Source of the DNA: Ancylothrix sp. D3o
GTDB taxonomy: Bacteria > Cyanobacteriota > Cyanobacteriia > Cyanobacteriales > Oscillatoriaceae
Length of the DNA: 64,000 nt
Direction of reading: 5' to 3'
Assembly: GCF_025370775.1 (NCBI RefSeq)
Contig: NZ_JAMXEX010000001.1
Coordinates: 558,001 to 622,000 of the forward strand
Shown here: positions 1-64,000 of the stretch, one piece after another
How positions within the stretch are numbered: position 1 is the first letter of the stretch
Layout of the letters: each line of letters starts with the position of its first letter
Translations under genes and position numbers: made by a program
The notes under the pieces: model-generated
Told to the model about the DNA's origin: nothing
Database searches by the model: none
Seen by the model: the letters and a program-made list of their open reading frames with translations, nothing else

Positions 1-773
1 TCATCCTGCTGTCTGGGATTGATCGGCTGATAATCCACATATTCATCAGAGGAAGACGTTTCTGAAGGTGCCGGTGGCCGGCGGCGTTCATCTTCTGGGG
101 GACGTCGGCGTTTGGGCCGGTTTGGGTCTACCGGTTTGCGGTTGGCCGGTCGGGACGTTGAGGTGGGAGGTTCTTCTGTCTCTACAGTGCCATCCCATTC
201 ATCATAACGGTTAGAGTTGGGGCGAGGCTCTGTGGAACGGGGTTTACGCTTGCGGGAAGTTTCCTCGGTGCCATAGCGATCATCGCTGCTGCGGGGTTTA
301 GCCGACTTTGGCCGACGCGGTTCTTCATCTTCATAATAAGCCTCGCCGGCCCGACGAGAACGACCTTCCTCTCTACCTCGGATGCGGGGTCTTTCGCCCA
401 TATCTTCTTCTGGTTCTAGGCGTTCGAGTTCAGCATCTACATAACTGTACACTTTGCTGACCGGCCTCTCATCATCAACAATTCGTGTGTTTCGCTTGGC
501 TTGCTCGGTTGCTACGCCCCGGAGACGGACACTTTCCACGCCAAAAAAAATAGCTGAACCGCCCAGCAAAAACTGACCGAATTGTAAAATCGGGTCTTGA
601 CGCCAGCCTTGAAAAAACAAAATCCCGCCGCAGAGTAAACCCACAGCGGCAAAAAAGATATCGTGATCTCTCGCCAAACGTGGCTGCACAGAACGCAAAA
701 AATAGAGTCCAGCCCCAGCCACCGCTAGGCTAATGCCCAGCAAACTGCTCCAGTTAAAGTAAACGTTTACCAT
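1..773 (-). CDS. ycf66: Ycf66 family protein (C-terminus cut by window edge)
   Basis: This gene has no start or stop in the supplied ORF list; I translated it from the minus strand. It starts at ATG 773 after a GGGAG ribosome binding site and runs out of the window after 257 codons. The first ~90 residues hold about three hydrophobic segments (beginning MVNVYFNWSSLLGISLAVAG). The rest is a long, charged, Arg/Pro/Glu-rich tail. This is the layout of the Ycf66 family, a cyanobacterial/plastid membrane protein of unknown function. It lies downstream of psbX on the same strand, a neighbourhood I remember as common in cyanobacteria. Family call is firm; function unknown. Confidence 0.85.
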   Translation of the reverse strand, partial: MVNVYFNWSSLLGISLAVAGAGLYFLRSVQPRLARDHDIFFAAVGLLCGGILFFQGWRQDPILQFGQFLLGGSAIFFGVESVRLRGVATEQAKRNTRIVDDERPVSKVYSYVDAELERLEPEEDMGERPRIRGREEGRSRRAGEAYYEDEEPRRPKSAKPRSSDDRYGTEETSRKRKPRSTEPRPNSNRYDEWDGTVETEEPPTSTSRPANRKPVDPNRPKRRRPPEDERRRPPAPSETSSSDEYVDYQPINPRQQD

Positions 774-927
774 TGTTTCAACTCCCGTGTCAGTTTTATA
801 TTAACGAGTTCAGTCTAAAATCTGCACCTAGATTTGGTTCTGTTTAAATTTCAGCAACTTGGGGGTTGCAGCCACCGGCTGACACGCGCTGTAGGACTTG
901 CATAAAGGTTAACACCAACAATAATTA

Positions 928-988
928 AACCTCAGTTAGTGGGTAGGGGGCAGCTTTGATGTTGATGCCCCTTCCTTAAACTGAGGTT
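928..988 (-). terminator. Hairpin downstream of psbX
   Basis: Inverted repeat AACCTCAGTT / AACTGAGGTT at the outer ends with GGGGCA / TGCCCC inside, about 20 bases downstream of the psbX stop. There is no clean T-run after it on the minus strand, so it may act as an mRNA 3'-end stabiliser as much as a terminator. Confidence 0.55.
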
Positions 989-1009
989 GGCAATTGCCAT
1001 CTAGGCTGC

Positions 1010-1129
1010 TTATACGCGCTTGATTTTATCCTTTTGGCTGATGAAGATCAGACCGATGGTGGCTGGGACGAGCACAATTACGGTACCCAATAACAAGCTC
1101 CACAAAAAGTTAGCGAGGGATGGTGTCAT
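1010..1129 (-). CDS. psbX: Photosystem II protein PsbX
   Basis: A 39-residue protein, too short for most gene callers, read from the minus strand. It begins [16 protein letters not shown], continues with one transmembrane helix, and ends [11 protein letters not shown]. Length, the [11 protein letters not shown] start and the SQKDKI end match cyanobacterial PsbX, a single-span subunit at the periphery of the photosystem II core near the QB side. No Shine-Dalgarno is visible before the ATG. Its neighbours are ycf66 downstream on the same strand and ycf19 divergent. Confidence 0.95.
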
Positions 1130-1405
1130 GGCTTTTGGTTTTGTTTTTACAACAATTTGTTTAGTCTTAATTTTAAGCACAGGTGCCTTTTTTGAGAAGC
1201 CTCTTTACCAGGAACTTGTTTGCTATTCCCGCTCGACCGTTTTTGCCGAAACCTCTCCAGTTTAATTCTGTTAATCGTTTTAAATGCTGGCTTTGCTTTG
1301 TTTTGGCTGTTCGGTCTTCTTCTTCCCCACCACCGCACCGGCCCTCAGAAAAGATACAATCAAACATGAAAGCCCGTAACAAATCTTAAAAAATTTTCCC
1401 CTGAC

Positions 1406-1693
1406 ATGATGAGTGCTGCAACAATAGCTACCTGGGTGGTTGGCCCCTTTTTGGGTGTAATGACTTTTTTGTTTATTTTTCGCATCGTCCTCACCTGGTA
1501 TCCCCAAGCCGAGTTAAATAAATTTCCCTTTAACCTGGTCGCTTGGCCCACTGAGCCGTTTTTATTCCCAACTCGTAAAATTATTCCTCCCCTTGGCGGT
1601 GTAGACATTTCTCCGATTATCTGGGTAGGAATTTTTAGCTTACTGCGTGAAATTTTAGTAGGTCAACAAGGCTTATTCACCATGTTGGGATAA
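1406..1693 (+). CDS. ycf19: YggT/Ycf19 family membrane protein
   Basis: A 95-residue protein with two hydrophobic stretches (residues ~8-28 and ~70-90) around the YggT signature: RIVLTWYPQ, then NLVAWPTEPFLFPTRKIIPP. Plastid and cyanobacterial members are called Ycf19; they have been linked to thylakoid/nucleoid organisation, but the molecular role is unsettled. The start may be either of two adjacent ATGs (1406, 1409). It is divergent from psbX and convergent with accC. The 276-base gap to psbX should carry both promoters. Confidence 0.85.
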   Translation: MMSAATIATWVVGPFLGVMTFLFIFRIVLTWYPQAELNKFPFNLVAWPTEPFLFPTRKIIPPLGGVDISPIIWVGIFSLLREILVGQQGLFTMLG

Positions 1694-1735
1694 CTAACTC
1701 AATTGCCCTAAAAAATCCGAAGCTAGACAAATAAA

Positions 1736-1748
1736 GGGGCCGTGCCCC
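1736..1748. terminator. Short GC hairpin between ycf19 and accC
   Basis: GGGGC-cgt-GCCCC lies between two convergent genes (stops at 1693 and 1776). It could terminate either transcript, but the stem is short and there is no T-run. Confidence 0.35.
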
Positions 1749-1775
1749 CCGCCGGCCCTAAAAATTCCCAATTAC

Positions 1776-3122
1776 TTATTTCCCCATCATTTGCTCAACA
1801 AAATTGGTATAAACATCCCCTTCCAAAAAAGCAGGATTCTCCAGAATTTTTTGATGAAAAGAAAGAGTTGTAGGGAGGCCGGTGATCGCACACTCCCGCA
1901 AAGCCCGTTTCATGCGCCGAATCGCACCGGCCCGATCAGGAGCCCATACAATTATTTTGCCTATTAACGAATCATAATAAGGCGGAATTTCATAATCAGT
2001 ATAAACATGAGAATCCATGCGAACCCCTGTACCACCGGGGGGTAAAAAGCCGGTGATTCTACCCGGAGAAGGGCGAAAATTGTGGTCGGGATCTTCAGCA
2101 TTAATCCGGCATTCAATCGAATGCCCTTGCAATTTAACTTGATTTTGAGACAGTTTCAGTTTTTCTCCCGCCGCAATGCGAATTTGCTCAGCAATCAAAT
2201 CTAAACCTGTAATCATTTCTGTTACAGGATGTTCAACTTGGATGCGGGTGTTCATTTCCATAAAATAGAAATTACCGTAACGATCCACCAAAAACTCAAC
2301 CGTACCGGCGCCGGTGTAATTAATTGCTTTGGCAGCCTTCACCGCAGCCTTTCCCATTTTTTCCCGCAAATGGGGAGTTAAAATTGGACTTGGGGCTTCT
2401 TCAAGTAATTTTTGGTGCCGCCGCTGAATTGAACACTCCCTCTCGCCCAAGTGAATTACATTTCCATAACTATCTGCCAAAATTTGAAATTCAATATGGC
2501 GGGGACGTTCAATAAATTTTTCAATATAAACGCCCGGATTACCAAAAGCTGCTTCTGCCTCACCTTGGGCTGCGGCAAAGAGTTTAGGCAATTCAGAACT
2601 TTCTTTTACCAGGCGCATCCCCCGTCCACCACCGCCGGCAGTAGCTTTAATCATCACGGGATAGCCAATTTTGCCAGCAATTTCTAGGGCTTCCTTTTCA
2701 TCAGTAAGCAAGCCTTCACTACCGGGTACTGTAGGAACACCTACCCGTTTCATCGTGTCCTTAGCCGTTGATTTATCGCCCATTGAGCGCATCGCATCGG
2801 GAGACGGGCCAATAAAAGTAATTTGATGATCGGCGCAAATTTCCGCAAAACGGGCATTTTCTGCCAAAAATCCGTACCCTGGATGAATGGCTGTAGCGTT
2901 GCGGGTCAGGGCGGCGGCGATGATATTGGGAATATTAAGATAACTTTTGCTGCTGGGGGGTTCGCCAATACAAACCGCTTCGTCTGCGAGTTGGACGTGC
3001 AAAGCGTTACGGTCTACGGTGGAGTGGACAGCTACGGTGGAAATGCCCATTTCTTCACAGGTTCGGAGAATTCGGAGGGCAATTTCTCCTCGGTTGGCGA
3101 TGAGAATTTTGGAAAATTGCAT
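1776..3122 (-). CDS. accC: Acetyl-CoA carboxylase, biotin carboxylase subunit AccC
   Basis: 448 residues, the usual length. AccC carboxylates the biotin on BCCP using ATP and bicarbonate, the first half-reaction of acetyl-CoA carboxylase in fatty-acid synthesis. The N-terminal domain starts [18 protein letters not shown]. The ATP-grasp glycine loop is [10 protein letters not shown], the signature [13 protein letters not shown] follows, and [16 protein letters not shown] holds the catalytic Glu and Arg residues. The protein ends cleanly after the C-terminal BC domain. It is monocistronic here and convergent with ycf19; accB, accA and accD are not in the window. Confidence 0.97.
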
Positions 3123-3293
3123 CGGGGAGCTAGGGGTTTTCTCTGGGTTCGGTGATGTTGGGATGCCAAATCATTAATCCTACCATGTGGGGTATCTTTG
3201 GTTGGATTTGGGGAGGCGTGTGATTTTTTTTGAAATTTTTTCGTCACAGGTACTTGCTTTTATTTATAGGCTTGTGTAATATAGGAATTCCTT

Positions 3294-3373
3294 GCGGATG
3301 TGGCGGAATTGGTATACGCGCACGTTTGAGGGGCGTGTGGGCAACCTTGCGAGTTCGAGTCTCGCCATCCGCA
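3294..3373 (+). tRNA. trnL-GAG: tRNA-Leu (anticodon GAG)
   Basis: 80-nt class II tRNA. The acceptor stem GCGGATG pairs with CATCCGC, with discriminator A at 3373. The D-loop is GAATTGGTATAC. The anticodon stem CACGT/GCGTG encloses the loop TTGAGGG, giving anticodon GAG (reads CTC/CTT). A short variable arm and the T-loop GTTCGAGTC follow. CCA is not encoded. Confidence 0.95.
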
Positions 3374-3376
3374 TTC

Positions 3377-3413
3377 AAAAAGAGAGGCGCTGCTTTTGGC
3401 AGTGTCTCTTTTT
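3377..3413 (+). terminator. Rho-independent terminator of tRNA-Leu
   Basis: AAAAAGAGA pairs with TCTCTTTTT around an imperfect GCGCTGC/GGCAGT inner stem, followed by more T-rich sequence. It begins four bases after the tRNA 3' end. Confidence 0.8.
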
Positions 3414-3445
3414 GATTTTTGAATGATTTTGGGGTGCCGGTGGAT

Positions 3446-3526
3446 TGTGCCTTAGATCACAGATCGGCGGGGATGTCATCACCCTAAAGACGGAAAATTA
3501 TCACGGTTTCAGGCTAATGGTGTCAC
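3446..3526 (+). promoter_or_regulatory. CRP-like site plus four TCAC boxes at exact 22-bp spacing
   Basis: TCAC occurs at 3457, 3479, 3501 and 3523, a constant period of 22 bases (two helical turns). The most distal box completes TGTGC-N6-TCACA (3446-3461), close to the CRP/SYCRP1 palindrome TGTGA-N6-TCACA. The last box is 58 bases before the ATG of the small gene at 3581. A -10-like TATAGA at 3554-3559 would place that box near -41.5. The same arrangement precedes the paralogue at 56617. Box positions are direct observation; the activator role and promoter are inference. Confidence 0.65.
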
Positions 3527-3580
3527 TTTCTAAACTTGGTAAATCAGAGATTATATAGATGTCGAGTTCAAACAAACCTC

Positions 3581-3796
3581 ATGCCTCAAATGATTCTTCT
3601 CCCCGGTGCCGTTTCTGAAATTTTTGCCAGCGTTACAGAAACTCAACAACTCACTCACGCTGACCGTTATGGCCTCCTGGCTGCTTTGATTGATGAGTCT
3701 ATCCCTGAAGAAGACTTGACAGCGATTGACCGGATGTTGCGTTCTTTGCGTCGCGGTCGCATAAATGTGGTTAATGAAATTTCTTCTGTTCGTTAG
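3581..3796 (+). CDS. Small conserved cyanobacterial protein, copy 1 (paralogue of 56617)
   Basis: 71 residues beginning MPQMILLPGAVSEIF. I chose ATG 3581 over the upstream ATG 3536 because homology with the copy at 56617 begins here and the leader is shared base by base up to this codon. The centre holds ADRYGLLAALIDES and the C-terminus is basic (DRMLRSLRRGRINVVNE). It looks all-helical and soluble, with no signal or membrane segment. I know the family as a recurrent small cyanobacterial hypothetical protein but know no function. The basic tail could bind nucleic acid or a partner protein; that is a guess. Confidence 0.85.
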   Translation: MPQMILLPGAVSEIFASVTETQQLTHADRYGLLAALIDESIPEEDLTAIDRMLRSLRRGRINVVNEISSVR

Positions 3797-3945
3797 GTGT
3801 TTTTAATTTTATGTTATTAGGTTTTATTAAATTTTTTGAGATGGTTATCTAGGTTTTAGGGGTGCAAGGAAGATTTTTAACAGAATCCTTAGCTGCCCTG
3901 GAATATAGATAGATAAGATTTTTTTGTTGTATTGAGGTTTATTTA

Positions 3946-3978
3946 GGTTGGTTCTCTGGCTTGAGAACCAACCTTTTT
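3946..3978 (+). terminator. Strong rho-independent terminator
   Basis: Perfect 11-bp stem GGTTGGTTCTC / GAGAACCAACC with a 6-base loop followed by TTTTT. It ends the transcript of the small gene at 3581, 150 bases past its stop; the spacer holds no ORF I can support. Confidence 0.85.
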
Positions 3979-4047
3979 ATTTGTTTGAGGAGGAGGGCGA
4001 TTTATTTAGGTTGTTTAAATAACCGGCCCCTATTAATCCCGTGTTAG

Positions 4048-5448
4048 TTATTCGGCTGCTTCACCACCAACTACGACGTTACGAATGCGGAGACTTGGGC
4101 CGGCACAACCCACCGCCAAACCACTTTGGCCGCCTTTACCACATCCGCCAGACTCATCCCAATAGAAATCATCGCCGATGGCTTCGATATCTGCGAGAGT
4201 GCTAAAAACATTGCCAGAAAGAGTGACATCGCGCACCGGCTCTTGTAGTTCGCCATTGCGAATCATCCAGGCTTCACCGGCACTAAACGTAAACATCTCA
4301 CCGTTCGTCATTCCGCCTAACCAATTGCGAGCATAAACACCTTCTTTGATATCGCTAAATAAATCTTTTACCGGCGTGTTTCCAGGCTGAATCCAGGTGT
4401 TTGTCATCCGCACAAGGGGAGGATAATGATAATTTAAACAGCGAGCATTGCCTGTTGCTTCTTCTCCTAATTTGCCGGCGGTTTCTCGTGAGTGTAACCG
4501 GCCCACAAGAACACCATCTTTAATCAATTGCGTTGTCGTGGCCGGTGTACCTTCGTCGTCATAAAAATAACTGCCGCGATGGCCTTCAGGAGCAGCACCA
4601 TCAAAAATTTGCAAGTCTTTGGGGCCAAAAGCCCGCCCCAAGGTCATTACTTCTAATAAGTCTGGATTTTCATAAGCCATGTCAGCTTCCGAAAGATGAC
4701 CAAAGGCTTCGTGAACAAACAGACCGCTTAAAATTGGGTCAATGACGACAGTGTAGGTGTTGCCTTTGACCGGCGGTAAGCTGAGGGCAGTAACGGCTCG
4801 CTCGGCAGCGCTGCGGACTTGGGAATCGAGGGTTGTGAGGTCTTCGTAGGCTTTGCGTGAGCCGGTGGTTTCCCGTCCGGTTTGAACGGTGCTACCGTCT
4901 CTAGCTGTGGCTGCAAAACGCATTTCCATGTCTACCCAAGATTGCTCTAAAATCGTGCCTTCGGATGTGACAAGGATGATGCGCTGGGCGCTGTCGCCGT
5001 AGCGGACTGAGGTAGTGGTAATTTTTGGGTGTACACTTCGCAATATGCCGGCGTAGTGTTCTGTGAGCGCTTTTTTGTCGGCTAAGGGTATGTTTCTGGG
5101 ATCGGTGCCGGTGACGGGCACTTGGCAGATCGCTTGCACGGCTTTGATGGGTGCGAGGAGGGTTTCTTCTTCTCCGACTAGACGAGCTTGGGTTATGGCT
5201 TCTTCGATTCTTTGGGCTAAATTTCCTAAATGGTTAAAGCTGGCAAACCCCCACCCACCTTTGTAGGCAGCGCGAATTTGTCCGCCGATAGAGATACCTT
5301 GGCTGAGGGTTTCAATTTTTTCTCCCCGCAATAGGATATCGGTTCCATCGGATTCTTCGAGACGAATTGCTAAGTAATCTACACGCGATTTATAGCGGTC
5401 TACCAAGTCTGACAGTAAGGTTTTGACATCAGCAAGCAAGCTAGGCAT
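4048..5448 (-). CDS. tldD: TldD-type metalloprotease
   Basis: 466 residues, typical for TldD. The zinc motif HEAFGHLSEAD (HExxxH) sits near residue 242. GRAFGPKDLQIFDG and the C-terminal GGCGKGGQSGLAVGCAGPSL are characteristic of the family. In E. coli TldD pairs with TldE/PmbA in a heteromeric protease that processes unfolded peptides (microcin B17, CcdA). The TldE partner is not in this window, although cyanobacteria usually encode both. It is a single gene followed downstream by the terminator of the small gene at 3581. Confidence 0.93.
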   Translation of the reverse strand: MPSLLADVKTLLSDLVDRYKSRVDYLAIRLEESDGTDILLRGEKIETLSQGISIGGQIRAAYKGGWGFASFNHLGNLAQRIEEAITQARLVGEEETLLAPIKAVQAICQVPVTGTDPRNIPLADKKALTEHYAGILRSVHPKITTTSVRYGDSAQRIILVTSEGTILEQSWVDMEMRFAATARDGSTVQTGRETTGSRKAYEDLTTLDSQVRSAAERAVTALSLPPVKGNTYTVVIDPILSGLFVHEAFGHLSEADMAYENPDLLEVMTLGRAFGPKDLQIFDGAAPEGHRGSYFYDDEGTPATTTQLIKDGVLVGRLHSRETAGKLGEEATGNARCLNYHYPPLVRMTNTWIQPGNTPVKDLFSDIKEGVYARNWLGGMTNGEMFTFSAGEAWMIRNGELQEPVRDVTLSGNVFSTLADIEAIGDDFYWDESGGCGKGGQSGLAVGCAGPSLRIRNVVVGGEAAE

Positions 5449-5879
5449 GGGTTAGGGGAGTGCTTAATGAACTATTTTTATTTTGACAATTCTTTAATTG
5501 TCTTTTATTTTTTGACATCCTCACGCCTGCTAAAGCCGGGCGTGGTTCTTGACGCTTGATTGAATGATGAGTTTTAAATAAAGTTACAACAGCCTGAAAC
5601 TCTCTCCTATATTTAGCTTGGCGGGATTTTTGCCAAAATGTGAGCTATGGTACACATTTTTTTTAAGCACTCTGGTAGGAGGTGGTAGGGGCTGAAAACC
5701 TGTTTTTTCGGGCGCAGGAAATCAAAAACTAATGTTGCCCTGGTGGGCCGGTTGGGGAATTTTTAACCTAGAGTGGGACATTGCGACTGGTTAGTTCGGT
5801 TCCTTCACAGCTTTGAAAGACAAATCCAGATAGGCTGGAGAGTGAAAATAGTTAATAACTGTATATAGTTGCAAAAGCA
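5449..5879. other. 431-bp intergenic region between divergent tldD and a kinase gene
   Basis: This region holds an IS200/IS605-type end (annotated separately at 5512-5552). The rest is AT-rich sequence that should carry the promoters of tldD (minus) and the 5880 kinase (plus). I see no ORF and no clear -10/-35 pair. Confidence 0.5.
5512..5552 (-). mobile_element. Orphan IS200/IS605-type subterminal hairpin
   Basis: TTGACATCCTC followed by the imperfect hairpin CACGCC-TGCTAAAGCC-GGGCGTG and TTCTTGACGC has the layout of right ends of IS200/IS605 (tnpB-bearing) elements in cyanobacteria. The element body would lie on the minus strand at higher coordinates, but no TnpA or TnpB sequence is present. 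It is read as a remnant. The family assignment rests on remembered end sequences. Confidence 0.45.
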
Positions 5880-7586
5880 ATGAATTTGACAGTGTTTAAA
5901 AACAGTTCTGCGACGGGTGGCGATTTGATGAGGGGGAGCGATGCTGAGCCAAAATGGTTTTTACCTACCCTCGCTGATGTGTTTGCTCTCACTCAACCAG
6001 AGTCGGGCTTGCATACACCGGCTTTTGGGGAAACTATTTCTACCGACCGGTTAGGGTCTAAAAATCGCAATGACATTCTTTTTCGTTCAGCGGTTGTGGC
6101 GCTTGAGTCGCTGTTGATAGAAATGCGAGGCCGGCTATCTGGGGATGAAGCATCTCAAGCTTTGATACTTTCTGGGCCGGTGCCGGTGTTAAGCCATCCC
6201 GATATTATTTCTTCTCTGAATATTTGGGCATTTTCTGGCGACCCGCTTAATCCGTCTGTGTGGTTGCTCGAAAAACCTGTAGGCAGCGGTTCAGGCACAT
6301 CGATGCCAGCCAGAAACATCTTTGATACACCGGCTCCGACATTACCAATGTTAAGCGAGTCAAATCAAAAAACCGCAAGTAAACCCCTATCCTCGCAAGT
6401 AGTCCCCTTGCTTTTAGATGACCCCTTAAGCAATGAGCAATTTTGTGTATGCTTAACGGAAAAATTTAGTTTAGTATTCACAGCCAAACAAGGGACAAAT
6501 TTTCAATTTTCCTTTGACCCTGAAGTAGTATCCGAAACGTTAAGGGTGTTGCGTCCTCGCGTCTTATTGACCGGCGGCCAAGAGCAGTTAAAAGTATTAG
6601 ATGCAGCGGTTGCCAAAGTCAGGCCAACTGTTCCTGATTATAAAATTGTAATGCGGTTTAGTCAGATAATATTAAATAATATTCCCGAAAGACAAGAAAC
6701 GGCACCGAACCGAAAAAAATGCGTGCATTTATTACCGGCTTCTGTACAAGAAAGCGAACTGATTGAACCGGCATTAAACAATCTCGAAGAGAAATTAGCG
6801 GATAATCTTAAATTTGAATTAAAACCCAAAAAACATTTAAGCAAAGAAGTTATAGAACGTTTAGCGGCTGGCAATGAAAAACAATTAAAACAAGAAAAAC
6901 CAGCCGCCGACTTAGAATTACTGCAAGCAATTTTTCACGAAGTTCGCACGCCTTTAACAACGATTCGGACTTTAACGCGGTTATTATTAAAACGGCAGAG
7001 TTTAGATGCGGATGTTATTAAACGCTTGCAAATGATCGACCGAGAATGTACGGAACAGATAGATCGTTTTAATCTAATTTTTAAAGCCGTAGAAATTGAA
7101 ACCTCCCAAACAAAACGAACCCCTGTACAGCTAACTTCAACTTCCCTAGCTGAAGTATTTAATAGCTGCATTCCCCGCTGGCAAAAACAAGCAGCAAGAA
7201 GGAACCTAACTTTAGACATCATTTTACCCCGTACCTTACCGCCGGTTGTCAGCGATCCAACGATGCTGGATCAAGTGCTGACAGGAGCAATAGAAAACTT
7301 TACCGCAACTCAACCAACCTCTGCTCATATCAGAGTATTAGTAACTCTAGCAGGCGCTCAACTAAAACTTCAACTGCAATCAGAACTAGCAGAAAATGAA
7401 CCGACGACGACAAATTCGCCGTTGAAATCTTTGGGTCAACTCTTAATGTTTCAACCAGAAACCGGCAACCTTTCTCTTAATTTAGATGTCACAAAAAATT
7501 TATTTCAAGCATTAGGAGGCAAACTAATTGTCCGCCAAAAACCCCAACAAGGAGACACCCTAACCATATTCTTACCCATAGAATAA
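5880..7586 (+). CDS. Histidine-kinase-like protein with intact H-box and degenerate ATPase domain
   Basis: 568 residues, soluble. The N-terminal ~330 residues are not a domain I recognise; PKWFLPTLADVF near residue 26 looks like a conserved start and appears without a membrane segment. The HisKA-type helix carries IFHEVRTPLTTIRTL with His353 at the phosphorylation position. The following ATPase region is badly eroded: the N-box reads LTGAIENFTA (first Asn lost), and the DxGxG and GxGLG loops are absent, with TGNLSLNLDV where the second would be. It should therefore accept phosphate but not bind ATP normally. It faces a kinase-like gene at 7648 with the opposite defect. The start could also be an internal ATG at 5931. 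Confidence 0.75.
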   Translation: MNLTVFKNSSATGGDLMRGSDAEPKWFLPTLADVFALTQPESGLHTPAFGETISTDRLGSKNRNDILFRSAVVALESLLIEMRGRLSGDEASQALILSGPVPVLSHPDIISSLNIWAFSGDPLNPSVWLLEKPVGSGSGTSMPARNIFDTPAPTLPMLSESNQKTASKPLSSQVVPLLLDDPLSNEQFCVCLTEKFSLVFTAKQGTNFQFSFDPEVVSETLRVLRPRVLLTGGQEQLKVLDAAVAKVRPTVPDYKIVMRFSQIILNNIPERQETAPNRKKCVHLLPASVQESELIEPALNNLEEKLADNLKFELKPKKHLSKEVIERLAAGNEKQLKQEKPAADLELLQAIFHEVRTPLTTIRTLTRLLLKRQSLDADVIKRLQMIDRECTEQIDRFNLIFKAVEIETSQTKRTPVQLTSTSLAEVFNSCIPRWQKQAARRNLTLDIILPRTLPPVVSDPTMLDQVLTGAIENFTATQPTSAHIRVLVTLAGAQLKLQLQSELAENEPTTTNSPLKSLGQLLMFQPETGNLSLNLDVTKNLFQALGGKLIVRQKPQQGDTLTIFLPIE

Positions 7587-7647
7587 AGTAGCCCTGTGGG
7601 CCTATTTTGTACACAGTTCTGTCTCTTTTGAGAAAAAAAACGTTTTT
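7587..7647. terminator. Convergent intergenic with small hairpin
   Basis: TAGCCC-TGT-GGGCCTA, just after the stop at 7586, is followed by TTTT on the plus strand. It probably separates the two convergent kinase-like genes. Confidence 0.4.
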
Positions 7648-9183
7648 TCAACTCTCCAAATAAACCGGCAACATAACATTAAAAGTTGAGCCTTGACCCA
7701 ACTTACTTTTAACGGAAATTGACCCGCCACAACGAAGTAACAATTGTTGGACAATAGTTAACCCCAAACCGGCCCCCCCTGGGTCATCATCTACTGCATG
7801 ACGAACGCGATAAAAACGCTCAAAAATCTTATGCAACTCCGCAGGAGGAATACCAATTCCTGTATCCCGGAACTCCAGAGAAATATAATCTCCTTGTTGT
7901 TTGGCTTTGACCCAAACCTGACCGCCAGCCGGTGTAAATTTAATGCCATTGTGTAATAAATTAATCACAATTTGTTTTACCCAAGCACTCAAACAAGAAA
8001 CCGGCGGCAAATCTTCAGGAACAGTATAAGCCAGCATAATACCTTTTTCTTGTGCGAGCGGTTGATAGGTACTCACAACACCAGGCACAATATCAGATAA
8101 ACGTAAAGTTTCCATCCCTGTTTGATGAAGTTTAGCGCCGCTTGGAGAGCTATCAACTAAGTGATCTAAACGCACTAAATCGAGCAACCCGTTAATTAAA
8201 GAAGTTTGTCGGTCACATTCAGTAAGAAGCATCTGAATATAACGATTACGTTGTTCAATTTTCAGGTTAGGTGACTTCAACAAAGTGAGAGCCGTTTTCA
8301 TATTAGTGAGAGGCGTTCGCAAAGCTTGACCCACATTGCTGAGGAATTCATCTTTAAGGCCGATAGCTTCTTTGAGTTCTTGATTGTGTAATTGAATGGC
8401 GGCGATTTCAGCAGCAGTGGTTCCGTAGTGACCGGCCCCTCGCCACAGTTCCTCTTGTTGCTGAATTTGTTTTGCCCACAAGTGGGCGGCATAAACAGAA
8501 AATTGTTCTGTAGCGTTGATGGTACTTAAATCAACTACAGGATTTTGGGGAACCGAGCCAACAAGTACAGGCAATTTTTGGGGTGAAAGTTCTTGCAGAG
8601 ATTGGAGGACAGGTTCGAGGGTGTGCCGGCTCAACGAGCAAAGGGCCAAAAGCAAGGGATGACGATCTTGAGAAGAATTGTTTGCAGTCTTAGCGTGCTG
8701 GCGGAGAGAAGATTGCTGTAGAGAACGGGGCCGGTGAGCAATAATACCGGCCCAAAAACTTTGAGAAACTGCCAAGACAAAATACTCGCGCGCCACAGAT
8801 GACTCTGGCGAAACGTTAAGCAAGACGGGTGAAGAAGAAACTGGCCGGTGATTGAAATCTGATTTATGGGAATGCTTGAGAGGATGTGGTGAGCCTAAAT
8901 ACATTTCTGTATCGGGTTCGTTTTTTTCCTGGCTACCAACGACATCAAAAAAATACAAACCGATATTGATGCCGGTGCTGTGATAGCGTTCAATATCTGC
9001 TTGCCATTCGAGTTGCTGAGGCAGCTTCACAAATAAATTAACACTGAGGCGCTGCTCGATCAACAAATCCACCAGCCCTGCTATCGCCGCTTTGAGAGTC
9101 GAGGGGCTGAGTTGGAGGGGTGGAGGGAGGTGTCGATTGAGCGCAAGCTCATAAACAGAGATATCTGGGCAGGGAGAGCACAT
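7648..9183 (-). CDS. DICT-domain sensor kinase homologue lacking the phospho-accepting histidine
   Basis: I start it at ATG 9183 (511 residues). The open frame extends 90 residues further upstream to a GTG, but that stretch does not look like protein. The N-terminal ~150 residues (ISVYELALNRHLPPPLQLS onward) match the DICT sensory domain seen in cyanobacterial signalling proteins; a variable middle follows. The HisKA helix reads NVGQALRTPLTNMKTAL, with Gln286 where the His of SHELRTPL would be. The ATPase domain looks intact: NLLHNGIKFTPAGG, DTGIGIPP, GGAGLGLTIV. It should bind ATP but cannot autophosphorylate on the usual His. I recall GQALRTPL versions in other cyanobacteria, so the loss may be an old family trait. 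Confidence 0.8.
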   Translation of the reverse strand: MCSPCPDISVYELALNRHLPPPLQLSPSTLKAAIAGLVDLLIEQRLSVNLFVKLPQQLEWQADIERYHSTGINIGLYFFDVVGSQEKNEPDTEMYLGSPHPLKHSHKSDFNHRPVSSSPVLLNVSPESSVAREYFVLAVSQSFWAGIIAHRPRSLQQSSLRQHAKTANNSSQDRHPLLLALCSLSRHTLEPVLQSLQELSPQKLPVLVGSVPQNPVVDLSTINATEQFSVYAAHLWAKQIQQQEELWRGAGHYGTTAAEIAAIQLHNQELKEAIGLKDEFLSNVGQALRTPLTNMKTALTLLKSPNLKIEQRNRYIQMLLTECDRQTSLINGLLDLVRLDHLVDSSPSGAKLHQTGMETLRLSDIVPGVVSTYQPLAQEKGIMLAYTVPEDLPPVSCLSAWVKQIVINLLHNGIKFTPAGGQVWVKAKQQGDYISLEFRDTGIGIPPAELHKIFERFYRVRHAVDDDPGGAGLGLTIVQQLLLRCGGSISVKSKLGQGSTFNVMLPVYLES

Positions 9184-9504
9184 AGACTTAGTGCGAAAAA
9201 AGCCGCAACGTTTTGGTTTGTAAAGACGCGAGAGATGGCCTACGGGGAGCCGTAAGCCATCGTATCTAATCTTTATATAAACCCTACCCCGTCCAAGACA
9301 TCGGGCATAGGCGCCGGATTTGTGTGTAGGGGGGGGTTTTATCTGTAGGGGCGCGGTTCGGTCGAGGGGTTTATCAAGGATGAAAGGTGGAGGTAAGCGA
9401 TGTGGATGATAGAGTAGCGTGGCGCTAGGCATACCGGCCTGTACAATTGTCACGGGTGATTTTTTTTTGAAAACTCGTTACAAATGACGGCTCATCCCCA
9501 TCAA
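9184..9504. other. 321-bp gap between murE and the DICT kinase gene
   Basis: The minus-strand kinase frame stays open through much of this stretch but encodes a Pro/Arg-rich sequence of no family resemblance. I treat it as 5' untranslated/promoter sequence. No hairpin or repeat stands out. Confidence 0.4.
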
Positions 9505-11001
9505 TTACGCTACAGCAGATAAACGCTCTCCTAGAGCTATACGAGCTTGTTCACGGTCATCGAAGTGTATTTTTTCGGTGCCGAGAATTTGGTAATCTTC
9601 ATGGCCTTTACCGGCAATGAGTACCCCATCTCCGGGTTTGGCGAGCATGACTGCGGCGCGAATGGCTGTAGCTCGGTCGCTAATTACCACCGGCTCGCTG
9701 TCGGCTGCTAGGCCGTTGAGAATGTCTTGGAGGATGCGTTCAGGGTCTTCTGTGCGGGGATTATCAGAGGTCACAACCACTTTATCGGCTAAAGCCGCAG
9801 CAATTTTTCCCATAATTGGGCGTTTGGTGCGATCTCGGTCGCCTCCGCAACCAAACACGCAGATCATTTTACCGGGAATGAAGGGACGGGCTGCTTTGAG
9901 TAAGTTTTCCAAGCTGTCGGGGGTGTGGGCATAGTCCACAATGACGCTGATATCTTGGTCTGCTTTGATTTGTACGCGCTCCATCCGTCCGGGGACGCCG
10001 GTAAATCCGGGCAGTGCTTGGGTCATGTCTTTTAAGTCTAAACCGAGTTGCAAACCGGCGCCTATGGCCCCGATCATGTTGGCGAGGTTGTATTGCCCAA
10101 CTAAAGGGAGATAAAATTCGCTGTTGCCTTTGGGAGTATGAATAATTCCTTTGACTCCGGTTTGCGAATAAGTTAAGTTGCTGGCGTAAAGATCGGCCTC
10201 AGAGTTGCTGATGCTGTAACTCCAGACTTGTTGGGGGTTGAGGTTGGCGATCAGGCGTTTGCCATAGGCATCGTCGCTGTTGATTATGGCGCGTCCTTTA
10301 AGGTAGTTGGGGCTAAATAAGAGGGCTTTGGCGGCAAAATAATCTTCCATGTCGAGGTGGAAGTCGAGGTGATCTTGGGTGAGGTTGGTAAAAACGGCGA
10401 CTTCAAATTCACAGCCTTGAACTCTTCCTTGTGCTAAGGCGTGGGAACTGACTTCCATGATGCCGGTGGTGACTTTGCTGTTGAGGGCGGCGGCGAGTTG
10501 CTGTTGCAGTTCGACGGCAAAGGGGGTGGTGTGAACGGCGGTTTGGGAGAAACCGGGCCAACGAGCGTAGAGGGTTCCCAGGAGGGCGGTTGGTAGCTGC
10601 GCGTTGTTGAGGAGGTATTCGATGAGGTGGGTGGTTGTGGTTTTGCCGTTGGTGCCGGTGACTCCAACCATTTTTATTTTGCTGGTGGGGTTGCCATAGT
10701 AGGCGGTGGCTATTTTGGCACAGGCTTGGGTAATATCTGTTGCGAGGATGACGTTTTGATTTGTTGCTGGTTGCTTTTTGGCGGCTTCTGGGGAAATAAT
10801 GGCGGCTAAGGCTCCGGCTGCTAAGGCGCTTGGCCAAAATTCTCCGCCATCGACGCGGGTTCCTGGCATTCCAATGAATAAGTCACCGGGCCGGCAGGCG
10901 TGGGAATTGGTGGCAATTCCTGTGATTTCAACTTCTAGGTTTGCACCCTCTGGCGTTTGCAATAGGTTGGGAACGGTTTCTAATAGTTCGCGCAGCTTCA
11001 T
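9505..11001 (-). CDS. murE: UDP-N-acetylmuramoyl-tripeptide synthetase MurE
   Basis: Adds meso-diaminopimelate to UDP-MurNAc-L-Ala-D-Glu in the cytoplasm during peptidoglycan synthesis. Mur-ligase signatures are GVTGTNGKTTTTHLIEYLL (P-loop), EVSSHAL and the C-terminal DNPRTEDP. DNPR is the motif that marks DAP-specific rather than Lys-specific MurE. I chose ATG 11001 (498 residues, MKLRELLETV) over an ATG nine codons upstream, because a GAGGA Shine-Dalgarno lies 10 bases before it and none precedes the other. That ribosome binding site forms GTGTGAGGA, the exact complement of the core of the cyanobacterial sRNA Yfr1. Confidence 0.95.
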   Translation of the reverse strand: MKLRELLETVPNLLQTPEGANLEVEITGIATNSHACRPGDLFIGMPGTRVDGGEFWPSALAAGALAAIISPEAAKKQPATNQNVILATDITQACAKIATAYYGNPTSKIKMVGVTGTNGKTTTTHLIEYLLNNAQLPTALLGTLYARWPGFSQTAVHTTPFAVELQQQLAAALNSKVTTGIMEVSSHALAQGRVQGCEFEVAVFTNLTQDHLDFHLDMEDYFAAKALLFSPNYLKGRAIINSDDAYGKRLIANLNPQQVWSYSISNSEADLYASNLTYSQTGVKGIIHTPKGNSEFYLPLVGQYNLANMIGAIGAGLQLGLDLKDMTQALPGFTGVPGRMERVQIKADQDISVIVDYAHTPDSLENLLKAARPFIPGKMICVFGCGGDRDRTKRPIMGKIAAALADKVVVTSDNPRTEDPERILQDILNGLAADSEPVVISDRATAIRAAVMLAKPGDGVLIAGKGHEDYQILGTEKIHFDDREQARIALGERLSAVA

Positions 11002-11011
11002 AGGTCGTGAG

Positions 11012-11020
11012 TCCTCACAC
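11012..11020 (-). promoter_or_regulatory. Yfr1-complementary ribosome binding site of murE
   Basis: The minus strand reads GTGTGAGGA across the Shine-Dalgarno of murE. The conserved single-stranded core of Yfr1 is ACUCCUCACAC, so nine consecutive pairs are possible. The identical nonamer precedes gcvH. Yfr1 itself is not in the window; regulation is an inference. Confidence 0.35.
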
Positions 11021-11077
11021 GAATTCATTACAGGCTTGGTGATTTTTTGTTTGACCTTAGCCTATGCAATATTTCGC

Positions 11078-11368
11078 TTATTGTGAATCATTTTTCGGAA
11101 AATATTTCTGTAACATTTGCTGCAATTGCTGGACTGTGGCGCGGGGAGATGGCCGGGGTAAGGGTGTTACGGTTGGTTCGGGGCTCGAAGGGTTGGGGAT
11201 TTTGGCATACAAAACTGGGATTTCATACTGGTAGGCTTGAAACCAATCTTCGCGGGTGGTGATGTCTCGGATTTCTAAGTCTAGGTTTATTGCTTGGATC
11301 TGAAGGAGTTTTTCTTGTAATCCTTCACACAAGTGGCAGCCGGGTTTGCTATACAAAATTAATTGCAT
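11078..11368 (-). CDS. Glutaredoxin-like thioredoxin-fold protein
   Basis: 96 residues. It starts MQLILYSKPGCHLCEGLQEKL, with a CxxC redox pair (CHLC) at residues 11-14 right after the first strand. The second strand and cis-Pro region follow as YEIPVLYAKIP. This is the short DUF836/glutaredoxin-like family, of which the redox partner is generally unknown. The C-terminus is a Pro-rich extension. It lies 25 bases downstream of the YetF gene and probably shares its transcript. Confidence 0.8.
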   Translation of the reverse strand: MQLILYSKPGCHLCEGLQEKLLQIQAINLDLEIRDITTREDWFQAYQYEIPVLYAKIPNPSSPEPTVTPLPRPSPRATVQQLQQMLQKYFPKNDSQ

Positions 11369-11392
11369 TTTCTTGTTGGGTTTTTGGGATTG

Positions 11393-11833
11393 TTATTTTG
11401 GAATAATTGTAATGCTGCCGCTGCGTTCTAATACAGCGTATTTTATTTGCTCCATTCTTTCTAATCCTTGTAGTTGCCTTGCTGCTTGCATGATGTCGTC
11501 TTCGCCTACTCTTGCTTTTTTCATGCGGTCTTTGAGGGGCCGGCCATCTTCTAAGATAATTAAGGGTACGCCGTCTACTATTTTCTCTAGGAGGGGCCAG
11601 CGTTCTTTTATTATGGATATGCTGATATCTATGGCAACCATTGTGACAATGAGTAAGAGGGCGTTTGTAAGCGAGTAATCGTCTCCTACCATTGCGTTTT
11701 GTGTGGTTTCACTGATAATTATAGTTAGGACAAAATCAAAGGTGGTGATTTGGGCGAGGGAGCGTTTGCCGGCTAGTCTAAATATGCCTAATAAAAAAAA
11801 GTAAATGGCGATTCCTCTCAAAATTGAGTACAC
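11393..11833 (-). CDS. DUF421/YetF family membrane protein
   Basis: 146 residues. It starts with GTG 11833 after AGAGGA, eight bases away. Three hydrophobic helices fill residues 1-80 ([20 protein letters not shown] is the family hallmark). A short cytoplasmic domain follows ([19 protein letters not shown], then a helix with AR.GEDDI). YetF-type proteins are poorly understood membrane proteins in Bacillus and many other bacteria. The neighbour at 11933 is transcribed in the same direction and may be its partner. Confidence 0.85.
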
Positions 11834-11932
11834 TTTTTTATCCTCTTTTTTTGTTAAGTTTTTGGAATTTGGGGATGGTTATTTTATTTATCTGTAGATG
11901 AATAAGGCTGTTTTTTGGCTGGGAAATTTGGG

Positions 11933-12445
11933 TTAGGGATAGACAAATTGTTTGAATTTAATCGGTTTTTCTTTGGGTAATTGAAATTCGGCGTTGATTA
12001 TTCCTATTCTCTCTGGCTGAAAATAAAATGTTAGGGTGGTGGGTTGGGGTGGTTGAGTCTGCCGAAATACATAGGTGATCTGTTTTTGGCCAGTTTCTAC
12101 ATAGTAGGGTGGGGGGGTGATTTGCTGGATCTGGCTATCTTGCAAGTAGTTTCGGTTGAGGTTGATCCGCAGTTCTTGCTGATTTGATGTGTCTGCCAAT
12201 AAGTGAATTTGTATTTTTGTGAGAGACTGTAACCTTGTTAAACGCTCGTATTCTATCCACATTTTGTCTGTTTTTCGCCCTGCTTTTGCATCGCTCAAAG
12301 GGCCATTTCCAAACAATCCCAGCAAGGCACTCAGTAGCACTAGCGCCATGATTTGCCATGCGGTTTTTTGTCTTTTCCACGCCCGGTATTGGAATTCGAG
12401 ATCCTCATTGATTTCTAAGTCTCCGTGACGTTCAACGACGCTCAT
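11933..12445 (-). CDS. Membrane-anchored hypothetical protein next to YetF
   Basis: 170 residues from ATG 12445 (MSVVERHGDLEINEDLEFQ), chosen because AAGG precedes it and the upstream 20 codons look non-coding. A short cytoplasmic N-terminus is followed by one membrane helix (~residues 29-48, IMALVLLSALLGLFGNGPLS). An external domain of ~120 residues, rich in Gln/Thr with beta-strand character, completes it. I have seen such single-span proteins beside DUF421 genes; no function is known. Confidence 0.7.
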   Translation of the reverse strand: MSVVERHGDLEINEDLEFQYRAWKRQKTAWQIMALVLLSALLGLFGNGPLSDAKAGRKTDKMWIEYERLTRLQSLTKIQIHLLADTSNQQELRINLNRNYLQDSQIQQITPPPYYVETGQKQITYVFRQTQPPQPTTLTFYFQPERIGIINAEFQLPKEKPIKFKQFVYP

Positions 12446-12540
12446 AAAATTATTTACCCTTACAATAAAATTTTTTAGATGCAGGGCTGAAGTACGCCCT
12501 GTCAAAAACCTCTTCTACCTGAATATGAATGCGGGACAGA

Positions 12541-12579
12541 TCGAGGTTTTTTAACCGAAACGGGGTTTTTTGCCTAAGT
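12541..12579. repeat. Dispersed palindrome, AAACCGGGTTT type (degenerate copy)
   Basis: GGTTTTTTAACCGAAACGGGG followed by TTTTTTGCCTAAGT. The same 3' flank TTTTTGCCTAAGT follows the copy at 42389, which shows that the repeat unit is longer than the palindrome. Confidence 0.5.
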
Positions 12580-12589
12580 CCTCAGAAGG

Positions 12590-12800
12590 TTAGGAAGTGG
12601 GGTTGTAATTGTAATTGTAAGAGGTGGGGATCACGGAGTAATCTGCTTTGCGATAGAAAAAGCGGCTATGTTGAACCGGCACCGGTTTGAGATTTTCCCC
12701 AAAGTGTTCTACTGCGACTTTCAAGGATGTTTTTATCACCGGCTCAACTGTTATTTTGTCTTGATTCAGCGTCTCAATGTACCTGGCTTTAAAAGGTAGG
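12590..12800 (-). pseudogene. Open frame without a start codon, possible gene remnant
   Basis: On the minus strand an open frame ends at TAA 12590-12592 and reads, among others, KARYIETLNQDKITVEPVI, VAVEHFGENLKPVPVQHSRF and FYRKADYSVIP. It looks protein-like but has no ATG or GTG in a sensible place. Upstream it overlaps the end of the prenyltransferase gene, and it stays open only because no stop happens to fall there. I do not recognise it. It could be the decayed 3' part of a gene or chance. Confidence 0.25.
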
Positions 12801-12812
12801 AAATGGCGGGTT

Positions 12813-13829
12813 TTAGCCGAGGATACAGGCGGCGGGAAAGAGGAGATATTCGAGGAAAAATAGTTTCCAAATAAATTGGTAAAATTGGGCGATTTCGGTT
12901 TTGTCTTGCAAGTTAACTTTTTGAGAGCGCCACCAGAGTAAAATTAAGGTGAGTAGGTGGCTGATGCTTAGAAATAGGGCGGTTTGTTGGGGTAAGTAAA
13001 AAATGGCTGCTAGGCTGATGGTTAGATAGCAAGTTGTTATTACCCAGCGGGCAAGTTTAAAGATTGTGGGGGCACCGAGTTTGAGGGTAAAGGTGCTGAT
13101 GTTGTATTGTCTGTCGCCTTCGATGTCGGGGATGTCTTTAAAGATGGCGATGGCAAAGGTGAAGATTAAAATAAATAGGGTGAGTAGCCAAATTTGGGGG
13201 GGAATTTGATTGAGGGCTATTAAGTCAAATTTTTGCTGGCTGTTGCCAAGATGGGCGGCTTTTAAGAGGCAATTAAAATGTAAATATAAGCCTAAGTTGA
13301 CGATGATTCCCCGGACGGTGAAGATACAAAAAGATGCCCAAAAAGGATAGCGTTTAAGGCGAATGGGAGGGAGGGAGTAGGCGGTGCCGAGGGCTAGGCT
13401 GATGCTAACCATTGCTAATAAAAAGGGGCCGGTGTTGGCTGCTATGAGTAGGGAGAGGATGCCGGTGAGGATGACGATTATTTGTGCTTGCTTGGGGGTG
13501 AATTCGCCGGCGGCTATGGGTAGGTGTGGTTTGTTAATTTTGTCGATTTCTATGTCTTCTAGTTGATTGAGCCCGACGATATAAATGTTGCCGCACAAAC
13601 AGGCTATCCATGTTGCTAATAAGTTAAGTAATTCGGGCTGGAATGTAGCGCTGCGGAAGGTAAATTGAGTTAGGATGTAAAGTCCAAAAACGCTTAAGCT
13701 TGTGCCGATAATTGTGTGTGGTCGTGAAAATTTCCACAAGGAATATAATAAAGATTGTTGGGGGGAGTTGGATGGCGGGGAATCTATTGTTTGTATTTTG
13801 TCGGGGTTATTAAGGAGAGGATTTGTCAT
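12813..13829 (-). CDS. hpt: Homogentisate phytyltransferase (UbiA family)
   Basis: 338 residues with about nine membrane helices. It condenses homogentisate with phytyl diphosphate, the committed step to tocopherol. The first Asp-rich motif is NQLEDIEIDKINKPHLPIAAG-like (NxxxD near residue 88) and the second is DIPDIEGDRQYN. Both bind Mg-diphosphate. The N-terminus LYSLWKFSRPHTIIGTSLSV matches cyanobacterial Slr1736-type enzymes rather than chlorophyll synthase ChlG or plastoquinone prenyltransferase. Start is ATG 13829, ten bases after GGAGAGG. It stands alone between the aldo/keto reductase and unassigned sequence. Confidence 0.88.
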   Translation of the reverse strand: MTNPLLNNPDKIQTIDSPPSNSPQQSLLYSLWKFSRPHTIIGTSLSVFGLYILTQFTFRSATFQPELLNLLATWIACLCGNIYIVGLNQLEDIEIDKINKPHLPIAAGEFTPKQAQIIVILTGILSLLIAANTGPFLLAMVSISLALGTAYSLPPIRLKRYPFWASFCIFTVRGIIVNLGLYLHFNCLLKAAHLGNSQQKFDLIALNQIPPQIWLLTLFILIFTFAIAIFKDIPDIEGDRQYNISTFTLKLGAPTIFKLARWVITTCYLTISLAAIFYLPQQTALFLSISHLLTLILLWWRSQKVNLQDKTEIAQFYQFIWKLFFLEYLLFPAACILG

Positions 13830-13904
13830 TTTTGCTCTTGGTAAAAAATATTTTCTTGAGTATTATAGCTTGATTTTTTTAGAAAATTGATATGGAAATT
13901 TTAT

Positions 13905-13926
13905 CCCTTCCCCCGATAGGGAAGGG
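13905..13926 (-). terminator. Hairpin after the aldo/keto reductase gene
   Basis: CCCTTCCC-ccgata-GGGAAGGG, 17 bases past the stop of the minus-strand gene at 13943, followed on that strand by ATAAAATTT. Confidence 0.6.
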
Positions 13927-13942
13927 GGAATTTTTGGGGAAT

Positions 13943-14962
13943 TTAGCGCCGGTATTCGTCGCCACAGTCGCCTATGAGGCTGAATAAATCGCGGGATTGT
14001 TGGCTGATTTCTTCTATTTGCTGAGAGTCGGTGTCGTCGAGTTGAAAATTAAATACTTTACTGTTGTTTTCGATGTGTTCAGAAACTCCGAGACGGGCAC
14101 CGGCAATGACTCCAGCGACGGCGGGTTTATCTAAAATATAACGAACGGCTACATTAGGGATAGTAACATCATGTTTGTCGGCGATTTGTTTGAGGGTGTT
14201 GAGTAACTGTTGAAAGAGTTTCCAATTTCCCCAGCCATCGATCATGTTTTTATATTTTCTGAGGCTGGCGGTGTTGAGTAAAAAGGTGTTGGGTTCGGAG
14301 ACTCCGAGATATTTTTCTGAGAGTAAACTGCCGCCTAGTGTGCCGTAAGTTAGTAATTTGATGTTGTGTTTTTGGCAAAAGGGAATCATTTCTATTTCGG
14401 GCCGGCGGTCGATGATTGAAAATTGCACTTGGTTGGAGATAATTTTAATGCCGCTATCTACAATGATTTGTAAATGTTTTGTGTCGAAGTTGGTTAAGGC
14501 GAGGTGTTTGATTTTTCCTTCGGCTTGCAATTCGGCCATGTATTTGAGGGCGTCGAGGTAGCTTTTATCGCGGTATTCCCACCAGTGAAATTGGATGAGG
14601 TCGAGGCTTTCTACTGCCATTCTGCGGAGGGAGATGTTGATGTTATCTTCGACTAATTTACGGGTCATTTTTGTGGGTCTGGGTACCCATTTTGTAAAGG
14701 CTTGAAGTTGCTCTAGGGCTTGTTCTCCTCGTGTGGCGATGAGTTGCCGGCGAAATTCTCCGATAAAGTCTTCTGCGGGGCCATAATGATCGGCTAAATC
14801 CCAGGTTGTGAAACCGGCATCTATGTATTTAAACATGGTTTGAATGGCGGCTGTTGAGTCTATTCGTCCATGTGCTCCTGATACTTGCCACATTCCATTT
14901 AATACTCGGCAAATGTTGAGATCGGGGGTCAATTGTAGCCGCGCATGGGTGGGTAAATTCAT
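13943..14962 (-). CDS. Aldo/keto reductase
   Basis: 339 residues, NADPH-dependent TIM-barrel oxidoreductase family. The catalytic tetrad is visible: Asp and Tyr in DLADHYGPAEDFIGEF, Lys in AFTKWVPRP, His in LIQFHWWEY. The C-terminal cofactor site is VAGVIAGARLGVSEHIENN. Substrate cannot be read from sequence. Members of this long form are often paired with plant/cyanobacterial pathways of unknown substrate. No operon partner: the cytochrome gene upstream is separated by 112 bases. Confidence 0.88.
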   Translation of the reverse strand: MNLPTHARLQLTPDLNICRVLNGMWQVSGAHGRIDSTAAIQTMFKYIDAGFTTWDLADHYGPAEDFIGEFRRQLIATRGEQALEQLQAFTKWVPRPTKMTRKLVEDNINISLRRMAVESLDLIQFHWWEYRDKSYLDALKYMAELQAEGKIKHLALTNFDTKHLQIIVDSGIKIISNQVQFSIIDRRPEIEMIPFCQKHNIKLLTYGTLGGSLLSEKYLGVSEPNTFLLNTASLRKYKNMIDGWGNWKLFQQLLNTLKQIADKHDVTIPNVAVRYILDKPAVAGVIAGARLGVSEHIENNSKVFNFQLDDTDSQQIEEISQQSRDLFSLIGDCGDEYRR

Positions 14963-15074
14963 GGGTTTGCTGTTGGTTTTAAGGTAGATGGCACAGGAAG
15001 TAATATCGGGAGGGAAGTTACTTTTTGTTGAGAGAATATTAAGGATTATAGGCGATTTGGCAGAAATGGGCTAA

Positions 15075-15413
15075 TTAGTTGCGCCAGTCTTTTTCTGCTT
15101 GTTCAAGGACGTAAGCGGCTAGTTGTTGGATTTCTTCGGGGCTGAGGCGGTCTTTGTAGGCGGACATATTATTTTTGCCGTTTGTGATGATTTCGGTAAT
15201 GGCTTCTTGGGTATCCATTTTATATTTTTGTAGGGTTTTTTTCTTGAGGTTTTTGCCGCGTCGAATGATGTTGCTGCCGTTGGGGTGACAGCCGGCGCAG
15301 TTGGTGGCAAAAAGTTGGCTGCTGGTGGGATTGGCTAGGGCGGGAGAGGGAAAGGAAAATGTGAATAAGATTAAGGTGATAAGAGTTAGGGAAATTAGTT
15401 TTTTTATGGTCAT
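15075..15413 (-). CDS. Cytochrome c6-like c-type cytochrome
   Basis: 112 residues: a Sec signal peptide (cleavage after PSPALA, ~residue 27) and a ~85-residue mature class I cytochrome. Haem binding is at CAGCH; the axial Met is in KNNMSAYKDRL; the C-terminal helix reads AAYVLEQAEKDW. It acts in the thylakoid lumen or periplasm. The stretch NIIRRGKNLKKKTL after the haem site is what I remember from the c6B/c6C-type side group rather than the classical PetJ that replaces plastocyanin, so I give no petJ symbol. It lies upstream of the caspase-like gene on the opposite side of a palindrome. Confidence 0.85.
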   Translation of the reverse strand: MTIKKLISLTLITLILFTFSFPSPALANPTSSQLFATNCAGCHPNGSNIIRRGKNLKKKTLQKYKMDTQEAITEIITNGKNNMSAYKDRLSPEEIQQLAAYVLEQAEKDWRN

Positions 15414-15438
15414 TTTTTGGGTTTAAAAATAGAGGGTA

Positions 15439-15458
15439 TGTAGGGCAAAAGCCCTACA
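15439..15458 (-). terminator. Perfect palindrome TGTAGGGC-aaaa-GCCCTACA
   Basis: An 8-bp perfect stem lies 11 bases past the stop of the caspase-like gene (minus). A T-rich stretch follows some 12 bases later. The TGTAGGGC type is also a common dispersed repeat in these genomes. Confidence 0.6.
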
Positions 15459-15468
15459 AGAATTTAAG

Positions 15469-17292
15469 TTAGCGCTGCCATTGTTGGAGAGCTTTTTGAG
15501 CGGCGGGGTAGGCGGTGGTGTTTTGGGGGATTAGTTGGGCGGCGGCTATGGCGGAAGGGTAAAGGCGCCGGTTCGCGCGATATTGAGCTATTTGCCAAAT
15601 ATTATTACTCCACTCATTAATAAGTTTTTTGGCTTCGGGATATTTGGGTTGACCGGCTTTAATTTGGCTGGCGGCGGCGATGGCTTTGCTATAACTGGAT
15701 GGTTGGCCCCAGCGGACAAGTTTTTGGGCTTCGATTAATTGCTGTTCGTTGGTGCGGACTAATTGGGATTTTTTCTGCCATTGTGGGATGTATTGTTGGG
15801 CTGTGGCATAAATTTCTTTGCGGTCTTTGGGGACAAGATTTGCTGTTTTTATGGCGCTTTGATAGGCTCCTTGTTGGGCTCGACCAATGGCAATATCTAA
15901 GATGACTTGTGACCAGCGATCAATATTTTTTTGAGCTTGGGGATAAAGGGGGTCGTTTTTAGGAATTGTGCGAGCTTTGGCTATGGCGTCGCTGAATTGA
16001 GAGGCTTGGGCTGTTTGTAATTCTAGGTTGGGTTTTTGGAGTTTTTCGCCGCTGACTGGGGTGGGTTTGGCTGGGGCGGGTTTGGCTGGGGTGGGTTTGG
16101 CGGCGGGGGGTTTGGCGGCGGGGGGTTTGACGGCGATGGGTGCGATGGGTGCGGGGGTGGGTTTGACGGGGATCGGTGCGATGGGGGCGGGGGTGGGTTT
16201 GGGCGGCGGTGGGGCGCTGGCGGGTTCGATGGCGACGGGGGTGGGGGTGCCGGCCTGCCGTGCTTGGTAGTCTGCGAGGGTCATCAGTCTGTACAAGCCA
16301 AATATTAGCAGCAAAAATACGCCGAGGCCGGCAATCCATAAGGGGGGTTGCGGTTTGGCTGGGGCTTGGGGGGCTGGTTGGGGGGTGCTGGGGGGTGGCG
16401 CTGAGGGGGTCATGGCGAGGGCTGGTGTGGGTTTAGGTGGGGTGGGGGTGGGTTGAGGTGGGGAGATCCGTTGGGGCTCTGCGGTTGCTGTGTTGGCTCC
16501 GGCGGTTGCCAGGCTGGCGGCGACGCTGGTTCCCCAGAGTGAGGATGCGGGTGTTTGGTTGAGTTCGGGTAATAGGTTTCTGGCGCTGTGTTCGGCGGCG
16601 ATGGCGATGAGGGGATCTTGCCGGTGGCTGTAGTGTTCTTCACACAATTGGGGCAAGCGTTCGCTTAAATATTCTGCTAAGTTGTCGAGAGTTATGTTTT
16701 GATTTGAGCGTAGTGCTTCTAATAGGGCACCGGTAAAAAATCCTTGCTGGACGATAGGACTTTCGCTGGAAGTTTGGCGAGATTTACAGGAAATTATGGT
16801 GGGAATTTGGAGGTTCCGGGCGAGTTTTGCGGTGCTATCTCCGATGGGAGAATTTATGCTGCTGGGTCTTTTGATGTCGAGCAATACTAATAGTTGTTCG
16901 GCGCTTGATGAGCGGAGAAGGTTGAAAATTTCTTTGAGGGAGATGCCGGTGCTAACAATGTCTGTGGGGGTGCTTTCTACGGGTAAGAGATAGTCTTCTC
17001 CGTTCCAGTTGGCTGCGTAACCACTGAAAAATAACCATAAGACGTCGCCTGTTTGTAATTTATGTCGGCACAGGTCGTCTATCATTTTGAGTAAGTTTGA
17101 CCGGTTGGGGTAGGTGGAGTAACTTTCGATTGGTGGGGAGGTTGGTGTCATTAGCAGGCATCGGTCTGGGACAAATCCTCCTTCTTCTATTAAAAAGTTT
17201 TCTAGGGCTTGAGCGTCTTGTTTTGCATAATTTAGGGGGGAGAAATTTTGGTATTCGTTGATGCCTATGATTATGGCTGCGTAGTTTTTCAT
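15469..17292 (-). CDS. Caspase-fold (orthocaspase-like) protein without the catalytic His-Cys dyad
   Basis: 607 residues from ATG 17292 (MKNYAAIIIGINEYQNF); the 40 codons upstream are not protein-like. The p20-type peptidase C14 domain covers residues 1-~235. Where active caspases have FSGHG and DxCHSG, this one reads WLFFSGYAANW (Tyr92) and LLDIKRPSS (Lys141), so both catalytic residues are gone. A Pro/Ala/Lys linker surrounds a membrane helix (LWIAGLGVFLLLIFGLYRL). The C-terminus has about four ~60-residue repeats of the form A...A...IP...YP.AQ..I..W. Inactive orthocaspase homologues are known in cyanobacteria. This one is probably a membrane-tethered scaffold or regulator; proteolysis is not expected. 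Confidence 0.85.
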   Translation of the reverse strand: MKNYAAIIIGINEYQNFSPLNYAKQDAQALENFLIEEGGFVPDRCLLMTPTSPPIESYSTYPNRSNLLKMIDDLCRHKLQTGDVLWLFFSGYAANWNGEDYLLPVESTPTDIVSTGISLKEIFNLLRSSSAEQLLVLLDIKRPSSINSPIGDSTAKLARNLQIPTIISCKSRQTSSESPIVQQGFFTGALLEALRSNQNITLDNLAEYLSERLPQLCEEHYSHRQDPLIAIAAEHSARNLLPELNQTPASSLWGTSVAASLATAGANTATAEPQRISPPQPTPTPPKPTPALAMTPSAPPPSTPQPAPQAPAKPQPPLWIAGLGVFLLLIFGLYRLMTLADYQARQAGTPTPVAIEPASAPPPPKPTPAPIAPIPVKPTPAPIAPIAVKPPAAKPPAAKPTPAKPAPAKPTPVSGEKLQKPNLELQTAQASQFSDAIAKARTIPKNDPLYPQAQKNIDRWSQVILDIAIGRAQQGAYQSAIKTANLVPKDRKEIYATAQQYIPQWQKKSQLVRTNEQQLIEAQKLVRWGQPSSYSKAIAAASQIKAGQPKYPEAKKLINEWSNNIWQIAQYRANRRLYPSAIAAAQLIPQNTTAYPAAQKALQQWQR

Positions 17293-17861
17293 GGGTTTTT
17301 CCCTGATTGGTTTAAGGCGATTTTGACAAACAAGTTTATGCTTTGAAAAAATGTCTGGGCTGTGAACCGTTTTTTCCAAGCGTTCCCGACAGCGCGTGCT
17401 TCTTTTTTGCAAAATCTTGCTTTTTGAGCGTTTGGTTTCCCTGATTCTGAAAAAAAGGCGGATCTGGGGGATTTTTTAGCAATTATTATATGCTATTTAT
17501 AAGAGTTTTGGGTAAATTTTTGCTAGGATTTTTTTTGAAAATTTGTTAAGGTTAATTTCTTTGCAAGGGGCCACAGATAAAAGCGGGTGTTATGGTTTGT
17601 GGGCTTAATGTCCGTGAATTGTTATCTCACAATGTATCAATTGAGCGGGATTGCTGATTTAGAGGGGGTTTAGTCTGAAGGGCAAAATTTTTTATTTTTG
17701 CACGGAAATAAGGTAAGGTGCGCTTGACGATAATTGTAATTTGTTATAGCATTCATGGAAAAATACGATGATAGGAAGAGTTTTAGGGGTTTGAAGGTAG
17801 GGGGCATTTGTTAGGGATTAATTGTTTGTGGGTAGAATAGAATGATGAATTTACGGATGAT
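17293..17861. other. 569-bp intergenic region between two divergent genes
   Basis: AT-rich spacer between the caspase-like gene (minus) and the 1296-residue kinase (plus). I see no convincing ORF, RNA or repeat. The upstream part of the former long frame of the caspase-like gene lies here and shows no coding character. Promoters for both genes must be inside. Confidence 0.45.
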
Positions 17862-20800
17862 ATGGTAAGTCTTCTTCAACAGGATTGTGGTGGGGCAAAG
17901 GTCGAGTTTAACCCTTTTAGTTTGTGTTTGAGTTTTTTGTCTGACACAAGTTTAGCTTTTGCGATGTTTGATCGCCAAATGCGATATCTCTTATGTTCGC
18001 GCCGGTGGTTAGCGCAACAGGGCATTGAAACGGAAGTAATAGGAATTACTCACTACCACATTTTCCCGCTTACCAGTGAGGAAGAAAAAGAAATTCACCG
18101 CCGCTGTTTGGAGTCGGGAGAAGAATTTAGTTTTGAAGAATGGATGGGAGGGAAAGGCGAGAAAGGTGAGTGGCTAAAAGTTTCGGTGGCTCCTTGGCGA
18201 AATGAACAAGGAGAGGTGGGGGGGTTAATTATTTCTAAGGAAGTTATTACGGCGGAAAAAGAAACGTTACAAAAGTTGCAAATAAGTCAACAAAGAAAGC
18301 GATATTTAGCTCATGCTACTTCTCAAATTTTTTGGGCAACGAATGGGGAAGGACAAGTTGAGTTTGATGTGCCGGGGTGGGAAGCTATGACCGGCCAAAC
18401 AAAAGAACAAATGCAAAACGGGGGGTGGTTAGATGTAGTACACCCAGAAGATCGGGAAAAAACTGCTTACCTTTGGCAAGAGGCGGTGCGAAATAAAACA
18501 GTTTTTGAAGCGGAATACCGCTTGCGAAAATCTGACGGTAGTTATGTGTATTCTTTGGCGCGAGCGGTGCCGGTTTTAGAGGCGGATGGAAGCATTAGAG
18601 AATGGGTTGGAGCGAATATGGATATTACCGAGCGCAAACAAACAGAGTTTGCCCTCAGAGAAACTAATAATCTTTTGGAAGGCGTATTAGAAGCAATTCC
18701 TGATCCAATTTTTGTAAAAAACTTAGAGGGTGAGTATATTCTGCTTAACAAAGCAGCAGCGAGGGTTTTGGGAAAAAGCGCCAAGGAAATAGTAGGAAAA
18801 AATGATGGGCAAATTTTACCCCCAGAAATTGCCGAATCCGTGATGAAGAATGATCGCTTAATTATGGATAATGGGGAAACAAAAATTATAGAAGAAATCG
18901 TAAAACAGGGAAATCAATTCCAAATTTTTCACAGCACGAAAACAATTTACCGAGATTCAGAGGGAAAAATTGTCGGTTTGGTGGGAATATCGCGGGATGT
19001 TACGGAGCGCAAGCAGATCGAAGAGAAGTTGCGAAAAAGCGAAGCAAATTTATTAGAGGCGCAAAGATTGGCGCATATTGGTAGTTGGGAGTTTGATATA
19101 ATTGCTCAGCAAATTAGTTGGAGTGAGGAACTGTTCCGAATTCATGGTTTAGATCCGGCTGGGGGTGAGCCTAGTTATGAAGAAAATCTGGATTTAATTC
19201 ATCCAGAAGATCGAGAGTATTGGCTGCAAAAGGTGGGGCTGGGTTTGCAGGGAAGTGCTTATGAAATGGAATATAGGATTTCACGCTCTGATGCTTCTGT
19301 GCGCTATCTTTACGGACAGGGACAACCGATTTTTAATGAGTGCGGTGAGGTTGTTCGGATGTTCGGCACAGCGCGAGATATCACTGAGCAAAAATTAGCA
19401 GAAATTGAACTGCAAAAATATCAAGAACACTTAGAAGAGTTAGTGAAAGAAAGGACGGCGGCTTTAGAAGCAAGCAATGCTAAACTTTCTCAAGAAATCA
19501 CCGACCGGCAACAGGCAGAAGCTTCTTTAGTGGAAAGTTATAACTTACTGCAAGCGGTTTTAGAAGGGGTTTCGGATGCGATATATGTCAAAGATTTGCA
19601 GGGGTATTATATTCTGGCAAATTCGGCAACGATGGCAGTTTTTAACAGGCCGATGTCGGAAGTGATGGGCAAAACTGATTGTGAATTAATAGGTCAAGAA
19701 ATGGCCGAAACAGTGCAAGAAACTGACCGGCGCATTATGGCGACTGGGGCTGCGGAAATGCTCGAAGAAAGTTTGCCCGATCACAAGGGAGAAATGCTGA
19801 CTTTTCTTTCTGCCAAAAGTCCTTACCGCGATGCCGGTGGGAAGATAATGGGGTTAATTGGCGTGTCGCGCAATATTACAGAACGCAAAAAAATTGAAGA
19901 TGCTTTGCGGGCAGAAAAGCATTTTAGCCTACAAATTTCGGAAACTATTCCCAATCTTTTATATATTTATGACTTGGTAGAAAGACGCAACATTTATAGC
20001 AATAGGCCCGTTACTGAACTGCTGGGTTTCTCAGCAGAAGAAGTTCAAAAATTGGGAGAAAATGTGATGGCTACCTTGATCCATCCAGAGGACTTGCCGA
20101 GAATTTTAGAGTATCATGGTGCGCTGGCTCAAAGTGAGGAAGATCGCATTTTTGAAATTGAATATCGGATTATAGATAGACAGGGACAGTGGCATTGGTT
20201 TTATAGTCGAGAAACGATTTTTGCCAGAACTTTAGAAGGAAAAGCCAAGCAAATGTTAGGTTGTTCGGAAGATGTCACCGCCAAAAAACAAGCAGAAACG
20301 GGTTTGCGAGAATCACAAGCGCTTTTGTTAGAAAAAGCTAACCGAGAAATGCTGATTAATCGCTTGGCCAGCCAAATTCGCAACAGTTTAGATATCCAGA
20401 CAATTTTGCAAACTACTGTCAATGAAATTCGCTCGCTTTTTAAGATAGAAAATTGTCATTTTGTATGGTATAAACCGCAAGGTAATCCTCCTTCGTGGGA
20501 AATTGTCAGCGAATCAATCAATCCTGGCATTCCCAGTTTTTTAGGTTCTTTTACCCTCGAACAAGTCGGCCCTTTTGCCTTGCGTTTAGCTTCTTTAGAA
20601 TTGATTCGCGTTGATGATGTCGGCAGATTGTCAGATGGGGTTTTTCAAGAGTTTTTAACAAGTGTGGGGATTGTTTCTGTGCTGTCTCTTCCCTTGCAAA
20701 CTCGCAGCGGTGAAATCGGCATTGTAAGCTGCTGCCAGCATACGAAAAAACGCCGCTGGACAGATGGAGAAGAAGAATTATTAAAGGCAGTCTGCGACCA

Positions 20801-21752
20801 GTTGGCTATTGCAATTTACCAAGCAGAATTATATACCCACTCCCGCGAAACAGCGCGTCTTGCTACTCTGCAAGCCAGCCAACTCGAAGAAACTTTAAAA
20901 GATTTGCAACGAGCTCAAGCCCAACTCATCCAAAGCGAAAAAATGTCATCTCTTGGTCAGTTGGTGGCGGGGGTGGCGCACGAAATTAATAATCCTGTGA
21001 GTTTTATTTTTGGGAATGTGGAACACGCCAAGGCTTACATCGAATCTTTGCTTGGTTTGCTGAGTCTTTATGGCCAGCACTATCCTAATCCCCATGCGGA
21101 AATTGCTGCTGCTATTGACACTTACGAATTAGATTTTATTGTCGAAGATTTGCCAAAACTGATGAGTTCGATGAAGGCCGGGGCGACTCGTATCCGCGAT
21201 ATTGTGCGGTCTTTGCGTTCTTTTTCTCGCCTGGATGAATCGGAGATTAAGCCTGTTTCTTTGCATGAAGGCATCGATAATACGTTGCTGATTTTGGAAC
21301 ACCGGCTAAAAACCAAACCTGGATATCCGCCAATTGAAATTATTAAAAATTATGGCGATCTTCCTGATGTTGAGTGTTACGCCAGCCAACTTAATCAAGC
21401 GTTTATGAATATTTTAAATAATGCCATTGATGCCCTTGAAGAGCAGCTTTTAGAGCTTCCTTTTGAAGACATTAACTCCGCGTTGCGGCAAATTAAAATT
21501 AGCACATTTCTGGGGGCTAATCAAAGGGCTGTTATTGTTATTTCTGACACCGGCCCCGGTATGAGCCCCGAAGTTAAAGCGCGCTTATTTGACCCGTTTT
21601 TCACCACCAAGCCGGTTGGCACAGGCACCGGTTTGGGTTTAGCCATTAGCTATCAAATTGTTGTCCAAAAGCACAAAGGATCTTTATCTTGTAGTTCCAT
21701 TCTAGGCAGCGGCAGTAAATTTACTGTAGAAATTCCTATTAAACAGGGATAA
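17862..21752 (+). CDS. Multi-PAS/GAF sensor histidine kinase
   Basis: 1296 residues, no membrane segment, so a cytoplasmic sensor. The order is PAS-type domains at roughly 25-130, 145-260, 270-385, 395-510, 560-675 and 690-805 (several end in the PAC motif DITERK or DVTERK), then a GAF domain ~830-990. A coiled helix and HisKA follow with GVAHEINNPVSFIFGN (His near 1038). The HATPase domain has NILNNAIDALEE, DTGPGMSP and GTGTGLGLAI. HEINNP and the long insertion after it are typical of the cyanobacterial HisKA subtype that pairs with a separate CheY-like regulator. The gene at 22045 is the obvious partner. The input signal is unknown; PAS domains may bind haem, flavin or small ligands, and none of the key residues are diagnostic here. 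Confidence 0.9.
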   Translation: MVSLLQQDCGGAKVEFNPFSLCLSFLSDTSLAFAMFDRQMRYLLCSRRWLAQQGIETEVIGITHYHIFPLTSEEEKEIHRRCLESGEEFSFEEWMGGKGEKGEWLKVSVAPWRNEQGEVGGLIISKEVITAEKETLQKLQISQQRKRYLAHATSQIFWATNGEGQVEFDVPGWEAMTGQTKEQMQNGGWLDVVHPEDREKTAYLWQEAVRNKTVFEAEYRLRKSDGSYVYSLARAVPVLEADGSIREWVGANMDITERKQTEFALRETNNLLEGVLEAIPDPIFVKNLEGEYILLNKAAARVLGKSAKEIVGKNDGQILPPEIAESVMKNDRLIMDNGETKIIEEIVKQGNQFQIFHSTKTIYRDSEGKIVGLVGISRDVTERKQIEEKLRKSEANLLEAQRLAHIGSWEFDIIAQQISWSEELFRIHGLDPAGGEPSYEENLDLIHPEDREYWLQKVGLGLQGSAYEMEYRISRSDASVRYLYGQGQPIFNECGEVVRMFGTARDITEQKLAEIELQKYQEHLEELVKERTAALEASNAKLSQEITDRQQAEASLVESYNLLQAVLEGVSDAIYVKDLQGYYILANSATMAVFNRPMSEVMGKTDCELIGQEMAETVQETDRRIMATGAAEMLEESLPDHKGEMLTFLSAKSPYRDAGGKIMGLIGVSRNITERKKIEDALRAEKHFSLQISETIPNLLYIYDLVERRNIYSNRPVTELLGFSAEEVQKLGENVMATLIHPEDLPRILEYHGALAQSEEDRIFEIEYRIIDRQGQWHWFYSRETIFARTLEGKAKQMLGCSEDVTAKKQAETGLRESQALLLEKANREMLINRLASQIRNSLDIQTILQTTVNEIRSLFKIENCHFVWYKPQGNPPSWEIVSESINPGIPSFLGSFTLEQVGPFALRLASLELIRVDDVGRLSDGVFQEFLTSVGIVSVLSLPLQTRSGEIGIVSCCQHTKKRRWTDGEEELLKAVCDQLAIAIYQAELYTHSRETARLATLQASQLEETLKDLQRAQAQLIQSEKMSSLGQLVAGVAHEINNPVSFIFGNVEHAKAYIESLLGLLSLYGQHYPNPHAEIAAAIDTYELDFIVEDLPKLMSSMKAGATRIRDIVRSLRSFSRLDESEIKPVSLHEGIDNTLLILEHRLKTKPGYPPIEIIKNYGDLPDVECYASQLNQAFMNILNNAIDALEEQLLELPFEDINSALRQIKISTFLGANQRAVIVISDTGPGMSPEVKARLFDPFFTTKPVGTGTGLGLAISYQIVVQKHKGSLSCSSILGSGSKFTVEIPIKQG

Positions 21753-22044
21753 ATCTCGGCCACAAACCGATTGCTCAGACTGTTTCTGAGCAGCTAACTT
21801 TTTACTTAATATTTGGTTTGTTAATTTCCTGAAAACTGCTCGGTGATTGTGTCTCGGCAAATATAAAGTTTTTATTAAGTAGCCGGATGGCCCTAATCTA
21901 TCTTTAGGTAGATGCGAGAAATTAAAGATGGGAAGCAAACTTATATTAAATAAAACATTTTTTTTGTTGAATTCGTCAGGTTAAAAAAATAACTGAGAAT
22001 GCTTGACCAAATTCCTTAAAAACCCTCACAAAAAGTAGGTTGTT

Positions 22045-22425
22045 GTGATTGCTAATGGAACTTACCGCATTTTGGCGGTGGACGACTTAGAAGATAACTT
22101 ATTTTTGCTCCAGACGGTACTAGAATCTGAGGGCTATGAAGTTGAAACCGCCACCTCTGGCAGTGATGCTCTCGCCAAGATTTCCCAATTGCCGCCTGAC
22201 CTGGTTTTATTAGACGTAATGATGCCCGGAATGACTGGTATTGAAGTAACCCAGCGCATCAGAAAAAACCAAAAGTTACAAGAATTACCTGTAGTTTTAA
22301 TTACTGCCTATGGAGAAAGCACAGCCCAACAGGGGATAAAAGAGGGAGCGAATGATTATCTTCGCAAACCCCTTGATTTACAAGAACTTCTGGATAAAGT
22401 ACGGTTTCTTTGCGAGGGTCAATAG
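22045..22425 (+). CDS. Single-domain response regulator (CheY-like)
   Basis: 126 residues from GTG 22045, which follows AGTAGG. Receiver domain only: acidic pocket AVDDLEDN, phospho-acceptor Asp in LVLLDVMMPGMTG, conserved Thr/Ala in LITAYGE and Lys in YLRKPLDL. With no output domain it probably acts by protein contact. It lies 292 bases behind the 1296-residue kinase on the same strand and is likely its target. The receiver is close in sequence to the one in the hybrid at 53266. Confidence 0.92.
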   Translation: MIANGTYRILAVDDLEDNLFLLQTVLESEGYEVETATSGSDALAKISQLPPDLVLLDVMMPGMTGIEVTQRIRKNQKLQELPVVLITAYGESTAQQGIKEGANDYLRKPLDLQELLDKVRFLCEGQ

Positions 22426-22547
22426 TGGGCTATTGGCCAGACTATTGTTAATATCAGGCAGTGCATCTAAATTTTTTTGATAATTGTTAGAAAAAGTTTG
22501 CTCTCACACTCCACTTAAAAATTGATCGCCAACAAAAAAACTCAATT

Positions 22548-22718
22548 ATGAATCAAGCAGTTTTAGCCATATTGCTTTTTGCTTTATTGGTGTTAGCCAT
22601 CACCTCGCCTTTTGCCGGGTTGGCCGGTTTAATGTTCATTTTGATTAGTCTGGCCTTCATGCGAACAATTTGGACTATCATCAATGCCGGAATAAAAACT
22701 CCTCCCAAAAAATCCTGA
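22548..22718 (+). CDS. Small hydrophobic protein, 56 residues
   Basis: Below the size of most gene calls; read directly from the sequence. It starts MNQAVLAILLFALLVLAIT, has two membrane-spanning stretches split by SPFAGLAGL and ends with a basic tail TPPKKS. The nagB ATG lies 20 bases after its stop, so they may be co-transcribed. Small membrane proteins of this shape are common in cyanobacteria; function unknown. Confidence 0.6.
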   Translation: MNQAVLAILLFALLVLAITSPFAGLAGLMFILISLAFMRTIWTIINAGIKTPPKKS

Positions 22719-22738
22719 GAGTATATAACTTCGGCTTT

Positions 22739-23542
22739 ATGTCAAACTTTAGCAACCCAGCGCCATTTTCCAACGACATCAAAACGTTTCAAGTTGGTGC
22801 GCTTAGAGTTCAAATCTACGGCTCGGCTGCCGAAATGGCAGAGCACTCAGCCCAAATTGCCGGCGAGTATTTGCAAGAAATCCTCAAGCAAAAAAACTCT
22901 GCTAATATTATTTTAGCCACCGGCCAATCCCAGATAGAATTTCTGCAAAACTTGGTGGCAAAAGCCGAGTTAGATTGGTCAAAAATCACTTTATTTCACC
23001 TTGATGAATATCTAGGAATTGACGCCAATAACCCCGCAAGTTTCCGCTACTATTTGCGAGAAAAAGTCGAAAAATTAGTCAAACCTAAAGAATTTTATTA
23101 CCTAGAAGGCGATACCAACCAACCGCTACAAGAATGCGAAAGATATAGCCAACTTTTGCAGGCATACCCAAGCGACTTAGTGTGTTTAGGAATTGGAGAC
23201 AACGGACATATAGCCTTTAACGAGCCGGCAGTTGCAGATTTTGAAGATCCCAAAACTGTCAAATTGGTAAAACTAGAAAGCACAACCAGGCTGCAACTTT
23301 TAAACGGGGGAGACTTTCCCGAAATTGAACTTGTGCCGCAATACGCATTTACCCTAACAATTCCCGTTATTTGTGCGGCCAAAAAAATTCTGTGCTTCGC
23401 CCCAAAAAAACGCAAAGCAAAAATTATTCAAACGATATTAGAATCTTCGATTACTCCAAAAATTCCGGCGAGTATTTTGCGAAATCAACCCCAAGCAACC
23501 TTGTTTTTAGATAATGATTCGGCCAGCATTTTAAATATTTAA
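22739..23542 (+). CDS. nagB: Glucosamine-6-phosphate deaminase/isomerase family protein
   Basis: 267 residues from ATG 22739 (MSNFSNPAPFSNDIKTF). The open frame continues upstream but there it overlaps the small hydrophobic gene. It converts glucosamine-6-phosphate to fructose-6-phosphate plus ammonia. Visible: LATGQSQIEFLQNL (phosphate site), HLDEYLGI (catalytic Asp) and CLGIGDNGHIAFNEP (His/Glu pair). Length equals NagB. A 6-phosphogluconolactonase (Pgl) is the nearest alternative, but the DEYLG and GDNGHIAFNEP motifs are NagB-like. Confidence 0.85.
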   Translation: MSNFSNPAPFSNDIKTFQVGALRVQIYGSAAEMAEHSAQIAGEYLQEILKQKNSANIILATGQSQIEFLQNLVAKAELDWSKITLFHLDEYLGIDANNPASFRYYLREKVEKLVKPKEFYYLEGDTNQPLQECERYSQLLQAYPSDLVCLGIGDNGHIAFNEPAVADFEDPKTVKLVKLESTTRLQLLNGGDFPEIELVPQYAFTLTIPVICAAKKILCFAPKKRKAKIIQTILESSITPKIPASILRNQPQATLFLDNDSASILNI

Positions 23543-23786
23543 AATCGGGTTTTCAAATTTCTATAAAGAGCCTTGTTGCTATAGATATGGAGAATGAGAA
23601 TAGAAATTTACGCTTGATGAAAATCAGGCAAGCGGACTCTGGCAAGAAGCGTAAAAACTACTACAAACAAGGGATGTGCCAGAGAGCACTATTCGCTACA
23701 ATAGTTGCCAAGTTTGTCAGACAACCCAAATGACAGCCGTTTGTTTTGACCTTCTTAAAGAGTCCTAGAGCGGTTTTTAGCATCAG

Positions 23787-26700
23787 ATGAAAACAAACCA
23801 CCTGCCCTTTCAGTTTCCCGCTTACGCCCTGCTCACATCCTGCGTATTGGTAGGTTTATTGAGCGGAGTCTTTCTACAACAAACAAGCGAATTCCATACT
23901 CCTTGGTTAGTGTTGTTTATCGCTGTTATCCTCAGCACTTGGTGGGGAGGGTTTGCTGCCGGTTTAATGGCAACTGTTTGTGGCGCGGCGCTTGCGAGTT
24001 ATCTCAGTTTTGATCCTAATTTTATATTTTTAACATCTATCTTTGGACATAATTTAAGAGGAGACTTTTTTAAAACCGTTTCCTTTCCTTTTGGCCCTGC
24101 CTTCAAACTTCAAGCAGGGCTTTTTATGATCGAAGCCTGTTTACTGAGTTCGCTGCTGAGTAATGTTCGCCTTAGCAAACAATCTGCCAGCAATCGAAGA
24201 GCAAAGCAAAAATCTAACGAGAACCTTAAAAATGCTCAGGGGCCAGAACCCTCCGATCCCAACTTGACACAAATTTTAAAAATATTAGAAAATGTTTCGG
24301 ACGGATTAGCCGTTCTTGATTCTCAGAACCAAGTAATTTTTATTAACGAAAAAGCTAGGGAGTATTGGAAAATTTCTCCCCCAGAAATTGCTAATAAAAA
24401 AATAGCAAAAGTGGATAATAAGCCCCACTTACGAGACTTTGATGAAAAACTAGACCAGGCTTTAGTTGGGAACAAAAACAAAAAAATTATTGAATTTATT
24501 TCCGATTCTAAGCAGTGGTTTGAAATCAACCTTTACCCAAGCCAAGAAGGCACTGCTATCTCCATTCAAGAAATTACTGAACGCAAACAAAAAGAACAAA
24601 AAAAACAAAAACATTTCCATAAGCGACAAAAACAACTTCAAGAAAAATACAGAGAAGCAGCCGAAAAAACACAACAACAATATGATTTCTTAGCCGAAGC
24701 CAGCAAAGTGCTGGGCACATCGGTAGATGCACAAAAAATCTCCGAAAAATTAGCAGATTTAACTGTGCCATTTTTAGGAGAATATTGTTTAATCTACAGA
24801 CTGGAAGGGGGGCAAAATATCTATCAAGTTGCCAGCGCTCATCAAAACAAACAAAAACAAAAAATTGTTGACGAAATAACCAAGTTGGGGCCAGAGGATC
24901 TGGAAACTTCTCAGAGCTTAATCGCCACAGTTTTACAAACCGGCGAAGCAATTTTTATAAACGATAAAGAAACAGCAAGCCAAGCAATTACTAACCTTAA
25001 GCACTGGGCAAAAACAAGCAGCCACCAACACCGGCAACTAATCGAAGAACTCTACCCCAAAACTGTAATGATTTTACCCTTATTTGTTCGCGGACAAATT
25101 TGGGGAGCGATGCTAATAGCTATCGCTGAATCAAATCGCCAATACGACGCCTCCGAATTATCCCTTGCAGAAAACTTAGCGCATCGAGCCGCCGTTACCT
25201 TAGAAAACGCAACACTTAATCAAGAAAATCAGCAAACTTTGCAATATCAAGCACAACTGTTATCTCTGGTTGCAGAACTTTATCGCCAAACCCAACAAGC
25301 CTTAGAACGCAAAGAAGAATTACTTTCTTTAATAGACGCACTTTTTGCCGGTGCGCCGGTGGGAATAGCCTTTCTTGATAAAGACTTACGTTACATTCGG
25401 ATCAACGCCCAACTTGCCACCATCAACGGACTGCCAATAGAACAACATTTAGGGAAAAAATTTACAGAAGTTATCCCCAGAATTAGCAGCAAAATCGAAC
25501 CACAACTGCAACAAGTTTTGCAAACCGGCCAGCCTATACTAAACGTAGAAATCAACGGCAGAACCGCAGAAAAACCATCGCGGGAAGGATACTGGTTAGC
25601 CAACTATTATCCGGTGAGAAATGCCAGAGGCGAAACCGTTGGAATTGGAATCATTCTGGCAGAAATTACCCAAACAAAAAAAGCAGAAGCAAGCGCAAAA
25701 GAAGCAAATCGAAAAGTCGCCAATATCCTTGAAAGTATCACGGATGCCTTTTTTGCCCTAGACCACAACTGGTGCTTTACCTACATCAACCAACGCTGTG
25801 CAGAAATGATGTTAGAAAAACCCCAAAAACTGCTGGGCCGGTGTATTTGGGAGATGTTTCCTGACGAAATTGGCTCAATTTGTCACGATAACTATCACAA
25901 AGCAATTAAGGAACAAACCGCCGTACATTTTGAGGCAAAAGGCTGGAGAACTGAGAGTTATTACGAAATTCATGCCTACCCCTCGCCCGACGGTTTAGCC
26001 GTTTATCTTCAAGATATTACAGAACGAAAACAAGCTTACCAAGCCTTGCAAGAAAGCGAAAAACGATTTCGCCGCCTGGTAGAATCTAACATTTTTGGTG
26101 TAGCTTTTGGAGACTTCCAAGGCGGAATTCACTACGCCAACGATTACTTTTTAAACATGATTGGTTACAGCCGGCAAGACTTGGAAGCCAAGCAAATCAA
26201 GTGGCTTGACATAACTCCACCGGAATATGTACACCTCGACTGGCAAGCCGGAGAAGAACTCAAACAGCGCGGTATATCCACCCCTTTTGAAAAAGAATAC
26301 ATCCGCAAAGATGGCAGTCGCGTTCCCATTTTAATCGGCGGAGCCTTACTACAAGAACGCTGCGATGAACAACAAGAAATAATCAGCTTTTATTTAGATT
26401 TAAGCGACCGCAAAAAAGCAGAAAAAGCTCGCCAAGAAAGTGAAGAACGCTTTGCAGCAATGTTTAATCAAGCAAGTATTGGCATTGCTTTAGTAGGGCT
26501 TGATGGGCAATTTTTGGAAGTCAACCCAGCCATGAGCAAAATCAGCGGCTATTCTCAAGAAGAATTGCGGCAAATGAACTTCCAAGATGTTACTCACCCC
26601 GACGATTTAGAGGCTGACTGGGCTTTGGCTCGGCAAGTGATAAACCGCCAGATTCCGGGTTACTCCATAGAAAAACGCTACATCCGAAAAAATGGGGAAA

Positions 26701-28856
26701 TTGTATGGGTTAACCTCACTTCTTCAGCTTTGTGGGATGACAAAGGACAAATTAAATATGGCTTTGGAATTATTGAAGATATCAGCGAACGCAAACAAGT
26801 ACAAGAAGCTCTGATTGAAAGTGAAGAACGCTTTCGCGTCATGTTTAATCAAGCCGCAGTTGGTATTGGCTTAATTTCACTGGAAGGCCGATATTTACAA
26901 GTCAACCCCGCCTTGTGCGAAATAACTGGCTACACTTCGCAAGAACTCACGCAAAAACTCTTCCAAGAACTCACCCATCCCGATGATTTGGAAGCAGATA
27001 TTTCCAACTTAGGGCGATTAATTGCGGGTGAAGTCAAAGGCTACTCAAGGTCAAAGCGCTACTATCATAAAAATGGCTCAATTGTTTGGGTAAATATCAG
27101 CATTTCTGCCGTATGGGACAGCAGCGGAAAGCCGAAATACAACGTTGCTATTATTGAAGATATCAGCGACCGCCGGCGATCAGAACTTGCCCAAACTTTT
27201 TTAGTAGAAGCTAGTACCATTCTGGCGGCTTCCTTAGAATGGGAAACCAGCCTTTCTAACCTCGCACAACTCGCCATTCCCAGCTTAGCAGATGCCTGTT
27301 TTGTAGATATTTTTGAAGAAACCATGTCTCTGCGTCTGTTAGGCGTTGCTTGTAGCGAACCGCACAAAAAAGAATTACTCGAAGAAATCCACCGACGCTA
27401 CCCCCCAGAACATCAACCTAAACATCCAATCTTGCAAAGATTGCGTCAAGGAAAACCCACTTTTGAGCCGCAAGTTTCCGATGAAATGCTACAAATAACG
27501 GCTCAGGATGAAGAACATTTACAAATGCTGCAAGCGTTAGAAATTAGCTCAATGATGGTCATTCCGCTCAGGTCGCGCGGGCAATTATTTGGCTGTGTTT
27601 CGTTTATGAGAATGGGAACGCGACAGCGCTATGATCGAGCCGATCTTGCCCTTGCAGAAGAAGTTGCCCGCCGCGCCGCCAGCGCCCTTGATAACGCCAG
27701 ACTTTATCGAGAAGCGCGAGAAGCAAACCGGCTCAAAGATGAATTTTTAGCCGTTTTATCTCACGAATTACGCACACCTTTAAATGCCATTTTAGGCTGG
27801 ACTCAACTGTTACAAACTCGCAAATTTAATGAAGCAACAACCCAACGAGCCCTCGAAACCATAGACCGCAATGCCCGAACTCAAGCCCAATTAATTGAAG
27901 ACTTACTTGATGTTTCCCGAATCATCACCGGCAAGCTGCGCCTCAAACCACGCTGGGCCAGCGTTCAATCTCTAATTTCTCAAACCATTGATACCCTGCG
28001 TCTTGCCGCCGAAGCCAAATCAATTTTAGTTGAATTTGTATCTGATCCTGCCATTGATTTGATGTGGGTAGACCCGGAAAGGTTTCGCCAAATTGTCTGG
28101 AATTTACTTTCCAATGCTATTAAATTTACTCCCAATTCCGGCCAAATTTCAGTTATATTAAGCAGGGCCGGTTCTTTTGCAGAAATTAGCGTCACCGACA
28201 CCGGCATTGGCATCAAACCTGAATTTTTACCCTTTGTTTTTGATCGCTTCCGTCAAGCCGATGGCAGCACCACCCGTTCCTATGGGGGGTTGGGTTTAGG
28301 CTTAGCAATTGTCCGTCATTTAGTGGAAATTAACGGCGGTAGCGCCTTTGTATTTAGCGAGGGAGAAGGCAAAGGAGCTACCTTTAAAGTCCGCCTGCCT
28401 TTTTTAACAGGAAATAGCGAAGATGAAACGGAACTTTCAACACAGTTTTCTAGCTTAAATTTTGTTCATTCAACTTTAGCGCATCTTCGCATTTTAGTTG
28501 TGGATGATGAGCCTGATACTCTGGATATGGTGAGTTTCACCCTTGAACAATACGGCGCGATGGTGCGAAAAGCCCCCACAGCAACCCACGCTTTAGAAAT
28601 TTTGCAAGAATGGCTGCCCGATATGCTTTTAAGTGATATTGGAATGCCACAAGTAGATGGTTATATGTTAATTCGTACCTTGCGCGAAAGACCCCCTGAA
28701 CAAGGCGGTCTTCTTCCCGCTATTGCTTTAACGGCTTATGCTACGGAAAACGACCGCCAACAAGCTTTTAAAGCCGGGTTTAATTGTCATTTAAGCAAGC
28801 CGGTTGACCCCCAATTATTAATTCAATCAATTTGTAATTTGCTAAGAGGCTCTTAG
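23787..28856 (+). CDS. Membrane-anchored hybrid histidine kinase with tandem PAS and GAF domains
   Basis: 1689 residues. The first ~130 residues form a hydrophobic KdpD-like membrane module (SCVLVGLLSGVFLQ; VILSTWWGGFAAGLMAT). PAS (~155-265) and a Lys/Gln-rich coiled coil lead to GAF (~305-475). PAS domains follow at about 525-645, 655-755, 765-870, 885-1000 and 1010-1125, the last two near-duplicates of each other. A second GAF is ~1135-1300, HisKA has LSHELRTPLNAILGW (~1324), the HATPase has NLLSNAIKFTP, DTGIGIKP and GGLGLGLAIV, and a C-terminal receiver has LLSDIGMPQVDGY (Asp near 1616). The receiver at the end marks a phosphorelay that needs an Hpt protein, not seen here. Large inverted CRISPR or mobile signals are absent around it. 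Confidence 0.9.
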   Translation: MKTNHLPFQFPAYALLTSCVLVGLLSGVFLQQTSEFHTPWLVLFIAVILSTWWGGFAAGLMATVCGAALASYLSFDPNFIFLTSIFGHNLRGDFFKTVSFPFGPAFKLQAGLFMIEACLLSSLLSNVRLSKQSASNRRAKQKSNENLKNAQGPEPSDPNLTQILKILENVSDGLAVLDSQNQVIFINEKAREYWKISPPEIANKKIAKVDNKPHLRDFDEKLDQALVGNKNKKIIEFISDSKQWFEINLYPSQEGTAISIQEITERKQKEQKKQKHFHKRQKQLQEKYREAAEKTQQQYDFLAEASKVLGTSVDAQKISEKLADLTVPFLGEYCLIYRLEGGQNIYQVASAHQNKQKQKIVDEITKLGPEDLETSQSLIATVLQTGEAIFINDKETASQAITNLKHWAKTSSHQHRQLIEELYPKTVMILPLFVRGQIWGAMLIAIAESNRQYDASELSLAENLAHRAAVTLENATLNQENQQTLQYQAQLLSLVAELYRQTQQALERKEELLSLIDALFAGAPVGIAFLDKDLRYIRINAQLATINGLPIEQHLGKKFTEVIPRISSKIEPQLQQVLQTGQPILNVEINGRTAEKPSREGYWLANYYPVRNARGETVGIGIILAEITQTKKAEASAKEANRKVANILESITDAFFALDHNWCFTYINQRCAEMMLEKPQKLLGRCIWEMFPDEIGSICHDNYHKAIKEQTAVHFEAKGWRTESYYEIHAYPSPDGLAVYLQDITERKQAYQALQESEKRFRRLVESNIFGVAFGDFQGGIHYANDYFLNMIGYSRQDLEAKQIKWLDITPPEYVHLDWQAGEELKQRGISTPFEKEYIRKDGSRVPILIGGALLQERCDEQQEIISFYLDLSDRKKAEKARQESEERFAAMFNQASIGIALVGLDGQFLEVNPAMSKISGYSQEELRQMNFQDVTHPDDLEADWALARQVINRQIPGYSIEKRYIRKNGEIVWVNLTSSALWDDKGQIKYGFGIIEDISERKQVQEALIESEERFRVMFNQAAVGIGLISLEGRYLQVNPALCEITGYTSQELTQKLFQELTHPDDLEADISNLGRLIAGEVKGYSRSKRYYHKNGSIVWVNISISAVWDSSGKPKYNVAIIEDISDRRRSELAQTFLVEASTILAASLEWETSLSNLAQLAIPSLADACFVDIFEETMSLRLLGVACSEPHKKELLEEIHRRYPPEHQPKHPILQRLRQGKPTFEPQVSDEMLQITAQDEEHLQMLQALEISSMMVIPLRSRGQLFGCVSFMRMGTRQRYDRADLALAEEVARRAASALDNARLYREAREANRLKDEFLAVLSHELRTPLNAILGWTQLLQTRKFNEATTQRALETIDRNARTQAQLIEDLLDVSRIITGKLRLKPRWASVQSLISQTIDTLRLAAEAKSILVEFVSDPAIDLMWVDPERFRQIVWNLLSNAIKFTPNSGQISVILSRAGSFAEISVTDTGIGIKPEFLPFVFDRFRQADGSTTRSYGGLGLGLAIVRHLVEINGGSAFVFSEGEGKGATFKVRLPFLTGNSEDETELSTQFSSLNFVHSTLAHLRILVVDDEPDTLDMVSFTLEQYGAMVRKAPTATHALEILQEWLPDMLLSDIGMPQVDGYMLIRTLRERPPEQGGLLPAIALTAYATENDRQQAFKAGFNCHLSKPVDPQLLIQSICNLLRGS

Positions 28857-28998
28857 GCATTAGCTTGCTTTGTAGCTCTCAATAACGGCGATTGACAGAC
28901 TTCAACCCCACCCCTCCCAGCAAGCGCTGACGGAGAGGGGGATTGAGTTTGCATACAGGCGGGACTCCTGCGCCCAAGAGTGGCACCGCCTCTACTGG

Positions 28999-29358
28999 TT
29001 ATGCACCTTCTAAAATTTGGCGAATTCGACGTTCTAAACGGTCAAGATCCAGCCCACCTTCATCGCGGCTAAACCGGCGCACTGTTGCATTCACATTCCC
29101 CAAATCTGCCAGCAAATCTTGCAAGATTTCTTGTTGTTGCCGGCTTTGAGTTACTTCTCGCGGTTCCTGCACCAAATCGCGGATAATTGTATCTTCTGCT
29201 CGCGCCGCAACCACCGGATCAGTTTGCCCTTCTAAATGTACAAAAGTACGTCTGCCGGGGCCCCGTTCTTCCTCAATCGGAATCACTGCATTAACCCGAT
29301 CAGAACGCACATATTTCCCAAACCCTAAATGTACTAAAACACCAGATTGTATCTTCAT
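28999..29358 (-). CDS. RemA/DUF370-like protein
   Basis: 119 residues. The N-terminal ~75 residues (VHLGFGKYVRSDRVNAVIPIE, then GRRTFVHLEGQ and AEDTIIRDL) resemble RemA/DUF370, small DNA-binding regulators of matrix genes in Bacillus: GFGN-(I/V)-V...R and a GRRTR-like turn followed by a strand. The C-terminal half is a helical, Gln/Arg-rich extension not found in Bacillus RemA. The assignment is from motif memory, not alignment. It is the distal gene of a minus-strand set with the GAF gene. Confidence 0.5.
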   Translation of the reverse strand: MKIQSGVLVHLGFGKYVRSDRVNAVIPIEEERGPGRRTFVHLEGQTDPVVAARAEDTIIRDLVQEPREVTQSRQQQEILQDLLADLGNVNATVRRFSRDEGGLDLDRLERRIRQILEGA

Positions 29359-29484
29359 ATTTAGGCGTTTTGACTTAATTTAACTTATCTTTATTTTAAC
29401 AAAAAAACCTCTCCTTAAGTGAGCTTTGCCCACCTTATTTATGGGTAAAATCCGCATGATAAAAAGCCGGAGTTTTACGGTGTT

Positions 29485-29505
29485 GGAGGGCAAAGCCTAC
29501 CCTCC
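29485..29505 (-). terminator. Hairpin after the GAF gene
   Basis: GGAGGG-caaagccta-CCCTCC lies 9 bases past the stop of the 29514 gene. It is a sequence of the dispersed GGAGGGCAAAGCC kind; no T-run. Confidence 0.35.
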
Positions 29506-29513
29506 AAATCCGC

Positions 29514-30053
29514 CTAAATTCCTAATTCAGATTTAACATACTTAACCGCCAACGGCGTAACTTTTGCCGTCAGAAAATCAATGATGTAGCGGTCTTGTTC
29601 CGACCACCGGCGCGGCGAACCAAAAACACAAGGTTGTAACACCCCCCATAACTGATTTTCATAGCACAAATGCGCGTGAATTAACGCCCGATGCCCAAAA
29701 TTTTCTCGCTCAAACTCTTTGTTTACCACCTGCGGATCAGCCGTTTCGACATCCTCGACAAAAATTGTCGGATCAGTTCGCAACGCCGCCGCAAACATCG
29801 GGTCTTCATCCCCTAAAGAAAGCGGTTCCTCTTGCCATTCCGTGCCGAGTACAGCCTGAATTTCTTCACTGCGACAAAAACAAAACGGCGATTTTCCTAA
29901 GCGCGTCTTTGGGTCGCGCAAATAGACAAAACAGCGGTCACACTGCAACTGTTCTACCAACAGCGGCAATAACTTTTCAAACACATCTGCCGGCTGGCTT
30001 TCTTGCTCAAAAATTTGTTCAAACTTTTCTAAAATTGTTGGGTTCGTCATCAT
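29514..30053 (-). CDS. Stand-alone GAF domain protein
   Basis: 179 residues consisting almost wholly of one GAF domain (FEKLLPLLVEQLQCDRCFVYLRD ... WGVLQPCVFGSPRRWSEQD). Two Cys lie in LQCDRCF; a bilin-attaching Cys-His pair is not present, so it is not a canonical cyanobacteriochrome. Its ATG overlaps the TGA of the hydrolase gene upstream (ATGA, 30050-30053), so the two are translationally coupled. Confidence 0.82.
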   Translation of the reverse strand: MMTNPTILEKFEQIFEQESQPADVFEKLLPLLVEQLQCDRCFVYLRDPKTRLGKSPFCFCRSEEIQAVLGTEWQEEPLSLGDEDPMFAAALRTDPTIFVEDVETADPQVVNKEFERENFGHRALIHAHLCYENQLWGVLQPCVFGSPRRWSEQDRYIIDFLTAKVTPLAVKYVKSELGI

Positions 30054-30874
30054 TGTTTAGCTTGTAATAAATTACCAAAATCTTGGATAACTTTATCGTA
30101 GCGTTCCCCCGCAACTTCCACCAAATCATTATGACCTCCCCCCTCAACCCAGAAATAATGTTTCGGAGGATTAGCTGCTTTAAAAAGAGCCTCACCGTGC
30201 CACAATGGAATCAGATCATCCGCCGTGCCGTGCATCACCAAAACCGGACAGCGCACTCGCCCGATTTTATCAATATTGGCAAACTTATCAAAGGGCAGAA
30301 TCGGAATTTTTGTAACCACCCGAAACGCACTCACAAAAGCGCTTTCTAAAATTAAACCGGCCACCCTTTCTCGACTGGCTAAATCAACAGATGGCCCCGA
30401 ACCCACCGACCGGCCATAAACAATAATCCGGGCCGGTGAAATTTTTAACGATTGTGTTAGATAATTATAAGCAGCATTAATATCCGCATAAGCGTTTTGC
30501 TCGCTTGGCGTACCCTCACTGGTTCCATACCCTTGATAATCATAAGCAAACACACTAAACCCCAACCTGTGCAACTGTTGCAAATAAGGGCGAATATCCC
30601 CCAAATCTTCCGCATTGCCATGACTGTAGAGAACAGTAAAACTTGCCTTAGCATTGGGCAAATATACAGCCGAAATACGCTTACCATTTGCCGAAGTCAA
30701 CTTCAACATATCTCTACTCTCTTGATACGTCGAAATTTGGGGCTGAAAAATTTGCTTTTCTGTGAAAAAATATCCATACACGCACACACAAGCGTAAACA
30801 AAAACCACAGAACGCAGCAAACGTTTAAAAGAAAAATCGCCAACCACCCAACGTTTCACGAATTTTTTATCCAT
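30050..30874 (-). CDS. Membrane-anchored alpha/beta hydrolase
   Basis: 274 residues. One N-terminal membrane helix (SVVFVYACVCVYGYFF) precedes an alpha/beta-hydrolase domain. The oxyanion region is SHGNAEDLGD and GYGTSEG; the nucleophile elbow is YGRSVGSG (Ser in GxSxG). The acid is in HGTADDLIPLWHG and the His in EGGGHNDLVE. It resembles the ABHD17/BEM46-like family, serine hydrolases acting on acyl groups; substrate not inferable. It is coupled to the GAF gene by a 4-base overlap. Confidence 0.88.
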   Translation of the reverse strand: MDKKFVKRWVVGDFSFKRLLRSVVFVYACVCVYGYFFTEKQIFQPQISTYQESRDMLKLTSANGKRISAVYLPNAKASFTVLYSHGNAEDLGDIRPYLQQLHRLGFSVFAYDYQGYGTSEGTPSEQNAYADINAAYNYLTQSLKISPARIIVYGRSVGSGPSVDLASRERVAGLILESAFVSAFRVVTKIPILPFDKFANIDKIGRVRCPVLVMHGTADDLIPLWHGEALFKAANPPKHYFWVEGGGHNDLVEVAGERYDKVIQDFGNLLQAKQ

Positions 30875-30966
30875 TTGACTCTCGGATATCTATAATTGTG
30901 ATTTTCAGGAATAATTTTGAGGGGGGAAGTCATCACCAGACAATCCCACCACGTTCAATTTATTTT

Positions 30967-30975
30967 GTGTGAGGA
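30967..30975 (+). promoter_or_regulatory. Yfr1-complementary ribosome binding site of gcvH
   Basis: GTGTGAGGA, six bases before the gcvH ATG, contains the Shine-Dalgarno and is complementary to the Yfr1 core UCCUCACAC. The same nonamer precedes murE. A GAGGA alone would be ordinary; it is the shared extra GTGT that draws attention. Confidence 0.35.
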
Positions 30976-30981
30976 ACGCAG

Positions 30982-31371
30982 ATGAGCCTAGAATACCCAA
31001 ATGATTTGAAATACCTCGACACCCACGAATATGCCCGCTTAGATGGAGAAATTGCCACCCTTGGCATCAGCGCCTTTGCAGTTGATCAACTAGGCGATAT
31101 AGTATTCTTGGAAGTCCCAGACATCGGCGAAGCAATCAGCAAAGGCGAAAGTTTTGGCACCATCGAGTCAGTCAAAGCCGTTGAAGATTTAAAATCACCA
31201 ATCACCGGCACCGTTATTGAACGAAACACCGAAACCATCGACAACCCCGAAAAACTCGGCGAAGATCCTTACGGAGAAGGCTGGTTGATTAAAGTCCGCG
31301 TAAACGATCCTGCTGAAATCAACGAAGCCATGACTGCTGATGAATATCGCGCCCTAGTAGAAGGCGAATAA
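30982..31371 (+). CDS. gcvH: Glycine cleavage system H protein
   Basis: 129 residues, normal length. GcvH carries the methylamine group on lipoate between GcvP, GcvT and the L protein in glycine cleavage, essential to cyanobacterial photorespiration. The lipoylation Lys is Lys65 in [12 protein letters not shown], preceded by the hallmark [13 protein letters not shown]. Start ATG 30982 follows GAGGA. gcvP is 131 bases downstream on the same strand, with a hairpin between them; gcvT is absent from the window. Confidence 0.97.
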
Positions 31372-31377
31372 AAATAC

Positions 31378-31395
31378 GGTGGGCGCGAGCCCACC
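31378..31395 (+). terminator. Hairpin between gcvH and gcvP
   Basis: GGTGGGC-gcga-GCCCACC, a 7-bp perfect stem 7 bases after the gcvH stop, without a T-run. It may attenuate or process the gcvH-gcvP transcript, giving more GcvH than GcvP. Confidence 0.45.
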
Positions 31396-31502
31396 TAAAC
31401 GCCCCAGCTTAATGCAAATTAAATGAAATTTTCTCCGTATTTGTCCCAAACTGCCGATAATTGTTACAAAATAATAAGCCTGCGGACTAACTAACCACTT
31501 CT

Positions 31503-34418
31503 ATGCCTAACCTAATGAATCCCCAACAAGCCCTTACTCAGCAAAGCCAACAAACCAGCCCCAACGCCATAAAAAACTATGGCTTTGCCCGCCGGCACAT
31601 TGGCCCAAACAGCGCCGAAATTCAAAAAATGCTGGAAGTCTTGGGACTGCAAAGCCTAGACGACCTCATTGAAAAAACAGTACCCTCAACAATTAAACTG
31701 CAACAACCCTTACAACTTCCCCAAGCCCGCAGCGAACAACAAGCCTTAAAAGCACTCAAACAAATTGCCAGTAAAAATCAAATATTCCGCTCATTTATTG
31801 GCATGGGATATTATGACTGCATCACGCCGCCGGTTATCCAAAGAAACATCCTAGAAAACCCTGGCTGGTACACAGCATACACCCCCTATCAAGCCGAAAT
31901 AGCCCAAGGCCGGCTCGAAGCATTGCTCAACTTTCAAACCATGATAATTGAGCTAACCGGCCTCGAAATAGCCAACGCCTCCCTACTTGATGAAGGTACC
32001 GCCGCCGCCGAAGCAATGAGCATGAGTTATGGAGTCTCAAAAAGCAAAGCAAAAGCCTTTTTTATCTCCAAAGATTGCCATCCTCAAACCCTCGAAGTCG
32101 TCCAAACTCGCGCCATCCCCCTAGGAATAGAACTGATCATTGGCGACCATCAAACTTTTGATTTCAGCACCCCAATTTTTGGAGCATTGCTGCAATATCC
32201 CGCCAGCGATGGAGTAATTTATGACTATCGAAACTTCATCGAAAAAGCCCATCAAAATAACGCCCTCGTCACCGTCGCCGCCGATATTTTAAGCCTTTGT
32301 TTACTCACACCCCCCGGCGAATTTGGCGCAGATATTGCCGTAGGAAGCACACAACGCTTTGGTGTACCCCTTGGATATGGGGGGCCCCACGCCGCTTATT
32401 TTGCCACAAAAGAAGCCTATAAAAGACAAGTTCCGGGGCGTATTGTTGGCGTTTCAAAAGATAGCAATGGCAAACCGGCCCTCCGTTTAGCCCTCCAAAC
32501 CCGCGAACAACATATCCGCCGCGAAAAAGCCACCAGTAATATTTGCACAGCCCAAGTTTTACTAGCAGTAATGGCCAGTATGTATGCCGTTTATCACGGG
32601 CCCACCGGCATCAAACAAATAGCAGAGCAAGTCCACCACTTAACGGTAATTTTAGGCGAAGGCTTGAAAAAACTCGGCTACAAATTGAATTCAGAATTAT
32701 TTTTTGATACCCTGCGGGTGGAATTGTCAGAAAAATCGCTGCAAGATATCATCAAAACCGCCGAAAAAAACAACATCAATTTACGAGCTATTGATGATAA
32801 AACCGTCGGCATTTCCCTAGATGAAACTACCACCATTGAAGATATCAAAGATTTGTGGCATATCTTCGCCGCCAGCGATACTCTACCCTTCAATCTCGAA
32901 GACTTAAAAACCCAATCCCCCATCAGCAATTCCCTAGCGCGGACAAGCAATTATCTCACCCATCCGGTTTTCAACCGCTATCATTCTGAGTCGCAATTGT
33001 TGCGATATTTGCATCAATTAGAAAGCAAAGATTTATCGTTAACAACTTCGATGATTCCGTTGGGTTCTTGTACAATGAAACTCAACGCCACAGCAGAAAT
33101 GATGCCGGTGAGTTGGCCGGAGTTTGCAAAAATTCATCCTTTTGCTCCAACTTCGCAAACCTTGGGTTATCAAATTATGTTTCACCAGCTAGAAGAATGG
33201 CTGGCAGAAATCACCGGCTTTGCAGGAATTTCTTTACAACCAAATGCCGGTTCTCAAGGCGAATATGCTGGATTATTGGTGATTCGGCAATATCATCAAA
33301 ATCGCGGTGAAGCGCATCGCAATATTTGTTTAATTCCGCAGTCTGCACACGGAACAAACCCCGCCAGTGCAGTTATGTGTGGCATGAAAGTAGTGCCGGT
33401 GGAATGCGATCTCCAGGGAAATATTGACCTCAAAGACCTCAAAGCAAAAGCCGAAAAACACAGTCAAGAATTAGCCGCTTTGATGGTAACTTATCCATCA
33501 ACTCATGGCGTTTTTGAAGCAGAAATCAAGCAAATTTGCGAGATTATTCACCAAAACGGCGGACAAGTTTATATGGATGGGGCAAATATGAATGCACAGG
33601 TTGGTTTATGCCGGCCTGGTGATTTTGGGGCGGATGTTTGCCACCTCAATTTACACAAAACTTTCTGCATTCCGCATGGTGGTGGCGGGCCCGGAATGGG
33701 GCCCATTGGCGTTGCCGAACATTTGCTGCCTTTTCTACCCGGACATTCAGTGGTGAAATTAGGCGAAAAAGCAAATATTGGGGCTGTTTCTGCGGCACCT
33801 TGGGGAAGTGCAAGTATTTTGCCGATATCTTGGATGTATATCGCCATGATGGGGGGAGAGGCGTTAACTCATGCCACTAAAATTGCAATTTTGAATGCAA
33901 ATTATATGGCTCGCCGGCTGGCAGATTATTACCCTGTTTTGTACAAGGGAAATGGCGGTTTTGTTGCTCACGAGTGTATTTTAGATTTGCGGGGAGTCAA
34001 AAAATCTGCCGGAATTGAAGTCGAAGATATTGCGAAACGATTGATGGATTATGGATTTCATGCACCAACGGTTTCTTGGCCGGTTGCCGGTACCGTAATG
34101 GTGGAACCAACCGAAAGCGAATCCCTCGAAGAATTGGATCGTTTTTGTGATGCCATGATTGCAATTCGTGAAGAAATTAGCGAGATAGAAAGCGGCACAA
34201 TTAATGCCGAAAATAACACGCTGAAAAATGCACCCCATACGGCAGAAAGCTTGATGTTTTCTGAGTGGAACCGGCCTTATTCTCGTGAACAAGCAGCCTA
34301 TCCCGCACCTTGGACGCGAGAATATAAATTCTGGCCGGCTGTAGGACGAATTGATAATGCTTTTGGTGACAGAAATTTTGTTTGCTCTTGTTTGCCAATG
34401 GAGGCTTATTCGAGTTAA
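31503..34418 (+). CDS. gcvP: Glycine dehydrogenase (decarboxylating), P protein
   Basis: 971 residues, the single-chain (alpha-beta fused) form usual in cyanobacteria and plants. PLP-dependent decarboxylation of glycine and transfer of the aminomethyl group to GcvH. N-terminal half: [17 protein letters not shown], then GMGYYDC. Catalytic half: the PLP Lys is Lys719 in [18 protein letters not shown], followed by the C-terminal [20 protein letters not shown] 31503 or the ATG at 31515 could be the start. The gene is in step with gcvH upstream. Confidence 0.97.
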
Positions 34419-34433
34419 CTAAACCCCTAGACA

Positions 34434-34560
34434 TTGTGGGGCCGGCATCTTGCCGGCCTCCTCTTCAAAAAAGCAAAGTACCGCCTCAAAGACGTAAGGC
34501 GCGGAACGTCTCTACATCTGCATTTATCTGCGTAGCGCTACGCGCGGCTACGCCTAACAT
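34434..34560. repeat. Cluster of palindromes downstream of gcvP
   Basis: Three elements in 125 bases. GGCCGGCA-tct-TGCCGGCC (34440-34458) is a terminator-like stem close behind gcvP. AGACGT...ACGTCT lies at 34490-34511. The perfect palindrome GCGTAGCGCTACGC spans 34530-34543, followed by a half copy (GCGGCTACGCC). All three are dispersed-repeat types of filamentous cyanobacteria. The first probably terminates gcvP. Confidence 0.6.
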
Positions 34561-34617
34561 CTGCGGTTCAAAAAACCCCCCAACAATCGGTGGTATAAAC
34601 ACCTAAATATCGCTAGA

Positions 34618-36168
34618 TTAATCCCCAATAAAACCGGCCTCCTTTCCCTGAAAAACTTTCGCCAACTGCAAAGCATTAAGTTGAGCTTGCGCTTTTTGTA
34701 ACGACTCACGCCACTCTTTTTCAGGCTCACTATCCGCCACAATACCGGCCCCAACTTGCCCCCAAACCATAGCCTTTTCAGAATTGGCATTTTTGCTATA
34801 TAAAAGCGTCCGAATAAAAATATTTAAATCCAGGTTTCCCCGCCAGTCTAAATACCCACAGGAACCATAAAACAAATTACGCTTCACCGGCTCCAATTCT
34901 TCGATAATTTCCATACAGCGCACCTTCGGACAGCCGGTAATCGTACCCCCCGGAAACACACCCTTAATTAAATCAATTGCATCATAATTTTCTCCCAAAG
35001 TCCCCACCACATTACTAACCAAGTGCATCACATGACTGTAACGTTCAATTGTCAAAAACTCATCAACTTTCACAGACCCCCACTCGCAAACTCTGCCAAT
35101 ATCATTACGCTCTAAATCAACTAACATAATATGCTCAGCACGTTCTTTAATATTACTCAGCAACTCTTGCGCTAAAGCCTCATCCTGTGGGGGTGTTGTC
35201 CCCCGCGCTCGCGTGCCGGCAATCGGTCGAGTTTGTACTTTATTTCCCCTTAATTCAATTAATCTTTCAGGAGAACAGCTAATAATTGCCCCCCAGGGAG
35301 TTTGCCAATAACTTGCAAACGGAGACGGATTAATATGTTGCAAAGCTTGATAAATTGCCCAGCTATCAAAACTCGTTTGCGTCTCAAACCGCAAAGACAA
35401 ATTTGTTTGAAAAATATCTCCCGCTTGAATATATTTTTTAGCTTGTCGCACCGCCGCTTCATAGTCCGCCTGCGACATTTGAAAAATTGGCTGATCCGCT
35501 GTTTCGTCAGGCTTTGATGTTAAGAAGACAGCTTTTTCTTGCACTTCTTCCAGCCGTTTTTCCATAACATCAAGCTCAGCAACCTCGTTCGCCGCTAACC
35601 ACAACACTTGCTCTTGATGATCCAGCACTGCAAAACATTCGGGCTCGTACCAATACGCCACAGGAAAAGGCAAAGGATCGGCGTTAATTTGGGGTAATTT
35701 TTCAATTTCCCAAGCCAAATCATAACCCAACCATCCCAACCACCCACCGGTAAAAGGCAAGTCTGGAGGCAAAATTGATGGCGTTTCCGGGGGGTTTTGA
35801 GAAGAGAAAAGCCGGCGTAAAAAAGGCAAAATTTCACCGATGGCCGGTGTCCATACTTGCCACCTCCCGTCAACACAGCGAGGCGAACCGGCACAAATCG
35901 AATATCTTGATAACGTGCTTTGATCAGGCGTATTTGGACTTTCTAAAAGTGTGGCTATATTATGGTTTGTAGCATTTAAAAATAAAGCTTGAAAAATTTG
36001 TGAACCACTGCGGGAATTTAAAGGCAGTTTTCGCCAGTGCAAAGCCGAAACAGTCTGCCGAATTGATAGCTTTTCATTTAATAAATCACTGCTCAGCATT
36101 GCCTTAATTCCTAAACCATGAAAAAAGCTTGTTCTTTTTTGACCAAATCGACCCGCAATGTTAGCCAT
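34618..36168 (-). CDS. Chorismate-utilising enzyme, anthranilate synthase component I / PabB family
   Basis: 516 residues, or 493 if the ATG at 36099 (preceded by AAGG) is used. The catalytic domain has RPIAGTRARG, ERAEHIMLVDLERNDIGRV, the metal-binding EELEPVKRN and GCPKVRCMEII. It converts chorismate to anthranilate (Trp) or 4-amino-4-deoxychorismate (folate). The PIAGT motif has Ala where E. coli PabB has the nucleophilic Lys (PIKGT), which favours a TrpE-like chemistry; the short N-terminal domain and solitary location are more PabB-like. No trpG/pabA neighbour. A rho-independent terminator sits just upstream on the same strand. Confidence 0.8.
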   Translation of the reverse strand: MANIAGRFGQKRTSFFHGLGIKAMLSSDLLNEKLSIRQTVSALHWRKLPLNSRSGSQIFQALFLNATNHNIATLLESPNTPDQSTLSRYSICAGSPRCVDGRWQVWTPAIGEILPFLRRLFSSQNPPETPSILPPDLPFTGGWLGWLGYDLAWEIEKLPQINADPLPFPVAYWYEPECFAVLDHQEQVLWLAANEVAELDVMEKRLEEVQEKAVFLTSKPDETADQPIFQMSQADYEAAVRQAKKYIQAGDIFQTNLSLRFETQTSFDSWAIYQALQHINPSPFASYWQTPWGAIISCSPERLIELRGNKVQTRPIAGTRARGTTPPQDEALAQELLSNIKERAEHIMLVDLERNDIGRVCEWGSVKVDEFLTIERYSHVMHLVSNVVGTLGENYDAIDLIKGVFPGGTITGCPKVRCMEIIEELEPVKRNLFYGSCGYLDWRGNLDLNIFIRTLLYSKNANSEKAMVWGQVGAGIVADSEPEKEWRESLQKAQAQLNALQLAKVFQGKEAGFIGD

Positions 36169-36978
36169 TGTTGGTTTTATTGCCGACTCAACCCAAAAAA
36201 GCCCCTGTACAGCTAATGGTACAGGAGCATAGGGTATTTTACGCTATCCGGTGCCGGTCTGTAGCTCATCTCATTGCTCACACCGGCTCAGCTACTTTTT
36301 TATACCCTTAGATAGATTGTCTTAAAAGCTTGTGTTCTGATAATACGAAAAAGCCCAGACTAGGGAGCGCCGGCTTGGCGTCAAATTCGACACTATTTTA
36401 TAGTGTGCTTAGAACCCCCAAACAGACCAAAGCCCAACTAAGGTAACCAATGTGGCTTCTGGGAACAAACAATAAACACCCCCGTCTTAAAATTTGGGTT
36501 TCAGGAAATTTAGATAAGATTTTCTGAAATTCAGCCAAAATCAATGCTCAATAGTCAGTGCCCATTAGACGGAAGATTCCAGACACATTTATAGTCTAAA
36601 ACTTCCGATCTTAACCGACGCTATACCGCGTCAAGGTACTGTTTTTTTTTGACATTTTTCAGAATTTTGGCGGCGGATAGTTACCTGTTTTATTCGCTAA
36701 GATTGAAAAAAATTCCGTAAACTTACTGATGTTTTTTCAATCAAAATCAATTACAACTAAAGAAGGTTGTTTTTGAAATATTTTTCGATTTAGGGTGTAA
36801 TTAACTAAATGTATTTCCTTTTTTCTTCCAAGCTTTTGCGCCCCCTTTAACACCTCAAATAAGGTGAAGCTAATCTAAATTAGCTAGAAAGGTGTTGCTT
36901 AGACAATGGGTAAGCAAAAAAACCATCAATTTTGTTTCCGAAAAAAATCAGTTTGTTTAATTTTTTGCAGAGGATTTT
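36169..36978. other. 810-bp intergenic region between divergent pabB-like gene and giant repeat gene
   Basis: No ORF of substance. It holds a minus-strand terminator (annotated) and a second inverted repeat GTAGCT...AGCTAC with TTTTTT on the plus strand at 36260-36302. Several AT-rich tracts follow and a long leader to ATG 36979, which has AGGA seven bases before. A small RNA transcribed toward 36195 is possible; I could not match it to 6S, tmRNA, RNase P or Yfr RNAs. Confidence 0.45.
36195..36228 (-). terminator. Minus-strand terminator upstream of the TrpE/PabB-like gene
   Basis: GCCCCTGTAC pairs with GTACAGGAGC (one mismatch); on the minus strand the stem is followed by TTTTTT (plus-strand A-run 36195-36200). 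It ends 27 bases before the ATG at 36168. It is either the end of an unannotated minus-strand RNA or a leader attenuator of the chorismate enzyme. No Trp-rich leader peptide is visible. Confidence 0.55.
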
Positions 36979-39900
36979 ATGGCCACTAACGTAACAACTA
37001 CTATCGACCCCCTAACTGGCGCTCCCTTGGCAACTGAAACAGAAGTAATTACTACCGAGCCAATCGTCAAAACAGAAGTAATTACTAGCGAGCCAATCGT
37101 CAAAACAGAAGTAATTACTACCGAGCCAATCGTCGAAACAGAAACAACTACTACCGAGCCAATCGTCGAAACAGAAGCAAATACTAGCGATATAATCGTC
37201 CAACCAGAAGTACCTACTAACGATCTAATCTTTCAAACTCAAGCTATAGACAACATCAACCCCGACGGAAGCACCCCAACGGGAGAGATGACAATCACCA
37301 GCACAGCCGCAGAAATGCAAGCAGGCAGCGGCATGAAAGGTGGCAGCGGCAGCGGTATGAAAGGCGGCAGCGGCAGCGGTATGAAAGGCGGCAGCGGCAA
37401 AATCAAAATCGACACCGGCAAACCCAACAAAGCCAACAACGACTACGCCATCACCTGCGAACAACCAAAAGTAAAATACTGCCGAGAAAACTACAGCGAA
37501 TTGCTGGTTGAATTTTACGGAGTCGGTAGCGTAGAGGAACTCAGCGACAGCCAAATTATTGAATATTTGCAAGGAGAAGGCCGGTTTACCACCGTCATCG
37601 GCTTACTTGATGTCACCCTTTATAAACTGTCAAACATTGACCTGCAAGAAGCCGGTTTAACAGACGAACAACTCGTTGAACACTTTGTTAATCATGGTCA
37701 ATTTGAAGAGCGCACTTTTTCCCTCGTTGTTAACCTAGACATTTATCGCCTCCTCAACAAAGATTTGTCTGGGATGACATCCGACAAAGCCCTTGAACAC
37801 CTAATGAAAAATGGTGTCAAAGAAGGCCGGCCATTGTCACCCTTTATTGACCTTCAATTTTACGTCAAAGAAAATAAAGACCTCGCCGGCATGACCAATG
37901 AACAGGCACTCCAACACCTGCTCAATCACGGCTTCGCAGAAAACCGGCGCTTCTCGCAAATTTGCGACATCAACTTTTACCGAGAAAATCACTCGGACTT
38001 GGGCAGCATGAGCGCCCAAGAAGCCCTCATACACTTGGTGAAATACGGCTTAGAAGAAGAGCGCCAATTCTCAGCCTTTATTAACCTCACACATTACCGC
38101 AAAGTCCACGCAGACCTATCGGGAATGACCGCCTTTGAAGCTCTCCATCACTTCATGGAATATGGCCTCAAAGAAGCGCGTAGTTTTTCTCCATTAATCG
38201 ACTTCAAAGCCTACATCCAAACTAACGCCCAAACCCTCTTAAGCGTCTTCAACGTTGAGTCTATCGAAAGCCTCGACTTGGCAAAAGTTTTTGAATTTAT
38301 GACCGGCGCCGGTTTGCAACAAGGTATTTCTCCCTCCACGATTGTCAGCATCGACTTCTTCACCGGCGGCACCGGCACAGACACCATGACCGGCGGCACC
38401 GGCACAGACACCATGACCGGCGACAGTGGTAGCATGACCGGCGACAGCGGTAGCATGACCAGCGACAGCGGTAGCATGACCAGCGACAGCGGTAGCATGA
38501 CCAGCGACAGCGGTAGCATGACCAGCGACAGCGGCACCGACGACACCGGCACCGACGACGGCGGCACCGACGATATCGGCACAGACACCCTGCCTGGTGG
38601 TGGCGGCACAGACACCCTGCCCGGTGGCGGCGGCACAGACACCCTGCCTGGTGGTGGCGGCACAGACACCCTGCCTGGTGGTGGCGACGGCGAACCCATA
38701 CCGCCGGTATCGCAAGCCACTCCCTACATAAACATCGGTTTCGTTATTTCCGCCAACCTAGAAATACTCAAAGCCCAATTCCCCACCCTTGACCTCGAAA
38801 ACCCGGAAAACCTGACTCAAGAACAACTCGATCAAATTCAAGCTTACGCAGAAGAAGAAGAACTCAATCCTGCACCGTTTGTTGATGTCAGCCACATTGA
38901 AAGCAAACTCACAGACAACGGCATTCGTGCCAAACTTATCGAGGCCGGTTTCACCGAAGCAGAAATTGAAAGTTTCACTTCCGAACAAGCCTCCGAAGCC
39001 TTACTACAAATAGGTGAAAGTCCGAGTCGGTTAATTAGCTTTGACTTCCTGCTCAAACAAAACCCCGAACTCGAAACAAAATTCACCGTCAACGGCACCG
39101 TAGACTACAAAGCCTTATTTGAATTCGTCAACCAAGAAGGCGCAAAAGAAGGCTATAGCCTCTCCGCATTCTTCAAACCCTCCGGCTTCAAAGCCAAGCA
39201 CAGCAAAGAACTTGCGGATCACCTGAGCGGAAAATTTGGTGTCACAGTAGACAGCCTCAAAGATAGCGCCAAAGTCAGCGACAAACAAGTGCTAGATGCC
39301 GCCGATGACTCAGAAGGCCGCATCGTCAATATTGAGTACGGCTTCTATAAATACGCCGTTCAACTTGCCCAATTCTATCAAACAGAACTAGCCCTGCAAG
39401 AAAGCGAATTAACCCTTTCTAACAGCGCCAACCTCGTCGTCAAAATCAAAGCCGCCATCACCGCCGGCACCCTCGACATCGCCGCCATAGAAAAATTCAT
39501 GTTGGTGTCAGCATCCGACAAAGAATTTGGCACTTGCGAGGTCAATTTCAAAGGACTTATCAAAGACGAAACCATCAAGCTCAAACTCAAAGCTCACTTC
39601 TTTGGTAGCGAAACCGTCGCTGATACCGAACTAGAAGGACTCAGCGAAAAACAAATCAAAGAATTTCTCAGCGACAAAGCCTTTGAACTCAAACTCGACC
39701 TGAGCCAATACGTTGATGTCGGCTTCTTCAAAGCACAATACGCAGTCCAACTCAAAAACTTCTTCAAACTCGACGACACCACTCTGGCCAGCTTCGATGC
39801 CAACAAAATCGCCCGCTTTTTCTTAGATGAAAGCAGCGTTGACATTGACCAAAACTGGATCACCAAGAAATACGGCGAACAAACCACCGCAGAAGGCAAG

Positions 39901-42336
39901 AAAATCAAAGACCTAGACGATAAAGAACTCAAACTTTATGCTCTGGGCGAAGGATTCGGAACAATCAAGCTATCTGGCTTCAAACTTGACGATATCAAAG
40001 TCAAACTTTCCTCTGATGCCAACTACGCCACTCTCAAAACCGAGCTATTAGCAGCCTATGGTGCCACAGCCCTCGAAGAAGTTACCGACGGACAAATAAC
40101 AGCCTTTATTAAAGGCAACGGTCTGAAGAAAGGACTGGTCAAAAAAGTTGAAGACTTCCTAGATGCCGAAGTCATTACCGAGCTCAAAACCCTCTATAAA
40201 AACGAACTGGCTGCGGCCTTTGGAATTGATCTCACCACCAATCCCACCGGCGTCGATACCCTCAGCGCCAGCCTTGTTTTTGACTTCAAACATGGCGGTT
40301 TCTCGGAATACTTAGACCTCGATTTCTTCAAAGAATTTGCCAAGACATCGAGCTTACTCAATACTGCCGGTGTTGCAGTCGCCACCTTAACCGATGCTGA
40401 ACTGCTTAACTACGTCTACACCGAACTTGTCAATCAAGCAGATTTCAGTGTTGATAAACTCTCTGCAATTAAGGTAGAAGCCTTTATCGCCGTCCAAGCA
40501 AATGCTGACGCACTCAAAGAATTCTTTGGTGTCGAAGATGTCTCGACAATCGATGTCAAAGCAGTGCAAGATTTCATCCTCACGGAAGCCAAAGAACTTG
40601 GTTTGACGGTTGATGCTTCGGTGATTGATGTCCAATATATGCGGGCAACATTTGCCGCCGCCATTGCCGCTTCTCTGAACTTAACCGCTGAGCAAGTTGC
40701 TACCGATACCACTGCGGTAACAGACCAACAAATTATCGACTGGTGCGGCACAAACTCCGCAAAAGTTGATACTGATTACATCAGCAGCCAAATCGAAGGT
40801 TGGATCGAAGGCGGACAATTAACTGCCGCTGAAGTTGCCGGTTTCTTAGCTGTAGATGCTGCAACATTTGACATCACCAAACTCACCGAGAAGCAAATCA
40901 TTGACTTGAGTTTCAAAGCCGAATTCAAGACATTACTTGAAACCAAGACTCTTGAATTAGATACCTCAGCAATTGATATCGATGCCTTTATTGAGGCGAA
41001 CGCCATCAAACTTGCTGATTACTATATAGCTTTAGAAGCTGAAGGCACCGATGACGGCGCAGACGATGGCGTAGACGATGGCACCGATGACGGCGCAGAC
41101 GATGGCCTAGACGATGGCACCGATGACGGCGTAGACGATGGCCTAGACGATGGCACCGATGACGGCGTAGACGATGGCCTAGACGATGGCACCGGCACAC
41201 CAATGACCGATGAGGAAAAAATCGCCTTCGCCAAAACGCTATCTGTCCAGCAAGTTATCGACTACATGGGTCACGCCTGGGTAACAGAAGGACTCGATGT
41301 CACAGAATTTGTAAACGTTGATTATCTGCGAGCAGAATTCGCAGTAGACCTCGCCAAACACTTCGATGTTTCTATCGATATTGTCAAAGACACCACCCAA
41401 TTTACCGACGAACTTGTTCTCGACTTTACATTAGGTGGCTTGTCCAAATATATCGACAAAGAATACCTTGAAGAAACAAAATCAATCACCGGCGAAGCTG
41501 ACTGGCAAATTATCAAAGTTGCCTACGACCAAGACTTAAAAGCTGCCGATGTATCAACCTTTGATGTCGAGACTTATTCTAAGACTTTCCTCAAAGAAAT
41601 CGCTGAAGCTTTGAAGATTCCTTACGGACAACTCAAGAAACTTGACAAAGAAGAAATTGCCAAGATCCAAGAGTTTGCCTTCAGTGAAGAAGGGTTGCAA
41701 CTTGCAGAAAATGAAGCGGTTCTCGAAACCACCTACAAAACCGATTACTTCCGTAATCAAGAAGAAGTTGCGGCTAACTTCAATGCCGAAAACGCTTACA
41801 CCGACAAACCCGAAGCTACCCAGGAATACATGGCGCAAGCTGCTGAGGAAGGTTTAGAAACTTCTGAGGTGATTGATCAAGAGTGGTATCGAACTACCTA
41901 CGCTGATGATCTGGAAACCAACCAAGCAACCATCGATAAAAATGGCGATGCTCAAATTGATGAAGCCGAACTCAATGACTACATCACCGGCGAAGGTTTG
42001 GAGAAAGGAAACAACCCCTCTCAAGCTGTTGACTTCCAGAAATATCGCACCGATTATGCACAAGACTTGCTGACAGAATATAGTGCCACATCAATTGATC
42101 AAGTAACCTACGAACAAACCCTAAACTTTATGATGACAACAGGGATAGAAAAAGGTTACTCAACCTCAACGAAGATCATGGATCTTGCTCAGTATGAACA
42201 GCAGTACGGTGCAGAGATGGCGAAACAGTTAGGCGTGCAAGTAGGTACCGATTTCTCCTACCAGCAAACCTACGAATTTTCTCTCACTATCGGCGTTCAA
42301 ATTGGCATCAACCCCTACACCACACCCACCGTGTAA
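36979..42336 (+). CDS. Giant acidic modular repeat protein with Asp-rich and EF-hand-like calcium motifs
   Basis: 1785 residues; no family name known to me. In order: (1) four to five near-identical 12-residue repeats, T(T/S)EPIV(K/E)TE type, residues ~19-80; (2) three GSGMKGG repeats, 115-139; (3) from ~164 about six ~47-residue modules of the form F/Y-x(6)-DLxGMT-x3-AL-x-H-x5-G-x2-E-x-R-x-FS; (4) GGTGTDTMTG (RTX-like), GSMTSDS and GGTDTLPGG repeats, ~462-575; (5) more divergent modules to ~1350; (6) a TDDG/VDDG/LDDG run, 1355-1408; (7) further modules, with a canonical EF-hand loop DKNGDAQIDEAE at 1653-1664. Strongly acidic, almost no Cys, no Sec signal peptide, no membrane helix. Ca-dependent surface or matrix function, exported by type I secretion, is a reasonable inference but no exporter gene is adjacent. 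Confidence 0.85.
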   Translation: MATNVTTTIDPLTGAPLATETEVITTEPIVKTEVITSEPIVKTEVITTEPIVETETTTTEPIVETEANTSDIIVQPEVPTNDLIFQTQAIDNINPDGSTPTGEMTITSTAAEMQAGSGMKGGSGSGMKGGSGSGMKGGSGKIKIDTGKPNKANNDYAITCEQPKVKYCRENYSELLVEFYGVGSVEELSDSQIIEYLQGEGRFTTVIGLLDVTLYKLSNIDLQEAGLTDEQLVEHFVNHGQFEERTFSLVVNLDIYRLLNKDLSGMTSDKALEHLMKNGVKEGRPLSPFIDLQFYVKENKDLAGMTNEQALQHLLNHGFAENRRFSQICDINFYRENHSDLGSMSAQEALIHLVKYGLEEERQFSAFINLTHYRKVHADLSGMTAFEALHHFMEYGLKEARSFSPLIDFKAYIQTNAQTLLSVFNVESIESLDLAKVFEFMTGAGLQQGISPSTIVSIDFFTGGTGTDTMTGGTGTDTMTGDSGSMTGDSGSMTSDSGSMTSDSGSMTSDSGSMTSDSGTDDTGTDDGGTDDIGTDTLPGGGGTDTLPGGGGTDTLPGGGGTDTLPGGGDGEPIPPVSQATPYINIGFVISANLEILKAQFPTLDLENPENLTQEQLDQIQAYAEEEELNPAPFVDVSHIESKLTDNGIRAKLIEAGFTEAEIESFTSEQASEALLQIGESPSRLISFDFLLKQNPELETKFTVNGTVDYKALFEFVNQEGAKEGYSLSAFFKPSGFKAKHSKELADHLSGKFGVTVDSLKDSAKVSDKQVLDAADDSEGRIVNIEYGFYKYAVQLAQFYQTELALQESELTLSNSANLVVKIKAAITAGTLDIAAIEKFMLVSASDKEFGTCEVNFKGLIKDETIKLKLKAHFFGSETVADTELEGLSEKQIKEFLSDKAFELKLDLSQYVDVGFFKAQYAVQLKNFFKLDDTTLASFDANKIARFFLDESSVDIDQNWITKKYGEQTTAEGKKIKDLDDKELKLYALGEGFGTIKLSGFKLDDIKVKLSSDANYATLKTELLAAYGATALEEVTDGQITAFIKGNGLKKGLVKKVEDFLDAEVITELKTLYKNELAAAFGIDLTTNPTGVDTLSASLVFDFKHGGFSEYLDLDFFKEFAKTSSLLNTAGVAVATLTDAELLNYVYTELVNQADFSVDKLSAIKVEAFIAVQANADALKEFFGVEDVSTIDVKAVQDFILTEAKELGLTVDASVIDVQYMRATFAAAIAASLNLTAEQVATDTTAVTDQQIIDWCGTNSAKVDTDYISSQIEGWIEGGQLTAAEVAGFLAVDAATFDITKLTEKQIIDLSFKAEFKTLLETKTLELDTSAIDIDAFIEANAIKLADYYIALEAEGTDDGADDGVDDGTDDGADDGLDDGTDDGVDDGLDDGTDDGVDDGLDDGTGTPMTDEEKIAFAKTLSVQQVIDYMGHAWVTEGLDVTEFVNVDYLRAEFAVDLAKHFDVSIDIVKDTTQFTDELVLDFTLGGLSKYIDKEYLEETKSITGEADWQIIKVAYDQDLKAADVSTFDVETYSKTFLKEIAEALKIPYGQLKKLDKEEIAKIQEFAFSEEGLQLAENEAVLETTYKTDYFRNQEEVAANFNAENAYTDKPEATQEYMAQAAEEGLETSEVIDQEWYRTTYADDLETNQATIDKNGDAQIDEAELNDYITGEGLEKGNNPSQAVDFQKYRTDYAQDLLTEYSATSIDQVTYEQTLNFMMTTGIEKGYSTSTKIMDLAQYEQQYGAEMAKQLGVQVGTDFSYQQTYEFSLTIGVQIGINPYTTPTV

Positions 42337-42343
42337 TGCCAAC

Positions 42344-42362
42344 TCTCTCAATTTTTGAGAGA
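42344..42362 (+). terminator. Hairpin directly after the giant gene
   Basis: Perfect TCTCTCA-atttt-TGAGAGA, 8 bases past the stop. With the palindrome at 42389 it forms a double terminator. Confidence 0.6.
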
Positions 42363-42388
42363 TAATGTAGGGGCACAGGACTAGCTTT

Positions 42389-42421
42389 AAAAACCCGGTT
42401 TCTTCAAGAAACCGGGTTTTT
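42389..42421 (+). repeat. AAACCCGGTTTC palindrome (dispersed repeat / terminator)
   Basis: AAACCCGGTTTCTT-ca-AAGAAACCGGGTTT with a following T-run and the flank TGCCTAAGT shared with 12541. It acts as a rho-independent terminator by structure. Related copies lie at 45115 and, degraded, at 12541 and 63837. Confidence 0.75.
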
Positions 42422-42451
42422 GCCTAAGTTGAATCTAAAATCTAAAATCCT

Positions 42452-43777
42452 ATGAATTGGGAAACCGGAACTAGCCTACAATCTGGAAAATATCTGATCC
42501 AAAAAATATTAGGCCAAGGAGGCTTTGGCATCACTTATCTCGCCAAAGAAACTGCTACCGGCTCATTGGTTGCTATCAAAACCCTCAACGAAAAAGTCAG
42601 AAAGAGACCGGACTTTATCCAATGTCAGCAAGATTTTTTGAATGAAGCCCTGCGACTGGCAAAATGCTCTCATCCGTATATTGTAGAGGTGCATGAGCTA
42701 ATTTTTGAAGAGCCGGTTTGGTGTGTAGTGATGGAATATATCAACGGCATTGATGTAGCAAGTTTGATTCAAGAAGAAGGCATTTTATCCGAATTTCAAG
42801 CTTTAGTTTATATTGGGCAAATTGCACAAGCTTTAATATTTGTTCATCATCAAGGGATTCTCCACCGCGATGTTAAACCTCTCAATATTTTAATCACCAA
42901 CAATCGCACAGAAGCTCGATTAATTGATTTTGGCCTTGCTCGTAAATTTACACCGAATTTAACCCAAACTCATACAGAATATACTTCCGAAGGATTTTCG
43001 CCGCTCGAACAATATGATAAACGTGCTCTACGCGGTGCCTATACCGATGTTTATGGTTTAGCCGCCACACTTTATGGAATGCTAACCGGCAAAGCACCTA
43101 AACCCGCTCTCAAGCGATATCGCAGCTTTTCTCAATATCAAGAAGACCCTTTAGTTCCTCCAAAAAAACTCAATCATTTAATATCTCAACAAGTTAACGA
43201 TGCCATCCTTAAAGGCATGGCTTTAGAACCTCAAAATCGTCCTAACTCGATTTCAAATTGGTTAAAATTGTTAGACTTAGATATAAAATTTAACCCTAAT
43301 TATGCAGTTCAAGAAATGCCGGCCCTACCAACAGCAGAATGGAGTTCAGCCACCGGCATAGATTACTCAAAATTACGCGACTTATTAGCAGCCGGCAATT
43401 GGCAAGAAGCCGACCGAGAAACCGGCAACCTCATGCTATTAATTTGCGGCAGAGAAAAAGAAGGAAAACTGAATATAGACGACTTGCAAAATTTTCCTCA
43501 GCGAGACTTACTAACGCTTGATAATTTGTGGAGAGAATACAGTCTAGGACGGTTCGGGTTTAGCATCCAAGGCAAACTTTGGCAAAAAATTAACGGAAAA
43601 TATGAAGATTTTTGTAACTTAATTGGATGGCGAAAAAAATTCGCTACCCTGCCTTACAATCAACTCATATTTAATATTACAGCCCCCCAAGGACATTTAC
43701 CCACATGGGGCCGGCGCGGTCAATTATGGCCTCATTTAGCCGCAAAAATTCTTGATTTGCTCAAGGACGAAGACTAA
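42452..43777 (+). CDS. Serine/threonine protein kinase with C-terminal GUN4 domain
   Basis: 441 residues. The kinase domain (residues ~10-275) has ILGQGGFGITYLA (P-loop), VAIKTL (Lys), ILHRDVKPLNILI (catalytic loop), LIDFGLARKF (DFG) and FSPLEQY. It is thus an intact Hanks-type kinase of the FSPLEQY subgroup common in cyanobacteria. From ~304 a GUN4 domain follows: DYSKLRDLLAAGNWQEADRE, LWREYSLGRFGFSIQ, RRGQLWPHLAAKI. GUN4 binds protoporphyrin/Mg-protoporphyrin and stimulates Mg-chelatase in chlorophyll synthesis. The fusion suggests a kinase that senses porphyrin or bilin; that is inference from domain content. 48 bases separate it from the pentapeptide gene on the same strand. Confidence 0.92.
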   Translation: MNWETGTSLQSGKYLIQKILGQGGFGITYLAKETATGSLVAIKTLNEKVRKRPDFIQCQQDFLNEALRLAKCSHPYIVEVHELIFEEPVWCVVMEYINGIDVASLIQEEGILSEFQALVYIGQIAQALIFVHHQGILHRDVKPLNILITNNRTEARLIDFGLARKFTPNLTQTHTEYTSEGFSPLEQYDKRALRGAYTDVYGLAATLYGMLTGKAPKPALKRYRSFSQYQEDPLVPPKKLNHLISQQVNDAILKGMALEPQNRPNSISNWLKLLDLDIKFNPNYAVQEMPALPTAEWSSATGIDYSKLRDLLAAGNWQEADRETGNLMLLICGREKEGKLNIDDLQNFPQRDLLTLDNLWREYSLGRFGFSIQGKLWQKINGKYEDFCNLIGWRKKFATLPYNQLIFNITAPQGHLPTWGRRGQLWPHLAAKILDLLKDED

Positions 43778-43825
43778 TCACAAATCACTAAACTAAAATG
43801 GTAGAAACGCAATCAAAGCTGAGCT

Positions 43826-45103
43826 ATGACACCGGAACCAAACCTTAGAGATTCCAAAACAACCCCCGAACATACCAACGGTGCCACACCCATCACACCA
43901 TCACCACCGGCACCGCCAGCCCCCCCCGAACCCCCGCAAAATACACAAATTACCCTGACTTCCCAAACCCCCCAAAGCGTTTGGAAAGCCAACCCCATCT
44001 ATGTTGTGATCGCGGCACTTGCCACTATGGGTGCCGGTTTACTGCTAAATAACAGCTTAATAGGAATCGCCGGCGCTTTCATTACACTTGTCGTTTCTCT
44101 ATTAATTCTGTTGCCTTGGTTTATCTCTTTTTTAGATACCTATATACCCCTAGTAGATCGCCTCAGAATTTTTGCCGCTTTGGCTATTATCTCTGCTCTT
44201 TTAGGCTTATTTAGATTTTTTGGAATCTACAAAAAGCTGACAATTTTGGCAAATCAAATTCACTGGGATGCCTTTGGAAGCTTAGCAGAATGGACAGGAG
44301 CAGTAGGGCAAATTTTTATTGCAATTTTAGCCGTTTATATTGCTTGGCAACAATACGTTATTTCCCGCGACCTCACCTTAGAACAAAACCGCCTCACCAG
44401 CCAACAAAATATCCTCACCCAACAGCAAACAATTGATGCCTATTTTCAAGGCATTTCTGATTTAGCCTTAGATGACGAAGGCTTATTAGAAGATTGGCCG
44501 CAAGAACGCTCATTTTGTGAAGGACGCACCGCCGCAATTCTTGCTAGTGTCGATGCTGCCGGGAAAGCGAAAGTTTTACGATTTTTATCTCAATCTCGAC
44601 TTTTAACACCGCTCAAACGTGACCGTCATTTAGGCCGGCCCATTCTTAACGGCAATGGCAGTTATGAAGAAGATCGTGATAACGGTGTCCGAGTTATTGA
44701 TATAGGAATAATGCTTGCCGGTTCCGATCTTTCCGGCACCGATCTACGCTGGACAGAATTAAGCGATGCAAACTTAATTCGAGCGAATTTAAGCCGATCA
44801 GATTTAGTAAAAGCCAATCTTTCCCGCACAATTTTATATGAAGCCTCTTTAGCCGGTGCAGATATTAAAGCAGCGCGTTTTTTCTATGGTTCTGCTGAAA
44901 ATGCCACACCCCGCAGTCGCACAGAAATTCCCGACTATAAAACCGGCCACAACACCGGCGCCGTAGTCGAAGGAGCCGATTTTTCTAATGTACAGCGCAT
45001 GGATGAAGAACAACGTTATTATTGTTGCTGTTGGGGAGGTTCAAAAACTAGAGAAACTATCCCCGGTGGATGTAACGGCATACCCAACAAAATAGGCCGG
45101 TGA
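43826..45103 (+). CDS. Pentapeptide-repeat membrane protein
   Basis: 425 residues. The N-terminal ~50 residues are Pro/Thr-rich and cytoplasmic-looking. Three to four membrane helices cover ~55-185 (IYVVIAALATMGAGLLL; FITLVVSLLILLPWFISF; FIAILAVYIAWQQY). A helical Gln-rich stretch follows, and residues ~297-352 hold a right-handed beta-helix of pentapeptides (SDANLIRANLSRSDLVKANLS type). The tail contains YYCCCWGG and ends NKIGR. It is probably co-transcribed with the STPK-GUN4 gene and may be its substrate or membrane partner; no direct evidence. Confidence 0.85.
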   Translation: MTPEPNLRDSKTTPEHTNGATPITPSPPAPPAPPEPPQNTQITLTSQTPQSVWKANPIYVVIAALATMGAGLLLNNSLIGIAGAFITLVVSLLILLPWFISFLDTYIPLVDRLRIFAALAIISALLGLFRFFGIYKKLTILANQIHWDAFGSLAEWTGAVGQIFIAILAVYIAWQQYVISRDLTLEQNRLTSQQNILTQQQTIDAYFQGISDLALDDEGLLEDWPQERSFCEGRTAAILASVDAAGKAKVLRFLSQSRLLTPLKRDRHLGRPILNGNGSYEEDRDNGVRVIDIGIMLAGSDLSGTDLRWTELSDANLIRANLSRSDLVKANLSRTILYEASLAGADIKAARFFYGSAENATPRSRTEIPDYKTGHNTGAVVEGADFSNVQRMDEEQRYYCCCWGGSKTRETIPGGCNGIPNKIGR

Positions 45104-45114
45104 ACAACTATTCT

Positions 45115-45150
45115 AAAAAACCCAGTTTCTTAAAGAAACCGGGTTTTTAG
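45115..45150 (+). repeat. AAACCCAGTTTC palindrome (dispersed repeat / terminator)
   Basis: AAAAAACCCAGTTTCTT-AAAGAAACCGGGTTTTT, same family as 42389, 12 bases past the stop of the pentapeptide gene. It should terminate the STPK-GUN4/pentapeptide transcript. Confidence 0.75.
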
Positions 45151-45220
45151 CCTTCCCCGTTAGTAGTAAACAAAAACAAAAAAGAGCCGGATAATTCCCC
45201 TCTGCTTACCAAATTGCCAA

Positions 45221-45781
45221 TCATTCCTCCACTGGCAAAGTCCCGCGCCGCTTGCGAGCTTCCATTGCTTTTTCTAACATCACCAACAGTCCGGGGGCTT
45301 CTTCTTGAAGAGTCAAAAGCAATCTTTCTCCCATATCTTCATCCCCCGGATCTTCCCCCGTTTCCATCACCTCTTTAAGACGAGGCATAGCCACATCATC
45401 GACAATTTGAACCAACCCACTTAAACAGCGATTAAATTGCCGTTCTGTTAAAAGCGAATCTTCCAGCGGAAACTCAATAATCGCCCTAATTTCCCCATCC
45501 GAGGGGTCATATTCCCATTGCAGCATTTTTGTTTCCCAAGAAATGCAAAGCATTGTCTGCAAAATGGCATCTTTGTGTTCGTGATCTTGAACGCCGGTTA
45601 AAACTTGCGGCGCAAATAATTTAAAAAATTCTCCATCTTCATCTAGCTGAATCACAATAAGAAAATTCTCTAAATTTTCTGCATAAACTCCTGTAATAAT
45701 TCGGTTATTTTCTTCGTCTACTTCATATTTCCACCCCCGGTTATCTAAAAAAGTAGAAATTTGCTCAAGTGTCGCTGCCAT
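45221..45781 (-). CDS. YbjN-domain protein
   Basis: 186 residues, strongly acidic, soluble. Starts with AATLEQISTFLDNRGWKYEVD. The middle (VIQLDEDGEFFKLFAPQVL ... LQTMLCISWETKMLQWEYD) is the YbjN / type III-chaperone-like fold, which is common in cyanobacteria without a fixed role. GAGGAGG lies seven bases before the ATG and touches the TAG of the 65-residue ORF upstream. Confidence 0.82.
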   Translation of the reverse strand: MAATLEQISTFLDNRGWKYEVDEENNRIITGVYAENLENFLIVIQLDEDGEFFKLFAPQVLTGVQDHEHKDAILQTMLCISWETKMLQWEYDPSDGEIRAIIEFPLEDSLLTERQFNRCLSGLVQIVDDVAMPRLKEVMETGEDPGDEDMGERLLLTLQEEAPGLLVMLEKAMEARKRRGTLPVEE

Positions 45782-45792
45782 AGGTTCCTCCT

Positions 45793-45990
45793 CTATAAAA
45801 ACTCGCTTTCAAGACCAGGTTTTTTCAAAACAACTTCAACCACCTTACCGGAAATAAAAAAACCATTTTCAACTTTAAAACCTCCTTTACATCGCTCATT
45901 AACGATTTTCAAAAAGACCTCAAATTTATCAAATGGTATTCGGCTGAGAATGATAAAGTTTGACCGCTTTCCCTGGGTATATTTAATCAT
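45793..45990 (-). CDS. Small basic hypothetical protein, 65 residues
   Basis: Begins MIKYTQGKRSNFIILSR and is Lys/Phe-rich, with the segment IPFDKFEVFLKIVNER. Its stop codon is 11 bases before the YbjN ATG and abuts the strong ribosome binding site of that gene, so the two could be coupled. No family recognised. A longer antisense ORF overlaps it; I prefer the minus strand because of the coupling. Confidence 0.45.
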   Translation of the reverse strand: MIKYTQGKRSNFIILSRIPFDKFEVFLKIVNERCKGGFKVENGFFISGKVVEVVLKKPGLESEFL

Positions 45991-46134
45991 TCAATTATAC
46001 CAGATACCCGATAAGGGAAAGTTCTTAATATTAAATAAAGAATAGGCGGAAGAAAAGATTAGCGGGCCTCAATAAGACTCCAAACCCATCACCGAGAAAA
46101 TTGATAGCTGAGGTTTTAGGATTCTGTCTTTTTG

Positions 46135-47148
46135 TCAACCCTCCACAGCAACCGTAAGACCAGTTTGGGCAGACCGGCTCGCCGCATCAGCCACCTTCAG
46201 CGTATAAAGACTCGCCTGGGGAGTCACATATAAAGGAGTCCCCTCTAAAAGAAAATCAATCACCATTTGGGTATCTTTAGCAAAAGAACCACGTTTCGGC
46301 CCAACTTCCACCGGCTCGACAACTTCAGAGCGCAGCAAACGTCCCTCATCCCCCTCAAAAACCAGTAACCCAGCATCCCCATACACTTCAAACTTACGCT
46401 CAGGGCAAGAGAAAGTTTCACCTTTACCATAAACCACCTCCGCCACCACCCCAGACACAAAACGCAATTGAGCAGTACACAGACAAGCCCTAAAAAATCC
46501 CGGTTGGGGAGCATTCCAATAGCGCGTTTCACAGCTAACGGTGCTCACCTTGCCAAATAAATCCGTAAGCCGGTGTAAACGAGAAAGCGCCCCCGTCAGC
46601 GGAAACCCAAACAGATCCGACTGATAACTCCATGAAGCGGGAGCCGGTTTTTTCGGGCTCACCGTAATATAACGAGAGTAAAAAACCTCACCCACCAAAG
46701 GCATTACCTTACGCAAAGCTTGGTGAACACCGCCAATTAATTCAATATGTTCGACGTGCAGAAGCAAGCCTAAACTTTCCGACAAAGCAATCAAAGACTC
46801 AGCCTCAGCCACAGAAAAAGACAAAGGATACTCAACGACAACGTGCTTACCAGCAAGCAAAGCAGCACGAGCAATCAAATCGTGATCGCGGCTAATCGTC
46901 GAAATGATCACCAAATCCAAATCCTCACGCTCCACCAACCGGCGCCAAGAAACCTCCGCCAAAGCGTTATATGTTTGACTAAAAACCTCAGTTTTTTCTG
47001 GCGTATGACCGGCCACAGCCACTAACTGCGCCCGTGATTCAGCAGCCATTGCTTCCGCCCGCAATTTCGCAGCATAACCCGTTCCCACCAAGCCCACCCG
47101 AACCGGGCAAACCAGAGATTTATTTGTAGTTGCAACCGCCTGAGTCAC
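46135..47148 (-). CDS. bvdR: Biliverdin reductase (Gfo/Idh/MocA family)
   Basis: 337 residues from GTG 47148, which has AAAGG eight bases upstream; a TTG seven codons earlier is possible. Rossmann motif RVGLVGTGYAAKLRAEA, then HVVVEYPLSFSVAEAESL, LLHVEHIELIGGVHQALRK and YGKGETFSCPERKFEVYGD. These stretches match Synechocystis BvdR (Slr1784) as I remember it, including VEHIELLGGVHQA. It reduces biliverdin IXalpha to bilirubin with NAD(P)H; loss affects phycobilisome make-up in Synechocystis. It stands alone, divergent from petF. Confidence 0.85.
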   Translation of the reverse strand: MTQAVATTNKSLVCPVRVGLVGTGYAAKLRAEAMAAESRAQLVAVAGHTPEKTEVFSQTYNALAEVSWRRLVEREDLDLVIISTISRDHDLIARAALLAGKHVVVEYPLSFSVAEAESLIALSESLGLLLHVEHIELIGGVHQALRKVMPLVGEVFYSRYITVSPKKPAPASWSYQSDLFGFPLTGALSRLHRLTDLFGKVSTVSCETRYWNAPQPGFFRACLCTAQLRFVSGVVAEVVYGKGETFSCPERKFEVYGDAGLLVFEGDEGRLLRSEVVEPVEVGPKRGSFAKDTQMVIDFLLEGTPLYVTPQASLYTLKVADAASRSAQTGLTVAVEG

Positions 47149-47431
47149 CTTTAAACCTTTGAAATACAACCTATTGACTTGATAGTACCGCAGTCAAGAT
47201 GCCCCCTTAACCGGCACCTTCAGGCGGCGTTGGGCCATTAACTATAAGCAATCAGGATGAAATTAGAAATTTTTATAATAAATTTTATTGAAAATATCTT
47301 GTCATTCGATGTTGCAGCGTTGGTTTTTTCCCGTACTATCAAAAACAGGAAGAACTTATCAGCAAACCGCCAGCGTTATAACGCGGACGGCTTTGCATAA
47401 TGGAAACTTATCTTTTACGTCGGTTACTTGA

Positions 47432-47743
<312 letters not shown>

Positions 47744-47790
47744 ACCCCTCCTTCAACCGGGTGGCGTTGAATATAAGAGAGATGAAAATG

Positions 47791-47819
47791 TAGGGGCAAT
47801 CACAATAAGATTGCCCCTA
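47791..47819 (+). terminator. petF terminator hairpin 1
   Basis: TAGGGGCAATC-acaataa-GATTGCCCCTA, perfect 11-bp stem 47 bases after the stop of petF, without its own T-run. A TAGGGGCA dispersed-repeat type. Confidence 0.7.
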
Positions 47820-47820
47820 A

Positions 47821-47850
47821 AGGAAGAGTCAAAACTCACTCTTCCTTTTT
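47821..47850. terminator. petF terminator hairpin 2
   Basis: AGGAAGAGT-caaaactc-ACTCTTCCTTTTT, 9-bp perfect stem plus T-run on the plus strand. It lies between convergent petF and the SpoIID gene and may serve both. Confidence 0.8.
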
Positions 47851-47856
47851 CAGTTT

Positions 47857-49578
47857 TCAGTTTTCAGGCGTGACTTTTTCCCAAGGATCGCGCCAAAAAG
47901 TCAACTCCTCGCTGAGGGGTTTAAGTTGAGTCCCCGGATAATAAAAACTCAGAATTCGCTCACTTGACCACCCCTGCTGGGCCAGCTTATAAGAGCCGGT
48001 TTGACTCATTCCCACACCATGCCCAAAACCGCCGCCAACAAAGGCAAAACCTTTAAGGGTTTTTTTATCGTCTTGATAAACCGGCTCAACATAAAATAAC
48101 GTACTCCAAGGGGCATAAAAGGCTTTCATCACTTCATCTTTTTCTATCTCAATTGTGCCGGCATTTGTTTGGACACGCATTTTCAGCACACGCCCCGAAC
48201 TTGACCTCTCTGTGACCTCCATATTTAAAATCGTTTGAAAATTCGCCAGAGAATTTGCCTTTTCTTGTAAATACTCCTTAAAATCCTTATTGAGTTTTTG
48301 TAAATTACTTTCTTCCCGCCAGCGAAATAACTCTTGCTCGTCTTCATTAAAGCCTTTTTTCAGATTCATAAACCTGCGGAAATTTGCCTCAGCGCTTAAA
48401 CTCTGATTTTTTAAATCCCAAACATTCAGCAGCGAATCAATCACCGGCGCTAAATAAGACCGGCCTGGGCCTTTCCAAATATCATTAAACGATGCTGTCA
48501 CCCCGCCACTCGTCGAATAATACAAAGCATCCACCAACTCCTGATCATAAGTCAGCACTTGTCCCCTCGTTGCCGCTATTGCTCGGTCAGCTTCCCCCCA
48601 AGTGCCGGTTAACCCTTTATATACCTGACAATGGGTGTTAGCACACATTTGATAATTATCTACTGCAAATCGGCGCAAATTACGCAAAGCATAAGTACGA
48701 GCCAAAATCGCTTGCGCCTCAATCGATGCGTAGGGAGCTTCACCGCCAATTTCGTGCGGCACGACTCCCCGCAGATAAGTTTCCAAAGGAACTTGATTAA
48801 CTAATGTATAAGTCCCGTAGGCATTCGGCTGAAGCCGCAAACTGCCCGGATAAATCACACTTTTGCGGTTGTCTTCGCTTTGATTGGGTTTCTCTTCGCC
48901 TTGCTTGACTTCAATGATGCCGGTAGCGGTGGTAATTTCTGTAATTCCCAAGCTATAACGCTGCTTCCCCACCACCGCACTCACAGCGGGAAGCTGCTGG
49001 ACAATTTTTGACTCTAAATAAGCATTTGCGTTTCCCTTGGCTTGTAGGCTTTCTAATAACATCCGTCTCAGCAAAGGAGTGCTGTACACATCGCGTTTTG
49101 CCCAAACTTGCCAGCGTTTCGGTTGAGCAATTTCTACCTCAATGCCTTTGGCTCTCAACTCGGATGCCGTATTTTCTGCACTTTCAAAACTTCGATAGCT
49201 ACCCAGGATCAGTTTTTCATCTAAAGCCGGTGTGGGGAGGGTTTGAGGGAGAGCTTCGAGTTTTACCGAAGTGGCTTCAACGGTTTGCAGTTCTCCATTC
49301 GCCGCGCTAAAACGCAATGATAATCGGTCTCCGGGGGTGGCTTTGAGGGTGAGTTTATCGTTAGATTTTTCGCCAAATCTTTGTATGACTCCTACTTGTA
49401 ATTCTACGTCTTGGGATGTTTGGGCGCTTGTGGGTGCCGTGAATAAATTTAGAGAAAAAGAGACGATAACAAAGGCAAATGAGAAGATTGTTGTCTTTGT
49501 TGTCGGTCTATTTTTGGTTTTGGGGCGGTGCCGGTGGGGCTTGTTTTGGGGTAAGAATTGGTTAAGGTGTTGCAGCAT
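47857..49578 (-). CDS. SpoIID/LytB-domain protein, secreted
   Basis: 573 residues. A basic N-terminal stretch leads to a signal peptide (IFSFAFVIVSFSLNLFTAPTSAQ). A SPOR-like stretch follows (LILGSYRSFESAENTASELRA), then the SpoIID/LytB domain: GVVPHEIGGEAPYASIEAQA, YQMCANTHCQVYKGL, YYSTSGGVTASFNDIW, GFGHGVGMSQTG. SpoIID is a lytic transglycosylase that strips glycans without stem peptides; the Glu in HEIG is the catalytic residue. Cyanobacterial members act in the periplasm, probably in cell division or septal remodelling; the exact role here is unknown. Confidence 0.9.
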   Translation of the reverse strand: MLQHLNQFLPQNKPHRHRPKTKNRPTTKTTIFSFAFVIVSFSLNLFTAPTSAQTSQDVELQVGVIQRFGEKSNDKLTLKATPGDRLSLRFSAANGELQTVEATSVKLEALPQTLPTPALDEKLILGSYRSFESAENTASELRAKGIEVEIAQPKRWQVWAKRDVYSTPLLRRMLLESLQAKGNANAYLESKIVQQLPAVSAVVGKQRYSLGITEITTATGIIEVKQGEEKPNQSEDNRKSVIYPGSLRLQPNAYGTYTLVNQVPLETYLRGVVPHEIGGEAPYASIEAQAILARTYALRNLRRFAVDNYQMCANTHCQVYKGLTGTWGEADRAIAATRGQVLTYDQELVDALYYSTSGGVTASFNDIWKGPGRSYLAPVIDSLLNVWDLKNQSLSAEANFRRFMNLKKGFNEDEQELFRWREESNLQKLNKDFKEYLQEKANSLANFQTILNMEVTERSSSGRVLKMRVQTNAGTIEIEKDEVMKAFYAPWSTLFYVEPVYQDDKKTLKGFAFVGGGFGHGVGMSQTGSYKLAQQGWSSERILSFYYPGTQLKPLSEELTFWRDPWEKVTPEN

Positions 49579-49702
49579 GGGGAGAAATAAAGGTAAAAAG
49601 TCAATGACCGATGGTCAGAATTTAACACCAGATCCTAAGCTTTTTGTCAGCAGTTTGGTATAAGTTCCAAGTGAATACGCCTATTTGTTATCGATTTCTG
49701 GC

Positions 49703-49860
49703 TTATTTTGCACCACAGGCACCGCTAACATTGGCGTTATTGAAAGCGGCATCTTTAGTTAGGGTTCCCCAAAGATTTGCTTTTTTTAAAATTCCCGCTT
49801 TTTAAGTTGGCTGCTCGCAAGTCTGCGCGGCAATTTTAACTTGCCACAAGTTCCCACTGT
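49703..49860 (-). pseudogene. Pentapeptide-repeat gene fragment with two A-run frameshifts
   Basis: On the minus strand, three pieces in different frames join into one pentapeptide protein if one base is removed from an A4 run and the A7 run is corrected. The pieces are VGTCGKL, NCRADLRAANLKSGNF and ANLWGTLTKDAAFNNANVSG(A)CGAK followed by TAA (49703-49705). No start is visible upstream. It looks like the decayed C-terminal end of a pentapeptide-repeat gene, unlike the membrane protein at 43826. Confidence 0.5.
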
Positions 49861-49971
49861 TAAAGAAGGGTAGCCGGTAGCGTTTGAAAAGGATGCAGCG
49901 GACACTGAGAAGTTTGGCTGCGGAACGGGAAAATAATTGTTGTAGATAGAAAATAAACTCTAAACTCTAAA

Positions 49972-50667
49972 ATGGTATCTTCACAAACTTTTTCTGAGAC
50001 AAATCAGCGAGCATTAGAAATTCTTAACCGGCTCAAGCCGCTTTATTTAGACTCACCATGCCCGCTTAATTATGAAACGCCCTTACAGTTATTGGTGGCG
50101 GTGATTTTGGCGGCGCAGTGTACTGATGCGCGGGTGAATCAAGTTACGCCGCAACTTTTTGGCCGGTTTCCTGATGCGGCGGCATTGGCGGGGGTGGATG
50201 CGAGAGAAATAGAAACGATGATTAAACAAGTGACGTTTCCGCGCAATAAGGCAAGAAATGTTCAACTCACTTGCCGGCAATTGATGGAAAAATTTAAAGG
50301 GGAAGTGCCGCCAAATTTAGATGAGTTAGTGAAGTTACCCGGAGTGGGGCGCAAAACGGCAACAATGGTGCTGCATTATGCGTTTGGGATGGATGCTGGA
50401 GTGATGGTAGATATCCATGTTAAACGCTTGAGCCAGCGCATGGGTTTTAGCAATCAAGAGGATTTAGTAAAAGTTGAGCAAGATTTGATGAAAATCTTGC
50501 CGGTTTGTGAGTGGGGAAATTGGTTTGTTTGTTTAACTTATCACGGTCGGGCGATTTGTCCGGCTAAAAAACCCGCCTGTGAGCAGTGTGTGGTGGCTTC
50601 GTTGTGTCCGTCGTCAGCGGTACTCAAGGATCAACTGCTGGACAATAGCTGGGATTTAACGTTTTAA
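49972..50667 (+). CDS. nth: Endonuclease III (DNA glycosylase/AP lyase)
   Basis: 231 residues. Base-excision repair of oxidised pyrimidines. The helix-hairpin-helix LPGVGRKTATMVL carries the catalytic Lys, and the catalytic Asp lies in VDIHVKRL. The C-terminal [4Fe-4S] ligands fit Cys-x6-Cys-x2-Cys-x5-Cys (CPAKKPACEQCVVASLC). All key residues present. It is convergent with sigF; only 24 bases separate the stops. Confidence 0.96.
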   Translation: MVSSQTFSETNQRALEILNRLKPLYLDSPCPLNYETPLQLLVAVILAAQCTDARVNQVTPQLFGRFPDAAALAGVDAREIETMIKQVTFPRNKARNVQLTCRQLMEKFKGEVPPNLDELVKLPGVGRKTATMVLHYAFGMDAGVMVDIHVKRLSQRMGFSNQEDLVKVEQDLMKILPVCEWGNWFVCLTYHGRAICPAKKPACEQCVVASLCPSSAVLKDQLLDNSWDLTF

Positions 50668-50691
50668 GCAAGCTGATTGATAAGTTTATTC

Positions 50692-51471
50692 TTAATCAAA
50701 TTCTCCAACGCCCATAACGTTTTTGAGGGTATCCAGTCCTTTTTTGACGCGGCGAGAAACGGTTACAGCGCTGATGCCCATGCGTTCGGCGGTTTCTTTC
50801 TGCGTCAAGTCATAAAGAAAGACAAATTCGAGGATTTTGCGGGTGCGATCTTCGAGGGTGGCGAGGGCTTGTTGCAAGCGAATGACATCTTCTTGGGCAA
50901 GCTGAAAACTACGATAGTGGTTATCGGGGACAATTTCGGCGAGGGAGGTGCAGCCTTCGTCTTCATCAGACAAGGGAGCGTCCAAAGAGAGGGGTGAGCG
51001 GTTGCGGTTAGCGAGTTTGACTTGCTGCCATTCTGTAAGGGAAACTTGCAGGGCGGCGGCGATTTCAGCATCGGTGGGTTGGCGTTTAAGCTCAATTTGT
51101 AAAGATTGGACTACGCTGGTTGCTTGAGTTTGCAGGGCGATCCACTGGCGAGGAATTCGCAGACAAGGGCTTTTGTCGCGTAGGTAGTGTTGAATTTCTC
51201 CGCGAATGTAGGGAACGGCAAAGGAACTAAATGCGTGTCCTTTGGACATTTCAAAGCGTTCGATGGCGCGAATCAAGCCAATGCTGCCGACTTGTAGCAA
51301 GTCTTCATAGGTTTCGCTACACTGATTGATCCAGTGGTGAACTTCTTTTCTGACGAGTCCTAAGTTTAGTTCAACCAGCCGATTTCGCATTTCGGGCGAG
51401 CGTGTGTTTTGGTATTGGCGCAGCAATTCCAAAGTTTCGCTTTTAAGTTCTTTGCTTACTGTGGTAGTCAT
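50692..51471 (-). CDS. sigF: RNA polymerase group 3 sigma factor SigF
   Basis: 259 residues. Region 2 reads NLGLVRKEVHHWINQCSETYEDLLQVGSIGLIRAIERFE-like with FSSFAVPYIRGEIQHYLRD. Regions 3 and 4 follow, with ETAERMGISAVTVSRRVKKGL as the -35-binding helix-turn-helix. Size and the QCSETYEDLLQVG stretch match cyanobacterial SigF. In Synechocystis it controls pilin transcription and phototactic motility. No anti-sigma neighbour is present. Confidence 0.92.
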   Translation of the reverse strand: MTTTVSKELKSETLELLRQYQNTRSPEMRNRLVELNLGLVRKEVHHWINQCSETYEDLLQVGSIGLIRAIERFEMSKGHAFSSFAVPYIRGEIQHYLRDKSPCLRIPRQWIALQTQATSVVQSLQIELKRQPTDAEIAAALQVSLTEWQQVKLANRNRSPLSLDAPLSDEDEGCTSLAEIVPDNHYRSFQLAQEDVIRLQQALATLEDRTRKILEFVFLYDLTQKETAERMGISAVTVSRRVKKGLDTLKNVMGVGEFD

Positions 51472-52036
51472 GCCGACCTTTAATTTAGTAGTGCACTGTT
51501 AATAATAGGATGGGCTGCTTTTAGTTTGATTAAGTTTTGAGCAATTGGCTGTGACCGGTAGCACATTTGAGGTTGATATCAAAAAGGTTTCACAAACACA
51601 TCTACCTTTAGGAATATTTAGAGGCAAAGGATATGATATCTACAAATGGCCGCCCTGGGATTTGAGCGCTGGGTTGGTTTTGCCTTAATCTAATTTATGT
51701 GTTTTTGTGGTTAAAAGACAACCGTATTTATACTTGATTTTTTCGGATTAGAAGGCCGGTTTGAGTAAAATTTTACAGATATTTTTGACAACTTGGTGGG
51801 GTGCTAGGGGGTGCAATTAGTGAGTTTTTGAATTTTATAGTATGGAAGCTAAAAATTATTGTTTTCACTAACCATTGTTGATTTTTTGGGTAAGCCAAAT
51901 TTGGCGATAGGTTTTTTAAGGGGAAAAAATTTGTTTTGGCAAGCTGATCTGTGAATCAGCGAGGTGAACAATAGATAGTAGAGCGCCACAGAGAAACTCC
52001 CTCCGCTTCCTCTGTGGCAAGGGTAGTTAGTTAATC
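51472..52036. other. 565-bp intergenic region between sigF and psbO
   Basis: AT-rich; it contains the psbO 3' hairpin near its right edge. Several short poly-T tracts. I see no ORF, RNA or repeat beyond that. sigF upstream sequence should carry its promoter. Confidence 0.45.
51985..52018 (-). terminator. psbO 3' hairpin
   Basis: GCCACAGAG / CTCTGTGGC, a perfect 9-bp stem with a 16-base loop 18 bases after the psbO stop. No T-run, so RNA stabilisation is as likely as termination. Confidence 0.6.
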
Positions 52037-52864
52037 TTAGGAAGCAGTATCAATGCGACCGTAAAATACGCCACGAATTTTGACTTCTACAGCGTCTTTT
52101 GCGCCCAAGTCGGTATCGGAGGGCTGTTCGCTCTCGAAGATGCCGGCAATTTCGCCTGTGGTGTTATCCACTTTGGAGACTTGCATTTTGATTTTGCCTT
52201 GGCCCTGTTCTGCCCGCTTGACGTTGGCGCGGTTAAATTCTTCGTTGTCGGCGTTGGCAAGAATGGCAACGGCGCTATCGAAGCCGGTTGCTTCGCCACG
52301 ACCTTTGGGGTCGAGGAAGGACGCGCTACGATAGGAGGGGACTTTGAAGGAGCCTTTTAAGTCTGTCGAGGTGTTGATGCCCTCGAGTCCTGGTTGGCTT
52401 TTTGCAATCAGGTTTTTAATTGTGAACATGAAAGGCACTTGTTCGCCACTGGGGAGTTGAACGGTGATGGCTTGGAAGTCGATGCCGTCTTGTTCAACAA
52501 AGGTGAGGGAACCATCAGAGGCCGGTTTGAGGGGGCCCTGAATTGAGGTTAGGGTGGAGGTATAGCGGGTGAGCAATTTTCCGGGGATATATTGAGCTTG
52601 TTCCCGCTTGTTGAGAGGTTCTTCTTTAACAAAGAAGCTGATCGGTTGTAAGCATAGGTCGCTTAAGAAATACGTTTTGCCGGACTCAAGGGGAATAGAC
52701 CCGCGAGAGGTTTCTTCCAAGGTTGGGCAGTTATTGGCTAAACCTGTGCCTCTGATGTCGGCGTAGGTGAGAGGGGCGTTGCTTGCAGAGGGCCCTTCAC
52801 TGCAAGCGGTCAAAACACTCAGGCACACAGCCAAAAGTGCCACAATTAAAGCGCGAAATCTCAT
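52037..52864 (-). CDS. psbO: Photosystem II manganese-stabilising protein PsbO
   Basis: 275 residues from ATG 52864 (MRFRALIVALLAVCLS), with GAGG seven bases upstream; a TTG four codons earlier is the other possible start. Stabilises the Mn4CaO5 cluster on the lumenal side of PSII. The signal peptide ends LSVLTACSE, a lipobox-like site, so the mature protein may be a lipoprotein; I remember this in Nostoc. LTYADIRGTGLANNCPTLEE, the Cys pair (NNCPTL, SDLCLQP) that forms the conserved disulfide, and the Lys/Gly-rich KVPSYRSASFLDPKGRG loop are all present. Confidence 0.96.
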   Translation of the reverse strand: MRFRALIVALLAVCLSVLTACSEGPSASNAPLTYADIRGTGLANNCPTLEETSRGSIPLESGKTYFLSDLCLQPISFFVKEEPLNKREQAQYIPGKLLTRYTSTLTSIQGPLKPASDGSLTFVEQDGIDFQAITVQLPSGEQVPFMFTIKNLIAKSQPGLEGINTSTDLKGSFKVPSYRSASFLDPKGRGEATGFDSAVAILANADNEEFNRANVKRAEQGQGKIKMQVSKVDNTTGEIAGIFESEQPSDTDLGAKDAVEVKIRGVFYGRIDTAS

Positions 52865-53265
52865 GGTCAACCTCAAAAATCTAAGCGCGTGAAATCTCGA
52901 ATGTAAAAATTATTGCCACAGGGGCATTTGACGCTTCTCTCGGAGGGAGTCTCACCCCCTCACGGCACTGTCCCGTTTTGTTTGGCTCGATTTGTAAGCA
53001 AGCTATGGAATGGCGTTCCGCCACACATAGCTATCGGCTTGGCAATAAAGGGCCATGTCGTAAGCGTGTGAGCTTTTTCTGAGCGTCAATCTGGACATCT
53101 TATCAAACTTTGGGATCGCTCTTAACTCTCAGGTTGCTTGTGTGGGGATTGGTGGTTGTTTTTAAGTATTTTTCACTTTTATTATATTACAATTGGCTGC
53201 TGGGTATCCCTATCTGCTGCTGGATTTTTTCAATTTTTCAATTGTTAAATTTAAAATCTAAAATC
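52865..53265. other. 401-bp upstream region of psbO
   Basis: Contains a nested palindrome: AGCTATG (53001-53007) with CATAGCT (53026-53032) enclosing TGGCG-ttc-CGCCA (53011-53023). The rest is AT-rich and should hold the psbO promoter. No gene seen. Confidence 0.45.
53001..53032. repeat. Nested palindrome upstream of psbO
   Basis: Outer 7-bp arms AGCTATG/CATAGCT and inner 5-bp arms TGGCG/CGCCA, about 140 bases upstream of the psbO start on the minus strand. It could be a regulator site or a chance cruciform. Confidence 0.5.
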
Positions 53266-54420
53266 CTAGACGGAGGCGGCGGGCAAGCAAATTGTAAAGG
53301 TGCTGCCTTTGCCTTGTTCTGAGTTGACGTCGATGGTGCCTTGATGGACTTCAACGATTTGTCGAGATAAATGCAGCCCTAAACCGCTGCCGGCTCGTGT
53401 GTGGTTGCCTTGACGAAATCTTTCAAAGAGTTTGATTTGTTCTTCGGCGGGAATGCCGATGCCGGTGTCTTGGACACAAAGCTTTACCCAGTTTAAGCTT
53501 TGGTTGCCGTTGCCTTTAGAAAAATCGGTTTTGTTATCTAGGGAGACTGTGATGGCTCCTTGATCGGTGTACTGGATGGCGTTACCAATGAGGTTGGTGA
53601 TCAGTCTTTGCAGTTCGAGCCGGTCGCCCATTACTGTTGTGTTTGGTGGGTTGGGGTCTTCTCTTGGGTTGAGTTCTAAGCTGAGGGATTTCGATTTGGC
53701 TAGGGGGGTGAGTTCTTGTACGACTTCTTTTACGAGTTCGCTTAGGTCTACGGGGAAGAAGTTTAAGTTTTTTCGTCCGGCTTCGTAGCGGTACACTTCC
53801 AGCAGGGTATTTACCATTTTTAATAGGTTTTGGTTGCTGCGGGCCATTGTATGAAGGGCTTCGGAGCATTCGGAGGTGATTTGCCCTAGTGCTCCTTGCT
53901 GGATGAGGTTGAGCATTTGGGCGGCGGCGACGAGGGGGGTGCGGAGATCATGGGTGAGCCTAGAGACAAAATCTTCTCTCTGCTTTACCATTTGGTCGCG
54001 CTCGTCTACGGTGTGTTTGAGTCGCAGCAGGCAGCGGACTCTGGCCAGCAGTTCGTCTAGTTCTACGGGCTTGCGTATGAAATCATCTGCTCCGATGTCT
54101 AATCCTCGCACGAGACTTGATTGGTCGTAGGCGGTGATTAGCAAGATCGGGATAAAGGGTATTTTTCGGTTTTCTCGGATGCGTTTGGTGACTTCGTAGC
54201 CATCCATTCCTGGCATCATTACGTCCAGCAGTACCAAGTCAGGGCGGGCCTGCTCGACGATTTTTAAGGCTTTCATTCCGTTGTCCGCTGTGATGATGTC
54301 ATACCCTTCTTCTTCTAGTATGGTTTGCACCAACAGAACGTTATCAGGTGAGTCATCGACAACCAGAATACAATCATTTTTTGCTAGTGAGCTTCCTGCT
54401 CTCATTGTTGATGCAGTCAC
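53266..54420 (-). CDS. Response-regulator/histidine-kinase hybrid (REC-HisKA-HATPase)
   Basis: 384 residues from GTG 54420; ATG 54405 is an equally good start. The receiver (residues ~17-130) has VVDDSPDN and phospho-acceptor Asp in LVLLDVMMPGMDGYEV; LITAYDQ and FIRKPVELDELL follow. HisKA has SRLTHDLRTPLVAAAQM (His near 157). The HATPase has NLIGNAIQYTDQG, DTGIGIPAEE and GSGLGLHLSRQI. An N-terminal receiver ahead of the kinase means another kinase controls this one. The receiver resembles that of the regulator at 22045. The gene is transcribed away from the rhodanese gene. Confidence 0.92.
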   Translation of the reverse strand: MTASTMRAGSSLAKNDCILVVDDSPDNVLLVQTILEEEGYDIITADNGMKALKIVEQARPDLVLLDVMMPGMDGYEVTKRIRENRKIPFIPILLITAYDQSSLVRGLDIGADDFIRKPVELDELLARVRCLLRLKHTVDERDQMVKQREDFVSRLTHDLRTPLVAAAQMLNLIQQGALGQITSECSEALHTMARSNQNLLKMVNTLLEVYRYEAGRKNLNFFPVDLSELVKEVVQELTPLAKSKSLSLELNPREDPNPPNTTVMGDRLELQRLITNLIGNAIQYTDQGAITVSLDNKTDFSKGNGNQSLNWVKLCVQDTGIGIPAEEQIKLFERFRQGNHTRAGSGLGLHLSRQIVEVHQGTIDVNSEQGKGSTFTICLPAASV

Positions 54421-54635
54421 AGGGGTGGCGTTATATATGTTTTTCTACCGTATCGCTAGAATTTTGCCATTTTGATTGCTTATTAAACTCATTCTTTAGA
54501 GTGATTTCGGATTCTGGCTATTTGCCCTTTGCTTGGCCTTCAGTGGTCAAGGGAATTTGCATATCACAAATTAGGTTTTTTGTCAAGTCCTAAAGATTAG
54601 GTTTTTTGTCACGCTCTAAAGAGGCTGACTCAAAA

Positions 54636-54992
54636 TTAATAGCGTTCGATGTCTGCATCGACTCTTAGTGAGTAGGCGTCGATGCCTCCGGCAATGTTTT
54701 TGACGTTGGTAAAGCCTTGTTGGGTTAGCCATTGGCACATCTGGGCTGAGCGCACGCCGTGATGGCACAAGACTAGGGTTTCTGTCTGGGGGTCAAGTTC
54801 GGTTTGAATTGTGTTTGACCATTGGACAAATTGACTCAAGGGCAGGTTTTGAAAGCCTTGCAGTTGAGCGATGGCTAGCTCTGTTGGTTCTCGGACATCA
54901 ATGAGTTGTAGGGGTTCGCTGGGGCCGTTTTTGAGGCGTTCTGCTAGTTCTTCAACGCTGATCTGGGCTATTGTTTGGGGATTTGATGGCAT
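54636..54992 (-). CDS. Rhodanese-like domain protein
   Basis: 118 residues, single rhodanese domain: LQLIDVREPTELAIAQL, active-site loop LVLCHHGVRSAQM with the catalytic Cys, and a GFTNVKNIAGGIDAY end. Sulfur transfer or redox role; partner unknown. Starts at ATG 54992. It stands alone. Confidence 0.9.
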   Translation of the reverse strand: MPSNPQTIAQISVEELAERLKNGPSEPLQLIDVREPTELAIAQLQGFQNLPLSQFVQWSNTIQTELDPQTETLVLCHHGVRSAQMCQWLTQQGFTNVKNIAGGIDAYSLRVDADIERY

Positions 54993-55133
54993 AAAGACCC
55001 TGACTCGATGGCTGAGTGAGCGATAGTAACAATTAATTATTTTATGCCGGTTTGCTCAATTCTCAGCGGATTGGGTCGGGTCGTTTTTTCAATTTTTTCT
55101 TAGTAAAACTGTTAGCTCTGACTTTATTTGGGG

Positions 55134-55364
55134 TTAAATAACGTTAGCAGTAGTAGCTAATCTGCTGGCAGTTAAAGGTTGTTTGTGGGTCGGTGGATTG
55201 TAAATATCGATGAGGCGTTCTAGCTGCTGAACTCGTTCGCGTCGGTTGGTAACTACAGATGTGAAATCCGGCATTTCTTGCCAGCAATGTGAGCAAAACC
55301 AGTAGATGCCTTTATGACGGGCGTGGCGCAAAAGTTGATTGGAGCAGCAAGGGCAAGTATTCAT
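55134..55364 (-). CDS. Small zinc-ribbon protein
   Basis: 76 residues. Two CxxC knuckles, MNTCPCCSNQLL and WFCSHCWQEM, about 20 residues apart form a C4 zinc ribbon. The remainder is a helical, Arg-rich tail (TNRRERVQQLERLIDIY). Possible nucleic-acid or protein binding; I know it only as a conserved cyanobacterial hypothetical. Confidence 0.7.
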   Translation of the reverse strand: MNTCPCCSNQLLRHARHKGIYWFCSHCWQEMPDFTSVVTNRRERVQQLERLIDIYNPPTHKQPLTASRLATTANVI

Positions 55365-55466
55365 GGTAGTTTCCGTCAGGTTATTAATAAGTTGGTAATT
55401 TTTGAGGGTATTGACTAAATTTTGAGCGTCAATGGTAGCGAAATTTACAATAATTGTTGAAGGTTT

Positions 55467-55691
55467 TTAAATGAAAAACTTTGTTTCTCTTAAGTAAATT
55501 TTATCGAGGCGCATGAGAAGGACAACTATTACTAATTTAACCGGCCAGGGAGCGAGACTAAATCCCCAGAAAAAACTCAAGACGGCAGTTAAAGCAGTGA
55601 CGGTGGAGGCTATGTCTTTGGAGGTACGCCTGAACATTTTGATAGCTAGGAACGTGATTAACAGTAATACTAGGTAAAGCGAGGACAGCAT
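55467..55691 (-). CDS. Small membrane protein, 74 residues
   Basis: Two membrane spans, SSLYLVLLLITFLAIKMF and ALTAVLSFFWGFSLAP, then VKLVIVVLLMRL. Starts at ATG 55691 and ends with a short basic tail. No known family. Upstream of it is a long non-coding gap; downstream, the zinc-ribbon gene on the same strand. Confidence 0.6.
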   Translation of the reverse strand: MLSSLYLVLLLITFLAIKMFRRTSKDIASTVTALTAVLSFFWGFSLAPWPVKLVIVVLLMRLDKIYLRETKFFI

Positions 55692-56457
55692 CTTTGCCTC
55701 CCTTGCAAGTTTTTTAAGGTGGTGTGAACCGCTGTAATTTTTACTTTATAACTAAAGTGTGAAGATCCTGTGAAGTTGGAGATTTTTTTTAAAATTAAAT
55801 CTGTGTTGATTGCTACAAACAACCGGACGGCGCTTTAGTTGTCTATGGGGCTTTTTGAAGGCTTGCTCACCACTTGTGCAACACCAAGGCTGTTAAATGC
55901 AATTTGCTTTTGCCGGTGTTGATCCCTGTAGCCTAGATTACGATTTTTTACGGAATGTTAAAGAAATTGTTTATAGAAACCATTGCCAAATCTTGTAATT
56001 TTGGGGCTGACTGCTCTTTGAATTTCTTAATTTTTTTAGATCAGTTACTTTCGCTACAAATTGGAAGGTATGAAGAGCTATTAAAGGTAGACATTGGCAA
56101 TACTTCTTCACAATTGTAGGAGTATGTCAACGCCTTGGCTTGTTATAACTTTTTAATTAAACCGGCAGTGGAAGAGAATTTGTTACATTTTTTGTAGCCT
56201 GGGCGGAAGAGGAAAGTTACCTCAACAATCGTGGTAAGACTATCAATTGCTTTTCCAATAAAGTATCAGTTCGGTTGATTGTTTAGATGTCTAAAGAAAT
56301 CAGGGAAAAAGGCACAAAGGAAGGAGAAAGTAAGATAAAACGATTCGGCTTTGTGTCTTTTGGTAGAGTTCTATATTAATAGGTGTAAATTTCAGAAGTA
56401 GAGGAAGGCCGGCGGTTTAGATCAGGAAAAGAGGAAATACAAGGGGCTGACTGAGTG
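55692..56457. other. Long intergenic region upstream of the TCAC array
   Basis: About 770 bases with no gene I can support. A 30-codon ORF (56287-56379, starts MSKEIREKGTKEGESKIKRF) has a weak Lys-rich coding look but no family. AT-rich; no tRNA, no repeat array. Confidence 0.4.
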
Positions 56458-56562
56458 TGTGACAGCCATCACGCCATTGCCAGGAGGCTGTCACGTCACC
56501 GGCAGAGTTTTCATCACCCAAAGCGGTTAAAAATATCACGAGTGAGCAAGGAATGCCATCAC
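56458..56562 (+). promoter_or_regulatory. CRP-like site plus five TCAC boxes at 22-23-bp spacing
   Basis: TCAC occurs at 56469, 56491, 56514, 56536 and 56559 (steps 22, 23, 22, 23). The distal box completes TGTGA-N6-TCACG (56458-56473), nearly the CRP consensus TGTGA-N6-TCACA. The first two boxes also lie in a hairpin GTGACAGCC (56459-56467) / GGCTGTCAC (56486-56494). From the last box to the ATG is 58 bases, as at 3523. TATAAA at 56590-56595 is a plausible -10 that places the last box at about -41.5. Confidence 0.65.
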
Positions 56563-56616
56563 ACAAGCTTTGAGGAAAAGCAGAGATATTATAAATATCG
56601 AATTCAGGAAAACGTT

Positions 56617-56826
56617 ATGCCGCTTTTACTTCCTTCTGCTGTTTCTGAACTGTTTGCCGAAGTGACGACCTCTGGCCGTGTTACCATTGCTGACCGTTAT
56701 GGTTTAATGGCAGCCCTTTTAGATGAATCTTTGGATGACGAGGCGAGATACTCTATCGACCGGCTTCTGCGGGCTGTATGTCGGGGAAGAGTGCAAATTG
56801 TCAATGAATTATCGGCTGTGATCTAG
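56617..56826 (+). CDS. Small conserved cyanobacterial protein, copy 2 (paralogue of 3581)
   Basis: 69 residues beginning MPLLLPSAVSELF, then TIADRYGLMAALLDES and SIDRLLRAVCRGRVQIVNE. Aligned with the 71-residue copy at 3581 it keeps length and pattern (ADRYGL-x-AAL-x-DES; DR-x-LR; RGR). ATG 56617 follows AGGA and is the point where leader similarity ends. The open frame extends 54 codons further upstream, but there it crosses the TCAC boxes and is not protein-like. Function unknown. Confidence 0.85.
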   Translation: MPLLLPSAVSELFAEVTTSGRVTIADRYGLMAALLDESLDDEARYSIDRLLRAVCRGRVQIVNELSAVI

Positions 56827-56929
56827 GAATGAGGGGCGGCGAGTGCCAGAAGCGAGCATAAAAGCTCACCTTTTCCAGCCGTTGGGTTGAAAAAAGTTTA
56901 AAAAATCTGTTGTTTAATTGAGTATTCTT

Positions 56930-57826
56930 TTATTTGCCGGTTGTGACTCCCAACATCCCAGCATAGGGAGATTGATGAAGATAACTTTTTCCTACTGAGC
57001 CAAAAATTTCTAATTTATTTGATATAATTTCTTGCATCGCTGTTGTTGCGCTTTTCATTACTTTTAACAAATCCGGTGATTTTTGGGGATTGAAACTTTC
57101 TTTAAGCGCTTCCACATAAGCTTTTCGCACTTCAGTATTTACATTAAATTTAGAAACTCCTAATTGAATTGACCGGCTTATCATGTGTTCTGGCAAGCCG
57201 GATGCGCCGTGTAAAACAAGGGGAACATCAATTAATTTACGAATTTTTGCAAGGCGATCAAAATCTAAACGTGGTTCGCTTTTATATTCACCATGTACAT
57301 TGCCAATAGTCACAGCTAAAGCATCGACTTTTGTTTGGCGTACAAATTCTACGGCTTGATCTGGATCTGTCATTTTGGCTTCTTTTTCTTCAACGGATAA
57401 TTCATCTTCGGTGCCGCTGATTCTGCCAATTTCTGCTTCTACAATTGCTCCTTTACTGTGGGCGAGTTTGGTCATTTCGCGGGTAAAAATGAGGTTTTGT
57501 TCGTAGGGTAAATGAGAGCCATCGGCCATAATTGAAGGCATACCGGCTTCTAAGGCTGCACGAATATCTTTTTCGGAGTTGCTGTGATCTAAATGTACGG
57601 ACATGGGGACTTTGGCGGTGCGTGCGGCTTCCAAACAAAGGGCAATTAAGGCTGAGCCTCCATGCGCTAAGGAACTGGGGTGAATTTGCAACATGGCTGG
57701 ACTTTGTAGGGCTTCGGCTGCATCAATGACGGCTTGGACGCCTTCGAGATTGTACACATTAAAGGCGCCAATGGCATAAAGATTACGCCGTGCTGTTTCT
57801 AAAAGTTCGCCGGTGGAGGTTAGCAT
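56930..57826 (-). CDS. Class II ketose-bisphosphate aldolase family protein
   Basis: 298 residues, zinc-dependent TIM barrel. AIGAFNVYNLEGVQA start, PMSVHLDHSNSEKDIRAA (zinc His and Asp), GNVHGEYKSEPRLDFD, VPLVLHGASGLPEHMI (zinc His), KFNVNTEVRKAY end. Shorter than the ~359-residue Calvin-cycle FbaA and nearer the GatY/KbaY tagatose-bisphosphate aldolase group, so fructose-1,6- or tagatose-1,6-bisphosphate (or a related ketose phosphate) may be the substrate. Alone, no sugar-uptake or kinase neighbours. Confidence 0.85.
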   Translation of the reverse strand: MLTSTGELLETARRNLYAIGAFNVYNLEGVQAVIDAAEALQSPAMLQIHPSSLAHGGSALIALCLEAARTAKVPMSVHLDHSNSEKDIRAALEAGMPSIMADGSHLPYEQNLIFTREMTKLAHSKGAIVEAEIGRISGTEDELSVEEKEAKMTDPDQAVEFVRQTKVDALAVTIGNVHGEYKSEPRLDFDRLAKIRKLIDVPLVLHGASGLPEHMISRSIQLGVSKFNVNTEVRKAYVEALKESFNPQKSPDLLKVMKSATTAMQEIISNKLEIFGSVGKSYLHQSPYAGMLGVTTGK

Positions 57827-58051
57827 AAGGGGGGGGTTTTATCAGAGGGATTTGTTTAAAAATTGTACGTTAGATTGATGCTGTTTTTTGTGAAGAATAA
57901 CTTTTCCCTTCTATAGCTGGTTTGGGGAGGGGAGAGAAGAATTTATCTCCCCCTCCCAGGTGAAAAGAGAGAAGACTGGCAAACAAATCTTACTCGCTTT
58001 TCTTGTGCTTTTAAGGGGGGTGGGGAGTTAGGTTTTTAAGGCGGTGGGAAA

Positions 58052-61000
58052 CTATCCCAGAGAGCTTAAAACGGCTTGAGTGAGCTTTTGATTTTCGCTA
58101 TCGCCACCGGCTCCAAAAAGTTGAGCAGCTTTTTGTAAATCTTCTTTTGCTGATTGTCGGTTGTTGGCTTCTATCCAAACATAAGCGCGATAATAATAGA
58201 CCATTGGGTAGTCTGGATTGAGACGAAGGGCATTATTAAAGTCTTCCAGTGCGTCGTGATCTTGATCAATGGCACAAGCAGCCATTGCGCGATTAAAATA
58301 GGTCACAGAATCATCAGGATTTATCCGCAAAGCTTGGGTGTAATCTTCGATGGCTTGGGAAAAATTGCCTAATTCATATTGTGATAATCCTCGGTTGTTG
58401 TAGGCGACTGCATCTTGGGGGCTGAATTGTAAGGCTTGGTTGTAATTTTCGACTGCATTTTGATAGTCACCGGCCAAACGATAGGCTTCTGCGAGGTGAA
58501 AATAACAGTCTGCATCTTGGGGGAGAAAACGCAAGACGGCGCTGAAATCTTGAATACTGCCTTGATAGTCTCCGATTTGTAAGCTGGCAAATCCTCGGTT
58601 AAAATAATAGGTTGGTTCGTCTGGATCGATTCGCAAGGCTTGGGTATAATCTTGGACGGCGGCGGCGGCGTTGCCGGTATTATAAAATGCTACGCCGCGA
58701 TCATTATAAACATTGGCGTTTTCAGTGTCTATTTGTAGGGATTGGCTGTAGTCAGAAATCGCTCCTTGATAGTCTTTGATATAAAGCCGTTCTGCTCCGC
58801 GTTTGCGATAAATTTCAGCATTGCTGGGGGTAAGTGTCGGCTCATTAAAGCGCTCGATTAATCCTTGAACAATGCGAGGATCTTTGGTGATGACGGCAAC
58901 TTCTCTTTCTGGGAAATTGATATCACTGGCGAGAAAGTTTTGGGTGGTTATGGTGGCTTCGATGCCATCTCGGAGAATATAATTTTCGTGGGTTCCGAGG
59001 ATTTTGAATTGCAGTTGATTGGGGTATTTTTTGTGCAGTTGTTCTAGGGAGTTGAAGGCGTTGTATAAAGCTGTTTTGAGATGGGGAGGGGAGTTGCGGC
59101 GCAGACGACGGGGAAGTTCACCGGCTTCTATATCTTGAAGGTTTCCCCAGCCAAGATCAATTTTTCCGTTGCGCTGTAAAAAGGCTTCAAATTTAGTGAG
59201 TAACTTGCTATCAATGCCGGTTTGATTTAACCAAGGGCTGACTAAAATTAGCTTTTCTTGGGCGTTTTCTAGGGCTTCGTCTAGGACGGCGCGAATGTTT
59301 GGCCGGTCAAAGATTAATTTAACTTCTTCGGATAAGATGGCTTCCAAAATTTGGTTAATTTGTCCAAATTGGTTTTCTACTTTTTCGTTGACAATTAGCT
59401 CAATTTCTGCTTTGTCGGCGAGGGTCTGAATGCTTTTTTGCAGGTTGGTTAGTGTGGTTTCTAAGGTTTGAATTTTGGCTTGTTGTTGGGGATTTTCAAC
59501 TTGTTGGGAAACACCGGCCAGATTTGTTTCTAAAGTGCTGTATTGTTCTCTTAATTGGGCGAGATTTTCTTGCAAAGGTGTGATTTCTTGGCTGTGAAAT
59601 TCGCTTAGTTGACCTTCGGTTTGGGCTTTGGCTTCGGCGATGGTTTGGGCGATGTTTTCTAAAATTTGTTCGACGCCGGTAAAGTCTACATTTTCGGGAA
59701 GTGGCAAGTTATCAAAGCGCTGATTTACGGCTCCAATGGCTGCTCTTAAATCTTCAATTTGGTTGATGGTTTCCGGCATTAATTGATTGTTGCGGTTGAC
59801 TTGGTTTTTGAGTTCTTCTAGCTCATTATTGAGTTGTGATACTCTGTGGACTACATCGGAAACTGTTTCTCCTAAGCTGGTTGTTTCGGCAACTCGTTCT
59901 GCTATGTTGGCTAAGACGTCTTCAACGCCGGTGATATCGACAGGTTCAGGGATGGGTAATTGATCAACGCGGCGGTTGAGTTGGTTGAGATCATTTCGTA
60001 GTAAATTAATCTGCTCAGTTGCCGGTGCGATGAATGTTTCTCGTGGAGTTTGTTCTCCAATTTGTGTGATTAATGTTTCGACTTCTCCGCGTAGTTGAGC
60101 GATGGCTGCGTTAATAGGAGCCACGTTTTGCATGAGATTTTGGTGGGTGGCTTCTGCAAGGGATAAAAACTCGTTTCGATCCACTGCATTTCGTTCGCGT
60201 TGTTCCCATTCTGCTAAGGTATTTTTTAATTCTTGCAGTTGAGTTTCCAAAAATTCGTAGGGAGTATCTGTGGTTGGATTTGCTGCCGCTGGGGTAAGAT
60301 TTATTTGCGGAATGCGGGTTTCTAATTCGTTGACTTTGCCGCTGTATTGTTCGAGCAGTTGGTGGGCGGCTTCTGCGAGGGATAAAAATTCTTGTCGTGT
60401 GACGGTGTTTTTCTCACGATCTTGTATTTCTGTGAGGCTTTCGTTGATTTCTTGGAGGTGGGTTTCTAAATAACTGTAGTCGATGGTTTGTCCGGGGATA
60501 ATGGGGGTAATTGCTGTTGTACTTTCCAGGGGAATTCGTGTTTCTAGTTCGCTGACTTTGGCGTTGTATTGTTCGATTAGTTGGTGAGCGGCTGCTGCGA
60601 GGGATAAGAATTCTTCTCTCGTTACGGTGTTGTTTTCGCGTTGTTGCAGTTCGCCGAGGGTTTGGTGGATTTCTTGGAGGTGGTTTTCTAAATAGCTGTA
60701 ATTTGAGATTTGTTCGGTTTCGTTTTGAGCGTTTAGGGTTTCTACTCCTGTAAAGTCAGCGGTTTGTAAATCTATGCGCCGGTTGAGGATATCTAAGGCG
60801 GCTCTAATTTCTTCGAGTTGTTGTGAGGTTGCTGTGGAGAAGGTTTCGCCGCTACTGCGGTTTACTTCGTTGCTAATTTCTTCTAGTTGGTTTCTGAGTT
60901 GGGCGACTGCATCGGTAACGGGTGTTACGGTTTGCTCTAATATTTTGGTAGCTTCTACTAAGGAGAGGAAATCTTGTTTGGGGACGCTATTTTCTGCGTC

Positions 61001-61636
61001 TTGTTGTACTTCTTGCAGAGCGTTTCTGAGTTGTTGAAGTTGTTGTGCTAAGTCTGGGATGAGACTTTGGTTGTCTATTTCCGTGAGGGTGCTGCTGGGT
61101 TGGTTGCTTATGGCGGTTTGAAGTTGGCTGAGTTCGCTTTGCAGTTGAGCTAGTCCGAGGGTGGCTTGGCTGAGGCTGGTTTCTAGTTGTTGGACTGTGG
61201 AGGCCGGTGCGGCGTTTTCGAGACGGCTGTTTAAGTCGGCGATGGTTTGTTGCAAACTGGTGTAGAGATGTTCTGGCAGAACGTCTGTACCTGTAGAAGT
61301 GGTGCCGGTGGTGTTTTCAGCGTTTTCTAGGCGTTGTAATTCGGCTTGTAGGGCTTTTCTGATGCCCTGGAGGTCTTGCTGGGTGGGTAGTTGCCGCACG
61401 GAGGCGCGTAGGGATTCGATTTCGTCTGTGAGTTGCCGGTTTATTAAGACGGGTTCACCATTGGCGGGGGGTGTCATTTCTTCTAGGCGGCGCCGGGAGG
61501 CCAAATTCAGCAACAGGGATGCGGAGACGGGTGCGGCTGCTAGGCCCACTTGTTGGTACACTACGGCGAGGGCTGTTCCGACGACTGAACCGGCCAGAGA
61601 TACATATTCTGCAATTTCTAGTAGGGCGTTTCTCAT
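58052..61636 (-). CDS. Coiled-coil, PLD-like and TPR fusion protein
   Basis: 1194 residues. A short hydrophobic N-terminal segment (VSLAGSVVGTALAVVYQQVGLAAAP). Residues ~75-780 are almost wholly coiled coil with internal 60-90-residue near-repeats (EFLSLAEAAHQLLEQY, LETRIP, LQEI.ESL.EIQ). Next is a PLD-like domain (~790-930): KLILVSPWLNQTGID, THENYILRDG and TTQNFLAS; the HxK motif is reduced to HEN, so hydrolysis is doubtful. From ~945 about seven TPRs (YNDRGVAFYNTGN, YYFNRGFASLQIGDY). Likely a membrane-bound scaffold; partner unknown. Confidence 0.85.
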   Translation of the reverse strand: MRNALLEIAEYVSLAGSVVGTALAVVYQQVGLAAAPVSASLLLNLASRRRLEEMTPPANGEPVLINRQLTDEIESLRASVRQLPTQQDLQGIRKALQAELQRLENAENTTGTTSTGTDVLPEHLYTSLQQTIADLNSRLENAAPASTVQQLETSLSQATLGLAQLQSELSQLQTAISNQPSSTLTEIDNQSLIPDLAQQLQQLRNALQEVQQDAENSVPKQDFLSLVEATKILEQTVTPVTDAVAQLRNQLEEISNEVNRSSGETFSTATSQQLEEIRAALDILNRRIDLQTADFTGVETLNAQNETEQISNYSYLENHLQEIHQTLGELQQRENNTVTREEFLSLAAAAHQLIEQYNAKVSELETRIPLESTTAITPIIPGQTIDYSYLETHLQEINESLTEIQDREKNTVTRQEFLSLAEAAHQLLEQYSGKVNELETRIPQINLTPAAANPTTDTPYEFLETQLQELKNTLAEWEQRERNAVDRNEFLSLAEATHQNLMQNVAPINAAIAQLRGEVETLITQIGEQTPRETFIAPATEQINLLRNDLNQLNRRVDQLPIPEPVDITGVEDVLANIAERVAETTSLGETVSDVVHRVSQLNNELEELKNQVNRNNQLMPETINQIEDLRAAIGAVNQRFDNLPLPENVDFTGVEQILENIAQTIAEAKAQTEGQLSEFHSQEITPLQENLAQLREQYSTLETNLAGVSQQVENPQQQAKIQTLETTLTNLQKSIQTLADKAEIELIVNEKVENQFGQINQILEAILSEEVKLIFDRPNIRAVLDEALENAQEKLILVSPWLNQTGIDSKLLTKFEAFLQRNGKIDLGWGNLQDIEAGELPRRLRRNSPPHLKTALYNAFNSLEQLHKKYPNQLQFKILGTHENYILRDGIEATITTQNFLASDINFPEREVAVITKDPRIVQGLIERFNEPTLTPSNAEIYRKRGAERLYIKDYQGAISDYSQSLQIDTENANVYNDRGVAFYNTGNAAAAVQDYTQALRIDPDEPTYYFNRGFASLQIGDYQGSIQDFSAVLRFLPQDADCYFHLAEAYRLAGDYQNAVENYNQALQFSPQDAVAYNNRGLSQYELGNFSQAIEDYTQALRINPDDSVTYFNRAMAACAIDQDHDALEDFNNALRLNPDYPMVYYYRAYVWIEANNRQSAKEDLQKAAQLFGAGGDSENQKLTQAVLSSLG

Positions 61637-61820
61637 ATTTTCTCCATTTTTATGCTCACCACCACATTTTGCCAGAAGGAAGGCGGCATGGGGAGATGGC
61701 GCAAGGAGGAGTTGAGCCCCCCAAGTTGGGCAACCATAAAATAATTTCCCCTACAAAGAGGGGGAAACCACTGGGGGATTGTTCCTACAAGAGTTTTTTT
61801 TGCAAATATTTAAAATTGTT

Positions 61821-63731
61821 TCATCTTCGACGATGCCCGAAAAGGCCGGTGGGTGCTAAAGGTTCAATTTGGGGTTCAAAGCCGCCGATTTGATTTGTAC
61901 GCAGTACCCATAAATCTGCACGGTGTTTTAATAAAATCATAGCGATTTCATCATGGGTTCTTCGGGGTAACATGGTGCGCCAAGTTGTCAAGATTTTAAA
62001 GAAGGTTTTGAGGATTCCGTCTTTGCCAGAGACTCCTGAGACTTGTTCAATATTTTTTCTCCAATCTGGCTGAACAATTCCTAAAGGAACTAAATTTTTT
62101 TCTAGGGCTTTGGCTAAATTTTCTAAGCGATCAAATCGGATTTTTTCGCTGTGATTTGGATGGCTCAATAACCATTCTAATATTTTGCCACTATCGGGGT
62201 AGGTTTTATCTTTGCCCATGATTCTTGCTTGGACTTTTTTAAGGGTGACATAAAGGGCTTGGTTGGAGTCTTGGACGCAAGATTTGGTGGGGGTTAAAAT
62301 TGCTGCGCCGGTGCCGTCGCCGATGCGATAACGGGCTGTGATCATTTGTAATTGTCGGGTGAATTCGGCAATGGGTGATAGGCTCATTTCATCAAATTGA
62401 TAATCTTTTGTGACCGGCTCAAATTTGACTAAAATATCTGAAACTGGCCGTGCTCCTGCCCAACCGATTCTTAAGTCTCCCATATAATTTTGCCATTTTA
62501 CGGCACCGGAAATAATGCCTTCGGGGTTGTGGGTGTACACTTGCCAGTAAACAATGTCAAAGCGTAGTTCTTCTGTGAAGGGATCTTTGATGACGGTGGC
62601 TATGCCATAGGAAAAATGGCCGGTGATAACGAGGGGTGTGTGGGGTTCGGCTTTTTTGCCGCCTATTCCTCCAAAGAGGTGAATAACGATGGCTTTGTCG
62701 CCTTCTTTCCAAGCAGAAATTGCTTCGGTTTGGTTGGTATGGTTGGGGGCTAAGAGTATGGTTTTTGCTAAGCCTTTTTGGGCCGGTGTGTTTTTCCAGT
62801 TTTCGCTTTTTAGATAGGTTTGAGTGTCGTGCAAACCACAGCGAATTTCTGCTGGTTTTAAAAGGAAAATTTCTCTGGGTTCAATGGCTTTTACTACAAA
62901 TATTCCTTGGCTATTTCGTTCGCCATAGATATACCAACCTGCGCTATTTAATGGGGATTTTTCGATTAATTGATTTGTGTAATGCGAATAACCGGCAGGG
63001 TTGGGGGGTGTTTGGGGTATTTCTATGATTTCCCAAGGGCCATCAAAATCTTTTGAGGTTTTATTATAATGGCGGACTAAAAATTGATTTTTTTCGCTAT
63101 CTAAGGGTCGAATAATGGTGATGAGTCCGGCCATTTTTCCGCTGATGATGATGGGTTCTTCTTGAATTATGAGGGAGTTTTGTTCAAGGGAAACTTGGAC
63201 TTTTCCGCTGAGCATGACGATGATATCATCGTTAAGATGGGCGCCGGCGAGTGATTCTAATGGCCCGACTTTTTGAAGATTATTTAATCGCTGGGGGTGG
63301 ATGTTTCCTGCTTTTTGACTTTTGAGGGTGTCTTGGGTAAAGTTGACGTTTTTAGTGATGGTTTTTAGATAGGTTTGCAGGTCGTCTTTAGAATCCCAGC
63401 GCAACCAAAGAATTTTGCCAATGAGTTTTTTAAAGCCGGGGGCTGCGTTGTGAATTTCAAATAATACGGCGCCGTCTGGTTGTCTTTGTTCTGGGGTGGG
63501 TAAAATGAGCCTGCCACTCCATAAGGCTATGGGTTGATAATGTTGGCTGGCGGCTTGTTGATTTTCGGTTTTAAATATTTCTTGGTGTAACATATTATCG
63601 AGGGGTGGTAAGGGCGGTTTGGCCGGATTAAATAAGGGGTTTTTGGCTTTTTTTTGCTGGTTTTGGCGAGAAATTATTAATGCAATTAGGGCGAATGTTA
63701 TTATAACAATCAGCCAAGTAGAAGAATTCAT
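61821..63731 (-). CDS. Membrane-anchored protein of unknown function, 636 residues
   Basis: One N-terminal membrane helix (WLIVIITFALIALIISRQ) followed by a Pro-rich linker and ~580 soluble residues. Landmark stretches: VIHLFGGIGGKKAEPHTPLVITGHFSYGIA and WQNYMGDLRIGWAGARPVSD, then MSLSPIAEFTRQLQMITARYRIG. I do not recognise a catalytic motif. I believe similar long proteins occur in other cyanobacteria but cannot name the family. It lies head-to-tail upstream of the coiled-coil/TPR gene (184 bases apart) and may share its transcript. Confidence 0.75.
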   Translation of the reverse strand: MNSSTWLIVIITFALIALIISRQNQQKKAKNPLFNPAKPPLPPLDNMLHQEIFKTENQQAASQHYQPIALWSGRLILPTPEQRQPDGAVLFEIHNAAPGFKKLIGKILWLRWDSKDDLQTYLKTITKNVNFTQDTLKSQKAGNIHPQRLNNLQKVGPLESLAGAHLNDDIIVMLSGKVQVSLEQNSLIIQEEPIIISGKMAGLITIIRPLDSEKNQFLVRHYNKTSKDFDGPWEIIEIPQTPPNPAGYSHYTNQLIEKSPLNSAGWYIYGERNSQGIFVVKAIEPREIFLLKPAEIRCGLHDTQTYLKSENWKNTPAQKGLAKTILLAPNHTNQTEAISAWKEGDKAIVIHLFGGIGGKKAEPHTPLVITGHFSYGIATVIKDPFTEELRFDIVYWQVYTHNPEGIISGAVKWQNYMGDLRIGWAGARPVSDILVKFEPVTKDYQFDEMSLSPIAEFTRQLQMITARYRIGDGTGAAILTPTKSCVQDSNQALYVTLKKVQARIMGKDKTYPDSGKILEWLLSHPNHSEKIRFDRLENLAKALEKNLVPLGIVQPDWRKNIEQVSGVSGKDGILKTFFKILTTWRTMLPRRTHDEIAMILLKHRADLWVLRTNQIGGFEPQIEPLAPTGLFGHRRR

Positions 63732-63836
63732 AAAGGTGGCTGGTTTGCAGCGGATGTGGTGCGGTTATGTTCACTATTTACATGAGTAAGGGTGGGTTGA
63801 TCAGGGATATTTGCTTTTTTATGTTCTAAAAATTAT

Positions 63837-63870
63837 TTTAAAACCCCAGTTCCTAAAAGAAAGCGTGTTT
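63837..63870 (-). repeat. Degenerate AAACCGGGTTTC-type palindrome
   Basis: AAACCCCAGTTCCT-AAAAGAAAGCGTGTTT, a decayed relative of the copies at 42389 and 45115, between the 636-residue gene and the helix-hairpin-helix gene. Confidence 0.4.
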
Positions 63871-63928
63871 TTATACGCCCCATAAAAAAGGTTATATCAA
63901 TCGGTTTTTTGAGGGTTGATGAGTTTGG

Positions 63929-64000
63929 TTTACCAAGTGACGCGATGTTGGATTTTTTCGAGTAGTTTTGGGCCCACTCCGGGGATTTGATCTAAGTCTT
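63929..64000 (-). CDS. Helix-hairpin-helix protein, C-terminal fragment (ComEA-like)
   Basis: Only the last 23 codons are in the window: DLDQIPGVGPKLLEKIQHR followed by VTW and TAA (63929-63931). IPGVGPKLLEKI is a helix-hairpin-helix DNA-binding motif, as in ComEA and similar competence or repair proteins. The rest lies beyond the right edge. Confidence 0.7.

Follow-up and report, generated by a model that had tools for sequence, protein, structure and literature searches.

The two paralogous small-protein genes in the 64,000-nucleotide stretch of Ancylothrix sp. D3o DNA that we analyzed (the window) are each preceded by a ladder of TCAC boxes, all in one orientation and repeated at steps of 22 or 23 bp (Table 1; the TCAC array of copy 1 spans 3457-3526). 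The ladder starts, far from the gene, at a CRP-type palindrome, continues in half-sites, and ends at a fixed distance from a predicted -10 element. We think it probable that the ladder works through cooperative tandem binding of a CRP-type regulator, which would activate the small-protein genes. Promoters of the class II CRP kind are already known, as are cyanobacterial CRP sites; what appears to be new is a ladder in which half-sites follow an anchor palindrome at strict 22/23-bp steps and the last of them lies at -41.5. No earlier description of TCAC arrays or of a tandem ladder of CRP sites was found in the cyanobacterial and AnCrpA literature, a search that covered few subscription papers and whose silence is weak evidence.

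Table 1. Elements of the two arrays and the genes behind them, in window coordinates.
Feature	Position	Strand	Remarks
Distal (anchor) box, copy 2	56458..56473	+	full CRP-type palindrome TGTGA-CAGCCA-TCACG, TCAC at 56469; read from the sequence
Box 2 (TCAC), copy 2	56491..56494	+	step 22 from distal box
Box 3 (ATCAC), copy 2	56514..56517	+	step 23
Box 4 (ATCAC), copy 2	56536..56539	+	step 22
Last box (ATCAC), copy 2	56559..56562	+	step 23; CRP frame centre at -41.5 of the predicted start
Predicted -10 element GATATT, copy 2	56585..56590	+	A-11 at 56586, T-7 at 56590
Predicted transcription start, copy 2	about 56597	+	placed from the -10 register
Small protein, 69 aa, copy 2	56617..56826	+	orthologues, AF2 model, best PDB match syn_CdgR 8hja, profile comparison
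Distal (anchor) box, copy 1	3446..3461	+	near-complete palindrome TGTGC-CTTAGA-TCACA
Boxes 2-4, copy 1	3479..3526	+	TCAC at 3479, 3501, 3523; steps 22
Predicted -10 element GATTAT, copy 1	3549..3554	+	A-11 at 3550, T-7 at 3554
Paralogous small protein, 71 aa, copy 1	3581..3796	+	

The initial annotation had located the nine TCAC boxes of the window (five in copy 2, four in copy 1) and the distal TGTGA-N6-TCACG of copy 2; it had also counted 58 bases from the last box to the ATG in both copies and 26 agreeing bases among the 36 that run from CAGAGA to the ATG, and each of these values is exact. The agreement near the ATG is what speaks for chance, or for the recent duplication of one leader, as the origin of the arrays; nevertheless, we give this explanation a negligible probability, since it is refuted by simulation, by a genome-wide excess, by orthologues and by divergent paralogues, and the earlier claim of a functional array is supported. 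A set of 200 order-3 Markov simulations of the window gave on average 0.015 chains of at least three boxes at 22/23 steps, against five observed; chains of four and of five boxes (observed three times and once, respectively) never appeared in them. Across the 6.57 Mb of the genome the three-box pattern is found 40 times, compared with 3 for the reversed control. One of the matches in this genome (L065) lies inside an ORF and was set aside as looking like chance. A search of the genome with the small protein gave 12 matches at a loose threshold, and a profile search gave 14; several divergent paralogues have an array of their own that faces the same way, with intervening DNA that is unalike. 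These paralogues, together with arrays in many genera, exclude a recent duplication that left other genomes without an array.

All 14 paralogues share no conserved stretch, and three close paralogues served as queries in gathering 80 named orthologous loci, which come from Oscillatoria, Microcoleus, Tychonema, Planktothrix, Okeania, Symploca, Leptolyngbyaceae and others; the loci are mutually related, and 51 are left after dereplication. When the same-strand distances between TCAC motifs were pooled over the upstream regions of the 80 loci with no spacing assumed, 22 and 23 bp stood out (91 and 95 pairs) against 21 and 24 bp (2 and 0). Echoes of this spacing appear at 44-46 bp (27, 73 and 19 pairs) and also at 66-69 bp, and in the same upstream regions GTGA, ACTC, CACT and TCCA gave no comparable distance peaks.

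The anatomy of the ladder was read from 98 arrays left after dereplication; they come from this genome, from five others and from the named loci. TCAC is present in every box by construction, and the flanks are free to vary. The arrays hold three to seven boxes: three in 39, four in 30, five in 24 and more in 5. At doubled steps, most of the skipped positions hold a box with one mismatch (TCGC, TTAC, TCAG, TCAT or TCAA). At the distal box, G-10, T-9, G-8 and A-7 are found in 73%, 71%, 82% and 80% of the arrays, and its commonest form is the full CRP palindrome tGTGAN6TCACA. The internal boxes have an A or G before TCAC (RTCAC) and a weak left half, whose residue sits at the CRP symmetry position (G-8 in 38% vs 17%, p 1e-11; GA 34 times vs 10.6 expected, p 2e-9). 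In the last box the left half is reduced to G-8, and GTGA occurs in 2 of the 98. The earlier description of the boxes as CRP-like is thus supported, with the restriction that the full CRP palindrome is confined to the distal box.

Counting from the last TCAC, A at +27 together with T at +31 is found in 87% of the 98 arrays, compared with at most 29% at other offsets. Read as A-11 and T-7 of a -10 element, these two bases would center the CRP frame of the last box near -41.5, the class II CRP position; both the start site and this centering are predicted from the -10 register. A first placement at about -43.5, with the hexamer at +28, was replaced after the -11A/-7T alignment. Comparison of upstream regions across the small-protein family confirmed that the number of boxes varies while the distance between last box and -10 element is constant; the distance to the ATG varies across families. 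In 87% of the arrays the last box and the -10 element are separated by the same exact distance, and the fixed phase of the array is therefore to the promoter and not to the ATG. This upholds the claim in the initial annotation that array length varies at a fixed phase, except that it had taken the gene as the reference.

Some further features of these regions deserve mention. An extra TCAC (GTCACGTCACC) at 56496-56499 lies 5 bases past box 2 of copy 2 and is off the phase of the ladder. The predicted first transcribed bases (56597-56606) are kept in the orthologous leaders of the window-type family as ATCGA[GA]TTCA, which is possibly an initial-transcript or leader signal. Directly 5' of the copy-1 array, at 3299-3375, is a sequence that by eye resembles a tRNA-Leu.

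The family of the 69-aa small protein has no match in Pfam or NCBIfam, and comparison of its profile with PDB sequences gave only weak, unrelated matches. The AF2 model of the protein (mean pLDDT 83) finds its best structural match in Synechocystis CdgR (8hja), with a Foldseek E of 0.68 and a VIA Z of 6.2, values that are weak when taken alone; the case for kinship is decided by profile comparison. The window-type small proteins match the first 68 residues of 19 CdgR orthologues with an hhalign probability of 90.6%, and a second subfamily (L053, L055, L242) matches the same 68 residues at 96.8%, whereas the C-terminal part of CdgR and column-shuffled controls remain below 1%. Judged by these profiles, the small proteins are free-standing relatives of the N-terminal domain of CdgR. 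They match the N-terminal ~60 residues of CdgR/ComFB (8hja; PMC13075795; PMC12313861) and stop before the ComFB cyclic-dinucleotide-binding domain that follows there, and they have no Pfam match. CdgR has been reported to bind c-di-GMP and c-di-AMP (PMC12313861) and to act via DevH, a CRP-family factor which is reported to share the NtcA regulon (PMC13075795). The small proteins may modulate second-messenger signalling, and we can only guess that the free-standing domains belong to the CdgR/DevH circuit.

Arrays stand before members of the family in five other genomes (G099, G157, G060, G286 and G197) and also in genome families f6, f19, f20, f2 and f4; some members have none (e.g., L008 and L329-L332). 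Judged by the named loci that match, G099 is probably a Microcoleus and G157 a Planktothrix, and f6 probably corresponds to Nostocaceae. Locus L055 (G000:C4:123500-129000) shows two successive arrays, each before a small protein of the second subfamily, and the C/A-rich spacers between its boxes are nearly repeated. Other genes are preceded by arrays as well: two DUF2949 proteins and, by eye, histidine-kinase or response-regulator genes, a TPR protein and a pentapeptide-repeat protein. The DUF2949 cases (L064, L269 and L278) comprise proteins behind the array in two genomes and, in a third genome, a DUF2949-like ORF that adjoins an array-driven gene.

The Crp helix-turn-helix family has ten matches in this genome, of which a single protein (G000:C3:17058-17762) has a CRP-type R-E-x3-R recognition helix (RETVTR); the remaining ones are NtcA-like (RVTVTR), FNR-like or divergent, and none has R-E-x3-R. 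Such a helix fits TGTGA/TCACA. The candidate contains PF00027 (cNMP-binding; 3.4e-23) and PF13545 (Crp HTH; 1.5e-15), and its recognition helix SGLARETVTRVL is identical in 30 of the 30 orthologues compared. In an alignment by eye, the positions corresponding to the cAMP contacts T127/S128 of E. coli are occupied by V and N, which suggests that the effector may not be cAMP. The candidate is present in 122 of 386 cyanobacterial genomes at an orthologue threshold of E 1e-40; 61 genomes have the small-protein family, and each of these is among the 122. Within the same order the family occurs in 50 of the 86 genomes with the candidate and in 0 of the 19 without it (p 8e-7, a value that ignores shared ancestry). 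Arrays outnumber the reversed control 465 to 156 in the family-bearing genomes of this order (447 to 81 when one repeat-rich genome is left out), compared with 48 to 80 in genomes that have the candidate and lack the family. Two observations count against a ladder read by this protein: many genomes with the candidate have no arrays, and four (G103, G049, G160 and G327) have an excess of three-box patterns and no close orthologue at the threshold used; the excess in these four may reflect repeats or another system. A conserved stretch, TCACTCCCCTCCCGGGGTTCTTTTCACC, in G056 and at G286:C1:2783-2832 also matches the pattern; it looks like 23S rRNA and is a false positive.

From what can be read in the DNA and proteins (array, spacing, distal palindrome, -10 register, conservation, co-occurrence of the regulator and CdgR-domain kinship), we infer a regulator identity, an occupancy of half-sites by CRP, an order of loading, an effector and a role for the small proteins. 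The array would be the activator-binding ladder of a sigma-70-type promoter that lacks a -35 hexamer. A regulator of the orthologue group of G000:C3:17058-17762 would anchor on the distal full palindrome, further dimers would load cooperatively on the RTCAC half-sites, one per 22-23 bp, and the last dimer, at -41.5, would contact RNA polymerase in the manner of class II CRP. Such an arrangement, with one dimer at -41.5 and others stacked upstream every 22.5 bp, agrees with all of the anatomy described above. The polarity of the array, with the full palindrome far from and the half-sites near the promoter, suggests that binding nucleates at the anchor and spreads toward the promoter. Carried further, and more tentatively, this becomes a short, ordered CRP filament that nucleates on the far palindrome, grows by half-sites every 22.5 bp and fires only when its last unit reaches -41.5; it would be a steep, length-tunable switch for a large family of free-standing CdgR N-domain proteins, linking the ligand of the CRP to cyclic-dinucleotide signalling, and we regard it as possible, with the odds somewhat against it.

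The geometry of the ladder raises objections to this reading. A spacing of 22.5 bp is tight for adjacent CRP dimers and does not amount to whole turns. With 10.5 bp to the turn of B-DNA, each step covers ~2.14 turns and would leave successive dimers rotated by ~51 degrees, unless the DNA in the complex were underwound or bent. In the last box, moreover, the left half goes no further than G-8, and a dimer bound there would have a single good half-site. The main rival assumes two proteins, with CRP bound to the distal palindrome only and a different activator arranged head-to-tail on the RTCAC boxes. The weak left halves of the internal boxes, their near absence in the last box and the strict directionality of the boxes are in keeping with two proteins. 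However, TCAC is also the half-site of the distal palindrome, the internal boxes have G-8/A-7 exactly at the symmetry position, and the last box occupies the class II CRP position, and we consider the rival unlikely, if still to be taken seriously.

The remaining alternatives dispense with a CRP ladder altogether. The unit length of near 22 bp, and a last site that takes the place of the -35 region, would suit a response regulator of the OmpR/PhoB type bound to tandem sites of two 11-bp half-sites each, but the internal and last boxes carry at most 0.11 bits of information from -14 to -9, that is, no second half-site at 11 bp, and the distal box is an inverted and not a direct repeat; we disfavor this explanation as very improbable. 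Boxes that act in RNA, or as an intrinsically bent DNA scaffold to which no sequence-specific protein binds, would agree with the strict spacing and with the short A-rich stretch at +17 to +20 past the last box. The GC-containing TCAC and the CRP anchor point instead to recognition by a protein, and, with the array lying entirely upstream of the predicted start, the boxes would not be transcribed from that promoter; the probability of this explanation is slight indeed.

The CRP ladder that we favor resembles class II CRP promoters of E. coli and cyanobacterial NtcA promoters, whose regulator site is at about -41.5 (PMC3898017), in the predicted center of its promoter-proximal site, in its -10 element and in having no conserved -35, and its distal box shares the palindrome TGTGAN6TCACA with class II CRP promoters. 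Unlike in those promoters, the site at -41.5 is a half-site with two to six more boxes upstream at 22/23-bp steps, and the full palindrome is absent from it and present at the far end. SyCRP1 and AnCrpA are reported to recognize TGTGAN6TCACA and to have conserved DNA-contact residues (PMC2633013), and the candidate CRP shares with them the recognition-helix contacts R, E and R, a likeness by domains, helix and consensus. Their regulons, as predicted in 2009, are described with single palindromes and with no TCAC or tandem array in the text, whereas here we find a ladder; the same study notes that the sites of AnCrpA at nitrogen-fixation genes may not be palindromic (PMC2633013).

In class III CRP promoters and in PhoB/OmpR box arrays, several activator sites lie upstream of one promoter. 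The ladder differs from these in its strict 22/23-bp step, in its up to seven boxes, in its division into an anchor and half-sites, and in having no 11-bp direct half-sites. It is a promoter architecture conserved in many cyanobacterial families, and it makes testable how one activator reads successive half-sites. The ladder could explain why some cyanobacterial CRP targets do without the classical palindrome. It also brings to light a large unannotated family of small proteins related to a c-di-GMP receptor.
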